A stretch of DNA of 64,000 nt, from assembly GCA_017467445.1 (NCBI GenBank), contig JAFTSG010000003.1, positions 1 through 64,000 of the forward strand, written 5' to 3'. Position numbers and translations under genes: made by a program. The notes beneath the pieces were generated by a model. The model was not told where the DNA came from. It did no database searches and saw nothing but the letters and a program-made list of their open reading frames with translations. Source of the stretch: Clostridia bacterium (GTDB taxonomy: Bacteria > Bacillota > Clostridia > RUG12999). Shown piece by piece: positions 1 to 64,000 of the stretch. Each line of letters starts with the position of its first letter. Within the stretch, counting starts at the first letter, position 1.

Positions 1-37
1 AACAACGCTCTTCTATGGTAAGATGTTTATAGTTCAT
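1..37 (-). CDS. IS30 family transposase, N-terminal fragment
   Basis: Only the first 12 codons are present (MNYKHLTIEERC). The YKHLTIEER signature is typical of the N-terminal helix-turn-helix that IS30-family DDE transposases use to bind their terminal repeats. A good ribosome-binding site (AAAGGAG) lies just upstream of the ATG at 35-37. Catalytic residues lie outside the window, so activity cannot be judged. Confidence 0.6.
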   Translation of the reverse strand, partial: MNYKHLTIEERC

Positions 38-136
38 ATGTTTCTCTCCTTTGTAGTTTATTGTGTGGTAACTCTATTCTACCAGAGATTCATATGAACT
101 TCAATTTTTCTAAGTGTTGCACTTGATAGTATAATT
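1..136 (-). mobile_element. IS30-type insertion sequence, 5' end (truncated by window)
   Basis: The window opens inside a leftward insertion sequence: the transposase start is at 37 and its untranslated leader runs to about 136. The sequence near 112-125 (GTGTTGCACTTGATA) resembles the terminal inverted repeat of IS30-family elements from memory of that family; the exact end cannot be fixed because the other end is outside the window. An inverted repeat (31-40 with 92-101) spans the transposase start. Confidence 0.55.
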
Positions 137-155
137 CATCGTACATATAAAAATA

Positions 156-293
156 AGCTTTGCGTAAGCAAAGCTACCTCAATTATTAATTATTTCATCA
201 GCGCAGCGACTTACGTCTTCATTATTCATTAAAAATCCTGTCGAACTTAATGAATGATGAATGTCGAATAATGAAAAATGAATAATACAAAAC
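156..293. repeat. Hairpin-rich intergenic DNA left of the four-helix-bundle gene
   Basis: Contains a perfect 8-bp stem (AGCTTTGC, loop GTAA, 156-175) and an outer inverted repeat ATTATTCATT (about 222-231) against AATGAATAAT (about 275-285). The TCATTA/AATGA wording resembles the spacers of the arrays at 776-929 and 57228-57373. No gene seen here. Confidence 0.5.
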
Positions 294-323
294 AAAAAAA
301 TCCTATCTTTCGACAGGATTTTT
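288..323 (-). terminator. Rho-independent terminator of the four-helix-bundle gene
   Basis: Stem AAAAATCCT/AGGATTTTT with a short loop (296-323), followed on the minus strand by seven T residues. It lies 33 bases downstream of the stop codon at 356. Confidence 0.75.
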
Positions 324-355
324 GTTTTGGCTTTCGTGTACATAATAGATACAAT

Positions 356-703
356 CTAATTATTGTTTTTCTTTGCGGTGTTGATTGAAGAAATCAATAT
401 TTTACGAATTGTACCACATTGATTATACAAATCTTTTGCAATTTCTCTATCCAAAATTTCTGACTTCACAAAAAGTTCAAGCCAATATTCCGTTTCATAA
501 CATTCTTTTAAAGCTATTTGTAACTTTGCAATAAAATCATTTTTACCATGAGCATAGTTTGCTTCGTGAATGTTTGCTCCGATTGATGTTGAACTTCTCT
601 CTAACTGATTTACAAGTGAATAATGTCCTTTTATCGTTTCACATAGTTTTATAATCTTGACTGCAAAATCTGTAGATAAATCTACGAGTTTATTTTCCTT
701 CAT
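356..703 (-). CDS. Four-helix bundle protein (S23 / 23S rRNA intervening-sequence protein family)
   Basis: A 115-residue, wholly helical protein with the family signature: an N-terminal helix with LVDLSTDFAVKIIKL, then QLERSSTSIGANIHEA and KLQIALKECYETEYWLEL. Members are encoded inside 23S rRNA intervening sequences of some bacteria, and the related Avd protein is the accessory factor of diversity-generating retroelements; in many genomes they stand alone with unknown function. No reverse transcriptase is seen nearby. I chose the ATG at 703 because AGAGGTG lies 6-7 bases upstream; an earlier ATG at 724 has no such site. The gene sits between hairpin-rich tracts on both sides, which suggests a link with them, though this is inference. 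Confidence 0.8.
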   Translation of the reverse strand: MKENKLVDLSTDFAVKIIKLCETIKGHYSLVNQLERSSTSIGANIHEANYAHGKNDFIAKLQIALKECYETEYWLELFVKSEILDREIAKDLYNQCGTIRKILISSINTAKKNNN

Positions 704-775
704 AATATACACCTCTGCTAACATTCTAGCACGAAATAAGTAAACGGAATAAGTAATATGTAAACATTTAATGAA

Positions 776-929
776 ATATCAACTTCGTTGATATGAAATA
801 ATCCGGCGGATTATGAAATATTTTTCTGAAAGAAAAATATGAAATAAAATTTGCTTTTTCATATTGTGAAGCAATATTTCATACATGTCGTGTATTTCAT
901 AGCGTAGCTATTTCACTTGCCGAAGGCAA
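776..929. repeat. Hairpin array A (seven short palindromes with oriented spacers)
   Basis: Seven perfect short hairpins: 776-794, 798-814, 818-840, 861-877, 881-895, 899-911 and 917-929. The first three are separated by TGAAAT, the last four by its reverse complement ATTTCA; a 20-base spacer divides the halves. Loops are tiny (TTC, GTA, GAA). The array ends next to the tRNA-operon terminator at 938-971. No gene is visible in the surrounding 704-937 interval. Array B at 57228-57373 has the same design with different stems. Confidence 0.85.
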
Positions 930-937
930 ATTTCATT

Positions 938-971
938 GAAAAAGCGACTTGTCGAAACAAGTCGCTTTTTC
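938..971 (-). terminator. Terminator of the tRNA operon
   Basis: Perfect 13-bp stem AAAAAGCGACTTG/CAAGTCGCTTTTT with a TCGAAA loop (939-970), directly after the last tRNA gene, with a T run on the minus strand. Confidence 0.85.
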
Positions 972-1045
972 TGGAGGCGCCACCCAGATTTGAACTGGGG
1001 ATAAGGGTGTTGCAGACCCGTGCCTTACCACTTGGCTATGGCGCC
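972..1045 (-). tRNA. tRNA-Cys (GCA)
   Basis: Cloverleaf read on the minus strand: acceptor GGCGCCA/TGGCGCC, anticodon loop CTGCAAC with GCA, T-arm GTTCAAATC, encoded CCA. Last gene of a five-tRNA cluster. Confidence 0.95.
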
Positions 1046-1061
1046 ATAAAGGTATTAAGTT

Positions 1062-1090
1062 GACAAAAGACGCATTTAGCGTCTTTTGTC
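1062..1090. repeat. Perfect 12-bp palindrome between tRNA-Gly and tRNA-Cys
   Basis: GACAAAAGACGC and GCGTCTTTTGTC flank a 5-base loop. There is no T run after it on the minus strand, so it looks more like a processing or partial-termination hairpin than a full terminator. Confidence 0.6.
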
Positions 1091-1093
1091 TTT

Positions 1094-1168
1094 TGGAGCG
1101 GAAGACGAGATTCGAACTCGCGACGTTCACCTTGGCAAGGTGACGCTCTACCACTGAGCCACTCCCGC
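1094..1168 (-). tRNA. tRNA-Gly (GCC)
   Basis: Acceptor GCGGGAG/CTTCCGC, anticodon loop TTGCCAA with GCC, T-arm GTTCGAATC, encoded CCA. Confidence 0.95.
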
Positions 1169-1176
1169 ATATTTTT

Positions 1177-1252
1177 TGGTGCCTCCGGGCGGAATCGAAC
1201 CACCGACACGGGGATTTTCAGTCCCCTGCTCTACCAACTGAGCTACAGAGGC
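1177..1252 (-). tRNA. tRNA-Phe (GAA)
   Basis: Acceptor GCCTCTG/CGGAGGC, anticodon loop CTGAAAA with GAA, T-arm GTTCGATTC, encoded CCA. Confidence 0.95.
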
Positions 1253-1260
1253 AAACTTTT

Positions 1261-1337
1261 TGGCGACCCGAAAGGGACTCGAACCCTTGACCTCTAGCGT
1301 GACAGGCTAGCGTTCTAACCAGCTGAACTACCGGGCC
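1261..1337 (-). tRNA. tRNA-Asp (GTC)
   Basis: Acceptor GGCCCGG/TCGGGTC, anticodon loop CTGTCAC with GTC, T-arm GTTCGAGTC, encoded CCA. Confidence 0.95.
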
Positions 1338-1342
1338 GTATG

Positions 1343-1418
1343 TGGTGGGCACAACAGGGCTCGAACCTGTGACCCTCTGCTTGTAAGGCAGATGCTCTCC
1401 CAGCTGAGCTATGCGCCC
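1343..1418 (-). tRNA. tRNA-Val (TAC)
   Basis: Acceptor GGGCGCA/TGTGCCC, anticodon loop CTTACAA with TAC, T-arm GTTCGAGCC, encoded CCA. First gene of the cluster. Confidence 0.95.
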
Positions 1419-1451
1419 ACACGATAGTCCGTTCCAAACGGAACATTTAGT

Positions 1452-1480
1452 ATTATACACGAATCAAAAGTAAAAGTCAA
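1452..1480 (-). promoter_or_regulatory. Promoter of the tRNA operon
   Basis: On the minus strand TTGACT (1475-1480), a 17-base spacer and TATAAT (1452-1457), about 34 bases upstream of tRNA-Val. Confidence 0.8.
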
Positions 1481-1557
1481 GCTTTTTTTGAAACTTTTTT
1501 TAATTTTTTTTGTTTTTTTTATATCTTTAACCCGTTTTATGATTATTATGCTCCTGA

Positions 1558-2433
1558 TTATTCGTTTTTGCTCAATATTTCTTGAAGTTCTGATTCTGCA
1601 AAAACATATTCTTTATTGCAGAAATAGCACGTTACTTCCGCCTTTTTTTCCTTTTTAAGTATATCTTCTATTTCCTGTCTGCCGAGGCTTATAATTGCAC
1701 GTTCTATTCTTTCCTTGTTACAGTCGCATTTATATTCCGGAGTTATTTCGTCTGTAATTTTTATTTCAAATCCGTCCATAACAGTATTAAGGATTTCTCC
1801 AATATCCATTCCGTCTTCAATAAGTGCAGTTACGGATTTTAGTCCGGCAAGGTTTTGTTCAAGCTTTACTATATCTTCTTCGGTTGCTTCCGGCATAAGC
1901 TGAATTATATATCCCCCTGCGGCTTTTACGGAAAAATCACGGTCTACAAGCACACCAAGTGCAACTACAGACGGCGTTTGCTCGGATGTTGCAAAATAGT
2001 ATGTGAGGTCTTCCGCAATCTCACCTGTCTGAAGTTCTACCTTTCCGATATACGGTTCTTTAAGTCTTAAATCCTTTATTACTGTCAGGTAGCCGTCGCC
2101 TATAGCTCCGCCGACGTCCAGCTTGCCGTTTTCTTTAAGCGGAAGTGCAACAAAGTTATTGCCTACATATCCTTTTACTGTTCCCTGCGGTGTTCCGACA
2201 GCAAGTACCGTTGCAATAGGACCGTCACCTTTAAACTGGAGCGATACATTTTCTTTTTCACCTTTAAGCATTGTGCCCATCATAAGTGCGGCAGTAAGTG
2301 TTCTGCCGAATGCCGCTGTTGCCACCGGCGTTGTATTATGTGTTTCATATGCTTTTTGCACTACTCCTGTAGTAAGTGCGCCAAACACTCGTATTCTTCC
2401 GTTTGATGTTATTCCTCTTATTAATTTATCCAT
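1558..2433 (-). CDS. hslO: Hsp33 redox-regulated chaperone
   Basis: A 291-residue cytosolic holdase that is switched on by oxidative stress when its zinc site is oxidised. The N-terminal substrate-binding domain is recognisable (DKLIRGITSNGRIRVFGAL, GTPQGTVKGYVG). The C-terminal redox switch has the expected CxC near residues 236-238 and CxxC near 269-272, so the four zinc cysteines are intact. The start at 2433 is chosen for a GGAGG site 5 bases upstream; an ATG ten codons earlier lacks one. It is the last gene of a five-gene operon and overlaps the CPBP gene by 8 bases. Confidence 0.95.
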   Translation of the reverse strand: MDKLIRGITSNGRIRVFGALTTGVVQKAYETHNTTPVATAAFGRTLTAALMMGTMLKGEKENVSLQFKGDGPIATVLAVGTPQGTVKGYVGNNFVALPLKENGKLDVGGAIGDGYLTVIKDLRLKEPYIGKVELQTGEIAEDLTYYFATSEQTPSVVALGVLVDRDFSVKAAGGYIIQLMPEATEEDIVKLEQNLAGLKSVTALIEDGMDIGEILNTVMDGFEIKITDEITPEYKCDCNKERIERAIISLGRQEIEDILKKEKKAEVTCYFCNKEYVFAESELQEILSKNE

Positions 2434-3328
2434 AAAGTCCTCCATGTATTGTGAGATTATCAAGAATGTATATTACTATAATAAAAATCCATGCTATGTT
2501 ATCCGTAAATGAAACAAATGATTTTATAATTATTTCTGGAATTAGTTTTATTCGCTTTGCAATTCCTTTTACAGCAAAGAGCATCATTGCCATTATACCG
2601 ACAAGACCTGTCAGCATTACGATATAGCCCATAAGCTCCATATTTATATTAAACAAATCTGCATTAAGTATAATCCACGAAAGGATGTTACATACCGCGT
2701 GCATAATAATAGGCGGAACTATGCTTTTTGTTTTGATTGCAACAAGCGCAAACACTATCCCGTATACAAACGGCATTACAAATATGGTAAGGCTGCCGTG
2801 TGCAATTGCAAACAAAAAGCTGCTTAATATTACAGCAACTGCTTTTCCCCTTTTTGAAATGCCCGAAATCAAAACGCCTCTGTAGAAAAATTCTTCAGTT
2901 ACAGGTGCAACAACACAGGTTGATATAAACCCTGCGATAAGTGCCGGCATATCTTTTGTTCGTTCAAGCTGCTCAACCTGTTCAAATCCTATTTTATAAA
3001 GCCATGTGTTTATTACCGAATTAAGCACTGTGCAAGCACACCACAGAACAATTGCAATACCTATGTACATAAATACATGCCATATTTTTATTTGTGTAAA
3101 AGTGTTTTCTTTGAATTCGGCAAAGTTCCTGTTATATGTAAAATAAATTACTGACGGAACTGCTGTCACAAGAATTAAGAATACAATATTTGCTGTGTTT
3201 TCAAAGAACAAAGTTTTTGTATCCATACCTAAAACCGGCAGAACGCTATGAGCAAACAAGCTGACAAAAAAACCTGTCAGACTTGATATAAGCATATACC
3301 AATTTATATGGATTTGCTGCTTGTACAT
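2426..3328 (-). CDS. CPBP family intramembrane metalloprotease
   Basis: A 300-residue protein with about eight hydrophobic segments. It carries the CPBP (CAAX protease/bacteriocin-processing) motifs: EEFFYRG near residue 145, FAIAHGS near 170 and a later HAVCN, giving the paired glutamates and histidines that bind zinc in the membrane. Family members cleave prenylated or peptide substrates or confer bacteriocin self-immunity; the substrate here is unknown. It overlaps the upstream folate gene by 25 bases and hslO by 8, so translation is probably coupled. GGAGG lies about 12 bases before the ATG, slightly far. Confidence 0.85.
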   Translation of the reverse strand: MYKQQIHINWYMLISSLTGFFVSLFAHSVLPVLGMDTKTLFFENTANIVFLILVTAVPSVIYFTYNRNFAEFKENTFTQIKIWHVFMYIGIAIVLWCACTVLNSVINTWLYKIGFEQVEQLERTKDMPALIAGFISTCVVAPVTEEFFYRGVLISGISKRGKAVAVILSSFLFAIAHGSLTIFVMPFVYGIVFALVAIKTKSIVPPIIMHAVCNILSWIILNADLFNINMELMGYIVMLTGLVGIMAMMLFAVKGIAKRIKLIPEIIIKSFVSFTDNIAWIFIIVIYILDNLTIHGGLYG

Positions 3329-3873
3329 TTATGTATTCCTTCCTCCGTAACAATTAAGCTTACTTTTATATCATGAGGTTCAGTTTCTATTTCATCTGCA
3401 ATCTGCAGACTGTATGAAACGCCAACGATTTCGCATTTTTCCGAGAGGTATGGCAGAATTCTGTCGTAATATCCTTTGCCATATCCTATTCTACCACCGG
3501 TTTTATCAAATACCGCGCCGGGTACGAATATCAAATCAATTTCCTCTGGCGGTATTGTTGGCTGATTTTCTTTAGGTTCAAGAATACCGAACGACCCCTT
3601 TTTGAGAGTAGTTTCGTCACCGACTGCCTTAAAAATAAGTGTATTCCCCTCCACACAAACAGGAAGAGCAACTTTTTTGCCGCACTCAAAAATAACCGGT
3701 GACAAGCTGGCCTCGCTACCGATTGCGCTGTACAGTGCAACGGTTTTTGCGAGTTTAAACTGCGGCATATTCATAATATGCTCACATATTTGTTTACTGT
3801 ATTTATTTTTCAAATCATCAGGAAGTGCTTTTCTTTTTGCAAGAAATTCTTTGCGTAAGGCGCTCTTATCCAT
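3304..3873 (-). CDS. 5-formyltetrahydrofolate cyclo-ligase
   Basis: A 189-residue enzyme that converts 5-formyl-THF to 5,10-methenyl-THF using ATP, returning stored folate to one-carbon metabolism. The N-terminal KSALRKEFLAKRKAL and the C-terminal GRIGYGKGYYDRIL loop (around residues 127-140) are the family signatures, and the length is usual. The start overlaps the DJ-1 stop by 8 bases, with AAAGGT 8 bases upstream. Neighbours are unrelated in function; the operon looks like a housekeeping string. Confidence 0.95.
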   Translation of the reverse strand: MDKSALRKEFLAKRKALPDDLKNKYSKQICEHIMNMPQFKLAKTVALYSAIGSEASLSPVIFECGKKVALPVCVEGNTLIFKAVGDETTLKKGSFGILEPKENQPTIPPEEIDLIFVPGAVFDKTGGRIGYGKGYYDRILPYLSEKCEIVGVSYSLQIADEIETEPHDIKVSLIVTEEGIHKCTSSKSI

Positions 3874-4408
3874 ATATCATACCTTTATAAAGCTCTGATG
3901 CTTCCTTTTCTTTACCAAAATATTTAAGGATTTCAAACGCAAATAAATGCGCTGTACCTGCACCCCTTGATGTTATTATATTCCCATCTCTTACAACAGG
4001 GTCATAAACAACATCTGCTTCGATAAGTTCGTTTTCAAAACCGGGATAGCAAGCCGCTTTTTTACCTTTTAAAAATCCTGCACCGCCAAAAACAAGCGGT
4101 GCCGCGCAGATTGCGCACATAAGCTTATTATTATCAAATGCATATTTGATGGTGTCCTGAACACTATCCGATGCTTTTAAGTTAAGTGTACCCGGCATTC
4201 CTCCCGGAAGAATAACCGCCTCCATATTTGAAAGGTTTACTTCTTTTTCTGTTATATCCGCTGTTACGGTTATTCCGTGAGAGCCTGTTACTTCCATTTT
4301 ATCAGTTACAGAAACAATTTTGACATCAATGCCCGCACGGCGGAGAATATCCACTGTCGCAAGTGCTTCTATTTCTTCAAAGCCTTCGGCTAAAAACACA
4401 TAAATCAT
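3866..4408 (-). CDS. DJ-1/PfpI family protein (YajL/ThiJ type)
   Basis: About 180 residues in a single DJ-1 domain. It has the N-terminal FLAEGFEEIEALATVDILRRAG, with the conserved glutamate, and the nucleophile elbow AICAAPLVF with cysteine near residue 100. Relatives act as glyoxalase III or protein deglycases or protect against oxidative and carbonyl stress; the exact activity is not decidable here. The ATG at 4408 has GGAGG 7 bases upstream; another in-frame ATG at 4414 overlaps the upstream stop but is only 1 base from the site. Confidence 0.9.
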   Translation of the reverse strand: MIYVFLAEGFEEIEALATVDILRRAGIDVKIVSVTDKMEVTGSHGITVTADITEKEVNLSNMEAVILPGGMPGTLNLKASDSVQDTIKYAFDNNKLMCAICAAPLVFGGAGFLKGKKAACYPGFENELIEADVVYDPVVRDGNIITSRGAGTAHLFAFEILKYFGKEKEASELYKGMIYG

Positions 4409-4410
4409 TT

Positions 4411-5292
4411 TCATTCCTCCGTTTTATATGCAATATATTTTTCAATCATAAACGCCGGGTGGTACGAAAGCTTGGCTTTACGCAGGCCTGGAATACCCAT
4501 ATCTTCCTCTCGGTTAACGTATTTCAAATCAGAAAATTCATTTTGCAAAAACAGTTTGTTTATTGCCGCATATGCACCTTTATACTGTGTGTTTGCTTTT
4601 TCAATATGAATGAGTGCTGTGCCCTGATGGCGTTCCCCTACTGTTATTGCCGCAATATCTCCATCAACTTCAAGGAATGCACCTATTACGTCAAGCTTTT
4701 CAAAATGTTCAAACATTTCTTCCACCGATTTGATTTCAGCAACATTTTCTTCCGCTCTTTCTTTAATCCATTCAATTATTTTTGTCTTGCACGCATCTTT
4801 TGTGTCCGGTGTTATGCGGTTATATGAATACTGATAATTCTTTATAAAGCTATTAAAATGGTTTTTCTTTGCGTGATATTCTTTTCCCTGAAGTTCAATA
4901 AGGTTTTTTGTTTCATACACATAGTCGTCATAATCCCTGTGGCGTTCAAACCGAAAAAATCCGGGCATTTCATTTTCAAGTGTGTGTTTTGTATCCTCCG
5001 TAAGGGGTCTTATTGAGTAGCCTGTGCCTAAATCTGTATAGTAGGCGTCAAGCTTTTCAATTGCGGATTTTAAATCCCCTTTGCCTGCCGGAAAATAGTA
5101 AAACGGCTGACCTTTTGTGGTTTTTGCCATAAGCACCAAAAATCCGTCCACAACATCATATGCCATATCGTATCCGTCTTTCCAAATGAACATATTTGTA
5201 AAGTTGGCTTCCGAGTTTTTATATCTGCACATACTATAATATTCATTAAAAATATTTTTTTCATCAATAGTAATCTTTTTTGGATTTATCAT
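4411..5292 (-). CDS. DUF2156 domain-containing protein
   Basis: A 293-residue soluble protein matching the DUF2156 family (phosphatidylglycerol lysyltransferase C-terminal-like, a tandem GNAT-type fold). Typical stretches are SEANFTNMFIWK near residue 28, HRDYDDYVYE and a C-terminal NREEDMGIPGLRKAKLSYHP. Relatives with membrane domains transfer amino acids from tRNA to lipids; this one has no membrane segments and its substrate is unknown. It is first in the operon, with GGGAG 6 bases before the ATG and a promoter at 5323-5352. Confidence 0.85.
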   Translation of the reverse strand: MINPKKITIDEKNIFNEYYSMCRYKNSEANFTNMFIWKDGYDMAYDVVDGFLVLMAKTTKGQPFYYFPAGKGDLKSAIEKLDAYYTDLGTGYSIRPLTEDTKHTLENEMPGFFRFERHRDYDDYVYETKNLIELQGKEYHAKKNHFNSFIKNYQYSYNRITPDTKDACKTKIIEWIKERAEENVAEIKSVEEMFEHFEKLDVIGAFLEVDGDIAAITVGERHQGTALIHIEKANTQYKGAYAAINKLFLQNEFSDLKYVNREEDMGIPGLRKAKLSYHPAFMIEKYIAYKTEE

Positions 5293-5322
5293 AAATGTCT
5301 CCCATAAAGTTCATTAACATTT

Positions 5323-5352
5323 ATTATACCATATTAATATAATATTTTACAA
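5323..5352 (-). promoter_or_regulatory. Promoter of the DUF2156-hslO operon
   Basis: Minus strand TTGTAA (5347-5352), an 18-base spacer and TATAAT (5323-5328), 30 bases upstream of the start codon. Confidence 0.6.
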
Positions 5353-5379
5353 TAGTTTTTTTATAAAGGGGGAAAACTT

Positions 5380-6048
5380 ATGAACTTCGGCAAGCTATTA
5401 CATTATTTAAATTATACCGACAGGTCATATTACGACGTATATATTCCGTCAAAAACGGCTATTAAAACCGAATATGTAAACAATAAGAAAACGGATATTC
5501 AGTACATACTGCGTGTTTATGAAAACAGTATTTTAATTGCGTTTCGCGGGACTGATTCCGTAAGAGATATGATATCCAATATGCAGTTTTTTAAAAAAAC
5601 AGTATGTAATATGCCGGGCGGCAGAAAAATCCGTATTCATAGCGGATTTTTCAAAGCTTATACAGATGCAAAAATTTTTGATAAAATAGTTAAATATATT
5701 ACAGACAAAACAAAACGAATTGAAATTACCGGACATTCGTATGGCGGTGCACTTGCACTTATTTGCGCGGCTGACCTTGCGCACAGGTTTCCGGATATTG
5801 AATATGAAGTGGTTGTTTTCGGTAGCCCACGCACAGGAAATAAGGCGTTCGCCGAGTTTTTTGATGCTTATTTACCAGGTACATTCAGAATAGAAAACGG
5901 CAACGACATAATTACAAAACTGCCGCCGCCGGTTTTCGGGTACAGGCATGTTGGTAAAACCTATAGGATAGGCTCCCCCCGTATACCTTTTTTCTATTCC
6001 TTTAAAGAACATTCTCTTTGTTCTTACAGACAAAAAATATTTAAATAA
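5380..6048 (+). CDS. Lipase family (class 3) alpha/beta hydrolase
   Basis: A 222-residue hydrolase without signal peptide, so probably cytoplasmic. The nucleophile elbow GHSYGGALALICAADL (serine near residue 126) and the following VVFGSPRTGN are characteristic of class 3 lipases; a late histidine (FKEHSL) could complete the triad. It is monocistronic on the plus strand with AAGGGGG 7 bases before the ATG. Its 3' end overlaps the convergent SSB-like gene by 8 bases. The natural ester substrate is unknown. Confidence 0.85.
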   Translation: MNFGKLLHYLNYTDRSYYDVYIPSKTAIKTEYVNNKKTDIQYILRVYENSILIAFRGTDSVRDMISNMQFFKKTVCNMPGGRKIRIHSGFFKAYTDAKIFDKIVKYITDKTKRIEITGHSYGGALALICAADLAHRFPDIEYEVVVFGSPRTGNKAFAEFFDAYLPGTFRIENGNDIITKLPPPVFGYRHVGKTYRIGSPRIPFFYSFKEHSLCSYRQKIFK

Positions 6049-6673
6049 GTTCTTCTACGCACCTTAAGTTTAGCTTGGAAACAGATACTTCAAACGCCGT
6101 TTTGGTAATACTGTCGCCACCCTCCAGTTTTTTTTGGTATTCACGGCTCTGAATGCGTCCTGTTATTTCAATATTGTCGCCCACCTGCAGTGTAGATGCG
6201 TATTTTGCGTTTCGTCCCCAGCATATGCAGGGTATGTAATCCGATTTGCCGTGCGGGCGGTTTACCGCAAGAATTATGTCTGTTATTTCCCTGCCGAAAG
6301 GCGTTGTCCTGTAGACCGGCAGTTTGCATATGTATCCGTTAAGATATATTCTGTTGGGATTTTCCATATCGGAAAATTCATCCGCTTCTTTTATGTCATG
6401 GACAAACAGGGTAAGTATAAGTTTGTTGCCTTCGCCGTTATAGTTGTTATATGACCTGAACTGTCCCGATATTTCAATTTCTCTGCCCGGCAGAATTTCT
6501 ACTATTCCAAGAAGCTTTTCCGATATTGTAACTACAATATGGTCCGCTATGTTACTGAGTCGGTTTATTTTAAGAATAAAGTTATAAAAATTTTCTCCTC
6601 TGTGGCTATGGCTAAAAGTCGCCGGAGTTTCAACAATCCCTACAGCTGTTGCTACATTGTTACTGCTTTCCAA
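6041..6673 (-). CDS. SSB-like protein with two OB folds
   Basis: A 210-residue protein made of two single-stranded-DNA-binding OB domains (roughly residues 5-100 and 105-205). The second domain has the SSB-like YLNGYICKLPVYRTTPFGREITDIILAVNR and CICWGRNAKYA. It lacks the acidic C-terminal tail (DDDIPF type) of the main SSB, so it is a paralogue rather than the replicative SSB. Translation starts at TTG 6673 with GGAAGG 8 bases upstream. It follows an unknown gene and a PdaB gene in one transcript. Confidence 0.8.
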   Translation of the reverse strand: MESSNNVATAVGIVETPATFSHSHRGENFYNFILKINRLSNIADHIVVTISEKLLGIVEILPGREIEISGQFRSYNNYNGEGNKLILTLFVHDIKEADEFSDMENPNRIYLNGYICKLPVYRTTPFGREITDIILAVNRPHGKSDYIPCICWGRNAKYASTLQVGDNIEITGRIQSREYQKKLEGGDSITKTAFEVSVSKLNLRCVEELI

Positions 6674-6678
6674 GTTAA

Positions 6679-7134
6679 TTACCTTCCTTCCAATATAAGT
6701 TTATCCGGTTTTTCTCCACAAACAAGTGCCAGTGCGTACATGAGCATTGCATCATGCGGTGTTAATGCACCTATCACAACTGGAATTTCCTGCGGCACAA
6801 CACAGTTTCCACACGCATCGGTTATATTGCGCTGTATACATACAACAAGTTCTTCGTCCATTATACTCGATAACGTAATGGTGCAAATACCTGAAAGTCC
6901 GCATGTTATGACGTTATTATGATATTGCCCCAGCGTCATGACAAGGTCATGATTGTCCCCGTTTGCTATTATTATGCTGCTGCCTGCAATATTATGAATA
7001 AGCGAAGCGTCGTTTTCTTCCATAACACATATATCACATGCATTATCTTCCGTAATTTCTGCAGAAAGGTTCATTTCTTTCAGAAATTTTTCCGCCTTGT
7101 TTTTCAGACTTTTATCGCAACGTACCTTTAACAA
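6679..7134 (-). CDS. Conserved hypothetical protein
   Basis: A 151-residue soluble protein I cannot assign securely. The stretch NNVITCGLSGICTITLSSI followed by ELVVCIQRNI and PQEIPVVIG resembles a fragment of Mur-ligase-like proteins common in Clostridia, but the ATP-binding and catalytic segments are absent. Translation appears to start at TTG 7134 with AAGGAAG about 7 bases upstream, the same unusual start as the next gene. It lies between pdaB and the SSB-like gene, with short gaps, so co-expression is likely. Confidence 0.7.
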   Translation of the reverse strand: MLKVRCDKSLKNKAEKFLKEMNLSAEITEDNACDICVMEENDASLIHNIAGSSIIIANGDNHDLVMTLGQYHNNVITCGLSGICTITLSSIMDEELVVCIQRNITDACGNCVVPQEIPVVIGALTPHDAMLMYALALVCGEKPDKLILEGR

Positions 7135-7151
7135 AAATTATCTTCCTTTCA

Positions 7152-7922
7152 TTAGTTGGGTATTTGCCGTCCTGCTGTATTGATTTTATAATTGTTTTCG
7201 TAAATAAGTTCTGATACAGGAACAAAACTGTAGCCTTCTTCTGCAAGTTGCGGAAGAAGCTTCTCAAGTGCCGCAGGGGTATTGCCGGCTCCATTATGAA
7301 ATAAAATAATAGACCCATTACGAACCTTTGTTTTCACCCTGTTTATTATTTCATCGGGTGACAGGTCTTTCCAGTCGAGGCTGTCAACATCCCACTGTAT
7401 TACTTTATATCCGGCCTTTCCTGCCGTTTTGACAAGGTTGTCATCATATTCACCATACGGTGCTCTGAAAAGCTTTTTCGATACTCCTGTAGTGTCCAGA
7501 ATTTTCTGTTCGCAGCCACTAAGTTCAGATTCTGTTTCCGCTGCAGAAAGGTTTGACATATGGGCATGTGTATCGGAGTGGTTTAAAATTTCATGACCCG
7601 CATTGTGAAAGGCTTTTACAGAATCGGGAAATCTGTCAATCCATCCGCCAACAACAAAAATGCTCGCACGCGCATTGTTATCGCCAAGAATTTTCAAAAG
7701 CGCATCCGTGTCTTCATTTCCCCATGCAGCGTCAAACGTTATTGCAATTTTCTTTTCCGGCGTTTCAACACTGTATATAGGGAGTGTGTCCGGTGCTGCG
7801 CCTTCCGTAAAAATTGCCTGACCGAAATTGTTGCCTACCACAAAAATTCCAAGCAGCAGAAAAATAGCTACGGCATATACAATAACGGACTTTTTTGTCA
7901 GTACAAATATTCTCAATATCAT
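7152..7922 (-). CDS. Polysaccharide deacetylase, PdaB-like
   Basis: A 256-residue protein with one N-terminal membrane segment (residues 10-30) and a NodB deacetylase domain outside. Motifs: AITFDAAWG (motif 1 with the Asp), HSDTHAHM (metal-binding His pair), FRAPYGEYDD, QWDVDSLDW and SIILFHN. FDAAWG is typical of the PdaB sporulation deacetylases that act on spore cortex peptidoglycan. AAGGAGG lies only 2 bases before the ATG; a TTG two codons later would be better spaced, so the start is uncertain by 6 bases. Confidence 0.9.
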   Translation of the reverse strand: MILRIFVLTKKSVIVYAVAIFLLLGIFVVGNNFGQAIFTEGAAPDTLPIYSVETPEKKIAITFDAAWGNEDTDALLKILGDNNARASIFVVGGWIDRFPDSVKAFHNAGHEILNHSDTHAHMSNLSAAETESELSGCEQKILDTTGVSKKLFRAPYGEYDDNLVKTAGKAGYKVIQWDVDSLDWKDLSPDEIINRVKTKVRNGSIILFHNGAGNTPAALEKLLPQLAEEGYSFVPVSELIYENNYKINTAGRQIPN

Positions 7923-7987
7923 TTCCTCCTTGTATTATACTGCTATAGTTTTATTTTATTCACTGCCACCATATTTAATGTCATAAA

Positions 7988-8022
7988 AAACAAGGGTGAT
8001 GCAAATGCATCACCCTTGTTTC
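7988..8022 (-). terminator. Terminator after the SLH protein gene
   Basis: Perfect stem AAACAAGGGTGATGCA/TGCATCACCCTTGTTT with T runs on both strands, 14 bases past the SLH gene stop. Confidence 0.85.
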
Positions 8023-8035
8023 TTTTTATAAGGAG

Positions 8036-9799
8036 TTATTTGTTTACAACAATTAGTTCCGCTGCAACTGTTCCTATTCCCTTGCTTCCGAAAACAGTTG
8101 CTTCATCACCTTGTTTTACGTCTTTGATTGTGATGGTTTTTCCAGCTGAATTCTGGAATTTTGCTTTTCCAATCTCAATACGCTCTTCTACGCCTTCAAG
8201 CTTAATATATCCGTATGCTGTGTTAATATATTCAATTTTACCTGCAAAATTTATGTTTTCTTTTGCCGGAGTTACAGCTATTTTTGTAACTGTTTCCCCT
8301 TCGATTGTTACGTTTACAGTATCGCCAAGGCGAAGTGCGTATACATCCACTTTTTCGCCGCCTAGTTTAACTTCTACAGAATTAAGAAGCGCATACTCTT
8401 TTTCTATGCCGTCTTCATCAACCGTAATTTTCGGTTCTGCAGAAATAACTATTTCTTTGATTGTTCCTGTAGCTGTTCTGTTTTTGCTTGTTGCTGTTAT
8501 TTTTTCAATAACATTATATTTTGTTTCTATTTTTACTTTATCACCTATACGAAGGTCTGCAAGTTCAATTATCTGTGCATTGCGTATAACTTTTACATCA
8601 TCAGCCACTTTATATGTAGTTGTTTCGCCGTCTTCACTGATTACAATGCTGAAGCTTGACTCAAAATGTAATGCAACGATAACACCTTCGCCTGATTTCT
8701 GCGGGCTTTCCGCATCAATTCTTGTTACTTTTTCGCCAACGATTTCCACAGTTGCAAGGTCGTTTTCACGAAGAGATGCAATTTCTGTTTTTGCTCCATT
8801 TCTTGTGATAACTGGTGAATCAGCAAGCGAATAACGGAATTCTTCCGAACCGTCCACTTCTTTAAACATAACGACAACCGCATCCATAAGCTTTTCGTAT
8901 TCTACAAATATAAGACTTACTGTTGCCTTGTGTTCCGGTGTTATTGCATCAACAAAGGATATATCCTCACCTTTGAATGTAATTCTTATTTCTGCCCCAA
9001 CCGGAATGTCTGCAAGCATTGCATAGTTCCCGTCAAGTGCCACGGGAATATCTGCTGTTATTACATATTTTTCCTGTGTTTCACCAACTTTTACAGTAGC
9101 AATGTCATTACCTGTATTATATGATTCAAGCACACATGTCAGATATGTGAAATCAAGTTTATTCATTGCACGGTAAAGAAGCGTTGCCACCTGTGCTCTT
9201 GTGAGGCTTGTCATTGGTTCAAAACGGTTTTCGCCCATACCATTCATAAGTTCTGCTTCTGTTACGTATGCAACGTAAGGCTTACTTTCCTCGGGAATAG
9301 CCGCCTCGTCATCATAGGTAAGTTCAGCTTCCGAAAGGTCATCTTCTGCTCCCATAAGCTTTGTTATAAGCATTGCCGCTTCATATCTTTTAAGAGGCTG
9401 CGTTCTTGTTTCATCGGCAATATATTGTTCAAGGTCACTTGTTTTAATAACTCCGCGATATATTAAAAAGCTGATTTCGTTTATATATGGTGTATCATAT
9501 TTACTTGATATAAACTCGCCGTAAATATTTGTTGCCAGGTCTTTATATTTTTCGGAAGATTCGTCCGTAAATCCGCATATTCTTGACATAAGGATAAGTG
9601 CTTCTTCTTTTGTTATTTCCTTATCCGGCCGAAAGGTTCCGTCTTCATATCCTTTTATAATGCCTTTTTCGGCCATTGTTTCGACTGCTTCAACCGCCCA
9701 ACTGAGTCTTTCTTCTGCCATATCATCAAATGCAAAAACGCCAAGCTGTGTCAAAAGTATAGCCATAACGAGAAGTACCGCAATAAGTTTGTTTTTCAT
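8036..9799 (-). CDS. SLH-domain surface protein
   Basis: A 587-residue exported protein. Signal peptide at residues 1-24 (KNKLIAVLLVMAILLTQLG). Residues about 30-210 hold three SLH repeats that anchor proteins to pyruvylated cell-wall polymer: the first has GIIKGYEDGTFRPDKEITKEEA, the third NRFEPMTSLTRAQVATLLYRA. The rest (about 220-587) is beta-rich with repeated segments of the form 'V..I..G..V..I', probably small barrel repeats exposed outside. No enzyme motif is seen. AGGAGG is close to the ATG and a promoter lies at 9854-9882. It is monocistronic. Confidence 0.9.
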   Translation of the reverse strand: MKNKLIAVLLVMAILLTQLGVFAFDDMAEERLSWAVEAVETMAEKGIIKGYEDGTFRPDKEITKEEALILMSRICGFTDESSEKYKDLATNIYGEFISSKYDTPYINEISFLIYRGVIKTSDLEQYIADETRTQPLKRYEAAMLITKLMGAEDDLSEAELTYDDEAAIPEESKPYVAYVTEAELMNGMGENRFEPMTSLTRAQVATLLYRAMNKLDFTYLTCVLESYNTGNDIATVKVGETQEKYVITADIPVALDGNYAMLADIPVGAEIRITFKGEDISFVDAITPEHKATVSLIFVEYEKLMDAVVVMFKEVDGSEEFRYSLADSPVITRNGAKTEIASLRENDLATVEIVGEKVTRIDAESPQKSGEGVIVALHFESSFSIVISEDGETTTYKVADDVKVIRNAQIIELADLRIGDKVKIETKYNVIEKITATSKNRTATGTIKEIVISAEPKITVDEDGIEKEYALLNSVEVKLGGEKVDVYALRLGDTVNVTIEGETVTKIAVTPAKENINFAGKIEYINTAYGYIKLEGVEERIEIGKAKFQNSAGKTITIKDVKQGDEATVFGSKGIGTVAAELIVVNK

Positions 9800-9853
9800 A
9801 ATAACCTCCTGAATACTATATAGAGTGTAGTATAAATAAACCTATACATATAT

Positions 9854-9882
9854 ATAGTATCATATCTTTATTGTAATTGCAA
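9854..9882 (-). promoter_or_regulatory. Promoter of the SLH protein gene
   Basis: Minus strand TTGCAA (9877-9882), 17-base spacer, TACTAT (9854-9859), 55 bases before the start codon. Confidence 0.65.
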
Positions 9883-9914
9883 TATTTTTTTGTCAGTTTT
9901 CCAAAAATTATGTC

Positions 9915-10110
9915 TTGAAAGAAAAAAAAAATTGCTTTATAATATTTTTAGTGGTTGACATAATGTTGTTATATCTTCAGCGGGTATAAAAAACCACTTA
10001 TAATCACCCCTCATTTTCATTCATCCTGACATCAAAGGATTATTCATTTTTGCATTCAAAAAATTCTCTCCTGAAAAATAACCGGCAGAAAATCTGCCGG
10101 TTATTTTTTG
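9915..10110 (+). ncRNA. Probable small RNA with own promoter and terminator
   Basis: TTGAAA (9915-9920), an exact 17-base spacer and TATAAT (9938-9943) would start a transcript near 9950. It ends at a strong terminator (stem AATAACCGGCAG/CTGCCGGTTATT, 10075-10108, then a T run). The 160-base body has no credible coding frame. Its first bases AGTGGTT can pair with AACCACT about 40 bases later. It contains unpaired C-rich stretches, including TTCTCTCCTG (10063-10072), an anti-Shine-Dalgarno sequence typical of regulatory RNAs. The abrB-like gene beyond has its own promoter, so this is unlikely to be only its leader. Confidence 0.5.
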
Positions 10111-10141
10111 AAAATTTTGACAAAAAAAGGTAAAATATGTA

Positions 10142-10170
10142 TTGACGAGTTATAAAAAATGTGATATAAT
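10142..10170 (+). promoter_or_regulatory. Promoter of the AbrB-like gene
   Basis: TTGACG (10142-10147), 17-base spacer, TATAAT (10165-10170), 34 bases before the start codon. Confidence 0.8.
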
Positions 10171-10203
10171 TATCTTTACTTGCTTTAAATGGAGGATAGA
10201 CAA

Positions 10204-10608
10204 ATGAAATCTACCGGTATTGTCCGAAAAGTTGATCAACTGGGTCGAATTGTAATTCCTAAAGAATTGCGCCGCACCCTGCAGATTGTTGAAATAGAAG
10301 ATTCACTTGAAATTTTTGTTGAAAATGATACTATAGTACTTAAAAAATATAATGAAAATGCTGATATTTACGGAGTTATAAGACGTGTTGACCAGCTTGG
10401 CAGAATTGTTCTTCCTATAGAACTTCGCAGAAAGCTTGATATTCTGGTTGAGAAAGACTCGCTCGAAATATACGTTGAAGGAAATTCCGTTATACTCAAG
10501 AAATACGAGCCTGCCTGCATTTTTTGCGGTAACGCACGTAACGTATTTATCTTTAAAGGCAAAAATATTTGCCCGTCCTGCATAAAGGAAATTCAGGAAA
10601 TTAAATAA
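10204..10608 (+). CDS. AbrB/SpoVT-family regulator with two fused DNA-binding domains
   Basis: 134 residues: two AbrB-type swapped-hairpin domains in tandem (about 1-50 and 53-103) and a C-terminal zinc ribbon (CIFCGN, then CPSC). The two domains share the VDQLGRIVIP(K)ELRR core, so one gene encodes what is usually a dimer. AbrB proteins are transition-state regulators that bind AT-rich promoters. The ATG at 10204 has GGAGG 8 bases upstream; a nearer-5' ATG does not. It has its own promoter and terminator. Confidence 0.9.
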   Translation: MKSTGIVRKVDQLGRIVIPKELRRTLQIVEIEDSLEIFVENDTIVLKKYNENADIYGVIRRVDQLGRIVLPIELRRKLDILVEKDSLEIYVEGNSVILKKYEPACIFCGNARNVFIFKGKNICPSCIKEIQEIK

Positions 10609-10612
10609 TATT

Positions 10613-10640
10613 AAAGCACTGCGCTTGCAGTGCTTTTTTT
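10613..10640 (+). terminator. Terminator of the AbrB-like gene
   Basis: Stem AGCACTGC/GCAGTGCT followed by a T run, just after the stop codon. Confidence 0.85.
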
Positions 10641-10704
10641 GTAACCTGCATTTACAAATTTACATATTATAATATTGAAACCACCATAAAGGAGGGATTT
10701 TATA

Positions 10705-11025
10705 ATGAGTGAGTTTGCAAAAAAATTTGACGATTATGATTATGATAATAAAGTTTGTTCCACAGGATTTCGCGATGTAAATGTATGCGTACCCGTAACC
10801 ATTACACCCGAAGTTAATGTTGGAGACGCACGTGTTAAACGCATAGGTAAATCCGAAGTGTCCGATTATTGTTGCGGCGGCAAGGAAGAAACTTCCTGTA
10901 GCTTTACAATCAGCCAGAAGCTTCGTGTTGAAGTTCCGGTTGATTTTGATGCAAAAGCAACAACCGGCAAAACTTATATTGACTGTGACTGCGACTGTGG
11001 CGACTGCGATGATAAAGACTGGTAA
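10705..11025 (+). CDS. Small cysteine-rich protein, possibly spore-surface
   Basis: 106 residues, no signal peptide. An acidic N-terminus (FDDYDYDN) precedes a beta-rich core with VNVCVPVTITPEVNVGDARV and a cysteine-rich tail (DCDCDCGDCDD). The core resembles small coat or exosporium-type proteins of Clostridia, but I cannot name a family with certainty. AAAGGAGGG is 7-8 bases before the ATG and a strong terminator follows, so it is an independent gene with efficient translation. Clustered CxC pairs could bind metal or form cross-links. Confidence 0.7.
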   Translation: MSEFAKKFDDYDYDNKVCSTGFRDVNVCVPVTITPEVNVGDARVKRIGKSEVSDYCCGGKEETSCSFTISQKLRVEVPVDFDAKATTGKTYIDCDCDCGDCDDKDW

Positions 11026-11038
11026 TTTAATATAAAAG

Positions 11039-11072
11039 AATCCCGAATGCTTTTTTAAGCATCCGGGATTTT
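11039..11072 (+). terminator. Terminator of the cysteine-rich protein gene
   Basis: Stem AATCCCGAATGCTT/AAGCATCCGGGATT with a TTTT loop and T-rich 3' flank. Confidence 0.85.
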
Positions 11073-11104
11073 AATTAATAAATTTTGCCATTAAAAAGAA
11101 AAAA

Positions 11105-11311
11105 TTATTTCCTTTTCTTCTTCATTTTATCCGCAATATAATAGTTTTCGGGATTATAACTGTAGATTTCATCATACGCGTCCACCTGATATTTGTTTAG
11201 AGGTTTTGATGCTATAAGACCCGTACAATCCCTTGCCGAACACGTTTCAATACGCACAAGATGTTTTTTATCCTCTTCAGTTTGTTTCTGAAGTTCTTTC
11301 CTTATATCCAT
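11105..11311 (-). CDS. Small hypothetical protein
   Basis: 68 residues, basic at both ends (MDIRKELQKQ, KMKKKRK), with one pair of cysteines (ETCSARDCTG near residue 23-30). No family recognised. A strong GGAGGGG site sits 6 bases before the ATG, which supports real translation. It lies 58 bases downstream of recG on the same strand and could be the tail of that operon. Confidence 0.65.
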   Translation of the reverse strand: MDIRKELQKQTEEDKKHLVRIETCSARDCTGLIASKPLNKYQVDAYDEIYSYNPENYYIADKMKKKRK

Positions 11312-11368
11312 ATCCGCCCCTCCGTATAATAGTTTAATTCACATTAAACAAATTATACGAGGAAAACT

Positions 11369-13420
11369 TTATCCTACAACGTTTCCGTCCGCAAGTCCTC
11401 CAAACATTTTGCGAAGTTTCTGACGCAAAAATGCGTATTCCGCTGATTTAAGCTTTTCATCTTTTTTAAGAATAAGCCTTGCACACTCACCTGCTTTTTT
11501 ACATATTTCCATATCGGTAAACAGGTTTGCAATTTTCATTTCGGGAAGTCCGTGCTGACGTGTGCCTAAAAAATCTCCCGGTCCGCGAAGTTCAAGGTCG
11601 CGCCTTGAAATTTCAAATCCGTCGTTTGTCTTAGTCATTACTTCAAGGCGTTTTTCCGTATTCTTTCCGCCACCATTTGAGAAAAGTATGCAATACGATT
11701 TTTCACTTCCTCTGCCTACACGTCCCCTTATCTGATGCAGCTGCGAAAGCCCGAAACGCTCGGCATTTTCAACAATCATAACCGTAGCATTTGGAACATT
11801 AACCCCGACTTCAATTACGGTTGTTGAAACAAGTACGTTAGTTTCGCCCGATGCAAACCTTGCCATTATTTCATTTTTTTCTTTCGGTTTCATTCTACCG
11901 TGGAGAAGTTCCACTTTATATTCGGGCAAAATGGTTTTTGCAAGATGCTCGGAAAGCTCTGTTGCGGCTTTCATATCCGATTTTTCGGATTCTTCTATAA
12001 GCGGACATATGACATAAATTTGCCGTCCTTCTTCAATTTTTTTGCGCATAAACGCATTTATTCTTGCGCGAAAATCTTCATTGAGATAGAATGTATCTAT
12101 CTTCTGTCTTCCCGGCGGAAGCTCATCCAGAACAGAAATATCAAGGTCTCCGTAAAGGATTAGCGCAAGCGTTCTTGGGATTGGAGTTGCAGACATTATA
12201 AGTGTATGTATGCCCTCTCCTTTTCCTGCCAATTTTGCACGCTGTTTTACACCGAAACGGTGCTGTTCATCCGTTATTGCAAGTGCAAGGTTTTTAAACT
12301 CTATATTATCTTCAATTACTGCGTGTGTACCGATTACAATTTTCACTTCACCGGTTTTTATTTTTTCTATAACAGACTGTTTTGTTTTTCCTGTTACACT
12401 TCCTGTAAGAAAGCCTATTTCTTCCTTCTCAAAATATTTAAGCGCAGATTCGTAGTGCTGCTTTGCAAGCACTTCCGTAGGCGCCATAAGTGCCGCCTGA
12501 AATCCGTTTTTAACAGCAGCATACATTGCCGCAAAGGCAACAACCGTTTTACCCGACCCTACATCACCCTGAAGAAGTCTGCTCATCGGTTTTTCATCAC
12601 TAAAATCCGCCGATATTTCAGCAAGCACGCGTCTTTGTGCACCTGTCATTTCAAACGGCATTTTTGTTTTAAATTCTTTTATATATTCTTCTGATACGAT
12701 TACCGGTGCTTTCTTGGTTTTATCGATCTTTTTCATCATCAGCATACCGAGCTGCAAAATAAGAAGTTCTTCAAATACAAAACGGTATCGTGCACGGGTA
12801 TAATCCTGCGCCGTTTCCGGAAAATGAATTGACGAAAATGCATAGTTAAGCTCGCAAAGACCATATTTTGCCCTTATATCATTAGGCAGATATTCGTTTA
12901 TATTACCCACTACCGCGTCAACGCACTGTTTCAGAATACCTCTTGCGGTTTTCTGGTGTAAATCTTTTGTAAGAGGATATATTGGCGTTACACGTCCGGT
13001 ATGAACGTTTGTTTCTTCTTTTTCATATGTAGGGGTTGCCATTTCAATTTTCGAACCTTTTCTGTTTACTTTTCCGAAAAACTTATATTTTTCCCCCACT
13101 TTGAACGTATTTGGAATAAACTTATTGTTAAACCATGTAAGCGTCATTGTGGCTGTGCCGTCATCAACAAGAACTTTATAAATTACAAGATTATTCCTTA
13201 CACGCATAACCTGTGGTTTAAGTACAACGCTAGCAAGAACACAGACATTATCCCCGTCTTTTACGGAGATAATATCTGTTATATTACTTCTGTCCTCCAT
13301 ATATCTTGGAAAAAAGTAAAGCATATCTTCAATTGTACGTATGCCAAGCTTTGCAAAAAGCCCCGCTCTGTTTTCCCCAACACCGTTTAATGCGGTGATT
13401 GGATTTTCCATAATTGTCAT
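11369..13420 (-). CDS. recG: ATP-dependent DNA helicase RecG
   Basis: 683 residues, the usual length. The N-terminal wedge/OB domain (about 60-150) recognises branched DNA; the helicase core has Walker A GDVGSGKT near 285, the DEQH box TDEQHRFG, SATPIPRTLAL, VIEVGVNVPNAT and the arginine finger region HQIRGRVGRG. RecG remodels stalled forks and Holliday junctions. AAGGTG lies 6 bases before the ATG; M4 is an alternative. It follows gpr by 9 bases, so the two are co-transcribed. Confidence 0.97.
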   Translation of the reverse strand: MTIMENPITALNGVGENRAGLFAKLGIRTIEDMLYFFPRYMEDRSNITDIISVKDGDNVCVLASVVLKPQVMRVRNNLVIYKVLVDDGTATMTLTWFNNKFIPNTFKVGEKYKFFGKVNRKGSKIEMATPTYEKEETNVHTGRVTPIYPLTKDLHQKTARGILKQCVDAVVGNINEYLPNDIRAKYGLCELNYAFSSIHFPETAQDYTRARYRFVFEELLILQLGMLMMKKIDKTKKAPVIVSEEYIKEFKTKMPFEMTGAQRRVLAEISADFSDEKPMSRLLQGDVGSGKTVVAFAAMYAAVKNGFQAALMAPTEVLAKQHYESALKYFEKEEIGFLTGSVTGKTKQSVIEKIKTGEVKIVIGTHAVIEDNIEFKNLALAITDEQHRFGVKQRAKLAGKGEGIHTLIMSATPIPRTLALILYGDLDISVLDELPPGRQKIDTFYLNEDFRARINAFMRKKIEEGRQIYVICPLIEESEKSDMKAATELSEHLAKTILPEYKVELLHGRMKPKEKNEIMARFASGETNVLVSTTVIEVGVNVPNATVMIVENAERFGLSQLHQIRGRVGRGSEKSYCILFSNGGGKNTEKRLEVMTKTNDGFEISRRDLELRGPGDFLGTRQHGLPEMKIANLFTDMEICKKAGECARLILKKDEKLKSAEYAFLRQKLRKMFGGLADGNVVG

Positions 13421-13429
13421 GCTATCACC

Positions 13430-14359
13430 TTAGTCGTGTAATCCTTTGTTTATTCCGCCTGCAACTACTTCCGAAACATCACTTATTATGGTATCAACCT
13501 CTTTCGGGGTTACCATCATATTAGCGGTTTCGTCCATTGCAGAGCGTATCATTTTATATCGTTCTTCTTCATCAAACTGTGAGAAATATGCGGGAAGTCC
13601 TGCTTTTTTCATTGCCGAAACTACCTGCTCCACCGCATCGTCCACTATTGTTGCCGCATCAATTACAGTAGGTACGCCCACTGCAATTACCGGAATATCA
13701 AGTGTTTTTTCCGTTATGCCTTTGCGGCGGTTTCCAACGCCCGCTCCCGGCTCAATTCCCGTATCCGAAATCTGCACAGTTGTTCCAACTCTTGCGGTGC
13801 TTCTTGACGCAAGCGCATCAATTGCAATAACCGCTTTTGGTTTTATTTTATCAACAACACCTTTTATTATTTCAATTGTTTCTATACCGGTATTACCAAG
13901 TACACCCGGTGCAATTGCACAAACGGGCCGTGTCCCATCAATAACTGCATCCGGCATATATTCCATAATATGACGTGTTATATCAAGCTTTTCAACTGTT
14001 TGCGGACCGAGTGCATCCGGTGTTATACTGTCGTTTCCAAGCCCTGCGATAAGCACAACATCATTTCTGCCAATACCTTTATCTTCAAGCAGTTTACGCA
14101 GTTTCTGGCTGAAAACATCTTCCACATTTTCCCGTTCATAATCCGTAAGATGTCTTAATGTTTTAGCCTCAATGGTAATGTAAGTTCCAACACTTTTATT
14201 GATTGCTCTTTGTCCGTTTTCGTTTGTAACATTAACAATTGTTACCTTAACATCATCATAATATTCGGTCTTATGTTCAATGCCGTCGGGAAGATTTTCC
14301 CCGTCACCGACGTAATATTCATGTGCCTCTACGGCAAGGTCTGTTTTTATGTTTCGCAT
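13430..14359 (-). CDS. gpr: GPR germination protease
   Basis: 309-residue aspartic-type protease (family A25) that degrades small acid-soluble spore proteins at germination. Recognisable segments: RNIKTDLAVEAHE at the N-terminus (the region removed on activation), LIAGLGNDSITPDALGP, IAPGVLGNTGIET and AIDALASRS. Length is normal and no motif is broken. It shows that the organism makes endospores. Its start codon and ribosome-binding site are buried in a 13-bp perfect hairpin (14356-14387). Confidence 0.96.
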   Translation of the reverse strand: MRNIKTDLAVEAHEYYVGDGENLPDGIEHKTEYYDDVKVTIVNVTNENGQRAINKSVGTYITIEAKTLRHLTDYERENVEDVFSQKLRKLLEDKGIGRNDVVLIAGLGNDSITPDALGPQTVEKLDITRHIMEYMPDAVIDGTRPVCAIAPGVLGNTGIETIEIIKGVVDKIKPKAVIAIDALASRSTARVGTTVQISDTGIEPGAGVGNRRKGITEKTLDIPVIAVGVPTVIDAATIVDDAVEQVVSAMKKAGLPAYFSQFDEEERYKMIRSAMDETANMMVTPKEVDTIISDVSEVVAGGINKGLHD

Positions 14360-14387
14360 AATATCACATCCTTTTGTGATATTATGC
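14356..14387 (-). promoter_or_regulatory. Hairpin enclosing the gpr ribosome-binding site and start codon
   Basis: On the minus strand GCATAATATCACA and TGTGATATTATGC form a perfect 13-bp stem. The six-base loop is AAAGGA, the Shine-Dalgarno sequence, and the AUG lies in the 3' arm. No T run follows, so it is not a terminator. Confidence 0.75.
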
Positions 14388-14398
14388 TTTATTTATTT

Positions 14399-15670
14399 TT
14401 AAAATATTCTTTTAATACATTTATCAATTTCAAAATAAACTTTTTCAATATCTATTGTTGTAAACTGCCCTTTGTCAAGCAGCATTTTGCCGTCTGCAAA
14501 AACGTGCGTTACATCTCCGCCGCCCGCACTGTAGCATACTGCAGAGCGCATATTATGGACAGGCCTCATATGCGGTTTATTTATATCAATAATCGCAATA
14601 TCCGCTTTTTTCCCTTCGGCAATTTTGCCCGAATCGTGAAAGCCGAGAGATGCTGCATTCGTTGCCCATTTAAGAGCATCAGATGCCGATACGGTTTCCG
14701 GATTCATATCCGCACCATTTGTAAGAAGCGATGCAATATGCAGTTCTTCAAGCATATTAAGATTATTATTACTTGATGCTCCGTCGGTTCCAATTGCAAT
14801 ATCAACGCCTTTGTCCATAAGATGTTTTATTGGTGCAATTCCGCTGCCGAGTTTTAAGTTGCTTGATGGGTTATGTACCGCCGTTGCGCCTGCATTTTTA
14901 AGTATTGATATATCATCATCACTCAAATGTACGCAATGTGCAGCAATTACCTTTACGTCAAAAATACCAAGGTCGTATAAATACTGTGCTGGGCTTTTTC
15001 CGTACTGAGCAGTTGCATCGTCATTTTCCTTTGCCGTTTCCGAAAGATGTATATGAAGCGATGTTCCAAATTCTTCAGCAAGCTCTTTCATGTGCATAAG
15101 AAACTTATCGTTTGTTGTATATACTGCGTGCGGTGCCATATCTACTTTAATTCTGCCGTCTGCAGAGCCATTATATTCTTTAAAAAGTTCTATTGATTCT
15201 ATTGTTCCCTGATGCTCGGAAAAAAGAGGATTGCCGAAATATGTTGCGCCGCGTCCGAGAAGTGCTTTCATTCCGGACTCTTCTGTTGCTTTTACAACCT
15301 GCGGCATAAACATATACATATCATGGAAAAGAGTTGTTCCCGATGCAATCATTTCCGCCTGTGCAAGCATACTTGCCCAATATGCATCATCATCTGAAAG
15401 ACGGTCTTCAACAGGAAAAATATATTCATTAAGCCATGTTTGCAGATTATAACCGTCTGCATAATTACGAAGAAGTGTCATCGGCGAATGAGTGTGCGCA
15501 TTTACAAGACCCGGAATTGCAACACCGCCACCCGCATCAATTATTTCGAACTCGCCATCGGGAATAACATCCGTAATTTTTTCAATATATTTTCCATTTA
15601 TGATTATATTTGTATTTTCTAAAATGCTGTCTGCATTTACGATATTTACGTTTTTTATAAGCTTTTTCAT
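14399..15670 (-). CDS. mtaD: Amidohydrolase, 5-methylthioadenosine/S-adenosylhomocysteine deaminase type
   Basis: 423 residues of the metal-dependent amidohydrolase superfamily. Metal and substrate motifs are in order: NAHTHSPM near 60, HIHLSET near 205, HCVHLSDDD near 240 and IGTDGASSNN near 290. LRNYADGYNLQTWL matches MtaD/SsnA-like enzymes that deaminate adenosine-type thioethers. Exact substrate is an inference from family. The ATG at 15670 has AAAGGGG 9 bases upstream; an ATG at 15679 directly abuts it. Promoter at 15696-15725. It lies 39 bases before gpr. Confidence 0.85.
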   Translation of the reverse strand: MKKLIKNVNIVNADSILENTNIIINGKYIEKITDVIPDGEFEIIDAGGGVAIPGLVNAHTHSPMTLLRNYADGYNLQTWLNEYIFPVEDRLSDDDAYWASMLAQAEMIASGTTLFHDMYMFMPQVVKATEESGMKALLGRGATYFGNPLFSEHQGTIESIELFKEYNGSADGRIKVDMAPHAVYTTNDKFLMHMKELAEEFGTSLHIHLSETAKENDDATAQYGKSPAQYLYDLGIFDVKVIAAHCVHLSDDDISILKNAGATAVHNPSSNLKLGSGIAPIKHLMDKGVDIAIGTDGASSNNNLNMLEELHIASLLTNGADMNPETVSASDALKWATNAASLGFHDSGKIAEGKKADIAIIDINKPHMRPVHNMRSAVCYSAGGGDVTHVFADGKMLLDKGQFTTIDIEKVYFEIDKCIKRIF

Positions 15671-15695
15671 AAAATTCATCCCCTTTGTTTACTAA

Positions 15696-15725
15696 ATTAT
15701 AACATTAGTTTACATAGAATGTCAA
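15696..15725 (-). promoter_or_regulatory. Promoter of the MTA/SAH deaminase gene
   Basis: Minus strand TTGACA (15720-15725), 18-base spacer, TATAAT (15696-15701). Confidence 0.75.
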
Positions 15726-15795
15726 TTATAATACTTACGTAAAACGGGAATATTAATTTATGCCGAGGGAAGTCGCGGCAGGCAGGAGGAAACTT

Positions 15796-15993
15796 ATGTT
15801 TAGCAATGGAATGTACAATTCAAGTATTGACCCGAATGTTTCCGGGTCATTATACTCAACAAACGGAGATTTTTTTGCATTCAAAGACCTAATTGTGCTT
15901 GAAAAACTGAATGCGAACAATAAAAATACAATTAACCATTTTTTTGATTTACAAATAGGTAATTACAAAGATAAAAAGCGCATATCCTTGTAA
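15796..15993 (+). CDS. Small hypothetical protein
   Basis: 65 residues beginning MFSNGMYNSSIDPNVSG; polar, no cysteine, no membrane segment, no family recognised. The start at 15796 is chosen for AGGAGG 6 bases upstream. A perfect terminator follows at 15995-16016, so it is a self-contained unit in front of the symporter gene. Confidence 0.6.
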   Translation: MFSNGMYNSSIDPNVSGSLYSTNGDFFAFKDLIVLEKLNANNKNTINHFFDLQIGNYKDKKRISL

Positions 15994-15994
15994 T

Positions 15995-16016
15995 ATAAGG
16001 GCCTTTTGGCCCTTAT
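15995..16016 (+). terminator. Terminator of the small hypothetical gene
   Basis: Perfect 9-bp stem ATAAGGGCC/GGCCCTTAT with a TTTT loop; the 3' T run is short and interrupted, so some read-through into the symporter gene is possible. Confidence 0.6.
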
Positions 16017-16037
16017 TATTACAAGGAGGAAATTTTT

Positions 16038-17342
16038 ATGGTTTCAAAAATTCTGTGGGGTCCCGGAATGGTGTTTTTACTACTTTTTGTAGGGATTTTT
16101 TATACTGTAATTTTAAAAGGATTTCAGTTTGCTCACATTAAGGATATTTTTTCAAAAACAATTGGGTCGATTTTTAAAAAAACGGATACCTCCTCCGGAG
16201 GAATTTCACCGTTTGCCGCAATTTCAACCGCACTTGCCGGTACTATCGGTACAGGTAACATTGCCGGCGTTGCAACTGCTATTGTCGCCGGCGGTCCCGG
16301 CAGTATTTTCTGGATGTGGATAAGCGGGTTTATAGGGATGATTACCAAATACGCCGAGGTTGTTTTGGCTATGAAATACCGTATTTTAAAAAATGGTAGG
16401 TTTTGCGGCGGGCCGATGTATTACATAGAAAAAGGTACCGGAATGAAATGGCTTGGATTTGTTTTTGCAGTGCTTTGCATACTTGTTTCTTTTGCTATGG
16501 GTGCGACTGTACAATCAAATTCCATTGCCGATTCACTGGAGTTAGCGTTCGGTTTTTCAAAACCCGCTGTTGGACTGATTATTGCTGCAATTTGCGGTTT
16601 TGCTATAATCGGCGGCGCACAACGAATTGTTAAAGTAACGGAGTTTGTCGTGCCTTTTATGGCAATCTTTTATATTGGCGGATGTGCATTTTTTCTTTTT
16701 GTAAAAGCAAGTTATATCCCGTGTGCATTTACGAAAATTTTCCGAGATGCATTTGATTTTAAAAGTGCAGGCGGCGGGCTATTAGGGTTTGGAGTAAGTC
16801 GCGCTATGCGTTTTGGAATATCACGCGGTATTTTTACGCATGAAGCTGGACTTGGTGCGGCATCCATTGCCCATTCGGCTTCAAATGAAAAAGACCCCGC
16901 CGTGCAGGGTATGTGGGGTATTTTCGAAGTGTTTTTTGATACAATTTTAATTTGTACAATTACCGCACTTGTTATACTCACGTCCGGAGCTTCAGGTAGC
17001 GACGGAAGTGTTCTTACAGCACTTTCTTTTTCTGCTGTTTTCGGGGATTTTGGCATATATTTTATTGCAATTGCAATAACTTTTTTTGCTACCGCTTCTA
17101 TTCTTGGGTGGGCTTTTTACGGTGGAAAAGCACTTGAATATATAAGTAATGGTAATTTACCCCGCAAGATTTTTAAAACTTTTTTTATTTTATCGGTTTT
17201 TGCAGGCACATGCATTAATATGCAAAGTGTATGGGAGATTTCCGACATACTGAACGGACTTATTGCCCTTCCCAACCTTGCGGCACTTATTCTCCTTGCA
17301 CCCGAGGTTGTGAAAATTACAAATGAGTATAAAAAAAGATGA
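16038..17342 (+). CDS. Sodium:alanine symporter family (AGCS) transporter
   Basis: 434-residue integral membrane protein with about ten helices that imports alanine or glycine with sodium. The signature TALAGTIGTGNIAGVATAI near residue 72 forms the sodium and substrate site; GGPGSIFWMWI, GGPMYYIEKG and HEAGLGAASIAHS also match the family. AAGGAGG is about 7 bases before the ATG. A strong terminator follows. No partner gene is adjacent. Confidence 0.95.
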   Translation: MVSKILWGPGMVFLLLFVGIFYTVILKGFQFAHIKDIFSKTIGSIFKKTDTSSGGISPFAAISTALAGTIGTGNIAGVATAIVAGGPGSIFWMWISGFIGMITKYAEVVLAMKYRILKNGRFCGGPMYYIEKGTGMKWLGFVFAVLCILVSFAMGATVQSNSIADSLELAFGFSKPAVGLIIAAICGFAIIGGAQRIVKVTEFVVPFMAIFYIGGCAFFLFVKASYIPCAFTKIFRDAFDFKSAGGGLLGFGVSRAMRFGISRGIFTHEAGLGAASIAHSASNEKDPAVQGMWGIFEVFFDTILICTITALVILTSGASGSDGSVLTALSFSAVFGDFGIYFIAIAITFFATASILGWAFYGGKALEYISNGNLPRKIFKTFFILSVFAGTCINMQSVWEISDILNGLIALPNLAALILLAPEVVKITNEYKKR

Positions 17343-17365
17343 TGCATTGCATCATCTTTTTTGTT
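17333..17365 (+). terminator. Terminator of the AGCS gene
   Basis: Near-perfect palindrome AAAGATGATGCA/TGCATCATCTTT followed by T run; it overlaps the stop codon. Confidence 0.85.
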
Positions 17366-17416
17366 TTATATAATTTCAAGACCTTAAATTTCAAACTGCA
17401 ACTTTTGCAGTTTTTG

Positions 17417-18817
17417 TCATACATTTACCTCTTCGTACTTCAAATAGCGTTTATAGGCATCTGAATAATCCGCATCGCTTGGGTAATATTCCTTATCTGT
17501 TGCAATAAGCTTTGCACATGCTTCAGGCACAGATGTATAAACACCTGCACCGACACCTGCAATTATTGCAGAGCCAAGGCACGCTGCTTCAGTGCTTTTT
17601 AAAGTTACGATTTTTTTGCCCGTTACATCCGCTTTAATCTGGCACCAGAGCGGGCTTAATGCGCCACCGCCCATTGAACGGATTTCACTACAGGAAACAT
17701 TTAGATATTCAAGGTTTTCCTGAAGCATAAATGCAACCGACTCAAGTATTGCACGTACTGCATGACCGCGGCCATGTTCCATTGTAAAACCAAGGAACGC
17801 TCCCCTTGCATCGGGATTATATTTAGGTATGATACTGCCGCAAAGATACGGCATAAATGTAAGTCCGTTTGAGCCAGGATCTACTTTTTCAGCAATTTCA
17901 TCAAGATGTCTGAAACTTAAGTTTTCGCAGAAATTTTCTTTAAACCATTTAAGGGCAATACCAGCTGTAGGTGTCCATGTAAGAAGGCAGTAGTTACCAT
18001 CATAATTAAGATGACAAGGCACTCTGTTTTCCTCCTTATACGGCGGGAATTTATCTGTCGGCACAACAATTGCCATAGTTGTTCCCGTCATTTCGCTTAC
18101 AACTGAAGGAGTTACAACACCTGCACCTACAGAACCTGCAACCTGGTCCATAACACCGGTTACAACTTTTGTGCCATCACACTCCCCTATAAGAACACCG
18201 CTATCACAAAGACGCGGAAGCATATCTTCGGTTACACCGATGAAATCAAGCATTTCCTGCCACCATTTACCTTCTCTTATATCAAGATAAAGGCTTGATG
18301 ACTGGAGTGTTTTTTCGGTTACAAATTCACCTGTAAGACGGTAGAGAAGAAAATCTTCCAGAAGAAATATTTTCTTTACTTTGCAAAATACTTCAGGTTC
18401 ATTGTCACGAAGCCACATAAGCTTACATGCCGGCCATGTTGCCGTAATTTCCGGCTGTCCGGTTAGTTCATAAACAGTTTTTGTACCGAATCTTTCAGCT
18501 ACTTTTTCCGCTTCTCGTGCGGCTCTGTTATCGAGCCACACGATTGCGTTATATAGTGGAGTTCCGTTTTCATCGGTTACAATAAGTGTTTCGCACTGTG
18601 TATCAATTGAAAGCGCATCAACCTTATATTCCGATTTTATTTCTGCATAGCCTTCCGAAAACATTTGCCAGTACTTTTCCGCATCAAACTCTACCCTATC
18701 GCCTTTGGTGTCAAGGGTATATTCTTTCGAAACGGATTTTAAAATACTGCCGTTTTCGTCAAACAGAACCATTTTCATTGATGTGGTGCCCACATCAACA
18801 CCCAGTAAGTTAGCCAT
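17417..18817 (-). CDS. FGGY-family carbohydrate kinase
   Basis: 466 residues in the FGGY sugar-kinase fold. The N-terminal phosphate loop LLGVDVGTTSMKMVLFDENG and the C-terminal SMGGGALSPLWCQIKADV with the second ATP motif are present, and WLDNRA is near 90. Members phosphorylate xylulose, gluconate, erythritol, glycerol and similar polyols; the substrate cannot be read from sequence. The start is at 18817, one base after the yjbQ stop, with AGGAAAG upstream. It is the last gene of a five-gene operon with a TIM-like isomerase, which points to a ketose or tetrose phosphate pathway. Confidence 0.9.
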   Translation of the reverse strand: MANLLGVDVGTTSMKMVLFDENGSILKSVSKEYTLDTKGDRVEFDAEKYWQMFSEGYAEIKSEYKVDALSIDTQCETLIVTDENGTPLYNAIVWLDNRAAREAEKVAERFGTKTVYELTGQPEITATWPACKLMWLRDNEPEVFCKVKKIFLLEDFLLYRLTGEFVTEKTLQSSSLYLDIREGKWWQEMLDFIGVTEDMLPRLCDSGVLIGECDGTKVVTGVMDQVAGSVGAGVVTPSVVSEMTGTTMAIVVPTDKFPPYKEENRVPCHLNYDGNYCLLTWTPTAGIALKWFKENFCENLSFRHLDEIAEKVDPGSNGLTFMPYLCGSIIPKYNPDARGAFLGFTMEHGRGHAVRAILESVAFMLQENLEYLNVSCSEIRSMGGGALSPLWCQIKADVTGKKIVTLKSTEAACLGSAIIAGVGAGVYTSVPEACAKLIATDKEYYPSDADYSDAYKRYLKYEEVNV

Positions 18818-18818
18818 A

Positions 18819-19439
18819 TTATCTTTCCTGCTGGAGTGTGTAGTGTACGTCAAAAGCTTTTTCTTCGTCTGTGTATTTGCGGAGTGTGTTGATTACTTCT
18901 CCGTTGTTCCACTTTCTGTCTTCAACATCATCTGTTGTTCCCATTACTGTGATGTTGAGCTGTCTGCGACGAGCACGTACGTGATCCCAGTCAATGAAGT
19001 AAACGTGTGCAAATTCGCCACCGTCAAGAACGCCGTCTTTAATTGTCATAGCTTCGCTTCTGCCGAAGAATACGCTACGGAGATGTCCGTCTGTATTCAT
19101 ACTTGTAAAGTCACCAGGTTCATTAACGTATCTGCCGAACTGTGTATGTATCGGACCCGGATGACGGTACTGATGTTCTTCTGCAAAGTCAGGAATTAAT
19201 TTTCTCATGATGTCGAGAAGGTCGTGCTGTAAGTATTCGATGTCGAAGGAATCAACGTCGTGTGAGCATTCCTGAACCATTACTGAACATGTTGTGTGGT
19301 GAGAAGCAATTGTACATGTTCCGTTTTTAATTCCGGAAGCTTTTACAATTTCCATTACTTCTTTTGATACATCGTGAAATGTGGGGATCCAGCCTCTTGA
19401 CTGAAGTTCGAGTTCTTTCTGATAAACTTTAAATTCCAT
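18819..19439 (-). CDS. YjbQ family protein (UPF0047)
   Basis: 206 residues with the family core TIASHHTTCSVMVQE near 43-57 and HLRSVFFGRSEAMTI plus GEFAHVYFIDWDHVRARR. Some YjbQ proteins show weak thiamine-phosphate synthase activity, but the physiological role is not settled. This one is longer than the common 130-140 residue form, with an inserted stretch around 75-115 (RHPGPIHTQFGRYVNEPGDF). It sits between SIS and kinase genes in the sugar operon, which suggests a role in that pathway rather than in thiamine synthesis. Confidence 0.85.
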   Translation of the reverse strand: MEFKVYQKELELQSRGWIPTFHDVSKEVMEIVKASGIKNGTCTIASHHTTCSVMVQECSHDVDSFDIEYLQHDLLDIMRKLIPDFAEEHQYRHPGPIHTQFGRYVNEPGDFTSMNTDGHLRSVFFGRSEAMTIKDGVLDGGEFAHVYFIDWDHVRARRRQLNITVMGTTDDVEDRKWNNGEVINTLRKYTDEEKAFDVHYTLQQER

Positions 19440-19442
19440 TTT

Positions 19443-20045
19443 TCATATCTCCTTTTTATTAAGCCTTTCACCTACGGCTCCGCCGGGGTGGATTAAGGCA
19501 AATTGTTCATTTTTATAATCTGTTTCTTCGATAAGCGCTGTCTGAAGTGCATGAATTATCATACAAAGCGCTGTTGTTGATGTTGTTCCCTGCGAATTGT
19601 ATTTATCTGTTTCGCGGTTAACATACTGTTTGAGCACTACGTCTGCCTGCTCGGCAAGAGGTGACTGCATATTTTCTGTTATTGTTATGATTTTAACGCC
19701 TTTTGCTTTGCAGATATCAACGATAGGTAAAAGCTCTTTTGTTTTGCCACCTCTTGATGCAAATACACAAACGTCACCTTCCTGCAGGTATCCGGTTGCA
19801 CCGTGTACCGCTTCAGCAGGAGAAATAAATCTTGTAGGACGCTCGATACAGCACATCAGATGTGCAAAATGCTGACATATAATTCCGCTGTGTCCACATC
19901 CCGATGCACCTATTCTTGGTGCATTTTTAAGAAGTTCTACAGCCTCGGAAAAAGCATCTTCATCAAGATAGTCAAGCATTTTTGTAATACATTCGGCTTC
20001 AATTAAATAAGCCTCTTTTACCGCTTTAAGTGATTCGGGTTTCAT
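19443..20045 (-). CDS. SIS domain protein (sugar-phosphate isomerase/binding type)
   Basis: 200 residues in one SIS domain, related to the KpsF/GutQ/PHI group. APRIGASGCGHSGIICQHFAHLM near 45 is the phosphosugar-binding loop and VCVFASRGGKTKELLPIV near 92 the second. There are no CBS domains. It could isomerise aldose/ketose phosphates or bind one as a regulator. The ATG at 20045 overlaps the end of the TIM-like gene's neighbourhood with GGAAGGTGAG upstream; an in-frame ATG 23 codons earlier lies inside the previous gene and is rejected. Confidence 0.85.
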   Translation of the reverse strand: MKPESLKAVKEAYLIEAECITKMLDYLDEDAFSEAVELLKNAPRIGASGCGHSGIICQHFAHLMCCIERPTRFISPAEAVHGATGYLQEGDVCVFASRGGKTKELLPIVDICKAKGVKIITITENMQSPLAEQADVVLKQYVNRETDKYNSQGTTSTTALCMIIHALQTALIEETDYKNEQFALIHPGGAVGERLNKKEI

Positions 20046-20049
20046 ATTC

Positions 20050-20760
20050 TCACCTTCCGTTTGTGTCGTCCCACGCTTTGCGCAGGTTGTAGAGCATTTC
20101 TTCAACCATTGCATACGGGTCAGCAGCTTTTATGATACCGCTTGTTGAACCGGTTGCCTGTGCGCCGAGGGCAATTGTGTTATAAACGTCCTGACCGTTT
20201 GAAATTCCCGCGCCCTGAAGCACCATTATATCGGGGTTGATGTCGCGAACTGCTTTGATTGTATCTACAACATAGTTTGAATCTGCAGTTGTGCCTGTTC
20301 CGATAAGTTCGGTAGGTTCGGCAACAATGAGGTTAGGACCCATTTTTGCAATTTTTTTAACGTCGTCGATTGTGTCGGCGCAAACAATTGTTGCAAGACC
20401 TACTTCATCGGCACGTTTAATTGTTTCGTCAATTGTTTCCATTGAAATCGGTTTTTCAGCATGGTTGAGCATTACACCTACCGCGCCTGCCGCTTTTACG
20501 GCTTCCGGAAGCACACTGCCAAGACCACGTCCAACAGGAAGCGGATCCATATGCTGTGCAAATACCAGAATACGTTCCGTATTATCAGCAAGAAGCTTAA
20601 TATCGGTATACTGCGGTGTTACAATAACGTCAACATCATACTTCATTGCAACCTTGTCAATTACTTTTGCAAGTTTAAGCATTTCTTCGCCGTAGAGATA
20701 AGCTTTCGGGCCTATTTCAAAAAACGGCGGTTTGATATTAAAGTTTTTGAGCACTCCCAT
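20050..20760 (-). CDS. Triose-phosphate isomerase-like protein
   Basis: 236 residues, short like archaeal and pathway-specific TIM enzymes. Catalytic elements can be aligned: the histidine-containing GVMLNHAEKPI (GHSERR in classic TIM), the glutamate in VAEPTELIGTG (classic EPVWAIGTG), and phosphate-binding GAGISNG. A lysine lies in the N-terminal FNIKPPFFEIG. Homologues in polyol pathways isomerise erythrulose phosphates, so this is probably a pathway-specific isomerase and not the glycolytic one. Start at 20760, where AAGGAG is upstream (rather close). It overlaps the MFS gene by 23 bases. Confidence 0.85.
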   Translation of the reverse strand: MGVLKNFNIKPPFFEIGPKAYLYGEEMLKLAKVIDKVAMKYDVDVIVTPQYTDIKLLADNTERILVFAQHMDPLPVGRGLGSVLPEAVKAAGAVGVMLNHAEKPISMETIDETIKRADEVGLATIVCADTIDDVKKIAKMGPNLIVAEPTELIGTGTTADSNYVVDTIKAVRDINPDIMVLQGAGISNGQDVYNTIALGAQATGSTSGIIKAADPYAMVEEMLYNLRKAWDDTNGR

Positions 20761-22009
20761 TTTCTCCTTTCGTTTCATTTACTTTATTAAACCTGCGCCA
20801 CATTACTGAAGCTACAGCTATTAATACTATACTTATTGCAAGCAGGATTATCCATACCCATATTGTACTGTGCCAGTTAGAAGTTGTTTCGGCAAGCGCA
20901 CCAAATCCGTAGCTTGAAATTACAATACCGATGCAAGCAAGACCGTTTATAATTCCTGCTACGGTACCTTCACAGCCATATTTATGAAACTTTTGAGTCC
21001 ATGCATTTGAAAACAAAAACGCCGCACTCATAAAAGCGTATATTACCGATAAAAACACAACTATTACCAATACGCTGGTTTTGCCCAAAAGTAGCATAAG
21101 TCCTGAAAACGGCAGGGCAATACCAAAGCTTACAAGCCAGCCAGTAAGTTCACCTTTTATGCGTTTCGGGTACAGAAAGCTTCTTACAAAGACAATTCCT
21201 ACTATTCCGGATATTATAATGATAATATTAAAAAGATTTCCTATTGCCGGTGAAACATGGTTATATGATTCCATAAGCATTACCGGCGCAAAGCTCCGAA
21301 GACCGGAATTGACCACTTCTCTGATAAGACTTACGGGAAGTATTAACAGAAGTCCACTTCCTGCAAACATCTGCCATTTTGTGAGTTTATGGTTGGTTAC
21401 TTCGCCAGTAATCTTTTCATCTGTATCTTCAACCATAAATTCAACCATATATCTGTACACGCGGTTAAATATTACTGCCATTACAACTGCAATTATTGCA
21501 GAAAACAAGAAGCTGTCCTGCCATTTCGGAACAGCAACTGTCACAACATATGACAGGGCTGTTCCTGCCGATGTGGCGATTGATATGTAGAAAACTGCAA
21601 TTTTTCTGTGGTTCTTTGCAATCTGCGAAGATATAATTCTGAATACAGCCGGCCACAGTGCAAACTGTGAAATCGCATTAAACATCCACGCCGCCATCAT
21701 TACGGGATAGGACTGATTAATGAAAATCACTGCATTTGAAACTGCTGAGCCTATAAGTCCTATTCTTATAAGCTTTTCAGAATCATATTTATCCGCAATC
21801 ATCCCTCCCGGAATTTGAAGAATACCGTATACGAGATAAAACATTGCTGTTATAAGACCTGCCTGCGACTTTGTCATAATTCCTTCATCGACAATCGTCG
21901 CTATTGCTGCACTTGCTGTATTTCTTGTCATAGCGACAAGGCAATAGGTCATCCATAACGTCAGAAAAAGTATTAAACTTAGTTTCTCGTTTTTAAGTGT
22001 TTTCCCCAT
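20738..22009 (-). CDS. MFS transporter
   Basis: 423 residues with about 12 membrane segments; the loop after helix 2 reads GGMIADKYDSEKLIRIGLIG, the MFS motif A. SAAIATIVDEG in the first helix region resembles the sugar-phosphate/organic-anion porter group. Start at 22009 with AGGAAG about 11 bases upstream. First gene of the operon with TIM-like, SIS, YjbQ and FGGY kinase; it probably imports the substrate. Confidence 0.88.
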   Translation of the reverse strand: MGKTLKNEKLSLILFLTLWMTYCLVAMTRNTASAAIATIVDEGIMTKSQAGLITAMFYLVYGILQIPGGMIADKYDSEKLIRIGLIGSAVSNAVIFINQSYPVMMAAWMFNAISQFALWPAVFRIISSQIAKNHRKIAVFYISIATSAGTALSYVVTVAVPKWQDSFLFSAIIAVVMAVIFNRVYRYMVEFMVEDTDEKITGEVTNHKLTKWQMFAGSGLLLILPVSLIREVVNSGLRSFAPVMLMESYNHVSPAIGNLFNIIIIISGIVGIVFVRSFLYPKRIKGELTGWLVSFGIALPFSGLMLLLGKTSVLVIVVFLSVIYAFMSAAFLFSNAWTQKFHKYGCEGTVAGIINGLACIGIVISSYGFGALAETTSNWHSTIWVWIILLAISIVLIAVASVMWRRFNKVNETKGENGSAQKL

Positions 22010-22117
22010 TGCTAAATTCTTCTTCCTACCACTTTTAAGCGTATACAATAATTATACAACCATAAGCCCCATATTGTCAATATTTTCTTTTGGTTTTTTA
22101 CATTTTGCAACGATATC

Positions 22118-22157
22118 AAAAAAGGATACAAAGCCTTTCAGCTCTGTATCCTTTTTT
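22118..22157 (-). terminator. Terminator of the ygjV-like gene
   Basis: Stem AAAAAAGGATACA/TGTATCCTTTTTT (overlapping the last codons) with T run on the minus strand. Confidence 0.8.
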
Positions 22158-22698
22158 TCCTTATATCAAACTTATATATTGCAATCAAAATTGAAACAAG
22201 CGCCAGTGAATCAGCGGCTACCCCCGCCCAAACACAGATAACAGCATTGTATGCTATCCAGAGTATGCACGATGGAAGTGTTATGTAACGAAGAAGTCGT
22301 TCGTTTTTTATACTGTAGGAAACCGTTGTAATCAGCTTTGCCAATATCGGCAGAAGACTTATAGGTCCTGCCCACGAGAAAACCCCAATTCCAATTACTA
22401 CCGCCGAAAAAACAATTACAACCGGCAGGGTTGATTTCCCTTTTTCGTTAAACTTATGATACAGGAAGTTTCTTCCGCCGCTTACCATATCAATGAGTGC
22501 GCCCGTATATGCACCTTGTTTCCCCATAAGACCCTTCAGAAAATACTGAACCGCAAAAGAAAGCTCCGACACCATTTTGCACAAAACGATATGTTTATAT
22601 TTTTTAAACTGAAACGGTATTATACAAAGTATAAGCCCTATTATTCCGAATATTTCATTTAAAACCCGCATATCAAACAGCCACATTAAAAATTGCAT
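22138..22698 (-). CDS. YgjV family inner-membrane protein
   Basis: 186 residues, about five to six membrane helices. It matches the Imp-YgjV family by FGIIGLILCIIPFQFKKYKHIVLCKMVSELSF region near 15-50 and the terminal IAIYKFDIRKK. Function of the family is unknown. Single gene with its own terminator. Confidence 0.75.
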   Translation of the reverse strand: MQFLMWLFDMRVLNEIFGIIGLILCIIPFQFKKYKHIVLCKMVSELSFAVQYFLKGLMGKQGAYTGALIDMVSGGRNFLYHKFNEKGKSTLPVVIVFSAVVIGIGVFSWAGPISLLPILAKLITTVSYSIKNERLLRYITLPSCILWIAYNAVICVWAGVAADSLALVSILIAIYKFDIRKKRIQS

Positions 22699-22792
22699 AT
22701 TATTCTTCCTTTCAAAATGCGATTATAACATTACGGAACAAAATTGTCAATAGATTGACAAAAAAATTGAAGGCAGCATAGGAGTTACCTCA

Positions 22793-22960
22793 ATGATTGA
22801 AAATAACGATACGACTATGTTTAATTCCGGCACTACTACCCTGTTTGTTTTCCGTAGTTTGTCATTGACTCAAAAACAAAAACTGCTTTCCAAGACAAAA
22901 CGTTGTTATAATGTAAAAAAGACTTCATTACTGAAGTCCTTTAATATATTCATCAATTGA
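22793..22960 (+). CDS. Possible small ORF, 55 codons
   Basis: Starts MIENNDTTMFNSGTTT after AGGAG at 8 bases spacing, and ends FNIFIN. It is rich in Thr, Lys and Leu with no family match. Its last 33 bases overlap the convergent nfnB gene and its terminator, and no clear promoter is seen, so it may be chance. Apart from it the 22699-22927 gap holds only the nfnB terminator. Confidence 0.2.
   Translation: MIENNDTTMFNSGTTTLFVFRSLSLTQKQKLLSKTKRCYNVKKTSLLKSFNIFIN
22915..22943 (-). terminator. Terminator of nfnAB
   Basis: Stem GGACTTCA/TGAAGTC on the minus strand followed by TTTTTT, overlapping the nfnB stop codon. Confidence 0.8.
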
Positions 22961-24328
22961 TTTTGCAGCGGTTTTTCCACTGCCCATTGCAAGAATTACC
23001 GTTGCTGCACCAGTTACGGCATCGCCACCGGCATACACACCTTTTATTGAGGTTGCACCGGTTTTTTCATCGGCTACTATTCCTCCCCACTTTTGTGTTT
23101 CAAGGTTCGGCGTGGTTTTCTTTATAAGCGGGTTTGGCGACTGTCCTATTGCTACAACTACTGTATCAACATTAAGGACAAATTCCGAATTTTCTATTTT
23201 TTCGGGACGTCGTCTTCCTGAAGCATCCGGCTCGCCAAGCTGCATTTTAATACATTCCATACCGCTTACACCACCCTCGCCGTCGTCAATAATACGGGTA
23301 GGGTTAGTAAGAAGAACAAACTGGGTTTCTTCTTCTTTTGCGTGGTGCACTTCCTCTTTTCGTGCGGGCATTTCATCCTCACTGCGTCTGTATACTATAT
23401 ATACATTCTCAGCACCAAGACGTTTTGCCGAGCGCGCTGCATCCATTGCAACGTTTCCGCCGCCGAGTACAGCCACGTTTTTGCCTATTCTTATCGGAGT
23501 ATCGTATTCCGGAAATTTATAGGCTTTCATAAGGTTTATTCGTGTTAAAAATTCGTTTGCGGAATATACTCCGTTTAAGTTTTCGCCTTCTATTTTCATA
23601 AACGACGGCAGACCCGCGCCGCTACCAATAAATACAGCTTCATAGCCTTCTTCAAAAAGCTCATCAATAGAAACAATTCTGCCTACAACAGAGTTTGTTC
23701 TTATTTCAACGCCGAGTTTACTTAAGAAATCTATTTCCTCCTGCACAATTTCTTTTGGGAGCCTGAACTGTGGGATTCCGTACATAAGCACACCGCCCGG
23801 TGTATGGAACGCTTCAAAAACGGTTACGTCATACCCCATTTTTGCAAGGTCTCCTGCGCAGGTAAGTCCTGCCGGACCTGCACCTATTACAGCTACTTTA
23901 TGTCCGTTTTTCTTTATTTCAGGAACTTTTTTATCCCCTTTATTCATTTTATAATCAGCAACAAAACGTTCCAGTCTGCCTATTGCAACACTTTCGCCTT
24001 TTATCGCCCTTACACATTTACCCTCGCACTGATTTTCTTGCGGACAAACTCTGCCGCAGATTGCAGGAAGTGCATTTGTTTCCGAAATTACGTCGTATGC
24101 GCCGTCAAAATCTCCCGATGCTATTCTGCCTATAAAATCGGGGATTTTTACATTGACGGGACATCCTTCTATGCATTTCGGATTTTTACAGTTAAGGCAT
24201 CTTTCCGCCTCTTCTATTGCCATTTCTTTTGTATATCCAAGAGACACCTCTTCAAAATTTTTATTTCTTACATTTGGTGCCTGTTCAGGCATTTTTACTT
24301 TATTTAAAGACATATTAGGCATAATCAT
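22928..24328 (-). CDS. NfnB / glutamate-synthase-like NADPH oxidoreductase subunit
   Basis: 466 residues. The N-terminal iron-sulphur domain has CLNCKNPKCIEGCPV near 43 and CGRVCPQENQCEGKCVR near 93; then an FAD-binding GAGPAGLTCAGDLAKMG near 149 and an NADP-binding GGGNVAMDAARSAKRLG near 290. Alone it reads as GltB-type glutamate synthase beta chain, but with the adjacent FAD/NAD protein it makes the Nfn electron-bifurcating transhydrogenase (reduced ferredoxin plus NADH to NADPH). The first ATG overlaps the nfnA stop (ATGA), with GGAGG 4 bases upstream. Confidence 0.9.
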   Translation of the reverse strand: MIMPNMSLNKVKMPEQAPNVRNKNFEEVSLGYTKEMAIEEAERCLNCKNPKCIEGCPVNVKIPDFIGRIASGDFDGAYDVISETNALPAICGRVCPQENQCEGKCVRAIKGESVAIGRLERFVADYKMNKGDKKVPEIKKNGHKVAVIGAGPAGLTCAGDLAKMGYDVTVFEAFHTPGGVLMYGIPQFRLPKEIVQEEIDFLSKLGVEIRTNSVVGRIVSIDELFEEGYEAVFIGSGAGLPSFMKIEGENLNGVYSANEFLTRINLMKAYKFPEYDTPIRIGKNVAVLGGGNVAMDAARSAKRLGAENVYIVYRRSEDEMPARKEEVHHAKEEETQFVLLTNPTRIIDDGEGGVSGMECIKMQLGEPDASGRRRPEKIENSEFVLNVDTVVVAIGQSPNPLIKKTTPNLETQKWGGIVADEKTGATSIKGVYAGGDAVTGAATVILAMGSGKTAAKSIDEYIKGLQ

Positions 24329-25167
24329 TTAACCTCCTTTTTCATAAGGTTACAATGCTCATCCCTTGATTGCTGTTCTTCCATTTTAAACATTCTGCTT
24401 CGTCTTATGGCTTCTTCAAAATCCACCTGATGTCCGTCAAAATCCGGTCCGTCAACACATGCAAATTTTGTTTCGCCGCCAACTGTAAGCCTACAACAAC
24501 CACACATTCCTGTTCCGTCAATCATTACAGGGTTCATACTTACTATTGTTTTTATATTCTTTTCTTTTGTCATATTGCAGACCGCTCTCATCATCATAAG
24601 AGGACCTATTGCAACAACCATATCATACTCATTGCCCTCAGCAAGAAGTTTATCAAGTGCAGTTGTAACAAAGCCTTTGTTTCCGTTCGAACCGTCGTCG
24701 GTTACAATAACGGTTTTATCGGAAACTGCTTTCATTTCTTTTTCAAGAATTATAAGGTCTCTGCATCTGAAACCTGCAATAAGGTGTACTTCAGTGCCCA
24801 TTTTACTTAAGGCTTTTGCCTGCGGGTATGCAATTGCTGTGCCGAGTCCGCCGCCTATTACAGCTACCTTTTTAAGTCCATCAAGTTCAGACGGAGTGCC
24901 CAGAGGTCCTACAAAATCAAGGATGTATTCTCCCTCGCTAAGCTGATTGAGCACAGAGGTTGTTTTGCCGACTATCTGGAATATGATTGTAACAGTCCCT
25001 TTTTCTGAATCAAAATCCGCAATTGTAAGAGGAATTCTCTCCCCTGTTTCATTAACGCGGAGTATGATAAACTGACCCGGCTTTGCCTTTTTGGCAACCG
25101 CCGGAGCATAAATTTCCATTAATGTAACTGTATCATTAAGAATTTGTTTTTTAACTATTTTATACAT
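24325..25167 (-). CDS. NfnA / FAD-NAD(H) ferredoxin:NADP+ oxidoreductase subunit
   Basis: 280 residues of the PyrK/SudA-like flavoprotein family. RIPLTIAD near 48 binds FAD, GGGLGTAIAYPQAKAL near 104 binds NAD, and the C-terminal cysteines MCGCCRLTVGG with CVDGPDFDGHQVDF hold a [2Fe-2S] cluster. It pairs with the downstream NfnB subunit by a 4-base overlap. Together they balance NADH, ferredoxin and NADPH in anaerobes. Start 25167 is preferred over 25188 as the family begins MYKIVKK. Confidence 0.9.
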   Translation of the reverse strand: MYKIVKKQILNDTVTLMEIYAPAVAKKAKPGQFIILRVNETGERIPLTIADFDSEKGTVTIIFQIVGKTTSVLNQLSEGEYILDFVGPLGTPSELDGLKKVAVIGGGLGTAIAYPQAKALSKMGTEVHLIAGFRCRDLIILEKEMKAVSDKTVIVTDDGSNGNKGFVTTALDKLLAEGNEYDMVVAIGPLMMMRAVCNMTKEKNIKTIVSMNPVMIDGTGMCGCCRLTVGGETKFACVDGPDFDGHQVDFEEAIRRSRMFKMEEQQSRDEHCNLMKKEVK

Positions 25168-25309
25168 ATAATCATTCTCTCTGTTCATGATACTTTATAT
25201 TATACAATATTTAGTCACTATCGTCAAATGTTTTTTATCCCGTAAAGAACAAGCCTTGCCCACAAAAAAATTCCGCAGACAAGGCTATTGATTTTATTAC
25301 AGTTTTCGT

Positions 25310-26344
25310 TTATTCAAGACCTTCCCAAAGTCCGTTGAGATATACTGCGCCGAGTGCTCTGTCGTAAAGACCGTAACCCGGTTTTCCTGTTTCGCCCCAA
25401 ATCATACGACCATGGTCAGGACGGATAGGACCGTCAAATCCGATTTCTTTATATGCTTTCATAATTTCGCGCATATCAAGTGAACCTTTGCTTGAAAGGT
25501 GTGCAGATTCCTCAAACGAACCTTCTTCTGTGATAAGGATGTTTCTGCAGTGACCGAAATGGATTCTGCCCATTTTACCGAAATATCTTACCATATCAGG
25601 AATGTCGTTTTCTTTTGTTACACCAAGAGAACCGCTGCAAAGTGTGATTCCGTTATACGGGCTGTCAACAAGTTTACAGAATCTTTCAAGGTTTTCTTTG
25701 CTTGTGATAATTCTCGGAAGTCCGAAAATCGGCCACGGCGGGTCGTCCGGATGTATAGCCATTTTGACTTTAACTTCTTCCGCTACTTTGATTACTCTTT
25801 CAAGGAAGTATTTGAGGTTGTTCCACAAATCTTCTTCAGTAATATTAGCATATTCATCAAATACCGCTTTAAGACTTTCTTTTGTGTAGCTGGAGTCCCA
25901 GCCCGGAAGTGCAAGCTCACCGCTGATAGGATCCATTTTGTCTACCTGCTCTTTAACGTAGATAAGTGCATTTGAACCATCTGCAAGTTCGTGGTCAAGT
26001 TCTGAACGTGTCCAATCAAATACGGGCATAAAGTTGTAGCAAACAACGTTTACACCTGCTGCAGCAAGGTTTCTTAGTGTTGTGCAGTAGTTTTCAATCA
26101 TTCTGTCTCTTGACGGTTTGCCAAGTTTGATATCTTCGTGTACAGGAACACTTTCGATTACTGAAAGGTTAAGTCCTTTGTCCTCAATTTTTTTCTTGAG
26201 CTCAAGAATTTTATCCATCGGCCATGCTTCCCCTACAGGAATGTCATAAATAGCCGATACGATACCTGTTACTCCGGGTATCTGTCTGATTTTGTCCAAG
26301 GTAACGGGGTCGCTGTCGCCGTACCATCTGAAGGTCATTTCCAT
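25310..26344 (-). CDS. uxuA: Mannonate dehydratase
   Basis: 344 residues. Converts D-mannonate to 2-keto-3-deoxygluconate in glucuronate breakdown. [20 protein letters not shown] at the N-terminus, [11 protein letters not shown] near 200 and [11 protein letters not shown] near 310, with the metal-binding histidines, are diagnostic. AAGGAG is 8 bases before the ATG. It follows uxaC by 17 bases, so the two steps after glucuronate are co-expressed; mannonate oxidoreductase (uxuB) and KDG kinase are not in the window. Confidence 0.97.
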
Positions 26345-26361
26345 AATCTTTTCTCCTTTTC

Positions 26362-27759
26362 TTAAATTATATTGAAATATTCTTTCGCATTGTTATAAGA
26401 AATACCTTTTACTATTTCTTCAAGATATTTCATATCATCCGGATATTCGCCTTTTTCTACCCATCCGCCGATGATATTACACATAATTCTTCTGAAATAT
26501 TCGTGACGCGGATATGAAAGGAAACTTCTTGAGTCGGTAAGCATACCTACGAAGTATGAAAGTACACCGAGGTTTGCAAGACATTTAAGCTGTTCTTCCA
26601 TTCCGTCACGCTGATCGTTGAACCACCAGCCACTGCCAAGCTGAATTTTGCTTTTTGCATCATCAGACTGGAAATTACCGAGCATTGTGCCAAGAACATA
26701 GTTATCTTTCGGGTTGAGTGAATAAAGAATTGTTTTCGGCAGAAGTCCGGCGACACACATTGCGTCAAGAATTCTTGACAGGTTATGTGCTATAGGTGCA
26801 TCATTAATGCTGTCAAATCCTGTATCAACACCGATGTTATTATACATAATTGTGTTGTTGTTTCTAATTACATTCATATGAAGCTGCATTGCCCAGCCAC
26901 GTTTTGCAAATTCTTTTCCGAGGAAAACAATTGTATGCGCTTTGAACATATCGTCTTCGGAAACTGTAAGTTCTTTGCCTTTCATACGTTTTGCAAATAT
27001 TTTTTCGGGAGACAGCTCATCTGCCACAAGACTTGGCGGATACGCAATGCCTATATCCGAAATTCTGCAGCCGTTTTTGTGGAAATAATCTATTCTTTTA
27101 GAAAGCGCTTCCAGAAGATCGTCATAATTATCAATTTCCATACCGGCAGCTTTTTCAAGTTTTTTAATCCAGTCAACAAAGTCCGGTGCTGAAATATTGA
27201 GAAAGGTGTCCGGTCTGAAGGACGGTGTCATAACAGTTTCACAGTCTGATTTTGCAAACTGTTTATGCGGTTCAAGGTCGTCAACCGGATTATCAGTTGT
27301 ACCAACAAGCTTTACGTTGAATTTTTTGAATATATTATGTACGCAGAAATCTTTATCAGCAATCTGTTCGTTTGCTGCATCCCAGATGTAATCTGCATTT
27401 TCAGGACAAAGTGTTTTTGTTATTCCAAAATATCTCTGCAGTTCAAGGTGTGTCCAATGATAAAGCGGGTTACCGATAAGGTAAGGCATTGCTTTTGCAA
27501 ACTGGTCAAACCGTTCTCTGTCGCTTGCACTACCGGTAATTTTATCTTCACTGATGCCGCAGCTTCTCATTGCGCGCCATTTATAATGGTCGCCATAAAG
27601 CCAGATTTCAGTAATGTTTTTGAATGCCTGATTATCCGCAACCTGCTGCGGAACCAAATGGCAATGATAGTCCATTATAGGCATATCTTTTGCAAAGTCA
27701 AAAAAGAGCTTTTTTGCTGTGTCACTATACAGCATAAAGTTTTCGTCCATGAATTTCAT
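26362..27759 (-). CDS. uxaC: Glucuronate isomerase
   Basis: 465 residues, standard length. [18 protein letters not shown] near 28 has the metal-binding HxH of the amidohydrolase fold, with [10 protein letters not shown] near 153 and [17 protein letters not shown] near 425. Turns glucuronate into fructuronate (galacturonate into tagaturonate). Its ATG overlaps the trmFO stop (ATGA), with GGAG 8 bases upstream. Linkage of a sugar pathway to trmFO/topA is unusual but the coupling is tight. Confidence 0.97.
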
Positions 27760-29048
27760 AGTTTCATCTCCTCGATTTTTTCAAGTGCTTTTTCGGATAG
27801 TTTTCTGTTCTTTTCTTGTTTTTTTCTTATTTTCATTCCCAGCGGCTCCATGATGCCGAAGTTTACATTCATAGGCTGAAAGTTTTTAACGCCGGGATTT
27901 GACACATAATGAGAAAGTGCACCTGTTGCTGTTGAATCAGGAAAAATTATTTCATCTTTGCCAAGAATGGTCATTGCAAGATTAAGTCCTGCAACAAATC
28001 CCGATGATGCAGATTCAATATACCCTTCAACACCTGTCATTTGTCCTGCAAAATAAATGTTTTTTGAACCTTTCAGCATATATTTTGCATCAAGCAGTTC
28101 GGGTGAGTTTATAAACGTATTTCTGTGCATAACGCCGTAACGCACAAATTCCGCATTTCGAAGTGCCGGTATCATACCAAACACCCTTTTCTGCTCTCCC
28201 CATTTCAGATGTGTCTGGAAGCCTACAAGGTTATATAACGTACCGCCGGCATTGTCCTGGCGCAGCTGAACAACAGCGTACGGGTCTTTTCCGGTTTTCG
28301 GGTCGGGCAGACCAACGGGTTTGAGTGGTCCGAAAAGGAGTGTATCCTCACCTCGTTTTGCCATGGTTTCAACCGGCATACATCCTTCAAACACAACCTC
28401 TTTATCAACCGAGCTTATCTCGGCACATTCGGCATTTACAAGCTCGTTCCAGAAGTCTCTATATTCCTGCTCGGTCATCGGGCAGTTTATATAATCGTCG
28501 TCGCCTTTGCCATATCTTGAAGCACGGTAGGCGTTTGACATATCAACCGATTCAAGTGTTACAATCGGCGCCGCCGCATCATAAAAATAAAGATTTTCTT
28601 CCTTTGTTATTTCTTTGATAGCTGCAAAAAGCTTGTCTGTTGTAAGGGGACCCGTTGCAATAACTGTGTTTTCTTCCGGGAACTTTTCTATTTCACATTC
28701 TATTACTTCAATTAAAGAATTCTCTTTAATCTTTTTTGTTACTAAATCCGAAAAACCGCATCTGTCCACAGCAAGTGCGCCGCCCGCCGGAACGCGGCAT
28801 TCGTCTGCACACATCATAATAAGACTGCCCATACGGCGCAGTTCTTCTTTTAAAAGACCAACTGCATTTTCCAGTTTATCCGAACGAAGAGAGTTGCTGC
28901 AAACAAGTTCAGCAAACCCTTCATAATGATGTGCAGGGGTGAATTTTTTCGGTTTCATTTCATACAGGGTAACATTTATTCCCCTGCTTGCAAGCTGCCA
29001 TGCCGCTTCACAACCGGCAAGTCCTGCTCCTATAACAGTTGCTTTCAA
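27756..29048 (-). CDS. trmFO: TrmFO, folate-dependent tRNA m5U54 methyltransferase
   Basis: 430 residues. The FAD site [19 protein letters not shown] is at the N-terminus; [23 protein letters not shown] near 47 and the C-terminal [17 protein letters not shown] are family hallmarks. Uses methylene-THF and FADH2 to make ribothymidine at tRNA position 54. It starts at TTG 29048 with GAGGG 6 bases upstream. It is 2 bases from topA, the usual Firmicute order topA-trmFO. Confidence 0.97.
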
Positions 29049-29050
29049 TA

Positions 29051-31156
29051 TTATCCCTCTTTTTTGCTAGTTTTCTTATTATTAAATTCACATTTATCGT
29101 TTCTGCAGACTTTTGTGTTTGTTATACGTTTGTTTATACTTTTCAGCATAAGCATATCGCCGCAAACCGGACATTTTTCATTTGTCGGTTTATTCCACGA
29201 CATATAGCTGCAGTTCGGATAGTTTCCGCAACCGAAATAACGCACGCCTTTTTGCGATTTCTTTTCAAGAATTTCGCCGCCGCATTTCGGGCATTTAACG
29301 CCTATCGGGTTTGTAATCGGTTTTGTGTTTTTACATTCCGGATAACCCGGGCATGCAAGGAATTTACCGAATTTACTTTCACGGATTACCATATTTCTGC
29401 CGCAAAGTTCACAAACGACATCAGTTTCTTCGGGTTTTATTTTAACGTGCTCTACGTTTTTATAAGCATCGTCAAGCACTTTTGCAAACGGGGTGTAAAA
29501 TTCTCTTATGATTTCAACCCAGTCGGCTTTTCCCTCTTCAACACTGTCAAGCTTTTGTTCCATATTTGCAGTAAACGTAACGTCTACGATGTTTTTAAAA
29601 TTTTCGGACATCATGCTGTTTACAATTCTGCCAAGTTCCGTAGGAACAAGCGTTTTCTTTTCTTTTTCAACATATTTTCTTGCGGTAATTATACCGATTG
29701 TCGGTGCATATGTTGACGGACGGCCAATACCAAGGTCTTCAAGAGTTTTGATAAGGGTTGCTTCCGTATATCTTGACGGCGGTTTTGTAAAGTTCTGCTT
29801 GTGAGTAAGCATTTTTTTCTTTATATCATCGCCTTTTTTAAGATTAGGAAGCTGCTGACGTTCATCGTCATCCTCAACCGCATCAAGACCTTCTGTGTAA
29901 AGCACTGTAAATCCGGGAAAAAGAACTGTGCTTCCGTAGGATTTAAGAATGTATTTATCTGCGGCAATGTCCGCAACAATACTCTGCACGTCCGCCTCTT
30001 TCATCTGGCTTGCAATAAAGCGTTCCCAGATGAGTTTATAGAGTTTATACTGGTCGTTTGTAAGCGATGATTTGATTTTTTCCGGGTCGTAAGCTATCAC
30101 TGTAGGACGGATAGCTTCGTGAGCATCCTGCGCATTTTTCTTGTTTTTATATTCTCTTGCTTTAAACGGCAGATATTCTTTGCCCCATTTACCGAGGATA
30201 TAATTTCTTGCTGCTGCGCCCGCTTCAGCTGCGATACGGATTGAGTCGGTACGCATATATGTGATAAGACCTACTGCACCCTCACCTTTAATTTCAACAC
30301 CTTCGTAAAGCTGCTGTGCAACAAGCATTGTGCGTGATGAAGTGAAACCAAGCTTTCTTGCCGCTTCCTGCTGAAGTGTACTTGTGATAAACGGCGGTGT
30401 CGGGTAACGTTTTTTGTTTGACTTTTTAACTCCGGCAACCGAATAAGTTGCAGTTTTTAAAACTTCAAGAACTTTTTCGGTTTCCTGTTGGTTGTTTAAG
30501 TCTATTTTACCGGTTTCATCGCCGTAGAATTTTGCTTTGAATGTCATATCGGAATCAAGATGCAAAATGTTTGCGGTTATGTTCCAGTATTCTTTCGGGA
30601 TGAATTTTTCAATTTCTTCCTCGCGCTCGCAGATTATTTTAAGCGCAACGGACTGAACGCGACCTGCCGAAAGACCTTTTTTGATTTTACGCCAGAGCAG
30701 CGGACTTATTGAATATCCCACAATTCTGTCAAGTACACGGCGTGCCTGCTGTGCATTAACAAGGTCGTAATCAATATCTCTTGGGTTTTTGATTGCGGTT
30801 TTTATTGCATCTTTTGTAATTTCGTTAAATACAACCCTGCTGGTTTTTTCCTGCGGGATTTTAAGTGCTTCCACAAGATGCCAGGAAATTGCCTCTCCTT
30901 CGCGGTCAGGGTCAGTTGCAAGAATGACTCTGTCGCTTAACGCAACTTCTTTTTTGATTTTTTTAATAAGGTCGGTTTTTCCCCTTATTGTCATATATTT
31001 AGGTGTAAAATTATTTTCTATATCAATTGCCATTTTGCTTTTGGGCAAATCTCGGATGTGGCCCATTGAAGCTTCGACTTTATATCCTTTGCCAAGATAT
31101 TTCTGTATGGTTTTTGCCTTTGCAGGCGATTCCACAATAACTAAATTTTTAGTCAT
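29051..31156 (-). CDS. topA: DNA topoisomerase I
   Basis: 701 residues, type IA topoisomerase that relaxes negative supercoils. The Toprim domain begins [18 protein letters not shown] and has [15 protein letters not shown]; the catalytic tyrosine is in [15 protein letters not shown] near 300. Three C-terminal four-cysteine zinc ribbons follow (CELCGRN, CPKCGGE, CPVCGDM). Start 31156 is chosen for GGAGG five bases upstream. Confidence 0.97.
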
Positions 31157-31173
31157 TTTTACCTCCATACGGT

Positions 31174-31935
31174 TTACAGGCGTTGCCTTAAAACCTCGTA
31201 CATTGTTACTGCCGCCGCCACGGAAGCGTTAAGAGATTCTGTGCTTCCAAGCATTGGTATCTTGAGTTTTTCGTCACATAAATCAAGTATTTCGCCGCAG
31301 ATGCCGTTTGCTTCATTTCCGATTACAACCGCAACCGGACCTTTGAAATCAGCAGCGTAAATATCCTTTTCTCCCGACGGAGTTGTTCCAAAAATTTTTA
31401 TTCCTTTATTCTTGAAATTTTCAAGTGTTTTTATGCTGTTCCCAGTTTCAATTATTTTAACATTAAAAAGTGATGACATTGTCCCGCGCACTGTTTTGGG
31501 ATTGTACAAATCCACACAGCCGCTACCAAGAACGACTGCCGAAGCCCCTACGGCATCCGCAGTTCTTATAATTGTGCCCATATTGCCGGGGTCGGCAACC
31601 GCATCGCAAAAGATTATAAACGGATTTTCACCGCTGATATCTTCTTCCGACACAGAGCACATTTTTGCAATTCCCATAACACCCTGCGGGTTTATAGTAT
31701 CGCTTATTTCTTTAAAAACCTTATCAGTTACAGTTATAGTTTCCTTACCGGTCAGGTCAGCGATAAGCGAAGCATCAAAGCTTTCAGACATAACAATTGT
31801 ATGTATGCTGAAAAGTCCGTCTTTTACAAGACGAAGCCCTTCAACCACAAAGCTGCCGGTTTCCCTGCGGTAGCTTTTTTTAGCCTGAAGTTTCTTAATA
31901 TGCTTAACAAAATCGTTTGATGCCGAGCTTATCAT
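31174..31935 (-). CDS. TrmH/SpoU-family RNA methyltransferase
   Basis: 253 residues: an N-terminal substrate-binding domain (about 1-95) and a SPOUT knot domain with GTIIRTADAVGA, VAVVIGNEANGI and IPMLGSTESLNASVAAAV. Such enzymes 2'-O-methylate rRNA or tRNA; the target is uncertain. GGGAG lies six bases before the ATG. It probably shares a transcript with topA-trmFO-uxaC-uxuA. Confidence 0.92.
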   Translation of the reverse strand: MISSASNDFVKHIKKLQAKKSYRRETGSFVVEGLRLVKDGLFSIHTIVMSESFDASLIADLTGKETITVTDKVFKEISDTINPQGVMGIAKMCSVSEEDISGENPFIIFCDAVADPGNMGTIIRTADAVGASAVVLGSGCVDLYNPKTVRGTMSSLFNVKIIETGNSIKTLENFKNKGIKIFGTTPSGEKDIYAADFKGPVAVVIGNEANGICGEILDLCDEKLKIPMLGSTESLNASVAAAVTMYEVLRQRL

Positions 31936-32009
31936 ACGCTACTCCCTAACCTTATATTTATTCGGTTTTTCAGCGATTATTACGCCAAAAATCAATGCCA
32001 TTATATAAA

Positions 32010-32040
32010 CTAAAAGACCCGAATATAGCGGGTCTATATA
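32010..32040 (-). terminator. Terminator of infC-rpmI-rplT
   Basis: Stem AGACCCG/CGGGTCT (32015-32035) followed by T-rich sequence on the minus strand. Confidence 0.8.
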
Positions 32041-32042
32041 GA

Positions 32043-32399
32043 TTATTTTATAGCTGCTTTAGCTTTTTCTGCAAGAAGAGAAAACGCTGCTGCGTCTGCT
32101 ACAGCTGTTTCTGCAAGCATTTTTCTGTTCATATTGATGCCGCTTTTCTTGAGGCCGTACATGAATGTAGAATAGTTCATACCGTTCATTTTAGCCGCAG
32201 CACTGATACGTGTAATCCAAAGTCTTCTGAAATCTCTTTTCTTTTTCTTTCTGCCTGCGTAAGCGTATACGAGGGATTTCATAACTGCCTGATTAGCAAC
32301 TCTGAACAGTTTAGATTTTCCGCCGCGGTAACCTTTAGCAAGCTTTAATATTTTTTTATGTCTTCTTCTAGTGGTCATACCACCTGTAACTCTAGCCAT
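32043..32399 (-). CDS. rplT: Ribosomal protein L20
   Basis: 118 residues, the standard length. [29 protein letters not shown] and [11 protein letters not shown] are characteristic. Assembles early on 23S rRNA and in Firmicutes represses its own operon by binding the leader. Last gene of infC-rpmI-rplT. Confidence 0.98.
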
Positions 32400-32422
32400 T
32401 TATATTATCCTCCTAAATTGCA

Positions 32423-32620
32423 TTATTTGTACGGAATAAGCTTCTTAATTACCGGTGCGTTAGCGTCAGATGCATAAACACCTTTTCTTAATCCTCTTTT
32501 TCTCTTTGTGCTTTTCTTTGTTAAAATATGACGTCTGTTTGCGTGATTCATTTTTACTTTGCCGTTTTTTGTAAGACCAAATCTTTTAGCGGCGCCTCTG
32601 TGAGTTTTTATTTTAGGCAT
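32423..32620 (-). CDS. rpmI: Ribosomal protein L35
   Basis: 65 residues: [20 protein letters not shown] and the basic [15 protein letters not shown]. Start 32620 fixed by homology and GGAG eight bases upstream; an earlier in-frame ATG is not used. Confidence 0.98.
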
Positions 32621-32683
32621 AAATAACTCTCCTCTCATTAAATTAAAATTTTCTATAATACCCAACCTTGTGGGAAACTATAC

Positions 32684-33193
32684 TTAAGCTTTTGGTGCAA
32701 GAAACATTACTACGCTTCTTCCTTCTTTCATGGGGGCTTTATCTACAACACCAACCCCGTCGAAATGTGAAGCAAACTGATTAAGTAAGGTAAATCCGTT
32801 ATCCATATACGCAAGTTCTCTTCCGCGGAAACGCATAGTTACTTTAACTTTATCTCCCGAACTCAAAAATTTGGAAGCCTGATTGATTTTTGTGTTAAGG
32901 TCGTTCTTATCAATTGTAGGTGAAACCCTGATTTCCTTAACATTCACAACTTTCTGGTTTTTTCTTGCTTCTTTTTCTTTTTTTGCAAGATCGAACTTGT
33001 ATTTACCATAGTCCATTATTTTGCAAACCGGCGGCACTGCCTTTGGAGCAATTTTAACCAGGTCAAGATTTGCTTTGTATGCCGCGTCAAGCGCGTCGGA
33101 AATTTTCATAATTCCAAGCTGCTCTCCGTCGTTTGACACAACTCTTACTTCCTTATCCTTAATTTCTTCGTTAATTAACAATTCCTTACTAAT
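32684..33193 (-). CDS. infC: Translation initiation factor IF-3 (probable AUU start)
   Basis: About 170 residues with the N-terminal domain (SKELLINEEIKDKEVRVV) and C-terminal domain (KEIRVSPTIDKNDLNTKI, VKVTMRFRGREL). IF-3 checks the initiation codon. No ATG is available: the reading frame begins TTG ACG ATT AGT AAG after GGAGG. ATT at 33193 is 9 bases from GGAGG and gives the usual N-terminus SKELLINEEI, while TTG is only 3 bases away. AUU starts of infC are well known and allow autoregulation. Confidence 0.95.
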   Translation of the reverse strand: MSKELLINEEIKDKEVRVVSNDGEQLGIMKISDALDAAYKANLDLVKIAPKAVPPVCKIMDYGKYKFDLAKKEKEARKNQKVVNVKEIRVSPTIDKNDLNTKINQASKFLSSGDKVKVTMRFRGRELAYMDNGFTLLNQFASHFDGVGVVDKAPMKEGRSVVMFLAPKA

Positions 33194-33199
33194 CGTCAA

Positions 33200-33337
33200 A
33201 CACCTCCGATAAAATTAAAAAGACGTGCAAAAGATTGCACGCCTGTAAATACACAAACAATAACAGCTTTAACTGTTACTTTTACATATTTGCCGCATAT
33301 TTCGTACATACGGCGAGAAGCAATCTTCTACTTGTTC
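33200..33337 (-). promoter_or_regulatory. L20-type attenuator leader of infC-rpmI-rplT
   Basis: The 140-base leader contains a terminator hairpin (GCGTGCAATCTTTTGCACGTC, 33222-33242, followed by TTTTTAATTTT) shortly before the infC ribosome-binding site, and an earlier hairpin (TAACAG/CTGTTA near 33261-33282). In Firmicutes L20 binds such leaders and favours termination. Confidence 0.75.
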
Positions 33338-33343
33338 TAAAGT

Positions 33344-33372
33344 ATTGTACCACAGATTTTGCCTTGTGTCAA
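33344..33372 (-). promoter_or_regulatory. Promoter of infC operon
   Basis: Minus strand TTGACA (33367-33372), 17-base spacer, TACAAT (33344-33349). Confidence 0.85.
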
Positions 33373-33386
33373 TAGTTTTTATGAAA

Positions 33387-35710
33387 TTATTTTCCAAAAA
33401 CCTCTTTTGCAATATCTGCTGCTTGTTTTGCATCTTTTGCATAGAAATCTGCGCCGATGGTTTTTGCATAATCCGCTGTAAGTACCGCGCCGCCGACCAT
33501 TATTTTGCAGTTATATTCCTTGCGGAGAAGTGCTATTGTTTCTTCCATCGCGCTGAGGGTTGTTGTCATAAGTGCAGATAGCCCGACAAGAGTGGCTTTT
33601 TCTTTTACCGTCGCTGAAAGAACATCTTCAGGCGCTACGTTTTTACCAAGGTCTACAATTCTGTAACCGTAATTTGACAGAATTGTTTTTACAATATTCT
33701 TACCTATGTCATGTACATCGCCTTTTACTGTTGCAATTACAATTGTTCCTTTATTCTGTGTATCCGCGTTTCCAAAGCTTTCCTTTACAGCATCAAACGC
33801 ACTTTGTGCCGCAGTTGCCGATTGGATAAGCTGTGGCAGGAATATGCTGCCTTTTTCGAAATTATCCCCTACTTTATCAAGTGCCGGAATAAGCTTTTCA
33901 TTAATTACAGTCATTGCATCTTCTGTTTCAAGAAGCTTTTTTGCCGCAAAGCCAGCTTCATCTGCAAGACCTTTTTCTATTGCATAGGTTATATCAACCG
34001 TATTATTTACTACAGGTTTTTCCTGTGTTTCAACCGAATACTGTCCGATATATTTTTCTGCATTTTTGTCATTATTCGAAAGGACGTTAAACGCATTTAT
34101 AATATTCATCATTTCCTGCACATCGGGATTGATAATCGGCAAATCAAGTCCCCTGCCGAGTGCAAGTGCAAGGAAGCTTTTATTTATAAGTTCGCGGTTT
34201 GGAAGTCCAAACGAGATGTTTGATACGCCGAGCACAGTATGCACGCCGAATTTTTCTTTTACCATTTCCACCGCTTTTAATGTTTCAACCACTTTATCCT
34301 GCTCTGCCGATGCAGTAAGGGTAAGACAGTCGATATATATATCCTCGCGTTTTATGCCATAGGAAAGCGCCGTATTTACAATCTTTTCCGCTATGGCAAC
34401 ACGCTGCTCCGCCAGTGCAGGAATTCCTTTTTCATCAAGCGTAAGACCCACAACCGCCGCACCGTATTTTTTAACAATCGGTAAAACGGTATGCAGGGAT
34501 TTATCTTCGCCGTTTACTGAATTGACAATAGCTTTACCGTTATATATGCGAAGTGCCGCTTCAATTACTTCCGGATTTGAGGAATCTATCTGGAGCGGCA
34601 AATCCGTAATTGACTGAAGTGCTTTTATAGTCTTTACCATCATTTCTTTTTCGTCAATTTCAGGAAGTCCGACATTGACATCAAGAATATGCGCACCTGC
34701 CTGTGCCTGACTAAGTGCCTGATTTAAGATATAGTTCATATCATTATTGATAAGAGCCTGCTTGAACAGTTTTTTGCCTGTTGGGTTAATACGTTCACCG
34801 ATAACCTTTACGCCGTCAATTTTCACGCAATTTGAGCTGCTACACACGCACGAAACCGATATGTGTTTTCTTTCCGCAGGAGAGAAATTTTTTGCCATAT
34901 CAGAAACTGCTTTTATATAATCGGGGGTTGTGCCGCAGCAACCGCCGACTATGGTTACGCCTAGCGCAAGGATTTTTTCCATTGCGGATGCAAAACCCTT
35001 TTCATCAATATCATATCCGCTGCCGTCGGGACGCGGAAGTCCCGCGTTAGGTTTTACAATTATGGGAAGGCTTGTGTTGTTGCAAAGCTCTTTTGCAATT
35101 TCATAAACCTGATTTGGACCGAGTGAGCAGTTAAGGCCTATAGCATCTACGCCAAGTCCTTCAAGAGTTGCCGCCATAGATTCTACCGAGCATCCCGTAA
35201 ATGTACGTCCGTTTTCTTCAAACGTCATTGTTACATATACAGGAAGTTTTGTGTTTTCCTTTGAGCAAGAACTGCCGCTTTTACTTCAAGAAGGTCTGTC
35301 ATTGTTTCAATTACAATAAGGTCTGCATCTGCCCCTGCTTTTATCTGGCGCGAGAACATATCATATGCCGTTTCAAACGGGAGTGTACCGAGCGGTTCAA
35401 GGAGCATACCCGTAGGACCGATATCAAGTGCTACTTTCGCAGAAGCCCCCTCTACAGCACGTTTTGCAGCCACAACAGATGCAGATATAATTTCTTCTAC
35501 TGTATACCCCGAATCTTTAAGCTTATATTCGTTTGCGCCGAATGTGTTTGTGTAGATAATATCCGAGCCGCTTTCGATATACATTTTGTGAATGTCGGTT
35601 ATAAGGTCGGGGTTGGTTATGGAAAGTGCTTCGGGGCAGCTTCCGAGTTTGAGTCCCGATTTTTGCAGCATTGTGCCCATGGCACCGTCAAGTATTGTAA
35701 TTTTATTCAC
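33387..35710 (-). pseudogene. metH: Cobalamin-dependent methionine synthase, interrupted by a frameshift
   Basis: Two adjacent reading frames together make one MetH of about 775 residues. The first (GTG 35710 to stop 35231) holds LDGAMGTMLQ and most of the homocysteine domain; the second carries GLNCSLGP and GGCCGTTP (zinc cysteines), the pterin domain, and the cobalamin domain with DVHDIGKN. Between them the frame is lost at 35263/35264: one inserted base after GCT would restore a peptide reading KENTKLPVYVTMTFEENG. The break is a 1-base deletion or an assembly error. The C-terminal reactivation domain is absent but encoded separately just upstream. Confidence 0.85.
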
Positions 35711-36344
35711 AGGTTATTCCCTCTTTTCTGTAGGTACAGGTATCTTTTAAATTGCAGGTTCCGCAGGCTGTCGGTACTCTTTCTTTTTCTGTAATACCCA
35801 TTACCGCGGTAACCGATTTTCTTGGTATCATTATATTTTCTGGTGTAAGTGTAAGCCCGATTTTACGGCTTGCATCAAGTACCGAAATCAAATCACGCTG
35901 CATTTCAAGCGGAAAATCCCCATAACCGGGACTAAATCTTGTTGTCAGTTTCAGTGGTGCGATTTCTTTTTCAATTTCCACGCACAGATTGTCGCAAACA
36001 CTTTCTATTGCGGCAGTAGCTACGGCATCAAGAATAAGCGCTTTTGCCATATCCGAAACCTGCGCCTGTGCTATTTTGCGTTCAACTTCCCCGCCGAGCG
36101 TTGCCGCCATAAGCACGCATTTACTGCATCCCAAAAGATGATTTTTTATATCATTTCCACATAGTGTAAACACTGTATTTTCAAGGCTTTCGCCATGTAT
36201 GTCAAATACGGCATAAACCGTTTTTGGCGATGCCGCAAGGCTGATTTCGTTTATGCATAAATCAATAAGGCTATCTGTTTTTTCGTCCGGATTTTGTTTG
36301 TATCCGAGATAACGGAGAACCTCTTTTTTATCAATATCAAGCAT
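35703..36344 (-). CDS. Methionine synthase reactivation-domain protein
   Basis: About 213 residues resembling the AdoMet-binding activation domain of MetH as a free protein: RFSPGYGDFPLEMQ near 140 and IPRKSVTAVMGI near 175 are the signature, then a cysteine-rich end (CGTCNLKDTC). It should reductively methylate inactive cob(II)alamin on MetH. Start 36344 is chosen for AGAGGA seven bases upstream. Its stop overlaps the metH GTG start, and metF precedes it, so the operon runs metF-activator-metH. Confidence 0.88.
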   Translation of the reverse strand: MLDIDKKEVLRYLGYKQNPDEKTDSLIDLCINEISLAASPKTVYAVFDIHGESLENTVFTLCGNDIKNHLLGCSKCVLMAATLGGEVERKIAQAQVSDMAKALILDAVATAAIESVCDNLCVEIEKEIAPLKLTTRFSPGYGDFPLEMQRDLISVLDASRKIGLTLTPENIMIPRKSVTAVMGITEKERVPTACGTCNLKDTCTYRKEGITCE

Positions 36345-36348
36345 TGTT

Positions 36349-37227
36349 TTATCCTCTGTTAACACAGTCCATTATGTTTTTTATACTGTCGTAGATTTTA
36401 AGTGCAATCTCGGGACGGTTCATTGTATAAAGATGAATTCCGTCAATTCCGTTTGTAATAAGGTCTATAATCTGCTCTATTGCATATGCACACCCCGCAT
36501 CGCAAAGTGCTTCGGGCGAAGAGTCATATTTACTCATTATTTTGGTAAATTTCTTCGGTAAGGAAGCGCCGCACATTGACACCATTCGTTCAATCTGTTT
36601 TTTGTTGGTAACAGGCATAATCCCCGCCTGAACAGGAACATTTATTCCGTTATCACGCAGTTTGTACATATAGTTATAAAAATCGTTGTTATCAAAAAAC
36701 AGCTGTGATACAAGATGCGATGCTCCTGCATCCACTTTTGTTTTAAGATTACGGATGTCAATATCCATACTGATTGCTTCGGGGTGAGTTTCCGGATAGC
36801 ACGCGCCGGCAACGTCAAATCCGCCGCGGTTCATTATATATTTTGTCAAATCGCTTGCATATGTAAAATCGGTTTTCGGTGGCACATCAGGATTACGGTC
36901 TCCGCGCAGGGCAAGGATGTTTGAAATGCCCTTTTCTTTAAGAAAACCAAGAGTATCATCCACCTGCTTTTTATCGGAATTTATGCAGGTCAGATGCACA
37001 AGCGGTTCTATGCCGTAACGTTCTTTTATTATAGTAGCAATTTCGCAGGTAGAGTTGTCCGCCGGGTTGCCGCCCGCGCCGTATGTAACGCTGATATAAT
37101 CAGGCTTTATGGGCGCAAGTGCCTCAAGTGTTTTATATATTGTATCTATACTTCCGTCTTTTTTCGGCGGAAATATTTCAAGCGAAAATGTGAACTTTTT
37201 ATTTTTGATAATGTCGGATATATACAT
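36349..37227 (-). CDS. metF: Methylenetetrahydrofolate reductase
   Basis: 292 residues, TIM-barrel flavoenzyme producing 5-methyl-THF for MetH. SLEIFPPKKDGSID near 15 contains the catalytic glutamate; YISVTYGAGG near 48, LALRGDRN near 92 and ASHLVSQLFFDN near 165 are diagnostic. Start 37227, with AAGGAG seven bases upstream. It leads the methionine operon and has its own promoter at 37261-37289. Confidence 0.96.
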   Translation of the reverse strand: MYISDIIKNKKFTFSLEIFPPKKDGSIDTIYKTLEALAPIKPDYISVTYGAGGNPADNSTCEIATIIKERYGIEPLVHLTCINSDKKQVDDTLGFLKEKGISNILALRGDRNPDVPPKTDFTYASDLTKYIMNRGGFDVAGACYPETHPEAISMDIDIRNLKTKVDAGASHLVSQLFFDNNDFYNYMYKLRDNGINVPVQAGIMPVTNKKQIERMVSMCGASLPKKFTKIMSKYDSSPEALCDAGCAYAIEQIIDLITNGIDGIHLYTMNRPEIALKIYDSIKNIMDCVNRG

Positions 37228-37260
37228 AAACATTCTCCTTAAACATATTTATACATATAT

Positions 37261-37289
37261 ATTGTTACACTTTTTTGCCTTTTTGTCAA
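37261..37289 (-). promoter_or_regulatory. Promoter of metF-metH operon
   Basis: Minus strand TTGACA (37284-37289), 17-base spacer, AACAAT (37261-37266). The leader is short, so no S-box or other riboswitch fits. Confidence 0.7.
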
Positions 37290-37297
37290 GAAATGAT

Positions 37298-37326
37298 TTG
37301 ACATACCCGCCAAATTAGTGTATAAT
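37298..37326 (+). promoter_or_regulatory. Consensus promoter of tRNA-Thr
   Basis: TTGACA (37298-37303), 17-base spacer, TATAAT (37321-37326), back-to-back with the metF promoter. Confidence 0.9.
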
Positions 37327-37341
37327 AATTCAGTAATCTTT

Positions 37342-37417
37342 GCTGGTGTAGCACAGTTGGTAGTGCAGCGCATTCGTAATGCGCAGGTCACGTGTTCGAG
37401 TCACGCCACCAGCTCCA
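37342..37417 (+). tRNA. tRNA-Thr (CGT)
   Basis: Acceptor GCTGGTG/CACCAGC, anticodon loop ATTCGTAAT with CGT, T-arm GTTCGAGTC, encoded CCA. Confidence 0.95.
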
Positions 37418-37419
37418 TC

Positions 37420-37447
37420 AAAAAAGCACCCTTTCGGGTGCTTTTTT
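37420..37447 (+). terminator. Terminator of tRNA-Thr, probably bidirectional
   Basis: Stem AAAAAAGCACCC/GGGTGCTTTTTT; it also lies directly after the stop of the convergent SulP gene. Confidence 0.9.
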
Positions 37448-39088
37448 CTATTCGTTTATTGTATCTGCATATGCAAGAGCTTCATCTATATTTGCGAGGA
37501 AGTTTTTCTCCCCGGTTTTCTCATAGAAGCCTGCTTTTTTCATTACCGCAAGCGGCTGTTTATTAACGTGTGAGAAGAGCACCGTTATATCTTTTTTCTT
37601 AAAGTGTGCACAAGCTTCTTCAATTGAATGCAGTGCTGATATATCAAGTGCCGGAATATTTCTCATTCTGAAGATTACAACCTTTATTCCGTCCTGAAGA
37701 GGAATTTCATCTATCTTATCAGATGTTGCAAAAAACATAGGTCCGTTGATTTCAAAAACCTGTGTGTTTTCAGGAATTCGTTTAAGTCTTCCTATATCAT
37801 CGGCAATACTTTCACGCTGCGTCCATCTGCGGATATATGTTACGTCCGCCATTCGTTTCATAAAGAGAATAACCGCAACAAGCATACCTATTTCAATTGC
37901 AACAACAAGGTCAAATACAACTGTTAAAACAAATGTTATTACAAGTACAAGAATATCGCTTTTCGGTGCTGTTTTACAGATTTTTACAAATTCACGCCAT
38001 TCGCACATATTATATGCAACCATTATAAGAATTGCAGCAATTACGGGCATTGGAATGAGTGCTGCGTACGGCATAAGTACAACAAGAATAAGAAGAAGTA
38101 CTACCGCATGAACAATACCCGAAACAGGCGACCCGCCGCCGTTTTTAACATTTGCCGCTGTTCTTGCGATTGCGCCTGTAGCGGGGATTCCACCAAAAAG
38201 ACCCGAGCAGATATTACCCGCACCCTGTGCGATAAGTTCTGTATTGGAATTATGTTTATCCCCTATCATTCCATCAGATACAACACAAGAAAGAAGAGAT
38301 TCTATTGCCGCAAGAATTGCTATGGTAAATGCACTTGGTATAAGTTCTTTTATTTGCGCAAAATCAAATACCGGAAGCGCAAACATAGGCGGTTGGTTTG
38401 TTATTGTATAAAGGTCGCCGATTGTATTTACGTTAAGACCGAACAGTTTTACAACAAGTGCACCGAGGATTACAACGATAAGTGAGCCGGGAATTTTTTT
38501 GCTTATTTTAGGCCAAACTGCAAGAATTGCAAGCGCTACTACGCCGATAATAAGGCTTTGCCAGTTGAGTGTGCCAAATGAAGCGGCAACGGCTGAAAGC
38601 TTTTCCATTGTTTCAACCGCGTGTGTGCCCGGTGCAAAGGTAAGACCAAAGAAATCTTTAAGCTGACCCGCCACAATTGTAACCGCAATACCTGATGTAA
38701 AACCTGTTGTTATTGTTGCCGGTATGTATTTGATAAGTGCGCCTAGTTTGCATACACCCATCAGAATAAGGATTATACCCGCCATTATTGTTGCAATGGC
38801 AAGTCCGCTGATTCCGTACTGCGCAACTATACCTGCAACTATGGTTGCAAATGCTGCGGTAGGTCCCGATATATTAACTTTACTGCCACCGAGAAAGGCA
38901 ATTACAAACCCTGCAACGATTGCTGTATAAAGACCTTTTTCCGGCGATACTCCCGATGCAATCGCAAGCGCAATAGAAAGCGGAAGCGCAATAATTGCCA
39001 CGATAAGTCCGGCAATCAAATCACTTGTGAGCTTTTTTGCGGAATAGTTTTTCAGTTCCGTAAAAAGTTTCGGCTGAAATACTTTCAT
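37448..39088 (-). CDS. SulP family anion transporter with STAS domain
   Basis: About 546 residues: 10-12 membrane helices (residues about 20-400) with the SulP signature ALPLSIALAIASGVSPEKGLYTAI, and a cytoplasmic STAS domain from about 430 (NTQVFEINGPMFFATSDKI, VVIFRMRNIPALDISAL). Moves sulphate, bicarbonate or another anion; the substrate is not evident. Start 39088 is chosen for AAGGAG upstream; a longer in-frame start runs into the promoter. Confidence 0.93.
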   Translation of the reverse strand: MKVFQPKLFTELKNYSAKKLTSDLIAGLIVAIIALPLSIALAIASGVSPEKGLYTAIVAGFVIAFLGGSKVNISGPTAAFATIVAGIVAQYGISGLAIATIMAGIILILMGVCKLGALIKYIPATITTGFTSGIAVTIVAGQLKDFFGLTFAPGTHAVETMEKLSAVAASFGTLNWQSLIIGVVALAILAVWPKISKKIPGSLIVVILGALVVKLFGLNVNTIGDLYTITNQPPMFALPVFDFAQIKELIPSAFTIAILAAIESLLSCVVSDGMIGDKHNSNTELIAQGAGNICSGLFGGIPATGAIARTAANVKNGGGSPVSGIVHAVVLLLILVVLMPYAALIPMPVIAAILIMVAYNMCEWREFVKICKTAPKSDILVLVITFVLTVVFDLVVAIEIGMLVAVILFMKRMADVTYIRRWTQRESIADDIGRLKRIPENTQVFEINGPMFFATSDKIDEIPLQDGIKVVIFRMRNIPALDISALHSIEEACAHFKKKDITVLFSHVNKQPLAVMKKAGFYEKTGEKNFLANIDEALAYADTINE

Positions 39089-39125
39089 ATATATTAACTC
39101 CTTTACATATAAATCACAAGTAATA

Positions 39126-39154
39126 ATTATACTCCTAAATATGACACAAATCAA
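39126..39154 (-). promoter_or_regulatory. Promoter of the SulP gene
   Basis: Minus strand TTGATT (39149-39154), 17-base spacer, TATAAT (39126-39131). Confidence 0.8.
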
Positions 39155-39168
39155 CAGTTTATTTGCAT

Positions 39169-39197
39169 AAAAAAACGGCAGAAACTTCCGCCGTTTT
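39169..39197 (-). terminator. Terminator of the DUF4432 gene
   Basis: Stem AAAAACGGC..GAA/TTC..GCCGTTTTT with a T run on the minus strand. Confidence 0.85.
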
Positions 39198-39228
39198 TGG
39201 AATTATGAAAAGTATATCGTTTTTCAAA

Positions 39229-40197
39229 TTATATATCAGTAAATGTAAATTCAAGGGAATTAACACTTTCTTCACCGGGATTAAGAAATTTAAGGATTCC
39301 TTTCTCTCGCATTACATCTCTTCCATCCGGATAGCAATTGGCAGGTTCCAACCCCAGAACATATACATTCTCACCCATCATTTTCCACTGTGTAAAGCAA
39401 TCAAGTGTGCTTGTATCAAACGTCATTTTAAGTTCTGTATGGATGTCTGGGTTTCTTAAAGAAATTTCCGGTTTTTTATCGAACTTATGATAATAACATT
39501 GTTCAATAGCACTGCTTTCAGGTTTACACATTTTATGCCATTTATCCATATCTTTTGCTGCATAATCATTTCTTGGCGTAACTTCTGCAGATGAAATTTT
39601 AAGTTCTGCATTTTCGCTCAAAAGAGGATATCCCATATTGCAGTGATACATTATCATATAAGGTGTTTCTTTGGCAGAAATATTTTTTACTTTGTCAGTT
39701 ATCGAAAGGGTATTTTCATTCAATCCACATCGATATTCTCTTTCAAGAACAAACTGATGTCCGAAAATACTTGCATCACGCACAACCGCATTTATTGTTA
39801 TAAAGTTTTCATCTATTTTGTATGAATGCTGCTCGCACGGTACATAAGAAATGTTGCCATGAAGCGGAGCCTCTTCCCCATTATCTATACAAGGATTGCC
39901 AACAGAAGTAAGACCGCAGGTTGTTATAAAACCCGCAGTAAATCCTTGGAGAAAACCTGCACCGTTTTTATCATAATACTGTGGCCCTACCATTCCGCAA
40001 GGTGAAATGTATGCCATACTGTTGTTTTTATAAAAAAGATACGCAATGTCAGCAGCTCTGTCAAGAGAAACAGTAAACTCAAGACCTTTCCCATTTCTTA
40101 CCTCCAGCAATCTCATTCCATCAGCTTTGCCACCAACCATCCGTGTTTCTTTTACGCCGTAAAGCTGTGTTGGATGTCCTATGTATTTATTATTCAT
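39229..40197 (-). CDS. DUF4432 family, aldose-1-epimerase-like protein
   Basis: 322 residues in the galactose-mutarotase superfamily. GLEFTVSLDRAADIAYLFYKN near 35 and the histidine-bearing APLHGNISYVPCE near 110 and MIMYHCNMGYPLL near 185 match DUF4432. Members are thought to epimerise sugar anomers, sometimes of uronates or unusual sugars. Start 40197 has AGGTG six bases upstream; a GTG at 40206 overlaps it. Single gene with promoter at 40233-40261. Confidence 0.88.
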   Translation of the reverse strand: MNNKYIGHPTQLYGVKETRMVGGKADGMRLLEVRNGKGLEFTVSLDRAADIAYLFYKNNSMAYISPCGMVGPQYYDKNGAGFLQGFTAGFITTCGLTSVGNPCIDNGEEAPLHGNISYVPCEQHSYKIDENFITINAVVRDASIFGHQFVLEREYRCGLNENTLSITDKVKNISAKETPYMIMYHCNMGYPLLSENAELKISSAEVTPRNDYAAKDMDKWHKMCKPESSAIEQCYYHKFDKKPEISLRNPDIHTELKMTFDTSTLDCFTQWKMMGENVYVLGLEPANCYPDGRDVMREKGILKFLNPGEESVNSLEFTFTDI

Positions 40198-40232
40198 GTT
40201 TTGCACCTACCCAATATAAATTTATACTTTTT

Positions 40233-40261
40233 ATTGTAACATATTTTTCCCTTTTAATCAA
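40233..40261 (-). promoter_or_regulatory. Promoter of the DUF4432 gene
   Basis: Minus strand TTGATT (40256-40261), 17-base spacer, TACAAT (40233-40238). Confidence 0.75.
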
Positions 40262-40271
40262 TACAAAATTT

Positions 40272-40330
40272 AAAGCACCGACAAAATGAACTGCACCAAT
40301 TTGTGTAGTTCAAAAAGCCGATGCTTTTTC
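40272..40330 (-). terminator. Nested hairpin, original terminator of tRNA-Arg
   Basis: On the minus strand AAAGCATCGGC pairs with GTCGGTGCTTT (with wobbles), enclosing a second hairpin GAACTACAC/GTGCAGTTC. It lies immediately beyond the left attachment site, where the tRNA transcript would end if the element were absent. Confidence 0.55.
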
Positions 40331-40347
40331 TGGTGTCCCGGACAGGA
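40331..40347. repeat. Left attachment site
   Basis: 17-bp copy of the tRNA-Arg 3' end, identical to 50404-50420. Confidence 0.9.
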
Positions 40348-40394
40348 ACTAATATTCTTTTTTGCTTGATTTTATGCGGGGTTTAAATTTTTAC

Positions 40395-40412
40395 TGTTGC
40401 CAAATTGTTGCC
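40395..40412. repeat. Left integrase arm-type sites
   Basis: Two TGTTGCC copies, 11 bases apart (40395-40401, 40406-40412), repeated in the same order and spacing at 50260-50277 near the other end. Confidence 0.6.
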
Positions 40413-40434
40413 TATTAAAAAACTTTATCCTTTC

Positions 40435-41616
40435 CTAAATAGCTTTGTATTGGTTTTCTCCCCTATCCGGAGCTATGCTCAAGCCTTCATTTTTAAGAAT
40501 GTTATCAACCTTGTATATGTTTTCATCAATATAATCTCTTGTAGCATAAAAATAAGTGTTCATTGTAACACTTATATCTGTGTGTCCCATTATCTCTTGA
40601 AGAACCTTTGGCGGCATTCCTGCTTCAGCGCATCGGGTACCGAACGTGTGGCGCAGGGAATGCAAATCCACTTTCCCATCCGTTATTGTTTTATCAAGAA
40701 TATCATATTTTTTTAGTACACGTCTGAATTGCGAATTTACTTGTGATGTAGAAATCATTTTGCCTTTGTGTGTGAATATTAAACCACTCTTTTTGTCTCC
40801 GATACAGTCGCGCAGCAGTTCTCGCACATCTTCAGTCATAGTCAGTATTCTTGTTCCTGCATCCGTTTTTGCAGTATCACTTAATATTGCCTCGCCTTTT
40901 TCTCCTCTTGAGATTGTTCTTTGCACTTTAACACGGTTAAACGTGAAGTTCACTGTTTCGACAAACAAAGCATTAATCTCACCCATACGGAACCCCGCTG
41001 CCATTGACAAAAGCATTTGCTGACTATAGTTTATATCTTCAGTCAATAAAACGTGGATAAGCTTTCTTTGTTCGTCCTTCGTCAAGGCGCGCACAATCTC
41101 CGTTTTTTTCTTTGAATGAGGTTTTTTAATATGCTCCATTGGATTTTCAGTTATTATCTTACGTCTTGCCGCTTCCCTGAAGGTTTTATTTAAAAGCTCA
41201 TAAATCTTGTTTATATACGATTGTGAATAATAAAGCCTGCTATTTAAAAAGGCACGCAGCTGCGTTTCGTTGGCAGTCTGAATCGGCGTGTTATATATTT
41301 GCCGCAGAGCCTTAAGCGTTTCAATATGTCTATAGTAAGTTGTTGGTTTTATTTCGTTTTGGTTTAACTTATCATCAAGGAACTGCTTTGCAAGGTGATA
41401 TATGGTCACGTCATTTTCATCGGTAAATGTTCCAGTAAAGATTTGCAAGTCAATATTCTTAATCTTTGTCCGGACCTCTGCTTTTGTTTTTCCATAAACA
41501 GTTTTTCGTTTCCTCTTTCCTCTTTCGTCATAACCTACACCGATTTGTCCTACATATAAACCTCTTTTTTCATCAAAATAAATTGCTCCGTCCCCTTTTG
41601 AACGTCTTTTAGCCAT
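40435..41616 (-). CDS. int: Tyrosine integrase of the element
   Basis: 393 residues. N-terminal arm-binding domain (GDGAIYFDEKRGLYVGQIGVGYDERGK region), SAM-like core-binding domain (about 75-180), and catalytic domain with Arg in AAGFRMGEINAL, HxLR in HSLRHTFGTRC and the His/Tyr segment MGHTDISVTMNTYFY. It catalyses integration into tRNA-Arg. Start 41616 follows AAGGAG at 11-12 bases; a longer upstream frame has no site. It points towards the left attachment site, as usual. Confidence 0.95.
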   Translation of the reverse strand: MAKRRSKGDGAIYFDEKRGLYVGQIGVGYDERGKRKRKTVYGKTKAEVRTKIKNIDLQIFTGTFTDENDVTIYHLAKQFLDDKLNQNEIKPTTYYRHIETLKALRQIYNTPIQTANETQLRAFLNSRLYYSQSYINKIYELLNKTFREAARRKIITENPMEHIKKPHSKKKTEIVRALTKDEQRKLIHVLLTEDINYSQQMLLSMAAGFRMGEINALFVETVNFTFNRVKVQRTISRGEKGEAILSDTAKTDAGTRILTMTEDVRELLRDCIGDKKSGLIFTHKGKMISTSQVNSQFRRVLKKYDILDKTITDGKVDLHSLRHTFGTRCAEAGMPPKVLQEIMGHTDISVTMNTYFYATRDYIDENIYKVDNILKNEGLSIAPDRGENQYKAI

Positions 41617-41639
41617 AAAAAATACACTCCTTTTTGTGA

Positions 41640-41748
41640 TTGACAAAATAGAGTGCTTATGATAAAATATAACTGTGTTTGGTGTATATTTTATATATGC
41701 ACTCCATAACCGTCTTTGGTGTTCCAGCACCGGGACGGTTTTTTATTT
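41640..41748 (+). ncRNA. Candidate antisense RNA over the integrase leader
   Basis: Plus-strand TTGACA (41640-41645), 17-base spacer, TAAAAT (41663-41668), start near 41675. It ends at AACCGTC/GACGGTT (41708-41740, inner stem GGTG/CACC) followed by TTTTTTATTT. Both flanking genes run leftward, so a plus-strand promoter and terminator here serve no gene. The RNA would be antisense to the integrase leader. A 20-bp imperfect inverted repeat (41651-41671 with 41684-41703) overlaps it. Confidence 0.5.
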
Positions 41749-42330
41749 GTCTTGTCCTTCGTCTTTTTGCTCTAAAGTCAATACCATCGAGGCATAATCT
41801 ATTACCTTTTCTTGTCCAGTATCGCTTAATCTTTCAAAAACATCTAAACACTTTTCCATTTTCTTATCTTGTTGAAAGTTTTCATTATTTTCTTGTTTAG
41901 GGTCGTCTGTCCAACCTATAAGATATCCTGGAGTTGTTCCGAAAACTTTAGCAAGCAATTCAACTTTATTCAACCCCATTGATGATAAGTCGCTACTTTC
42001 CCACGTTAATAGCGTCTCTTCGCTAACACCAATCAATTTGGATAGTTCAAAAGTGGTCAGTCCTAATTTCTTTCGGAATTTTTTAATCCTCAAACTTATA
42101 TCCATATAACTACATACTTCTTCCGAGCCAGAAATGTATCCAACACTTACTCCAAAAAAGTCTGCCAAATTAACAACCACCGTATATATAGGGTCTTGTA
42201 TTCCATTTTCATACCTACTTAATGTACTTTTGTTCATTTTTGCATCATATTTGTTATTGTATAATTCTATCAGCTTGTCCATGCTGTAGCCTCGAGCCTT
42301 TCTTAAATTTTGCAATCGTTCACCAAACAT
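41743..42330 (-). CDS. XRE-family repressor with two helix-turn-helix domains
   Basis: 195 residues. First HTH at about 4-70 (ERLQNLRKARGYSMDKLIELY, NKSTLSRYENGIQDP); second at about 78-140 (KKFRKKLGLTTFELSKLIGVSEETLLTWE). There is no LexA-type protease domain, so it may be inactivated by the element's ImmA-like protease or, as in SaPIs, by a helper-phage protein. It is transcribed leftward, divergent from the Cro-like gene, the layout of a lysogeny switch. GGAGG precedes the ATG. Confidence 0.88.
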   Translation of the reverse strand: MFGERLQNLRKARGYSMDKLIELYNNKYDAKMNKSTLSRYENGIQDPIYTVVVNLADFFGVSVGYISGSEEVCSYMDISLRIKKFRKKLGLTTFELSKLIGVSEETLLTWESSDLSSMGLNKVELLAKVFGTTPGYLIGWTDDPKQENNENFQQDKKMEKCLDVFERLSDTGQEKVIDYASMVLTLEQKDEGQDK

Positions 42331-42350
42331 ATTATCGCCTCCGCACTTCT

Positions 42351-42379
42351 ATATTATCATAAAACATAACAAAAATCAA
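42351..42379 (-). promoter_or_regulatory. Repressor promoter
   Basis: Minus strand TTGATT (42374-42379), 17-base spacer, TAATAT (42351-42356). Confidence 0.75.
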
Positions 42380-42410
42380 GCATTTTTTAATAAAAATAAA
42401 AAAAATCATC

Positions 42411-42448
42411 ACTTTGTTATTGACAAAGCAACAAAAATATGTTACTAT
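42411..42448 (+). promoter_or_regulatory. Early rightward promoter with operator-like dyad
   Basis: TTGACA (42420-42425), 17-base spacer, TACTAT (42443-42448). The -35 box is inside the dyad CTTTGT-TATTG-ACAAAG, a probable repressor or Cro operator. Confidence 0.7.
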
Positions 42449-42501
42449 ATAAGCAACATCAATGCGCATTATGAAAAATGACAGAAAAGGAGAAAATACT
42501 T

Positions 42502-42717
42502 ATGAAATTAATACACAAACCCTATAAAAGACTAAAGGGATGGTTAAGAGAAAACGGACTTACATACAGAGATGTAGCGAAAACATTGAAAATAACGCCC
42601 CCTACTGTTTCTGCAAAAATAAACGGGCGTTCTGACTTTCTTCTTGCTGAAATACAAACATTAAAAGAAGTGTATGGATTGAAAGAGGAAATTTTTTGTA
42701 CAACCACAGTTGCTTAA
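42502..42717 (+). CDS. Cro-like small HTH protein
   Basis: 71 residues in one helix-turn-helix domain (LKGWLRENGLTYRDVAKTLKI, TPPTVSAKINGRSDF). It is the first gene of the rightward operon facing the repressor, so it probably acts like Cro. Start 42502 is chosen because AAAAGGAG lies 9 bases upstream; an ATG at 42478 precedes that site. Confidence 0.8.
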   Translation: MKLIHKPYKRLKGWLRENGLTYRDVAKTLKITPPTVSAKINGRSDFLLAEIQTLKEVYGLKEEIFCTTTVA

Positions 42718-42761
42718 ACGATAACAAAATATTGTGATACTTAACGAAAGGATGAGGCTCA

Positions 42762-42983
42762 ATGCCAACTACTACACCAAACACAAACGAACAGACAAGC
42801 AGTGCAGCGGATAATGGTTTAATATTTTATGGTACAAAAGACGTTGCCGCTGCCCTTGGATGTTCAATACCTACGGCAAGAGAAATTATGCGCAGGGCGG
42901 ACTTCCCTTTAATCCTTGCCGGTAAAAACATGAAGGTATCAAAAGCAGCCTTTGAAAAATGGGCAATGGAAAGACGTACATAA
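42762..42983 (+). CDS. Excisionase-type HTH protein
   Basis: 73 residues, with a winged-helix HTH_17 domain: FYGTKDVAAALGCSIPTAREIMRRADFP and a C-terminal VSKAAFEKWAMERR. Such proteins bend DNA to direct integrase towards excision. It starts MPTTTPNT after AAAGGATGAGG. A second, related protein follows at 43378; either could be Xis. Confidence 0.8.
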   Translation: MPTTTPNTNEQTSSAADNGLIFYGTKDVAAALGCSIPTAREIMRRADFPLILAGKNMKVSKAAFEKWAMERRT

Positions 42984-42998
42984 AGGAGTGTATAGAGA

Positions 42999-43109
42999 AT
43001 GATACAAAAGATACTTATGCTGACAATGATAATATCAGCAATGGTTTATTTAATCAAATACTTAGTGCCGGAGCTTTTGGCAGCGGCAAAATTAAATGAA
43101 ATGGAGTGA
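42999..43109 (+). CDS. 36-residue membrane peptide
   Basis: Reads MIQKILMLTMIISAMVYLIKYL then a short polar tail; one hydrophobic helix spans residues 5-25. AAGGAG lies 9 bases upstream. It overlaps the next gene's leader. Small membrane peptides are common in phage early operons; function unknown. Confidence 0.55.
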   Translation: MIQKILMLTMIISAMVYLIKYLVPELLAAAKLNEME

Positions 43110-43117
43110 AAGAAGAT

Positions 43118-43375
43118 ATGTTTAATCCAAATGCTTTAGAAAAATTATACTTGGCAATGGATGCTGAGGATATCCGAGACAACAAATTTGACACGGCGGC
43201 ATTTCACCGAGCATATGAAAATTTTACAGAAAAATATATTGAGGTAGAAACGAATTCATTAGACCAACAAAACACTATGTGGGATGACCTTAACATAGTA
43301 ATAGCGAGCGCAAGAAAGACTGCCTTTAAAATAGGATTTAAAACGGCCGTAGAGCTTATGATGGGGGGACTGTAA
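43118..43375 (+). CDS. Hypothetical element protein
   Basis: 85 residues starting MFNPNALEKLYLAMDAED; predicted helical and acidic, no recognised family. Start 43118 has GGAGTG about 9 bases upstream (an earlier GTG overlaps that site). It lies between the small membrane peptide and the second excisionase-like gene. Confidence 0.65.
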   Translation: MFNPNALEKLYLAMDAEDIRDNKFDTAAFHRAYENFTEKYIEVETNSLDQQNTMWDDLNIVIASARKTAFKIGFKTAVELMMGGL

Positions 43376-43377
43376 TA

Positions 43378-43584
43378 ATGGACAGGTTGACACGTTCAGA
43401 GGCAGCGGATTTTATAGGCTGCAGTAAGTCAAAGCTTTACAGTATGGAAAAAGCAGGATTTTTAAAAGGCACATACTACCAAATAGGACGCAGACGATTT
43501 TACATAACCGAAAAGCTTGAAAACTGGATGAAGAACGGCGGAGAAGCCCGCGAAATTGAAGAAAAGATATTATTATTCAAATAA
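43378..43584 (+). CDS. MerR/excisionase-like HTH protein
   Basis: 68 residues: LTRSEAADFIGCSKSKLYSMEKAGFLKG is a typical HTH_17 domain, followed by the wing RRRFYITEKLENWM. Candidate excisionase or directionality factor. It starts 2 bases after the previous stop. Confidence 0.75.
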   Translation: MDRLTRSEAADFIGCSKSKLYSMEKAGFLKGTYYQIGRRRFYITEKLENWMKNGGEAREIEEKILLFK

Positions 43585-43606
43585 AAACAAAATGGAGTGA
43601 AAGAAA

Positions 43607-43732
43607 ATGTATTATAGAACGTGTCCCGACTGCGGCGCACACCTTGACCCATCCGAACAATGCGACTGTAAAAAAGAAAAGCAGCCCCAGGAGAATGAGC
43701 ACTGCTTTTCTAAGTCAAGTGTTACAAAGTGA
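43607..43732 (+). CDS. 41-residue zinc-ribbon-like protein
   Basis: Begins MYYRTCPDCGAHLDPSEQCDCKKE: a CPDC and a CDC pair could bind one zinc. GGAGTG is nine bases before the ATG. Its second half lies opposite the minus-strand small RNA at 43670-43786. Confidence 0.6.
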   Translation: MYYRTCPDCGAHLDPSEQCDCKKEKQPQENEHCFSKSSVTK

Positions 43733-43786
43733 TGGAATCACTTGTATTAACGAGACTATTATATCACAAAACACATAAGCAGTCAA
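43670..43786 (-). ncRNA. Candidate minus-strand regulatory RNA before the primase gene
   Basis: Minus-strand TTGACT (43781-43786), 17-base spacer, TATAAT (43758-43763), start near 43751. It terminates at a perfect 10-bp stem AGAAAAGCAG/CTGCTTTTCT (43675-43711) plus six U. The 17-base terminator loop contains UCAUUCUCCU, complementary to AGGAGAATGA at the ribosome-binding sites of the genes at 43808, 45958 and 47389. Upstream it also forms ACAAGTGA/TCACTTTGT. Size about 80 nt. Confidence 0.6.
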
Positions 43787-43807
43787 GTTATTATAAAGGA
43801 GAATGAA

Positions 43808-45793
43808 ATGGAATTACATGAAATACTCTCCCGATTAAAGGGAGTAAAACAGAGCGGCGGTCAGTATGTTGCATGTTGTCCGGCACATAATGACAAAAGG
43901 GCGAGCCTTGCCGTATCAGAAAAGGATGGAAAGATTTTATTATACTGTCATGCCGGATGCGAGCTTGATGCCATCCTGAAAGGATTAGGAATAGAACGGT
44001 CCGCCCTTCGGACCGGTTCGAGAGAAGCTGCAGTCTTTTCTTCCGTTCCGATTGAATATACATATACTGACATTGACGGTAAAGCTATCCTGAAGAAAAT
44101 CCGCATGCCGAATAAGAAATTTTTTTGGCAGCGTCCGGATGGTAAAGGCAACTGGATAAACGGCAGAGGGAAAACCGTACCCCCTATTTTTAATCAGCAT
44201 CAAGCCAAGAACAGTAAAACAGTATACATAGTCGAAGGAGAAAAAGACGTTCTCTCGCTGAAAGATTTGGGACAAGCTGCGGTATCTTTTCCTGATGGAG
44301 CAAAATCAAAATGGCGCAGCGAGTACGAAAGCTTTTTTAATGGCAAGGATGTTGTTATAATTCAGGACAACGATAATCCCGGCAAAGAATATGCCAGGAT
44401 GGTTGCAGAAAAGGTCCTTGATATAGCATGCAGTGTTAAAATCATTGATTTGGCTAAAATTTGGGCAGAAATTCCCGAACACGCCGACATATCGGATTAC
44501 ATTGCCAAGTTTGGAAAAGAAGCCTTTACTGGCGTTTTAGGGCTTGTAAAACAGGCAGAACAATTTACACCATCCATTGAAGATATAGCGGATGTTATGA
44601 GCAAGCATCAGGGCAAGGCATTAAACGAAAGTATTCTGAAGGATGCGCTGAAGATGTCCGGAATCTCTGTCAGGTACAACATTCTAATGAAGGATGTAGA
44701 CATATCCGGTATGCCGGCACAATATTCGGCTGCAGATAGTGCAAACACATTGCCAATGTATATGGTGGATTTTTTACACTCTTTTGAGATTAAAGGAGCA
44801 AGACGTGAAACAGTTACAGATTACCTTAATATCATAGCAGGGCAAAACAGATACAATCCGATAGAAGAATATCTCAATTTTGGAACATGGGATAAAACGG
44901 ACAGGCTCCCGGAAGTGTTCCGCATATTAGGTATTACACAGCTACATTATCAGACATATATTAAAAAATGGCTTATTCAATGTGTTGCACTTGGATTAAA
45001 TGACGAAAACAATCCTGTCGGAGCAGAAGGGGTTCTCGTTCTTCAGGGGGCACAGGGCATTGCTAAAACATCTTTTTTCCGTATATTAACACCCTTCCCC
45101 AGATGGTTTGTAGAAGGTGCGGTTATCAATATGACAGATAAGGATTCACGGCTCAATGCTTTGTCCGGATGGATAACAGAATTAGGGGAACTTGATAGCA
45201 CAGTTAAAAAAGAACAGTCGTCATTAAAGGCATTTATAACGTCATCTGCAGACAAAATAAGGCCACCGTACGCAAGAATAGCGTTATTTTCACCTCGGAT
45301 TACGTCATTTTGCGGTACGGTTAATCCAAAAAAATACTTGAACGACGAAACAGGAAACAGGCGTTTTTGGACTATTCCGATAGAAAAAATTGACAAGGCT
45401 GCATTATTCTCATTGCCTAAAGAATGGGTTCAACAACTTTGGTTTCAGATGTATGAAGCGTACAAGCAGGATAACAACGCATTCAGGCTGACAGATGCGG
45501 AAACGAAACAATTACAAGCAGATAATAAAGAGTACGAAATTCCGCTAATTTACGAAGAAAACATAAGGTCGCTGCTCAATTTTTCATTACCTAAAGACCA
45601 ATGGGAATGGTGGCGAGCTGCAGATATGGCAAAGCTTATTCCCGGTTGTCCTGATGCTCGGTATGTAGGCAGAGCCATGGCGAAGATAGCGGAAGAGCTT
45701 TATCCACGCTGTTATAAAAAAACTATGCACGGATATACCCTTTATTTACTGCCAAGGGTGAAACAGGGTGTTTATGGGTGGAACGAAAAATAA
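43808..45793 (+). CDS. Primase-helicase, CHC2/Toprim plus VapE-type ATPase
   Basis: 661 residues. N-terminal zinc finger (CCPAHNDKRASL, CHAGCELDAIL; residues about 23-55), Toprim region (VYIVEGEKDVLSL near 140, VVIIQDNDNPGKEYA near 178), then the virulence-associated-E domain from about 330 (YNPIEEYLNFGTWDKTDRLPEVF, EGVLVLQGAQGIAKTSFF, NRRFWTIPIEKID). The Walker A is GAQGIAKT, where the usual glycine is Ala, as in many VapE proteins. In SaPIs the matching pri/rep proteins start replication at an adjacent origin, and an iteron region follows here. GGAGAATGA precedes the ATG. Confidence 0.88.
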   Translation: MELHEILSRLKGVKQSGGQYVACCPAHNDKRASLAVSEKDGKILLYCHAGCELDAILKGLGIERSALRTGSREAAVFSSVPIEYTYTDIDGKAILKKIRMPNKKFFWQRPDGKGNWINGRGKTVPPIFNQHQAKNSKTVYIVEGEKDVLSLKDLGQAAVSFPDGAKSKWRSEYESFFNGKDVVIIQDNDNPGKEYARMVAEKVLDIACSVKIIDLAKIWAEIPEHADISDYIAKFGKEAFTGVLGLVKQAEQFTPSIEDIADVMSKHQGKALNESILKDALKMSGISVRYNILMKDVDISGMPAQYSAADSANTLPMYMVDFLHSFEIKGARRETVTDYLNIIAGQNRYNPIEEYLNFGTWDKTDRLPEVFRILGITQLHYQTYIKKWLIQCVALGLNDENNPVGAEGVLVLQGAQGIAKTSFFRILTPFPRWFVEGAVINMTDKDSRLNALSGWITELGELDSTVKKEQSSLKAFITSSADKIRPPYARIALFSPRITSFCGTVNPKKYLNDETGNRRFWTIPIEKIDKAALFSLPKEWVQQLWFQMYEAYKQDNNAFRLTDAETKQLQADNKEYEIPLIYEENIRSLLNFSLPKDQWEWWRAADMAKLIPGCPDARYVGRAMAKIAEELYPRCYKKTMHGYTLYLLPRVKQGVYGWNEK

Positions 45794-45797
45794 AGGC

Positions 45798-45938
45798 AAT
45801 CCACCCCCGAAATCCCTTTATTTATCTAATGTTTTTATTATTGGGTGGATTGGGTGGATTAAATATATATAGATATATAAAAAAAGAAAAAAGATATATA
45901 TAGAATTTATATGTTTATCCACCCCCTAACCCACCCTA
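45798..45938. other. Putative replication origin (iterons around an AT-rich core)
   Basis: Copies of GGGTGGAT: 45798-45808 (inverted), 45843-45851 and 45852-45860 (direct, in tandem), 45917-45926 and 45929-45938 (inverted). They flank a 56-base core (45861-45916) that is almost pure A/T. It directly follows the primase-helicase gene, as in SaPI origins. Confidence 0.65.
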
Positions 45939-45957
45939 ACAAAAGAGGAGAATGACG

Positions 45958-46182
45958 ATGATAGGCTATAAGGCGTTAAAGGGCCGAAGTATATATTCAA
46001 TTTTATTCGGTGAGCTTTCGGTTTTTAGGATAGTGGATATTATTTGCAACAAGACCGGCGAAGATGCTCTGATTGCCGAAGCATATGGCAACCAATGGAC
46101 AATTACAGATTTTTCTTCCGGTCTGGGCAAGATTTATTTTTTATCAATGAGTTCGGCTCTTAAGGCCTTGAGGGTATTCTGA
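45958..46182 (+). CDS. Hypothetical element protein
   Basis: 74 residues starting MIGYKALKGRSIYSILFG; beta-rich, with one Cys. No family recognised. Its ribosome-binding region AGGAGAATGA is one of the three matches to the small RNA loop. Start 45958 preferred over ATG 45952, which abuts the site. Confidence 0.6.
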   Translation: MIGYKALKGRSIYSILFGELSVFRIVDIICNKTGEDALIAEAYGNQWTITDFSSGLGKIYFLSMSSALKALRVF

Positions 46183-46421
46183 TGGTAGACGAAATCAAAA
46201 AAACAACATACAAATTCACAAAGCGCATTGCATCCGGTGAGGAAGCGCACGATGATTATTTAAAATGGTTTGTGTCGTTGCCTGAAGAATACAAAGATTT
46301 TGCAAGAGAGGTATATATAATCTTTTCGCAGTTAAGCTTTGGTGTTATTTCTCTTGATGAAGCAAGGACAAAATATGAAACGGCAGCGGCAATGCCTGCG
46401 AGCAGGGACAAACAGGAGTGA
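46182..46421 (+). CDS. Hypothetical element protein
   Basis: 79 residues, charged and helical (MVDEIKKTTYKFTKRIASGEE). No recognised family. Its start overlaps the previous stop by one base, so it is translationally coupled in the rightward operon. Confidence 0.6.
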   Translation: MVDEIKKTTYKFTKRIASGEEAHDDYLKWFVSLPEEYKDFAREVYIIFSQLSFGVISLDEARTKYETAAAMPASRDKQE

Positions 46422-46426
46422 TTGAT

Positions 46427-46756
46427 ATGACAGGCGAAGAAGCTAAAAGAGCATATATGCGAAAGTATAATAAAAACCGCCGAGACAAATTAAATGAATA
46501 CAACAAAGAATGGCGGCGCAAGAACCCGGACAAGGTCAAAGAGTATGAAAAGCGGTATTGGGAACGCAAGGCGCAACTCATGGGCAAGAGCATAACCAAT
46601 CTTGAAAGGATAAGAAAGATGCCCGCTGCCAAGCTTGCCGAGATAATAATGTGTCCTTATGACGGTGAGCCGGATATAGTTCTCAACAGATGTCCGCAGT
46701 ATAGAGATTGCGTCAAATGTATTACAGCATGGTTAGAAAGCGAGGAAGAACAATGA
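46427..46756 (+). CDS. Small basic phage-type protein with late CxxC
   Basis: 109 residues. The first 60 are very basic and helical (AYMRKYNKNRRDKLNEYNKEWRRKN), as in phage DNA-binding or HNH-adjacent proteins; the end has CPYDGE, CPQYRDCVKC, which could bind zinc. No catalytic motif is seen. Start 46427 has CAGGAG eight bases upstream. Its stop overlaps the protease gene start (ATGA). Confidence 0.65.
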   Translation: MTGEEAKRAYMRKYNKNRRDKLNEYNKEWRRKNPDKVKEYEKRYWERKAQLMGKSITNLERIRKMPAAKLAEIIMCPYDGEPDIVLNRCPQYRDCVKCITAWLESEEEQ

Positions 46757-47178
46757 CAGAAAAAGAAATTAGAAAGGCAGCATATCAGGTGCTTAAATAT
46801 ACAAACGGCAATGTGTGTTATTCTGCACTTTGCAATTACATACAAAGCAAGGGGTTTATCATTGTTGAGCTACACACCGAAGCCGGCAATGATATATTAA
46901 AAAAGTTTGGGTGTTATGAACAATATGCAAACGAGAAAGGAATTGCAGTAATACAAAAAGCAGTAAGCTTTGTTATCATAGATTCAAACTTGCCGACAGC
47001 TGATAAGCTCCATATCTTATTACACGAAACAGGGCATATTGATTTACATCTTTTAAATAAAAGCACCTTTGCTGATATCTCAGGGGTGGAACGAGAAAGC
47101 CAGGCGGAACTATTTGCCTACAGAGTGCAGCATTTCGGTAAAGTACGGTATTGGATATATAAGTTACTCTGCAGATGA
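46753..47178 (+). CDS. ImmA/IrrE-family metalloprotease
   Basis: 141 residues with the zinc-binding motif HILLHETGHIDLH near residue 92 (HExxH). In ICEBs1 and phages, ImmA cleaves the XRE repressor and triggers induction; here the leftward XRE repressor lacks self-cleavage, so ImmA could be its antirepressor. Unlike ImmA pairs, the gene is far from the repressor. The ATGA overlap with the previous gene fixes the start. Confidence 0.85.
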   Translation: MTEKEIRKAAYQVLKYTNGNVCYSALCNYIQSKGFIIVELHTEAGNDILKKFGCYEQYANEKGIAVIQKAVSFVIIDSNLPTADKLHILLHETGHIDLHLLNKSTFADISGVERESQAELFAYRVQHFGKVRYWIYKLLCR

Positions 47179-47204
47179 AAATATACGTCGTAAAAAGTAT
47201 GGCA

Positions 47205-47335
47205 AAATTGAGGCAAAAGTAGGGCAAAAACAGCCGAAAAAAACAACACAATATAGGCACAAAACTAGCACAAAAAACAGCCGAAAAAATTGGGACAAAA
47301 CTGGTACAAAACTGGTACAAAAAAAGAGTAATAAA
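47205..47335. repeat. A-rich low-complexity tract with short direct repeats
   Basis: Contains GGCACAAAACT, GGGACAAAACT, GGTACAAAACT and GGTACAAAA in near-tandem. It follows the protease stop and precedes a hairpin at 47339-47360 (ACACTGAA/TTCAGTGT). One frame runs open through it and encodes a Lys/Thr/Gln-rich peptide, but it has no ribosome-binding site and I do not call a gene. Confidence 0.5.
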
Positions 47336-47388
47336 TAACACTGAACATTCCTTCAGTGTAAAATAAAAAATATTAAAGGAGAATGAAA

Positions 47389-48057
47389 ATGAAAATCAAC
47401 CACGAACAGACAAAAACAAAAATCAATGAGGTAATCGGGCTTTTAAGGAGCCAGGCACTTTATGCCAAGAACTTCCGCAAGGAAGCTTTAAAGGTAAATC
47501 AGGATGAAATGCTTGCTCAAAAGTATAAGAATGATAAGCTTGCCGAGTTAAGAGCGGCATATAATGCCAAGTATGAAGAAACAAAAACAAAGCTTGCTGA
47601 AATCCTGGAAGAGATTGCAGAAATCGAACTTGAACAAGAAAAGATACTTGAATTTGATACTCCGGAGTTTTCAAACACTCTTGCGGCCATTAATGCAGCA
47701 CAGGGCAACCTTCCTGCAGATGTGATAAATGGTATTAAATTAAATTTTGCCGGACAGTATCAGGCATTGATAACTATTAAATCAGCTTTTGACCGTTACG
47801 GCATTGATTTGGCGCCATACGGGTATGAAGAATACATAACAAGCGCAGGGTTTGCAATTCAGCCTTTAATATCTGCAGCCAAGAATATTGAACAGGATGA
47901 AGTCAGCACAGTTTTAAGTCTAAAGAATTTATTTGATGACATTCTTAAATTCGGCAAAGTAAGAGGTATTGAATTTACACCGGCGGAAGAAACGTTTGGA
48001 GAATATGACGAAGAAGATAGAGAACTGATTGCACGTCGTGCGATGGGTCTGTCCTAA
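47389..48057 (+). CDS. Coiled-coil element protein
   Basis: 222 residues. A long helical N-terminal half (about 1-95, rich in Lys, Glu, Ala: KLAEILEEIAEIELEQEKIL) and a compact C-terminal half (DRYGIDLAPYGYEEYI). No family recognised. A coiled coil plus small domain fits a scaffold-like or capsid-remodelling protein of a satellite, but this is inference. AGGAGAATGA precedes the ATG at 47389. Confidence 0.7.
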   Translation: MKINHEQTKTKINEVIGLLRSQALYAKNFRKEALKVNQDEMLAQKYKNDKLAELRAAYNAKYEETKTKLAEILEEIAEIELEQEKILEFDTPEFSNTLAAINAAQGNLPADVINGIKLNFAGQYQALITIKSAFDRYGIDLAPYGYEEYITSAGFAIQPLISAAKNIEQDEVSTVLSLKNLFDDILKFGKVRGIEFTPAEETFGEYDEEDRELIARRAMGLS

Positions 48058-48062
48058 ATAAT

Positions 48063-48171
48063 AAAAAAAACTCCCATACGTTTTGCTATATGGGAGCGGT
48101 TAAGGATAGATTAATCTATGCCTATGCATTAGCACCGTAATTATTATATCATAAGGCGGTGAAAAATGCAA
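48063..48171 (-). ncRNA. Candidate minus-strand RNA antisense to the sigma-factor leader
   Basis: Minus-strand TTGCAT (48166-48171, over the sigma gene start codon), 17-base spacer, TATAAT (48143-48148), start near 48136. Terminator: stem CTCCCATA/TATGGGAG (48071-48096) plus eight U (48063-48070). The 5' part folds as CGGT/ACCG around the palindrome ATAGATTAATCTAT (48106-48119). About 74 nt, resembling plasmid-type countertranscripts. Confidence 0.6.
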
Positions 48172-48933
48172 ATGACAAATGAAGAGCTTGCCATGGAGAT
48201 TGGCAGCGGCCGTTCAGAGTGCGTGCCGGAACTATACAAGCAATGTTATAAGCTGATAAAGATTAAAGTATGGCAGTATTATAATCAATATTCCTCAAGG
48301 TGTGCTGAATGCGGTATTGAATATGATGACCTTCTAAATGAAAGCTATTTCATTATTGAAACTGCCGCAAAAGCATATTGTCAAAGTGATAAGCAATACA
48401 AATTTACTACATTTTTAAGCTATCCCATGCGAACTACATACAATAAGCTTTTAGGGTTTAGAACGGTCGGCGGCAAAAACGAGCTTCTGAACCGTAACGT
48501 CTTGAGCCTTGATGCGCCGCTTCCAGGAACGGATGATTTAACCTATGCAGATAGTGTTGAAGATATTGGTGCAATTGAAAGCTTTGAGGAAGCCGAAAAA
48601 CAAGCCGATTTTGAGGTTCTGCACGAAGAGATAGGAAAGTTATCAGACAGAGAACAGGACGTCATTAAACGGCATTATTTTGAAAACGAGAGCCTATTGA
48701 GTATATCAAAATCAATTGGTATTTCAAATAGTGCTATCCATCAGAACAATGCAAATGCCTTGCGGAAGCTGCGGAAGAATAAGAACGTGCGAAATTGCTT
48801 TAGTGAGTATTACGAAGCTTTGCCATACCGTCATGTTACATTAAGCCAATATAATCATACCTGGATGAGCGCAACGGAATTGGCAGCATTCAAAAGAATG
48901 CAGGAGCAGGACTTGTCAAAACTTGATACTTAA
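48166..48933 (+). CDS. Sigma-70-family sigma factor of the element
   Basis: 255 residues. Region 2 at about 45-105 (YDDLLNESYFIIETAAKAY, FTTFLSYPMRTTYNKLLG) and region 4 at about 155-205 (LSDREQDVIKRHYFENESLLSISKSIGISNSAIHQNNANALRKLR). The last 50 residues are an extra tail. Phages use such factors for late transcription; here the only gene of late type is the terminase subunit downstream. GGCGGTG precedes the ATG. Confidence 0.85.
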   Translation: MQMTNEELAMEIGSGRSECVPELYKQCYKLIKIKVWQYYNQYSSRCAECGIEYDDLLNESYFIIETAAKAYCQSDKQYKFTTFLSYPMRTTYNKLLGFRTVGGKNELLNRNVLSLDAPLPGTDDLTYADSVEDIGAIESFEEAEKQADFEVLHEEIGKLSDREQDVIKRHYFENESLLSISKSIGISNSAIHQNNANALRKLRKNKNVRNCFSEYYEALPYRHVTLSQYNHTWMSATELAAFKRMQEQDLSKLDT

Positions 48934-48977
48934 GTATAAAATAACGAGAAAATTATAAATACAAAGGAGATTAAAAA

Positions 48978-49553
48978 ATGAAAGATAAAATATTATCAAT
49001 ATTAAAAACCTATGCGGATTTTTACAACACTTCAACTGCAGATATGGAAAAAAATCGAACAGACATACATAAGCGTTATTCAACTGATTTTGCCGAGACT
49101 GAAGATAAAAAATTGACGGAAGAATACAATGAACAAATTAAAGCGGCTCGTGAATCGGCACTGAAAAACATCGAAACAGAAATCAGCAATATTAAAAAAA
49201 CACTTTCGGACCGTGCTGCTGAAAATATTCCGGAAGGGTTTGCGGAAGAATACCGTCTGCTAAAAGATGTTTCTATGGACGAAAACGAATTTAAGGCTTT
49301 TGCTGAAAAATATAAAAACAATTACTCGGCCGCTAAACTTCTTAACAATCTTGCTGAACAAAACAAGCTTCACTGTAAAGTAATTACCCTTACCGACAAA
49401 ATAGAGGCACTTGACGGAATTACAGACAAGTGTATCAAGTTTATAGAAACCTACAAAGGTATTAACACATCATACGAAAATGAAAATCTGCTTAGAGGCA
49501 ATATAATTCCGTCCTGTTTTGAATATACGGAATCAAACATTGTCGAATTGTGA
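48978..49553 (+). CDS. Coiled-coil element protein
   Basis: 191 residues, mostly helical: KKLTEEYNEQIKAARESALKN and ISNIKKTLSDRAAENIPEGF, then a second helical part (KLHCKVITLTDKIEALDG). No family recognised. AAGGAG is well placed. Like the 47389 protein it could be structural. Both flank the sigma factor. Confidence 0.65.
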   Translation: MKDKILSILKTYADFYNTSTADMEKNRTDIHKRYSTDFAETEDKKLTEEYNEQIKAARESALKNIETEISNIKKTLSDRAAENIPEGFAEEYRLLKDVSMDENEFKAFAEKYKNNYSAAKLLNNLAEQNKLHCKVITLTDKIEALDGITDKCIKFIETYKGINTSYENENLLRGNIIPSCFEYTESNIVEL

Positions 49554-49567
49554 GAAAATGAAAGATT

Positions 49568-49765
49568 ATGACACCGAAGAAAGAAGGGACTTATTTGAAT
49601 AAACCCGAAAACAAAACAGAAGATGAAAAAATATTACAATTCTATGAGTTGTTTCTGCACCACCTATTAGCGGCCGTTAAACAGGCATTAGGCGAGAATG
49701 AGAAACAGAAAATTGTTGATATACTTGAAAGAGCAAGCGACAAATTAAGGAGTGAGGAACCATAA
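49568..49765 (+). CDS. Small acidic hypothetical protein
   Basis: 65 residues, helical (EKILQFYELFLHHLLAAVKQALGE). No family recognised. Its stop overlaps the proposed terminase start by four bases (ATAA). Confidence 0.6.
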   Translation: MTPKKEGTYLNKPENKTEDEKILQFYELFLHHLLAAVKQALGENEKQKIVDILERASDKLRSEEP

Positions 49766-50136
49766 CAGATAGACAGAAACGATTCTGTGAGGAATACTTG
49801 ACCGAGTTAAACGCAACACAAGCGGCAATTCGTGCCGGGTATTCGGAAAAGTATGCACACACAAACGCTAATAAATTACTACAAAATACTACAATTCAAA
49901 AATACATTGCTGACCTGCAGGCAGACTTGCGTGAAAAAACCAAAATCACACAAAAGCAATTGATTTCGGAGCTAACAACAATAGGCTTTGCCGATGTAGA
50001 TACTCAAAACATAAAGGCAGCGGATAAAATAAAAGCTCTTATAGCCATTGCTGAAATGCTTGGTCTTGATAAACCGAAAGAAGATGATGACGGCGGTCTT
50101 GTCCGAGAACTGCTTGAAGAATATGGCAAAGTGTAA
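49762..50136 (+). CDS. Terminase small subunit (probable ATA start)
   Basis: 124 residues of the Terminase_2 family: TDRQKRFCEEYLTELNATQAAIRAGYSEKYAHTNANKLL is the DNA-binding N-terminus. The frame back to the previous stop has no ATG, GTG or TTG giving the family N-terminus; a TTG at 49798 would cut off 12 conserved residues. ATA at 49762 sits nine bases after AAGGAG and lines up with the family Met. It is the last gene; no large subunit follows. In satellites TerS redirects helper-phage packaging to the island. Confidence 0.85.
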   Translation: MTDRQKRFCEEYLTELNATQAAIRAGYSEKYAHTNANKLLQNTTIQKYIADLQADLREKTKITQKQLISELTTIGFADVDTQNIKAADKIKALIAIAEMLGLDKPKEDDDGGLVRELLEEYGKV

Positions 50137-50164
50137 ACATCATAAATATTTAGTCTCTCCTCTC

Positions 50165-50196
50165 CCCCTGTTCGGAACATTACCGGCAGGGGGTTA
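50165..50196 (+). terminator. Terminator after the terminase gene
   Basis: Stem CCCCCTG/CAGGGGG-type (with inner pairing) followed by TTATTTG, 30 bases past the stop. Confidence 0.7.
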
Positions 50197-50259
50197 TTTG
50201 TAGTTTGCGAAACCTTGCGACTAAAAAAGGAGCGCTGCAGATATATTTTAAAACATCAT

Positions 50260-50277
50260 TGTTGCCAAACTGTTGCC
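50260..50277. repeat. Right integrase arm-type sites
   Basis: TGTTGCC at 50260-50266 and 50271-50277, same spacing and orientation as the left pair. The gap 50197-50380 contains no gene. Confidence 0.6.
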
Positions 50278-50380
50278 AATTATATTACTTTTTTCTTCCT
50301 CTACTTAATTTTGATTTTCTTTAGAAAGTCGCAAAAACCGCTTTATAAAAGGGTTTAAGGAATTTTAAGAAAAAAAGAAA

Positions 50381-50403
50381 GACGGTTAAAAAAACCGCCT
50401 TTT
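50381..50403 (-). terminator. Element-supplied terminator of tRNA-Arg
   Basis: Minus strand GGCGGTT/AACCGTC with T run directly after the tRNA CCA end. Confidence 0.75.
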
Positions 50404-50420
50404 TGGTGTCCCGGACAGGA
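50404..50420. repeat. Right attachment site
   Basis: 17-bp identity with 40331-40347; forms the 3' end of the intact tRNA gene. Confidence 0.9.
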
Positions 50421-50478
50421 GTCGAACCCGCATCAACAGAACCGGAATCTGTCGTTTTATCCATTAGACTACCGGGAC
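50404..50478 (-). tRNA. tRNA-Arg (CCG), integration target
   Basis: Acceptor GTCCCGG/CCGGGAC, anticodon loop TTCCGGT with CCG, T-arm GTTCGACTC, encoded CCA. It begins 7 bases after the rsmE stop and has no visible promoter of its own. Confidence 0.95.
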
Positions 50479-50484
50479 ATAGGT

Positions 50485-51207
50485 TTATTCAAATTCATAC
50501 ATTATCATTGAAAGTACCGCAAGAGGTGCTGTTTCCGTACGTAAGATTCTTTCGCCAAGTGTTACGGTCGGGAACCCCGCTGCTCTTATTTTTTCTATTT
50601 CTTCAGGCGCAATTCCTCCCTCGGGCCCGATGAAAAAGCCTATTGTCTTTGCATCTTTGTGATTCTTAAGTTCACTTTTAATTGTATTATCGGTTTCTTC
50701 TTCGTATGCTGCAAATGAAAAATCGTGAGATTTCATCATTTCTACAGCCTCGGCAAAGCTTACGGGTTTTTTCACTTCAGGGATTATTCCCCTGCCCGAC
50801 TGTTTTGCCGCCGACATTGAAATTTTGTTCCAGCGGTCTGTTTTTGCATCCGCTTTTTTAGGTTCTATTTTAGAAACGCAGCGCCCGGTTTCAACTGGAA
50901 CAATTTCGCATACACCGAGTTCCACTGCTTTTTGAATTATAAGCTCCATTTTATCGGATTTCGGCAGTCCCTGATAAAGCGTTACTTTAACGCCAGCTTC
51001 TGCTGTAGAGGCAAACTTTTCAAGGATTTTTGCAGATATGGTTTTGCCCGAAATTTCCGAAATTTCGCATACGCAGTCATTGCCGCATCCATCGCATACG
51101 GCAATTTTTTCGCCGGGTTTAAGACGAAGCACGTCTATTATATGATGCGCCTCATCACCCGATATTAAAACTTCGTTTCCCGCTATATCCGCAAAAAATC
51201 TTCTCAT
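50485..51207 (-). CDS. rsmE: 16S rRNA m3U1498 methyltransferase
   Basis: 240 residues: N-terminal PUA-like domain (MRRFFADIAGNEVLISGDEAHHIIDVLRLKPGE region) and SPOUT domain with GRCVSKIEPKKADAKTDRW, FFIGPEGGIAPEEI and LGERILRTETAPLAVLSM, the family-defining knot. It follows prmA by three bases in the heat-shock operon, the usual Firmicute order. Confidence 0.96.
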   Translation of the reverse strand: MRRFFADIAGNEVLISGDEAHHIIDVLRLKPGEKIAVCDGCGNDCVCEISEISGKTISAKILEKFASTAEAGVKVTLYQGLPKSDKMELIIQKAVELGVCEIVPVETGRCVSKIEPKKADAKTDRWNKISMSAAKQSGRGIIPEVKKPVSFAEAVEMMKSHDFSFAAYEEETDNTIKSELKNHKDAKTIGFFIGPEGGIAPEEIEKIRAAGFPTVTLGERILRTETAPLAVLSMIMYEFE

Positions 51208-51210
51208 AAG

Positions 51211-52146
51211 TTACCCCTTATTACAAACTATTGCAACCCAGTCGCCTTCTGTTTTTATTTCAAGAATGTTAAATCCGTTTTCGATAAGCGCCGCTTTTAC
51301 ATCATCAAGGCGGGTGTTTATAATACCCGATGTGATGTAAAGACCGCCGTCTTTAAGAAACTGCGCGGCTGTGCCCGAAAGCTTTACAATTGCATCTGCG
51401 ATTATATTTGCAACCACAATATCGTATGTGCCGGTTACATCTTTCGTTAAATCGCCGCAGAGAATATTTATTCTATCTTCAACGCCGTTTATCTGTGCGT
51501 TTTCCTTTGCAACCTTAACTGCAACGGGGTCAATATCAACCGCTGTTATTTTGTTGCAACCGAGTTTTACTGCTCCGATTGAAAGTATACCGCTGCCGGT
51601 ACCTATATCAAGTACATCGTCCGACGGTTTTATGTTCTGTTCAAGAAGCTCAAGACACATTCTTGTAGTTTCGTGTGTACCTGTACCAAACGCCATTCCG
51701 GGATCAAGCTCAATAACAACATCACGTTCGTTATCTATCTCTTCCCAGAGCGGTTTAATGATAATTCTTTTACCTACCTTAACCGGTTTATAGTATTTCT
51801 TCCAGCTGTTTTCCCAGTCTTCTTCGTTTACCACATTAGCAGATACAGAAAATTCACCGAAATCAACCATATCCTCAGCACGTTTTACGCCTTCAGCTAT
51901 TGCCATAAGCACTTCTTCAATATTGACATCAGGTGAATAATACGCTTTTACTATGGCATTGTCCATTATATATTTTTCACGTACATCGTCATCAAGAACG
52001 TCCCAACGGTCGGTATATCTATTTGCTTCGTCAAGAAGGCTTGAATCTTCAATATTTACACCGCCTACGCCGGTTTCGTACAGTATTCCGCACACTGCAT
52101 CAACCGCTTCAGGGAGTGTTGTAATTGTAATTTCTGTCCAGTTCAT
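51211..52146 (-). CDS. prmA: Ribosomal protein L11 methyltransferase
   Basis: 311 residues. PGMAFGTGTHETTRMCLELLE near 165 and the SAM-binding VLDIGTGSGILSIGAVKLG near 190, then VVANIIADAI, are diagnostic. Its ATG overlaps the dnaJ stop (TAATG). Confidence 0.96.
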   Translation of the reverse strand: MNWTEITITTLPEAVDAVCGILYETGVGGVNIEDSSLLDEANRYTDRWDVLDDDVREKYIMDNAIVKAYYSPDVNIEEVLMAIAEGVKRAEDMVDFGEFSVSANVVNEEDWENSWKKYYKPVKVGKRIIIKPLWEEIDNERDVVIELDPGMAFGTGTHETTRMCLELLEQNIKPSDDVLDIGTGSGILSIGAVKLGCNKITAVDIDPVAVKVAKENAQINGVEDRINILCGDLTKDVTGTYDIVVANIIADAIVKLSGTAAQFLKDGGLYITSGIINTRLDDVKAALIENGFNILEIKTEGDWVAIVCNKG

Positions 52147-53294
52147 TATTTGTCACCGCCCATAAATCCTTTGAATTTATCGCCGAATTTTTTCTTTTTA
52201 TTATACTGTTTATCGTCTGTTGTTTCCGCAAATTTTTCAAGAATTTCTTTTTGTTCGCCGGTAAGGTTTTTCGGCACTTCCACAACAACAGTTACGTACT
52301 GGTCGCCCATACGTTTGCTGTAGAGTTCAGGAATACCTTTGCCTTTTAAAGTAAAGGTTGTATTCGGCTGTGTTCCTTCCGGAACTGTCATTTCAACATT
52401 GCCGTGGAGTGTGGGAACAACAACCTTTGCACCAAGTGCCGCCTGAACAAATGTTATCGGAATATTGCAAAGCACAGATGTTCCCCTTCTTTCAAACAGC
52501 TGATGCGGACGGATATGCACATTTACATATAAATCTCCGTTTGCGCCGCCACGGAAGCCAACGCTGCCTGCGCCTTCAACGGGGATTGTCTGTCCTTCGT
52601 TTATACCTGCGGGAATATGAACTTTTTTAGTGATTTTTCTTCTTACTTTACCTTTGCCGTCACATTTTGAGCACGGGCTTTTGATTACTTTACCCGTGCC
52701 GTTACAAGCATTACACGGGCTGTTTGTCTGGAACTGACCGAAAGGTGTGGACTGCACTCTACGAACCTGACCGCTACCACCGCAGGCACTACATGTTTCG
52801 GGACTTGTGCCCGGTTTTGCACCACTGCCTTTACAGTCGGGACAGTCTTCAACTCTTGAATAGGTAATTTCTTTTTCCACGCCAAAAGCTGCTTCTTCAA
52901 ATGAAATAACCTCATCAACTTCAATATCTCTGCCGCGCTGCGGTGCATTAGATGAGCGTCTTCTTCCGCCACCGCCACCGAAAAAGCTGCCGAAAATATC
53001 GCCAAGGTCTTCAAATCCGCCGAAACCGCCCATTCCGCCAAAGCCGCCTGCTCCGCCGAAACCGCCGGCACCGTTTACACCTTCATGACCGAACTGGTCA
53101 TAGTTACGACGTTTGGTATCATCACTGAGTACTTCATAAGCTTCGCTTACTTCTTTGAACTTTTCTTCAGCTTCTTTATTATTGGGATTTAAGTCGGGAT
53201 GGTACTGTTTTGCCAGTTTTCTGTATGCTTTTTTTATTTCATCAGCCGATGCTGTTTTACTAACACCGAGCGATTCATAATAATCTCGTTTCAA
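52146..53294 (-). CDS. dnaJ: Chaperone DnaJ
   Basis: 382 residues. J domain with HPD ([20 protein letters not shown]) at 1-70, Gly/Phe-rich linker ([15 protein letters not shown]) at about 75-110, four CxxCxGxG zinc repeats at about 150-215 ([22 protein letters not shown]), and the C-terminal substrate domain. It starts at TTG 53294 after GGGGG. Confidence 0.97.
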
Positions 53295-53332
53295 GTTTAT
53301 TCCCCCACCAAAAACAAATGTTTAGACATAGG

Positions 53333-53365
53333 AAATACTAAAGCACGAAAAAATGCTTTAGTATT
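53333..53365 (-). terminator. Hairpin between dnaK and dnaJ
   Basis: Stem AAATACTAAAGCA/TGCTTTAGTATTT in the 85-base gap; a short T-containing flank suggests partial termination to lower dnaJ relative to dnaK. Confidence 0.6.
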
Positions 53366-53379
53366 TTCCCCCATTTAAA

Positions 53380-55197
53380 TTATATTTCTTTAAAATCTGC
53401 GTCCTGAGCATCGCCGCCCGGAGCTGCGCCGTCTGCGCTATCCGCGCCCGGCGCTCCCTGCGGAGCCTGCTGCTGATACATTTTTGCAGAAAGCTCGTGG
53501 AATTTCTGTGTTAATTTTTCTGTTGCAGCTTTGATTGCTTCTGTATCTGTACCTTCAAGAGCTTTCTTAACTTCTGCAACTTCAGCTTCAATTGCCGCTT
53601 TATCTTCTGCCGGAAGTCCTTCTCCGTTTTCTTTCAGAACTTTTTCTGTCTGGTATACGAGAGAATCGGCATTGTTTCTTACGTCAATTTCTTCTTTACG
53701 TTTTTTATCTTCTTCAGCATACTGTTCAGCTTCTTTTACAGCTTTGTCGATTTCATCATCGCTGAGGTTAGTGCTTGCTGTAATTGTGATTTTCTGTTCA
53801 GCTCCTGTGCCCATATCTTTTGCAGATACGTTTACGATACCGTTTGCGTCAATATCGAATGTAACTTCAATTTGCGGAACCCCTCTCGGTGCCGGAGGAA
53901 TACCTGAAAGCTGGAAGCGGCCGAGAGTTTTGTTATATGCAGCCATTTCACGTTCACCCTGCAGGATGTGGATATCAACCGCCGGCTGATTATCTGCTGC
54001 TGTGGAGAAAATCTGGCTTTTCTTTGTTGGGATTGTTGTATTTCTTTCGATAAGTTTTGTGAATACACCGCCAAGTGTTTCAAGACCGAGTGAAAGCGGA
54101 GTTACGTCAAGAAGAACGAGGTCCTGAACATCCCCTGCAAGCACACCACCCTGAATTGCCGCACCAAGTGCAACACATTCGTCAGGGTTGATTCCTTTAT
54201 GCGGTTCTTTACCGATAAGTTTTTTAACGGCTTCCTGAACTGCAGGAATACGTGTTGAACCACCAACAAGCATTACTTTGTCAACCTGAGATGCGGAAAG
54301 TCCTGCATCTGCAAGTGCTTTTCTTGCAGGTTCCATTGTTGCTTCAACAAGGTCATCTGTAAGTTCATCAAATTTAGCTTTTGTAAGTGTCATATCAAGG
54401 TGTTTTGCACCTGTTGCATCCGCTGTGATGTACGGAAGGTTGATGTTTGTGGAAGCTACACCGGAAAGCTCGATTTTAGCTTTTTCAGCTGCTTCTTTAA
54501 GTCTCTGCATTGCGCTTTTGTCTGCTCTGAGGTCAATTCCTTCGAGTTTTTTGAATTCGTCTGCAAGCCAGCCGATAATTCTTTCGTCGAAGTCGTCACC
54601 GCCGAGTTTGTTGTTACCGCTTGTTGCAAGAACTTCGAAAATACCGTCGCCGATTTCAAGAATTGATACGTCGAATGTACCGCCGCCAAGGTCATATACC
54701 ATGATTTTCTGGTCGCCGTCTTTATCCATACCGTATGCAAGCGCTGCGGCTGTAGGTTCGTTTATAATACGAAGAACTTCAAGACCTGCAATTTTACCTG
54801 CGTCTTTTGTTGCCTGACGCTGGCTGTCACTGAAATATGCAGGAACTGTGATTACTGCCTGAGATACGCTTTCGCCGAGATAGCTTTCTGCATCAGCTTT
54901 AAGCTTCTGAAGAATCATTGCGGAAATTTCCTGTGGTGAATATGATTTATCGTCGATAGTTACTTTTCTGTCAGTTCCCATATCCCTTTTAATTGAAAGG
55001 ATTGTTCTGTCGGGGTTTGCAACTGCCTGTCTTTTAGCAACCTGACCGATAAGTCTTTCGTTTGATTTTGTGAATGCTACAACGGAAGGTGTTGTTCTTG
55101 CTCCTTCCGGATTAGGAATTACTACTGCTTCGCCGCCTTCCATAACTGCTACGCAGGAGTTTGTTGTACCAAGGTCAATACCTATGATTTTGCCCAT
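53380..55197 (-). CDS. dnaK: Chaperone DnaK (Hsp70)
   Basis: 605 residues. ATPase domain (1-360) with [33 protein letters not shown] and [11 protein letters not shown]; substrate domain (about 365-500) and helical lid. The C-terminus is Gln/Gly/Asp-rich, ending DADFKEI. GGAGG precedes the ATG. Central heat-shock chaperone with DnaJ and GrpE from the same operon. Confidence 0.98.
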
Positions 55198-55215
55198 AAT
55201 CTTCTACCTCCAAAT

Positions 55216-55716
55216 TTAGTTAGCCACTTTGACTATGCTGTGGCGGATTACTTTATCATTATATTTATATCCGGTTTCGAACTCTTCCACGATAACGCTT
55301 TCTGCACACGAATCGTCTTCAATGTGCATTACCGCTTCGTGAAGGTTCGGGTCAAAGGTTTCACCAAGTGCCGGAATTTTTTCAACACCAAGTTTTGCAA
55401 AAATATCTCCTACCTGTTTTGCCATAAGCTCTACGCCTTGTTTTACGCCATCGTCCGCACCTTCAAGTGCCGCTACCGCACGGGTTATGTTATCCATAAC
55501 CGGCAAAAACTCTTTTATGATATCTGCTTTTGAATTTTCAGCTATCTGCGTTCTTTCTTTAATTGTACGCTTTTTATAGTTGTCAAATTCTGCCGCAAGA
55601 CGAAGATATTTTTCCATAGCTTCATTTGTTTCGTTTGTTTCTTCTGCCACAGGTTCTTCGCTTACGGTTTCTTCCTGCTGAAGAACTTCTTCTTCAGCGG
55701 CTTTTTTCTTACTCAT
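55216..55716 (-). CDS. grpE: Nucleotide exchange factor GrpE
   Basis: 166 residues: acidic N-terminus, long dimerising helix (RLAAEFDNYKKRTIKERTQIAENSK), and the beta domain FDPNLHEAVMHIED. Start 55716 has AAAGGA nine bases upstream and overlaps the hrcA stop; the ATG at 55722 is an alternative. Confidence 0.96.
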   Translation of the reverse strand: MSKKKAAEEEVLQQEETVSEEPVAEETNETNEAMEKYLRLAAEFDNYKKRTIKERTQIAENSKADIIKEFLPVMDNITRAVAALEGADDGVKQGVELMAKQVGDIFAKLGVEKIPALGETFDPNLHEAVMHIEDDSCAESVIVEEFETGYKYNDKVIRHSIVKVAN

Positions 55717-56746
55717 CCTCATCGGTCCTTTCCGATATTATATTATCAAGCTCATTTTTAAGATATTCCATCATTGAAATGGCTTTTGAATAATTCATTC
55801 TTCTCGGTCCTACAAGACCTATGCTTCCGCTTCTGCCGCCAAGGTTGTAGCTGCACATTATGATACTGCAGTCCTTGAACTCGTCAAGCGGATTTTCGTT
55901 TCCTATAATAACTTCAATTTCATTTTCTCGTTTGGGACTCTGAAGAAGCATATTAAGGCTTTTCTTATCATTAATATATTCAAGAATCCGTTTTGCTTTA
56001 TTTACATCCGAATATTCGGGGAAAGAAAGCATATTGATACTGCCGTCAACAATGATTTCCTGCTTTTCAATTTCCGCCGCAGATTTAAGCATAAACTCAA
56101 ACACATCATCAATTTCCGCAAATCCTCTGAATCTTGCGCCTGCTTCGGCAAGCTTTTCGGGAGTGATGTCTGACACGGTCATTCCTGCAAAACAGCTGTT
56201 TAAAACTGCCGTGATTTCCGATGCACGTACGCCGTCAATCTCCTTATGGGTTACGATAAGCTGATTTTTAACGCCGCCGTCGTTTGTAATCATCATAGCA
56301 AGAATTCTGCGCGCGTCAATCGGCATTACCTGAAGACTCTGGATTTTTATGTTGCTTGCACGTTTTGATGTTGCAACCGCCGTATAATTTGTCATCTGCG
56401 AAAGAATTGACGAAATTTCCGACATTATGGAATTTGCCTCACGCATTTTATGTTTGAATGCTTCCTGCATCTGCAGCATTTCTTTAATTGTAAGTCTGTA
56501 GCGTTCAAGACCGCTGTCTACAAAAACCCTGTATCCCAGATCCGACGGAATTCTGCCCGCAGAGGTGTGCGGCTGTTCAAGATAGCCCATTTCCTCAAGG
56601 TCTGCCATTTCGTTACGGATTGTTGCAGGACTTAAGTCGCTTATATGATTTTTGCATATTGTGCGGGAGCCTACCGGCTCCGCCGTTTCAATATAATCAT
56701 GTATAATTGCCTGTAATATTTTGCGTTTACGGTCACTCAACTGCAT
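55709..56746 (-). CDS. hrcA: Heat-inducible repressor HrcA
   Basis: 345 residues. N-terminal winged helix (LSDRKRKILQAIIHDYIETAEPVGS, SPATIRNEMADLEEMGYLEQPHTSAGRIPSDLGYR) and C-terminal GAF-like domain with GLVGPRRMNYSKAISMMEYL. It represses this operon through CIRCE at 56772-56798. Start 56746 has AAGGATGGTG upstream. Confidence 0.97.
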   Translation of the reverse strand: MQLSDRKRKILQAIIHDYIETAEPVGSRTICKNHISDLSPATIRNEMADLEEMGYLEQPHTSAGRIPSDLGYRVFVDSGLERYRLTIKEMLQMQEAFKHKMREANSIMSEISSILSQMTNYTAVATSKRASNIKIQSLQVMPIDARRILAMMITNDGGVKNQLIVTHKEIDGVRASEITAVLNSCFAGMTVSDITPEKLAEAGARFRGFAEIDDVFEFMLKSAAEIEKQEIIVDGSINMLSFPEYSDVNKAKRILEYINDKKSLNMLLQSPKRENEIEVIIGNENPLDEFKDCSIIMCSYNLGGRSGSIGLVGPRRMNYSKAISMMEYLKNELDNIISERTDEDE

Positions 56747-56771
56747 AATATCACCATCCTTGCAATTGTTA

Positions 56772-56798
56772 TTAGCACTCATTTATCTTTAGTGCTAA
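56772..56798. promoter_or_regulatory. CIRCE element
   Basis: TTAGCACTC-N9-TAGTGCTAA, one mismatch to the HrcA operator consensus, in the hrcA leader. Confidence 0.95.
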
Positions 56799-56809
56799 CA
56801 ACTTATATA

Positions 56810-56838
56810 ACAATACCACTTTTTTACTCCTTTGTCAA
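56810..56838 (-). promoter_or_regulatory. Promoter of hrcA-grpE-dnaK-dnaJ-prmA-rsmE
   Basis: Minus strand TTGACA (56833-56838), 17-base spacer, TATTGT (56810-56815), just upstream of CIRCE. Confidence 0.85.
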
Positions 56839-56869
56839 TAGGTTATTGAGAAAAAGTTGGAATAAAAAA

Positions 56870-56894
56870 AGCACCCTGCAAAAATGCAGGGTGG
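56870..56894 (-). terminator. Terminator of the small gene at 56895
   Basis: Stem ACCCTGCA/TGCAGGGT with seven U on the minus strand. Confidence 0.85.
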
Positions 56895-57167
56895 TCATTC
56901 TATGTATTTACATTCACCAGTCTTTAAATTTACTTCAAACTTAAATTCTTCTTTTGCTTTTTTTGTTTCATCAATTACTATATTACCCTCGCTATCAAAG
57001 ATAGAATCATCATTACCGTCCGACAATGAAATTGATATTTGAGCAACTGTCCCGTTTACACTCCAACAAGGATATAAGTTATTTTTGTTTTTTAAAACAT
57101 AATCTTTTCCTTTGATATCAATGAGTTTTCGCAATGCAGCCTTATGCATTTCTATTTCACTTAACAC
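56895..57167 (-). CDS. Small hypothetical protein
   Basis: 90 residues; N-terminal helix (MHKAALRKLIDIKGKDYVLKN-like) followed by beta strands (GTVAQISISLSDG, EEFKFEVNLKTGECKYIE), like a PepSY/cystatin-type fold but not assigned. It starts at GTG 57167 with AAGGAG nine bases upstream and has its own terminator. Alternatives: an accessory or immunity-type gene. It lies next to hairpin array B. Confidence 0.65.
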   Translation of the reverse strand: MLSEIEMHKAALRKLIDIKGKDYVLKNKNNLYPCWSVNGTVAQISISLSDGNDDSIFDSEGNIVIDETKKAKEEFKFEVNLKTGECKYIE

Positions 57168-57227
57168 TTTTTTCGACTCCTTAACCAGACCACTTGGTCA
57201 ATCCACCATTCTCTTCATTAAATGAAT

Positions 57228-57373
57228 TGACAGCTGCGCTGTCATGAATTGGCTGTGCCATGAATTGTTGCGGGGCAACATGAATTGAATTGCCTTTACA
57301 ATGCACGAAGTGCAATTCATTCGCCGCAAGGCGAAATTCATGAAATTGCAAATTTCAATTCATGCCGAAGGCA
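57228..57373. repeat. Hairpin array B (seven short palindromes with oriented spacers)
   Basis: Hairpins at 57228-57244, 57250-57260, 57266-57280, then 57302-57314, 57321-57334, 57342-57356 and 57363-57373. The first three are separated by TGAATT, the last four by AATTCAT; a 21-base spacer divides them. Loops include GAA twice closed by C-G, a very stable DNA hairpin type. Same 3+4 design as 776-929 with unrelated stems. No gene in 57168-57402. Confidence 0.85.
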
Positions 57374-57380
57374 ATTCATT

Positions 57381-57401
57381 GATTTCATCAAAGATGAAAT
57401 C
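57381..57401 (-). terminator. Hairpin downstream of lexA
   Basis: Perfect stem GATTTCATC/GATGAAATC with AAA loop, directly after the lexA stop; no strong T run, so termination may be weak. Confidence 0.5.
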
Positions 57402-57402
57402 C

Positions 57403-58041
57403 TTATATTACATTCGTTCGGAAAACCCCGATTACTTTTCCTTCTATTATAACATTATCGGAATAGATGGGGTCCATATAGTCGTTTTCGGGCTGGAGGC
57501 GGATTACGTTTCCTTCATTATAATAACGTTTAACGGTTGCCTCTTCATCAATTCTCGCAACAATTATTTCCCCTGCTTTGGCGGTGGACTGTTTTTTTAC
57601 AATCACATAATCGCCGTTTAAGATGCCGGCATTTATCATACTGTCGCCTTTTACTTTAAGCATAAACACTTCGCCGCCACGCGCAAAATATGCCGGGAGC
57701 GGAAACGCATCGGTTATGTTTTCTTCCGCGGTTATGGGAAGTCCTGCGGCAACACTTCCGACAACGGGCACATCAATATGCTCGGTTGAAATGTCGGGCA
57801 TATCGGCAAAAGGACTAGGCTTTTCTTCCTTTAAATTAATAGTTCTTGTTTTTTCGGCTGCCATTACAAGCCTGCCCTCTTCCTCAAGGCGTTTAATATA
57901 CCCATGAATTGTTGAGGATGAGCTGAAGCCTACAGCGCTACCTATTTCACGAACAGAGGGTGAATACCCATGTTCATTCATAAATTCTTTTATAAAATTA
58001 AGTATTTCTTCTTCTATGCCTTCACGTTTTTTTCTTGCCAC
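57403..58041 (-). CDS. lexA: LexA repressor
   Basis: 212 residues. N-terminal winged helix (ILNFIKEFMNEHGYSPSVREIGSAVGFSS), cleavage site Ala-Gly in VVGSVAAGLP near 93-102, catalytic serine in VKGDSMINAGI near 130 and lysine in EEATVKRYY near 167. It starts at GTG 58041 with AAGGAAG upstream. Divergent from the SOS-controlled LysM gene. Confidence 0.97.
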   Translation of the reverse strand: MARKKREGIEEEILNFIKEFMNEHGYSPSVREIGSAVGFSSSSTIHGYIKRLEEEGRLVMAAEKTRTINLKEEKPSPFADMPDISTEHIDVPVVGSVAAGLPITAEENITDAFPLPAYFARGGEVFMLKVKGDSMINAGILNGDYVIVKKQSTAKAGEIIVARIDEEATVKRYYNEGNVIRLQPENDYMDPIYSDNVIIEGKVIGVFRTNVI

Positions 58042-58065
58042 GGTAACACTTCCTTTACCTTTATT

Positions 58066-58094
58066 TATTTATATTATAACACACAATTTTGCCA
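58066..58094 (-). promoter_or_regulatory. lexA promoter
   Basis: Minus strand TTGACA, 17-base spacer, TATAAT in the 58072-58102 interval (positions to within a few bases). The AAACATATGTTT palindrome at about 58100-58111 overlaps the -35 side and may be the autoregulatory LexA box. Confidence 0.7.
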
Positions 58095-58132
58095 TTGTCA
58101 AACATATGTTTGAAAATTTTTTCGAAAACATA

Positions 58133-58179
58133 TTGACAAAGAACAAATGTTCTGTTATACTATAATCAAACAAACGTTC
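58133..58179 (+). promoter_or_regulatory. SOS promoter with two LexA boxes
   Basis: TTGACA (58133-58138), 17-base spacer, TATACT (58156-58161). A perfect GAACAAATGTTC (58141-58152) fills the spacer and a one-mismatch box AAACAAACGTTC (58168-58179) lies at the transcript start. Confidence 0.9.
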
Positions 58180-58205
58180 TTATTTGTTTGGAAGGAGAGA
58201 TTTAT

Positions 58206-58502
58206 ATGAAAAGAATTACAATTAACCCGTTTAAATTATTCAGAAGTGTTATTTGTCTTACAATGCTTGTACTTACAATTATATATGCAGGAAACTTTAT
58301 TACCGGCGGAGTTCAGGCTTCTTCGGATGAGGTTGAATATGTTACTGTTGTTGTCCGCTCAGGCGATACACTTTGGAGCATTGCAAAAAATAATACAAAA
58401 GGTGATGTAAGAGATAAGGTAGATGAGATTATTTCTTTCAATAATCTTGACTCTTCACGCGTAGAACTTCACCAGAGAATTAAGGTTCCTGTTGAAAGAT
58501 AA
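58206..58502 (+). CDS. LysM-domain membrane protein, YneA-like SOS division inhibitor
   Basis: 98 residues: one membrane helix (LFRSVICLTMLVLTIIYAGNF, residues 12-32) and an extracellular LysM domain (VVVRSGDTLWSIAKNN to IKVPVER). Size, topology, divergent position beside lexA and the LexA boxes match YneA, which delays cell division after DNA damage. Start 58206 has AAGGAG six bases upstream. Confidence 0.85.
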   Translation: MKRITINPFKLFRSVICLTMLVLTIIYAGNFITGGVQASSDEVEYVTVVVRSGDTLWSIAKNNTKGDVRDKVDEIISFNNLDSSRVELHQRIKVPVER

Positions 58503-58515
58503 ACAATCCTCTTGA

Positions 58516-58561
58516 AAAAATACTGTTTTTATGATATAATGTCAAAAACAGTATTTTTTTG
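58516..58561 (+). terminator. Terminator of the YneA-like gene
   Basis: Stem AAAAAATACTGTTTTT/AAAAACAGTATTTTTT followed by a T run. Confidence 0.8.
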
Positions 58562-58583
58562 TTTGAAAGGTGTTGTGTGTATT

Positions 58584-59072
58584 ATGAACAGAATAAACAA
58601 ACACAATTATTATCTTGATATTGCGGAAACCGTTCTTGAAAGAAGTACTTGTCTTCGCAAGGCGTATGGCGCAATTGTTGTTAAAAATGATGAGATTATT
58701 TCAACGGGATACAACGGTGCTCCCCGCGGACGTGCAAACTGCTGCGAACTTCAGGTTTGCATGAGAGAAAAGCTTAACATCCCCCGCGGCGAACGTTACG
58801 AGCTTTGCCGTTCCGTTCACGCAGAGGCAAACGCCATTATAAGTGCATCAAGACGTGACCTTCTTGATTCCGTTATTTATCTTGTTGGTAAAGAAATTTC
58901 CACAGGCGAATATGTAAGCGGTGCTTCATCCTGTTCTATGTGCAAACGTCTTGTTATAAACGCAGGCATAAAACAGGTTATTATCCGCGACGATAAGGAA
59001 AACTTCCGTATTGTTGATGTTGAAGACTGGATTACAAACGACGACTCCCTTAATGAAGAGGGCGGCTATTAA
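58584..59072 (+). CDS. dCMP deaminase family protein
   Basis: 162 residues. Zinc-dependent deaminase motifs: VHAEANAI near 70 (HAE) and SSCSMCKRLVI near 112 (CxxC). Converts dCMP to dUMP for thymidylate synthesis. The ATG at 58584 has GAAAGGTG upstream; the earlier ATG overlaps the preceding terminator hairpin. Confidence 0.93.
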   Translation: MNRINKHNYYLDIAETVLERSTCLRKAYGAIVVKNDEIISTGYNGAPRGRANCCELQVCMREKLNIPRGERYELCRSVHAEANAIISASRRDLLDSVIYLVGKEISTGEYVSGASSCSMCKRLVINAGIKQVIIRDDKENFRIVDVEDWITNDDSLNEEGGY

Positions 59073-59078
59073 GCCGCC
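59061..59078 (+). terminator. Hairpin at the end of the dCMP deaminase gene
   Basis: GGCGGCT/AGCCGCC enclosing the stop codon, followed by TTTATTTG. Confidence 0.7.
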
Positions 59079-59115
59079 TTTATTTGTATATTTTCTACAA
59101 TAAATCCAAATTTTA

Positions 59116-59144
59116 TTGACATTATGAATAATTTGATATATAAT
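59116..59144 (+). promoter_or_regulatory. Promoter of the class II aldolase gene
   Basis: TTGACA (59116-59121), 17-base spacer, TATAAT (59139-59144). Confidence 0.85.
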
Positions 59145-59202
59145 CAAAGTATGACAAATTTTTAACAACCTTTTGGTTGTGTGTGTGAAAGGACAATGAA
59201 TT

Positions 59203-60495
59203 ATGAATTTTGAAATTATGCATCCGGCTGACCAGATTGTAACAATTATGGAGCGTATTTACGCTTGCGGAATGACAACCACTTCCGGCGGTAACCTTTC
59301 TGTTATTGACGAAAACGGCGATATATGGATTACACCGGGCAGTGTTGACAAAGGCTCTCTTACACGTGAGGATATTGTGCGCGTTACTCCATCGGGCGAA
59401 ATTATTGGTAAACATAATCCGTCCTGTGAGCTTCCGTTCCATTCACTTCTTTATAAAACACGTCCCGACATTAAAGCAATACTGCACGCGCATCCCCCGG
59501 CTCTTGTTTCTTACAGTATTGTACGCAAAGTTCCGAACAGCAAAATTCTTTCAAATATTTCTTCCGTATGCGGAAAAATCGGAGTTGCCGGCTACGACAT
59601 TCCCGGTAGCATAAAACTTGGCGAAAATATTGCAAAAGTTTTCTCGGATCCTGAAATCAATACGGTTATGATGGATAACCACGGAGTTGTTGTAGGTCAT
59701 TCTTCCCTTTTCAGAGCATTTATGGGTTTTGAAACTTTTGAATACTGTGCAAGACTTGAAATTAACTCAAGAATTGTAGGTACACCGCGTGTCCTTTCCG
59801 ATAAAAACATTGAAGCTTATGAAACAAAGGTACATCCTATCACAGAAGAATTTGTTCCCGAATACTATTCAAGTGATGAAAAAGCTATCCGCCGTGATAT
59901 GGTTAAGCTTATTAGACGTGCATACACACAGCGTCTTTTCTCCAGCACACAGGGTACTTTCTCACAGAGAATTGATGATAATTCTTTTGTTATTACACCT
60001 TATAACAAAGACCGATTCTATCTTGAACCGGAAGATCTTGTTACAATCCGCGACGGCAAAAAAGAAGCAGGTAAATTCCCAAGCCGTTCTGCACTTTTAC
60101 ATAAATATGTTTATGAAAAACATCCGGAAATCAATTCCGTTATCATTGCATATCCGCATAACGTAATGGCTTTTGCGGCAACAGATACGGAATTTGATTC
60201 AAGAACAATTCCGGAATCATACATCCAGCTTCGTAACGTAGCTAAAATTCCGTTTGGCAGCAGTTTTATGCAGCCCGAAATGACAGCTGATATATTAAGC
60301 CCGTCAACACCGGTTGCGCTTGTTGAAAACGACTGTCTTATTGCAACAGGCGCATCGCTTATCAATGCGTTTGACCGTCTTGAAGTTGCTGAATATACCG
60401 CAATGGCCATTATAACTTCAAAACAGCTTGGCGAAATTGTCAAAATCAACGACGAGCAGGTTGAAGAAATCAACGTGACATTCAACCTTCAGTAA
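59203..60495 (+). CDS. Tandem class II aldolase/adducin-domain protein
   Basis: 430 residues, twice the usual length. The first half (about 1-215) has GNLSVID, the zinc-binding HAHPP near 86 and DNHGVVV near 150, and looks catalytic. The second half (about 220-430) repeats the fold (TQGTFSQRIDDNSFVITPYN, HKYVYEKHPEINSVIIAYPHNV, ENDCLIATG) but lacks the zinc histidines, so it is probably a structural or regulatory copy. Substrate could be a fuculose- or ribulose-type phosphate. Own promoter and terminator. Confidence 0.85.
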   Translation: MNFEIMHPADQIVTIMERIYACGMTTTSGGNLSVIDENGDIWITPGSVDKGSLTREDIVRVTPSGEIIGKHNPSCELPFHSLLYKTRPDIKAILHAHPPALVSYSIVRKVPNSKILSNISSVCGKIGVAGYDIPGSIKLGENIAKVFSDPEINTVMMDNHGVVVGHSSLFRAFMGFETFEYCARLEINSRIVGTPRVLSDKNIEAYETKVHPITEEFVPEYYSSDEKAIRRDMVKLIRRAYTQRLFSSTQGTFSQRIDDNSFVITPYNKDRFYLEPEDLVTIRDGKKEAGKFPSRSALLHKYVYEKHPEINSVIIAYPHNVMAFAATDTEFDSRTIPESYIQLRNVAKIPFGSSFMQPEMTADILSPSTPVALVENDCLIATGASLINAFDRLEVAEYTAMAIITSKQLGEIVKINDEQVEEINVTFNLQ

Positions 60496-60515
60496 TTTTT
60501 TGTAAAAATAAATAT

Positions 60516-60570
60516 AAAACACACCTTTTACGTCATATAATGTATTATTATATTGTGAGAGGTGTGTTTT
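60516..60570 (+). terminator. Terminator of the aldolase gene overlapping the sigK leader
   Basis: AAACACACCTTTT pairs with GAGAGGTGTGTTT over a 27-base loop; the 3' arm also contains the sigK ribosome-binding site (GAGAGGTG), so the hairpin could mask it. Confidence 0.55.
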
Positions 60571-60573
60571 GTT

Positions 60574-61266
60574 TTGTTTGAAACATTATGGGGTATTCTT
60601 ACCATTATTGCAGCCAACGTATGGTTTTTTGCAGGATATATGGGAAAAGGAAACAGTTTTAAAAAACCGCTTTCCGCCGCCGATGAAAAGATGTATCTTG
60701 ACAAGATGAAAAGCGGTGATACAAACGCAAAAAACATTCTTATTGAACGCAATATGCGGCTTGTTGCGCATATTGTAAAAAAGTATTCTGCCTGCGGGTA
60801 TGAAAACGATGACCTTATTTCCATAGGTACGATAGGGCTTATAAAAGGGGTTACAAGTTTCAATGCCGAAAAAGGAAGTAAGCTTGCCACATATCTGGCA
60901 AAATGTATTGAAAACGAAATTCTTATGCACATACGAAGAAACAAAAAATTTCAGAACGAAGTTTCAATGAACGATACCATCGGCTCGGACCGTGACGGAA
61001 ACGAAATTACCCTGATGGATATTCTTGTTGATGAGGACGGTAACGTTTATGACAAGGTTGCTCTTTCCTCGCAGATTGATGAGCTTCATAGCAGTATGAA
61101 AAATGCTCTTGATGAACGCGAGTTTTACATACTTACAAAACGGTTTGGTATTGGCGGTTGTCCTACTAAAACTCAAAACGATATTGCCGACGAACTTGGT
61201 ATTTCAAGGTCGTATGTATCCCGTATTGAAAAAAAAGCTATAAAAAAGCTTCGGGCACATATGTAG
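60574..61266 (+). CDS. sigK: Sporulation sigma factor SigK
   Basis: About 230 residues. Hydrophobic pro-sequence (LWGILTIIAANVWFFAGYMG) followed by FKKPLSAADEKMYLDKMKSGDTNAKNILIERNMRLVAHIVKKY and a region 4 with ISRSYVSRIEKKAIKKL, all typical of SigK. Activated by membrane proteolysis in the mother cell late in sporulation. The gene is whole, with no skin element. TTG 60574 is the likely start, eight bases from GAGAGGTG; GTG 60562 overlaps that site. Confidence 0.95.
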   Translation: MFETLWGILTIIAANVWFFAGYMGKGNSFKKPLSAADEKMYLDKMKSGDTNAKNILIERNMRLVAHIVKKYSACGYENDDLISIGTIGLIKGVTSFNAEKGSKLATYLAKCIENEILMHIRRNKKFQNEVSMNDTIGSDRDGNEITLMDILVDEDGNVYDKVALSSQIDELHSSMKNALDEREFYILTKRFGIGGCPTKTQNDIADELGISRSYVSRIEKKAIKKLRAHM

Positions 61267-61270
61267 ATTA

Positions 61271-61299
61271 TTGACACAAAATGCTAAATATGATATACT
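61271..61299 (+). promoter_or_regulatory. Promoter of the DUF4430 gene
   Basis: TTGACA (61271-61276), 17-base spacer, TATACT (61294-61299). A hairpin (CAAGGGG..TTTGC / GCAAA..CCCCTTG, 61301-61333) lies at the very start of the transcript. Confidence 0.75.
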
Positions 61300-61354
61300 T
61301 TCAAGGGGTTTTGCGTGCTGCAAATCCCCTTGAATATGTTTTTTGAGGTGTCAT

Positions 61355-61798
61355 ATGAAAAAAATATACTTTTTAAGTTTAACTGTGTTTATAATCGGGC
61401 TTTTTTGTGGATGCACAAACACTCCTACACCAGACAGTGTGTGCACACTTGTTTTTGATTGTAGCAGCGTATTTTCTGCTGAGGTACAAAATACCGAAAA
61501 GCTTGAAATAATCCCTGAAGACGGTATTATATATAAAACTGAAACTGCCGGATTTTCCGCAGGAGAAAGTGTGTTTGACATATTAAAACGCGAGCTTACA
61601 TTAAACAAAATACATTTCGAGTTCAATCAAAATCCTGTTTATCTGCAGGCGATCGGCAACATATATGAAAGAGATTTCGGCGATATGTCGGGCTGGGTAT
61701 ATACCGTTAACGGCGAGTCTCCCGTAGTAGGATGTGATTCTTATTTTCCTGAAAACGGCGATGTAATTTGTTTTGAATATATTACATCGTGGGAATAA
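61355..61798 (+). CDS. DUF4430 lipoprotein
   Basis: 147 residues. Lipoprotein signal with lipobox FCGC at about 17-20. The DUF4430 domain follows (GESVFDILKREL, GDMSGWVYTVNGESP, PENGDVICFEYI). This domain is shared with cobalamin-binding surface proteins, but no transport genes are near. GAGGTG lies close to the ATG. Confidence 0.85.
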   Translation: MKKIYFLSLTVFIIGLFCGCTNTPTPDSVCTLVFDCSSVFSAEVQNTEKLEIIPEDGIIYKTETAGFSAGESVFDILKRELTLNKIHFEFNQNPVYLQAIGNIYERDFGDMSGWVYTVNGESPVVGCDSYFPENGDVICFEYITSWE

Positions 61799-61811
61799 TT
61801 GTATAAAACTA

Positions 61812-61840
61812 TTGATATTTGATATAAAAAGATATATAAT
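61812..61840 (+). promoter_or_regulatory. Promoter of ftsY
   Basis: TTGATA (61812-61817), 17-base spacer, TATAAT (61835-61840). Confidence 0.75.
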
Positions 61841-61870
61841 TATATTTAAATATGAAGAAAGGATTCTGTT

Positions 61871-62788
61871 ATGGGATTTTTTAATAAAATAAAACAAGGA
61901 CTTACAAAAACTAAAGCAGCTTTTACCGAGCGTGTTGATGCTGTTTTTGCCAGTTTCCGCAAGGTTGACGAAGAGCTTATGGAAGAGCTTGAAGAAGCTC
62001 TTATCAGCGCCGATGTGGGCGTTTCTACCTCACTTGAAATAATCGACAGGTTGCGCGATGCGGCAAAATTAAAAAATATTTCCGATTCGGAACTTCTTAA
62101 GGACGAGCTTAAAGATATAATTATAGAAATGCTGAAAAAAAGCGAAGATGCGGTCAGCACAGACGGAATGCAGATTATTTTTGTGATCGGCGTTAACGGA
62201 GTTGGGAAAACCACTTCAATCGGTAAGCTGGCATACAAATTCAAATCCGAAGGTAAAAATGTGCTGCTTGCGGCAGCGGATACTTTCCGTGCGGGTGCAA
62301 TTGACCAGCTTCAGGTATGGGCAGACAGGTGCGATGTTCCACTGATAAAGCAAAACGAAGGTTCTGACCCTGCTGCAGTTGTGTATGATGCTCTTTCAGC
62401 AGCAGCAATCAGAAAACCCGATGTGCTTATTGTGGATACGGCAGGCAGACTTCATAATAAGAAAAATCTTATGGAAGAGCTAAAGAAAATGCTTCGCATT
62501 GCCGAAAAACAGGCACCGGGCGCTATCTGTGATGTTTATCTTGTGCTTGACGCTTCAACCGGACAGAACGCTCTTTCCCAGTCAAAGCTGTTTGGCGAGG
62601 TTGGTGAAATTACCGGTATTATCCTTACAAAACTTGACGGAACTGCAAAGGGCGGCGTAATTATTGCCATTTCAAATGAGCAGAATATTCCGGTTAAATA
62701 TATCGGACTTGGGGAGTCTATTGACAGTATACAGGATTTTTCTGCAGACGAATTTGCAAATGCACTTTTTGATAAGACGGAGGAATAA
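61871..62788 (+). CDS. ftsY: Signal recognition particle receptor FtsY
   Basis: 305 residues. Helical N domain (GFFNKIKQGLTKTKAAFTERV) and GTPase G domain with GVNGVGKTTSIGKLA near 113, DTFRAGAIDQL near 140, VDTAGRLHNKKNLM near 193, TKLDGTAKGG near 253 and GLGE near 280. It lacks the long acidic A domain of E. coli. Docks ribosome-SRP complexes at the membrane. A membrane protein gene follows 3 bases later. Confidence 0.97.
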   Translation: MGFFNKIKQGLTKTKAAFTERVDAVFASFRKVDEELMEELEEALISADVGVSTSLEIIDRLRDAAKLKNISDSELLKDELKDIIIEMLKKSEDAVSTDGMQIIFVIGVNGVGKTTSIGKLAYKFKSEGKNVLLAAADTFRAGAIDQLQVWADRCDVPLIKQNEGSDPAAVVYDALSAAAIRKPDVLIVDTAGRLHNKKNLMEELKKMLRIAEKQAPGAICDVYLVLDASTGQNALSQSKLFGEVGEITGIILTKLDGTAKGGVIIAISNEQNIPVKYIGLGESIDSIQDFSADEFANALFDKTEE

Positions 62789-62791
62789 AAA

Positions 62792-64000
62792 ATGGGAAAC
62801 AAACAGAAGATTAAAATTAAACATAAAGGCTGGTGGATAGCAGCCCTTATTGCCGTTTTTCTTGTTGTTATCGGGTATGGAGCAGCAACTGTTTATCTGA
62901 ACTATATCAACATAAAAGAAATTGGCGAGCAGTATCTTTCAATTTATATCAAAAATGTTCAGGCTGATATTATCCTGAAATCAGGATGTTTTGTGCTTGC
63001 TTTTATTCTTTTTATGATTTCCGATTTGATTATCAAAAAGAATCTGCTTAAATGGGAGCCGACAGCTACATATTTAACATCCCCTCTCGGATTCTGGGGA
63101 ATGCCGGCGCTTCTTGCACTTATTGCAATTTGCTTTACTCCGTATAATATGGCAGGATCTGCGCTTGTTGCATCAAACCCAAGCTGGTTCTCCGTTCTTG
63201 ACCCGATTTTCTTTAAAGACGTTGGATATTATGTGTTCCAGCGCCCGCTTTTCATAAATGCTACCATTTGGGGAATTGTCCTTCTTTCCTTTGTTTTTGC
63301 ATATTCCGTTTTTGTATATTTCCTGTATTATGTAAGAAACGGTGGCGGCGGATTTTCTAAAATCCTTAAACAACAGCGTATTGTAGTGCATCTTACAATT
63401 TGTGTTCTTGCAATATTTGCACTTACTACCGTTGCATTCTCTTTTGCAGCTGAAGAACTTTTATTTACCCAATCAGGAGATACTACCGGCGGTAAATATA
63501 CAGATATGACAGTATGGCTTAATTACTACAAACTGTCCCCTATTTTCCTTTTTGCTATAATTGTTGCGGCAATTATTTTTATTGTAAAGAAAAAACCGAA
63601 ACACCTTATCGGAAGCGTTCTTGCATATCCGGCTATATGGGTTGTTGCGGTTATCTGCGCCGTTGTGGTTCAGAACTTTGTTGTTCGTCCTAACGAAGCT
63701 TCCATTGAAAGACCGTACATAAAAAACAATATCCAGTATACAAATATGGCGTATAACCTTGACGATATTACTGAAATTGAGTATCCCGTTTCCGGTGTTG
63801 TTACTCCGGCGGCTGTTTCGCAGAATGAAAGCGACATTGCAAATATCCGTATTGCTGATATTGACGCTACACTTCAGGCATTCAATCAGCTTCAGAGTTT
63901 CCGCACATTCTACACATTCAGCGATATTGATACTCTTCCCTATACTGACGAAAACGGCAACAGAAAAACTGCTCTTGTTTCCGTACGTGAACTCAACACT
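62792..64000 (+). CDS. UPF0182 family membrane protein, 5' part
   Basis: 403 codons are present, open at the window end; family members have about 900 residues. Membrane helices at about 15-35, 65-85, 95-125, 150-180, 205-230, 260-285 and 300-320, followed by the start of the extracellular region (QNFVVRPNEASIERPYIKNNIQYTNMAY-type segment near 305-335). GGAGG is 8 bases before the ATG. Function of the family is unknown. Probably co-transcribed with ftsY. Confidence 0.9.
   Translation, partial: MGNKQKIKIKHKGWWIAALIAVFLVVIGYGAATVYLNYINIKEIGEQYLSIYIKNVQADIILKSGCFVLAFILFMISDLIIKKNLLKWEPTATYLTSPLGFWGMPALLALIAICFTPYNMAGSALVASNPSWFSVLDPIFFKDVGYYVFQRPLFINATIWGIVLLSFVFAYSVFVYFLYYVRNGGGGFSKILKQQRIVVHLTICVLAIFALTTVAFSFAAEELLFTQSGDTTGGKYTDMTVWLNYYKLSPIFLFAIIVAAIIFIVKKKPKHLIGSVLAYPAIWVVAVICAVVVQNFVVRPNEASIERPYIKNNIQYTNMAYNLDDITEIEYPVSGVVTPAAVSQNESDIANIRIADIDATLQAFNQLQSFRTFYTFSDIDTLPYTDENGNRKTALVSVRELNT

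Follow-up and report, generated by a model that had tools for sequence, protein, structure and literature searches.

A hairpin array beside lexA in a Clostridia genome is probably a solo copy of a small mobile element with an S23 partner gene

The window analysed here, a 64,000-nt stretch of a Clostridia genome, carries lexA (57403–58041, minus strand) as the host gene immediately upstream of a complete type-B hairpin array, referred to as array B or B1 (57221–57380, minus strand). Directly 5' of the array is a further hairpin, hp0 (GATTTCATC-TTT-GATGAAATC; 57381–57401, minus strand), which begins one base past the lexA stop codon (57405–57403). Array B (57221–57380) comprises one half with four ATGAATTG linkers and three hairpins, then a centre, then four hairpins each trailed by the complementary linker CAATTCAT. 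It is inverted-symmetric, that is, the linker of the second half is the reverse complement of that of the first. The ATGAATTG linkers start at 57222, 57244, 57260 and 57280, and the complementary CAATTCAT linkers at 57313, 57356 and 57372, with a one-mismatch copy at 57334. A preliminary description had reported seven hairpins in a 3+4 arrangement with spacers and a later hairpin after lexA, all of which are present; on the minus strand the four-hairpin half comes first, nearest lexA, and 3+4 is the view from the other strand. The strict centre is ~14 bases long (57288–57301) rather than the 21 originally given.

Reading from lexA, the minus strand presents hp0, ATGAATTG-hp1-ATGAATTG-hp2-ATGAATTT-hp3-ATGAATTG-hp4 and the centre, past which it continues as CAATTCAT-hp5-CAATTCAT-hp6-CAATTCAT-hp7-CAATTCAT (array 57379–57222; all features on the minus strand). 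The first linker, ATGAATTG (57372–57379), leads into hairpin 1, GCC-TTC-GGC (57364–57372), followed by hairpin 2, GAAATTTGCAATTTC (57342–57356), hairpin 3, TTCGCC-TTGC-GGCGAA (57320–57335), and hairpin 4, TGCAC-TTC-GTGCA (57302–57314); across 49 type-B copies, 96%, 97%, 97% and 98% of the respective stem cells are paired. Within the centre (57286–57301), AAGGCAATTCA (57286–57296) forms an inverted repeat (11 nt, 100%) with the first linker plus the 5' arm of hairpin 1 (57368–57378), whose reverse complement it matches exactly. Beyond it lie hairpin 5, GTTGC-CCC-GCAAC (57267–57279), at whose place two S23-bearing sister elements have a GGAGCGAAGCGAG-like sequence, hairpin 6, GGC-ACA-GCC (57251–57259; 99% paired in the 49 copies), hairpin 7, GACAGC-GCA-GCTGTC (57229–57243; 97% paired), and the last linker, CAATTCAT (57222–57229). 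The S23 ORF of S23-bearing sisters starts ~20–25 nt further on. No S23 ORF lies directly 3' of array B, and the S23 place is occupied by a 90-aa ORF (56895–57167, minus strand) that is not S23 and has no Pfam or NCBIfam match above cut-off. This ORF has its own AAGGAG ribosome-binding site and a GTG start.

Array B is much more stably folded than its dinucleotide shuffles, with z = -5.0 for 231 nt as RNA and, for the 160-nt array, z = -5.3 as DNA and -4.1 as RNA. We considered several known classes of structure for the locus. The spaced units are palindromic, their number is fixed and their orientation inverts at the centre, so array B is not a CRISPR array. A classical 23S rRNA IVS, the kind excised by RNase III, was rejected because array B sits between lexA and the 90-aa ORF and not inside an rRNA gene; an Rfam search of the 64,000-nt window at gathering cut-offs returned tRNAs only and no rRNA match. 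Gut-1 RNA (RF01706) was rejected at 19.5 bits against a gathering cut-off of 50. The hairpin after lexA is real, but hp0 is not a canonical intrinsic terminator, as AATGAATT and not a T-run comes after it on the lexA strand.

A second array in the window, array A (type A; 770–937, minus strand), has the same 4+4 layout with the linker pair ATGAAAT/ATTTCAT. It comes after a tRNA and a terminator-like hairpin (938–971), and its S23 gene (PF05635/TIGR02436; 356–700, minus strand) makes it an S23-bearing form of the element. The layout shared by the two arrays was correctly recognized in the preliminary description, whereas the lengths given there, about 146 bases for B and 154 for A, measure 158 (57222–57379) and 166 (771–936). 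We scanned all 1,048,823 bases of the assembly with no linker assumed; a hairpin-only scan was too noisy, and requiring a repeated linker together with its reverse complement fixed detection. The 1.05-Mb genome contains six arrays by this linker-blind scan, and all six have 4+4 linkers (one C1 linker is mismatched), compared with 0, 0 and 1 arrays in three order-1 shuffled genomes. The genome-wide census that had been proposed thus yielded neither random counts nor random orientations, and the original view that layout is conserved while stems differ, and that the 3+4 match is no coincidence, is borne out by these arrays and by most sister arrays. Three linker families occur in the genome, ATGAAAT (window 771, C1, C4), ATGAATTG (window 57222) and GCTAAAT (C5:40237, C14:22308), and an additional right half of the ATGAATTG family was spotted by eye at C5:92406. 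S23 genes of this genome occur only at C1, C13:392 and C14. In A2 and A3 of the source genome, as in L163, L145, L141, L186 and others, a second-half hairpin carries the motif GAGCNAAGCGA with tandem G.A mismatches in the stem, which could be a kink or a protein site.

Searching 85,000 species genomes with a 19-base centre pattern gave 60 type-B matches in 59 stretches, about 57 of which are arrays. The carriers are nearly all gut Clostridia MAGs, mostly from the ruminant gut, with several arrays per MAG and four or more in several MAGs. Parsed type-B arrays are nearly fixed in length (157–163 bp), and B1 is 84–87% identical to the others (median 84%, maximum 87%). They occur at sites with differing flanks, beside unrelated genes. 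The S23 motif is missing within 480 nt in 36 of 50 copies, B1 among them, with remnants in some; at G086:C83 and G060:C48 the array lies directly 5' of S23. Because two genomes with several type-B arrays yielded no S23 gene in their assemblies, S23 may be dispensable for array persistence or may be missing from the drafts.

Of 50 type-B copies, 37 have a hairpin ending at the array's left edge, compared with 17 of 1000 random control positions (1.7%), and only three have one at the right edge. At array B the left-edge hairpin is hp0. These hairpins may be terminators after a tRNA or tmRNA gene, or palindromes after a -10-like sequence, which stands just ahead of the hairpin in 32 of 50 copies, and the left-edge hairpin may be the target or part of the element. 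A conserved tail resembling TTGGCATCTAAATCGTTCACTGATT..TATAATGA is present to the right of many solo type-B arrays (L299, L303, L304, L312, L326, L334, L339, L351); it is sometimes repeated or runs into another palindrome or array, and it also occurs between two tandem arrays in L184.

Stem covariation is strong. In type-D arrays (n=14), pairing is kept in 97% of stem cells, and doubly changed cells number 85, compared with 29 in shuffles; sliding the partners cuts pairing to 25–44%. The type-B arrays (n=49) have 51 doubly changed stem cells against 6.6 in shuffles (maximum 12), with conservation of 93% in stem columns and 96% in linkers. Ladder pairing from linker to linker gave no covariation within one family, because linkers are invariant there, and pairing of the centre with hairpin 1 gave a weak signal, with one pair only changed on both sides (type D). 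Some whole hairpins differ in position from copy to copy. The active stem-rewriting mechanism suggested in the preliminary description is not supported by these data and is not needed to explain them: stems change by compensatory substitution within a family, and on the aligned copies their change reads as selection of the usual kind for pairing, plus some exchange of cassettes. Arrays A and B do differ in sequence, as first reported, yet each aligns with its own family (B at 84–87% with dozens of type-B arrays). Because of this, and because the stems change by ordinary compensation, we regard A and B as two old lineages of one element.

PF05635 genes were found in 34 of 99 relatives, and TIGR02436 genes, at a stricter limit, in 92 of 391 genomes of the class, compared with 0 of 14 control genomes. 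Other families of the class commonly have S23 genes, often several per genome, and an array is often immediately upstream. About a dozen linker families occur among S23-linked arrays, the second-half linker being the reverse complement of the first. About 26–28 of 34 parsed arrays have at least four linkers, or nearly so, in both halves (4+4 in 14, 5+4 in 12, 5+5 in 2). Where present, the fifth linker is a degenerate copy at the centre, and most arrays short of 4+4 carry a linker mutation or are close to the detection limit. In well-formed hairpins, TTC loops occur in first halves only (23) and GAA loops in second halves only (15), and the array inversion therefore covers loops as well as linkers. 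In place of arrays, some S23 genes have hairpin-free sets of short words in direct and inverted orientation.

Linker type was mapped onto a tree of 75 S23 proteins, 48 of which have an assigned hairpin-array linker type (13 types); the test depends on these types, which were assigned by hand from the sequences. The mapping takes 14 changes (the minimum possible is 12), compared with a mean of 32 and a minimum of 27 in 200 shuffles. At the level of sequence, this demonstrates that linker family follows S23 phylogeny. In a search of open-licence PMC literature we found no description of S23 with hairpin arrays. Structures of the S23 family have been solved without an assigned function, e.g. 2RLD, and the family protein of Xanthomonas is a pentamer (PMC4990558).

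S23 genes were also observed in other settings. At L136, L140, L141 and L143 (G080, G050, G094 and G086) the S23 element lies exactly at the 3' end of what seems to be one and the same gene, with a conserved C-terminus HVE..V.LL and the element at a dyad in the coding end; this gene is probably a 23S rRNA uracil methyltransferase. Viral or phage-labelled contigs (L184, an IMG/VR contig, and L186, MT835590) carry S23 and an array, L184 with two arrays in tandem. On plasmids of Planktothrix, Monoglobus and Nostoc (L185, L187, L188), S23 either lies next to transposase genes or is contained in DISARM-like and type I restriction operons, and the Planktothrix and Nostoc genes are flanked by short repeated words, e.g. 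GATTTACGATT or GCGACTT. G222:C1 (L220–L223) has four S23 copies in stretches at least 99.9% identical over ~3.3 kb, in apparent 23S rRNA gene sequence, and these copies read as putative classical IVS within the same class.

Several observations bear on mobility. Type-D S23 proteins of the source genome are 96–97% identical to those of G094 and G068, which belong to other families, whereas the LexA proteins of the same pairs are 46–48% identical. Near-identical S23 beside divergent LexA indicates horizontal spread, and the comparison points to probable transfer of the linker and S23 unit across bacterial families. At one site, G119 has the element and S23, and its congener G068 lacks both, with flanks that are 85–87% identical; the intergenic stretch is variable between the two, and exact junctions are not given. 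A different insert occupies this site in G224:C2 (L297, ~1590–2140); the inverted repeat GCTCCCTTGTGTAAAGGGAGC/GCTCCCTTTACACAAGGGAGC lies on either side of it, and it may be another mobile unit bordered by hairpins. In G219 there are at least ten matches to the type-D array, the majority of them without S23, and their outer flanks differ. Many of these copies have in common inverted ends of 10 bp (TAAATTATTG/CAATAATTTA) as well as a direct repeat of 12 bp that surrounds the array, and such ends are not present at other copies. No target-site duplications beyond chance were found at S23-bearing copies, and a search for clean empty sites in a phage collection and cyanobacterial plasmids found S23 present and no clean empty site. 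Among ten carriers examined for Y1 and RVT_1, some form of Y1 transposase match is present in seven, with G219, G094 and G358 lacking any, and one has a reverse transcriptase (RVT_1), so neither is a consistent companion of the element; nor is any other transposase or any recombinase. Mobility of the element is well supported by these comparisons. At array B itself we found no evidence of present mobility; an empty lexA site was sought in close relatives, among which the same-genus assembly lacks a full-length lexA match and identity in the others reaches only ~55%.

Comparison of the copies demonstrates the 4+4 layout, covarying stems, constant linkers in step with S23 phylogeny, spread across families, dispersed and solo copies, placement after hairpins, and one site at which congeners differ in having the element. 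Array B itself is probably a solo copy, without S23, of a small mobile element whose complete form ends in an S23 gene. From 5' to 3', the complete element would consist of the left-edge hairpin (in many cases a terminator that follows a tRNA or tmRNA gene, or else a palindrome close to a promoter), four linker-hairpin units, the centre, the three-hairpin inverted array, and a gene for the S23/IVP four-helix bundle. S23 is a four-helix-bundle protein for which we know of no catalytic activity, and for that reason we infer its role. The array might act as a single-stranded nucleic acid (RNA or ssDNA), in which complementary linkers could pair into a ladder of four-way junctions, and an S23 oligomer might recognize the linkers and loops, such recognition being a cis module that would serve spread. 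Array B would have lost S23, or never had it, and may now be silent or a leader between lexA and the unrelated 90-aa ORF. More tentatively, S23 and its matched linker/hairpin ladder might form a self-spreading unit that targets hairpins by a route without a known transposase, recombinase or reverse transcriptase, with the rRNA IVS and Gut-1 RNA as special cases; we regard this wider proposal as possible and somewhat doubtful.

The strong stem covariation and the -10-like sequence before the left-edge hairpin in 32 of 50 type-B copies would also suit a structured RNA with a host or cis-regulatory role, a Gut-1-like leader or small RNA that descends vertically with occasional transfer and regulates S23. 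Gut-1, a certain RNA according to its authors (PMC2864571), corresponds to hairpins 1–3 of those GTGAAAT-type arrays that lie ahead of S23. We nevertheless consider this unlikely, as most type-B copies lack S23 and lie beside unrelated genes, some genomes have few copies and others ten or more, and the linker families keep to S23 clades across bacterial families, which is what a transferred unit would show. An origin at the locus itself, as an intrinsic terminator or mRNA-stability cluster after lexA, is hardly credible: array B does follow lexA directly and folds strongly, and several sister copies come after tRNA genes, but the lexA-proximal hairpin has no T-run, and closely similar arrays at unrelated sites in other genomes, the type-B family, refute a local origin. 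A local side effect of array B on lexA transcripts is possible.

Type B has more solo than S23-bearing copies, and this, together with the inverted ends and direct repeats in G219, could instead indicate passive MITE- or REPIN-like miniature repeats moved by an unrelated hairpin-acting transposase, with S23 as a passenger; REPINs are likewise inverted, hairpin-forming and non-autonomous (PMC3116915). No Y1 transposase or reverse transcriptase is common to the carriers, however, the G219 ends are missing from other copies, and a passenger would not be expected to show so tight a match of S23 clade to linker family, all of which make passive repeats quite unlikely. An S23-less copy of an S23-linked element remains our preferred account of array B.

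The S23-linked element resembles several described systems. The IVS of 23S rRNA in Coxiella burnetii and Leptospira have an S23/IVP protein of the same family (PF05635/TIGR02436); they have been called parasitic or selfish and occupy the loops of rRNA hairpins, and in the Coxiella IVS the S23 ORF is immediately preceded by tandem heptamer repeats (PMC4990558). The present elements differ in lying outside rRNA genes and in their fixed 4+3 hairpin array, two inverted linker sets and dispersed S23-less copies. Gut-1 was described from human gut metagenomes as a certain, free-standing noncoding RNA of unknown function (PMC2864571). Its model spans the three leading hairpins of one array type together with their GUGAAAU linkers, less than half of an array, and Gut-1 matches above cut-off (L137 and L126 pass) lie in S23-linked arrays or loci. 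REPIN/RAYT systems likewise consist of short, intergenic, non-autonomous pairs of inverted palindromic repeats tied to one protein family (PMC3116915), but several array carriers lack Y1, the linked protein is the S23 bundle, and each unit has eight linkers and seven hairpins. Avd of diversity-generating retroelements is a PF05635-fold homologue by published structure comparison (PMC10053308), whereas nine of the ten array carriers tested have no reverse transcriptase. The intergenic heptamer sets of Beggiatoaceae and cyanobacteria (TAACTGA) are also short direct repeats between genes, suspected to be mobile (PMC4679880), and cyanobacterial S23 genes in our set have comparable short flanking words; these repeats have no hairpins between them, and S23 goes unmentioned in that work.

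The S23-linked element gives array B, an otherwise unexplained repeat, a family and a partner protein, and it presents the orphan Rfam family Gut-1 as part of a larger element. It also places the S23/IVP gene of 23S rRNA IVS in a broad class of hairpin-associated elements. The function of S23 becomes testable, as the matched linker-protein pairs in about a dozen linker families allow cross-recognition experiments.
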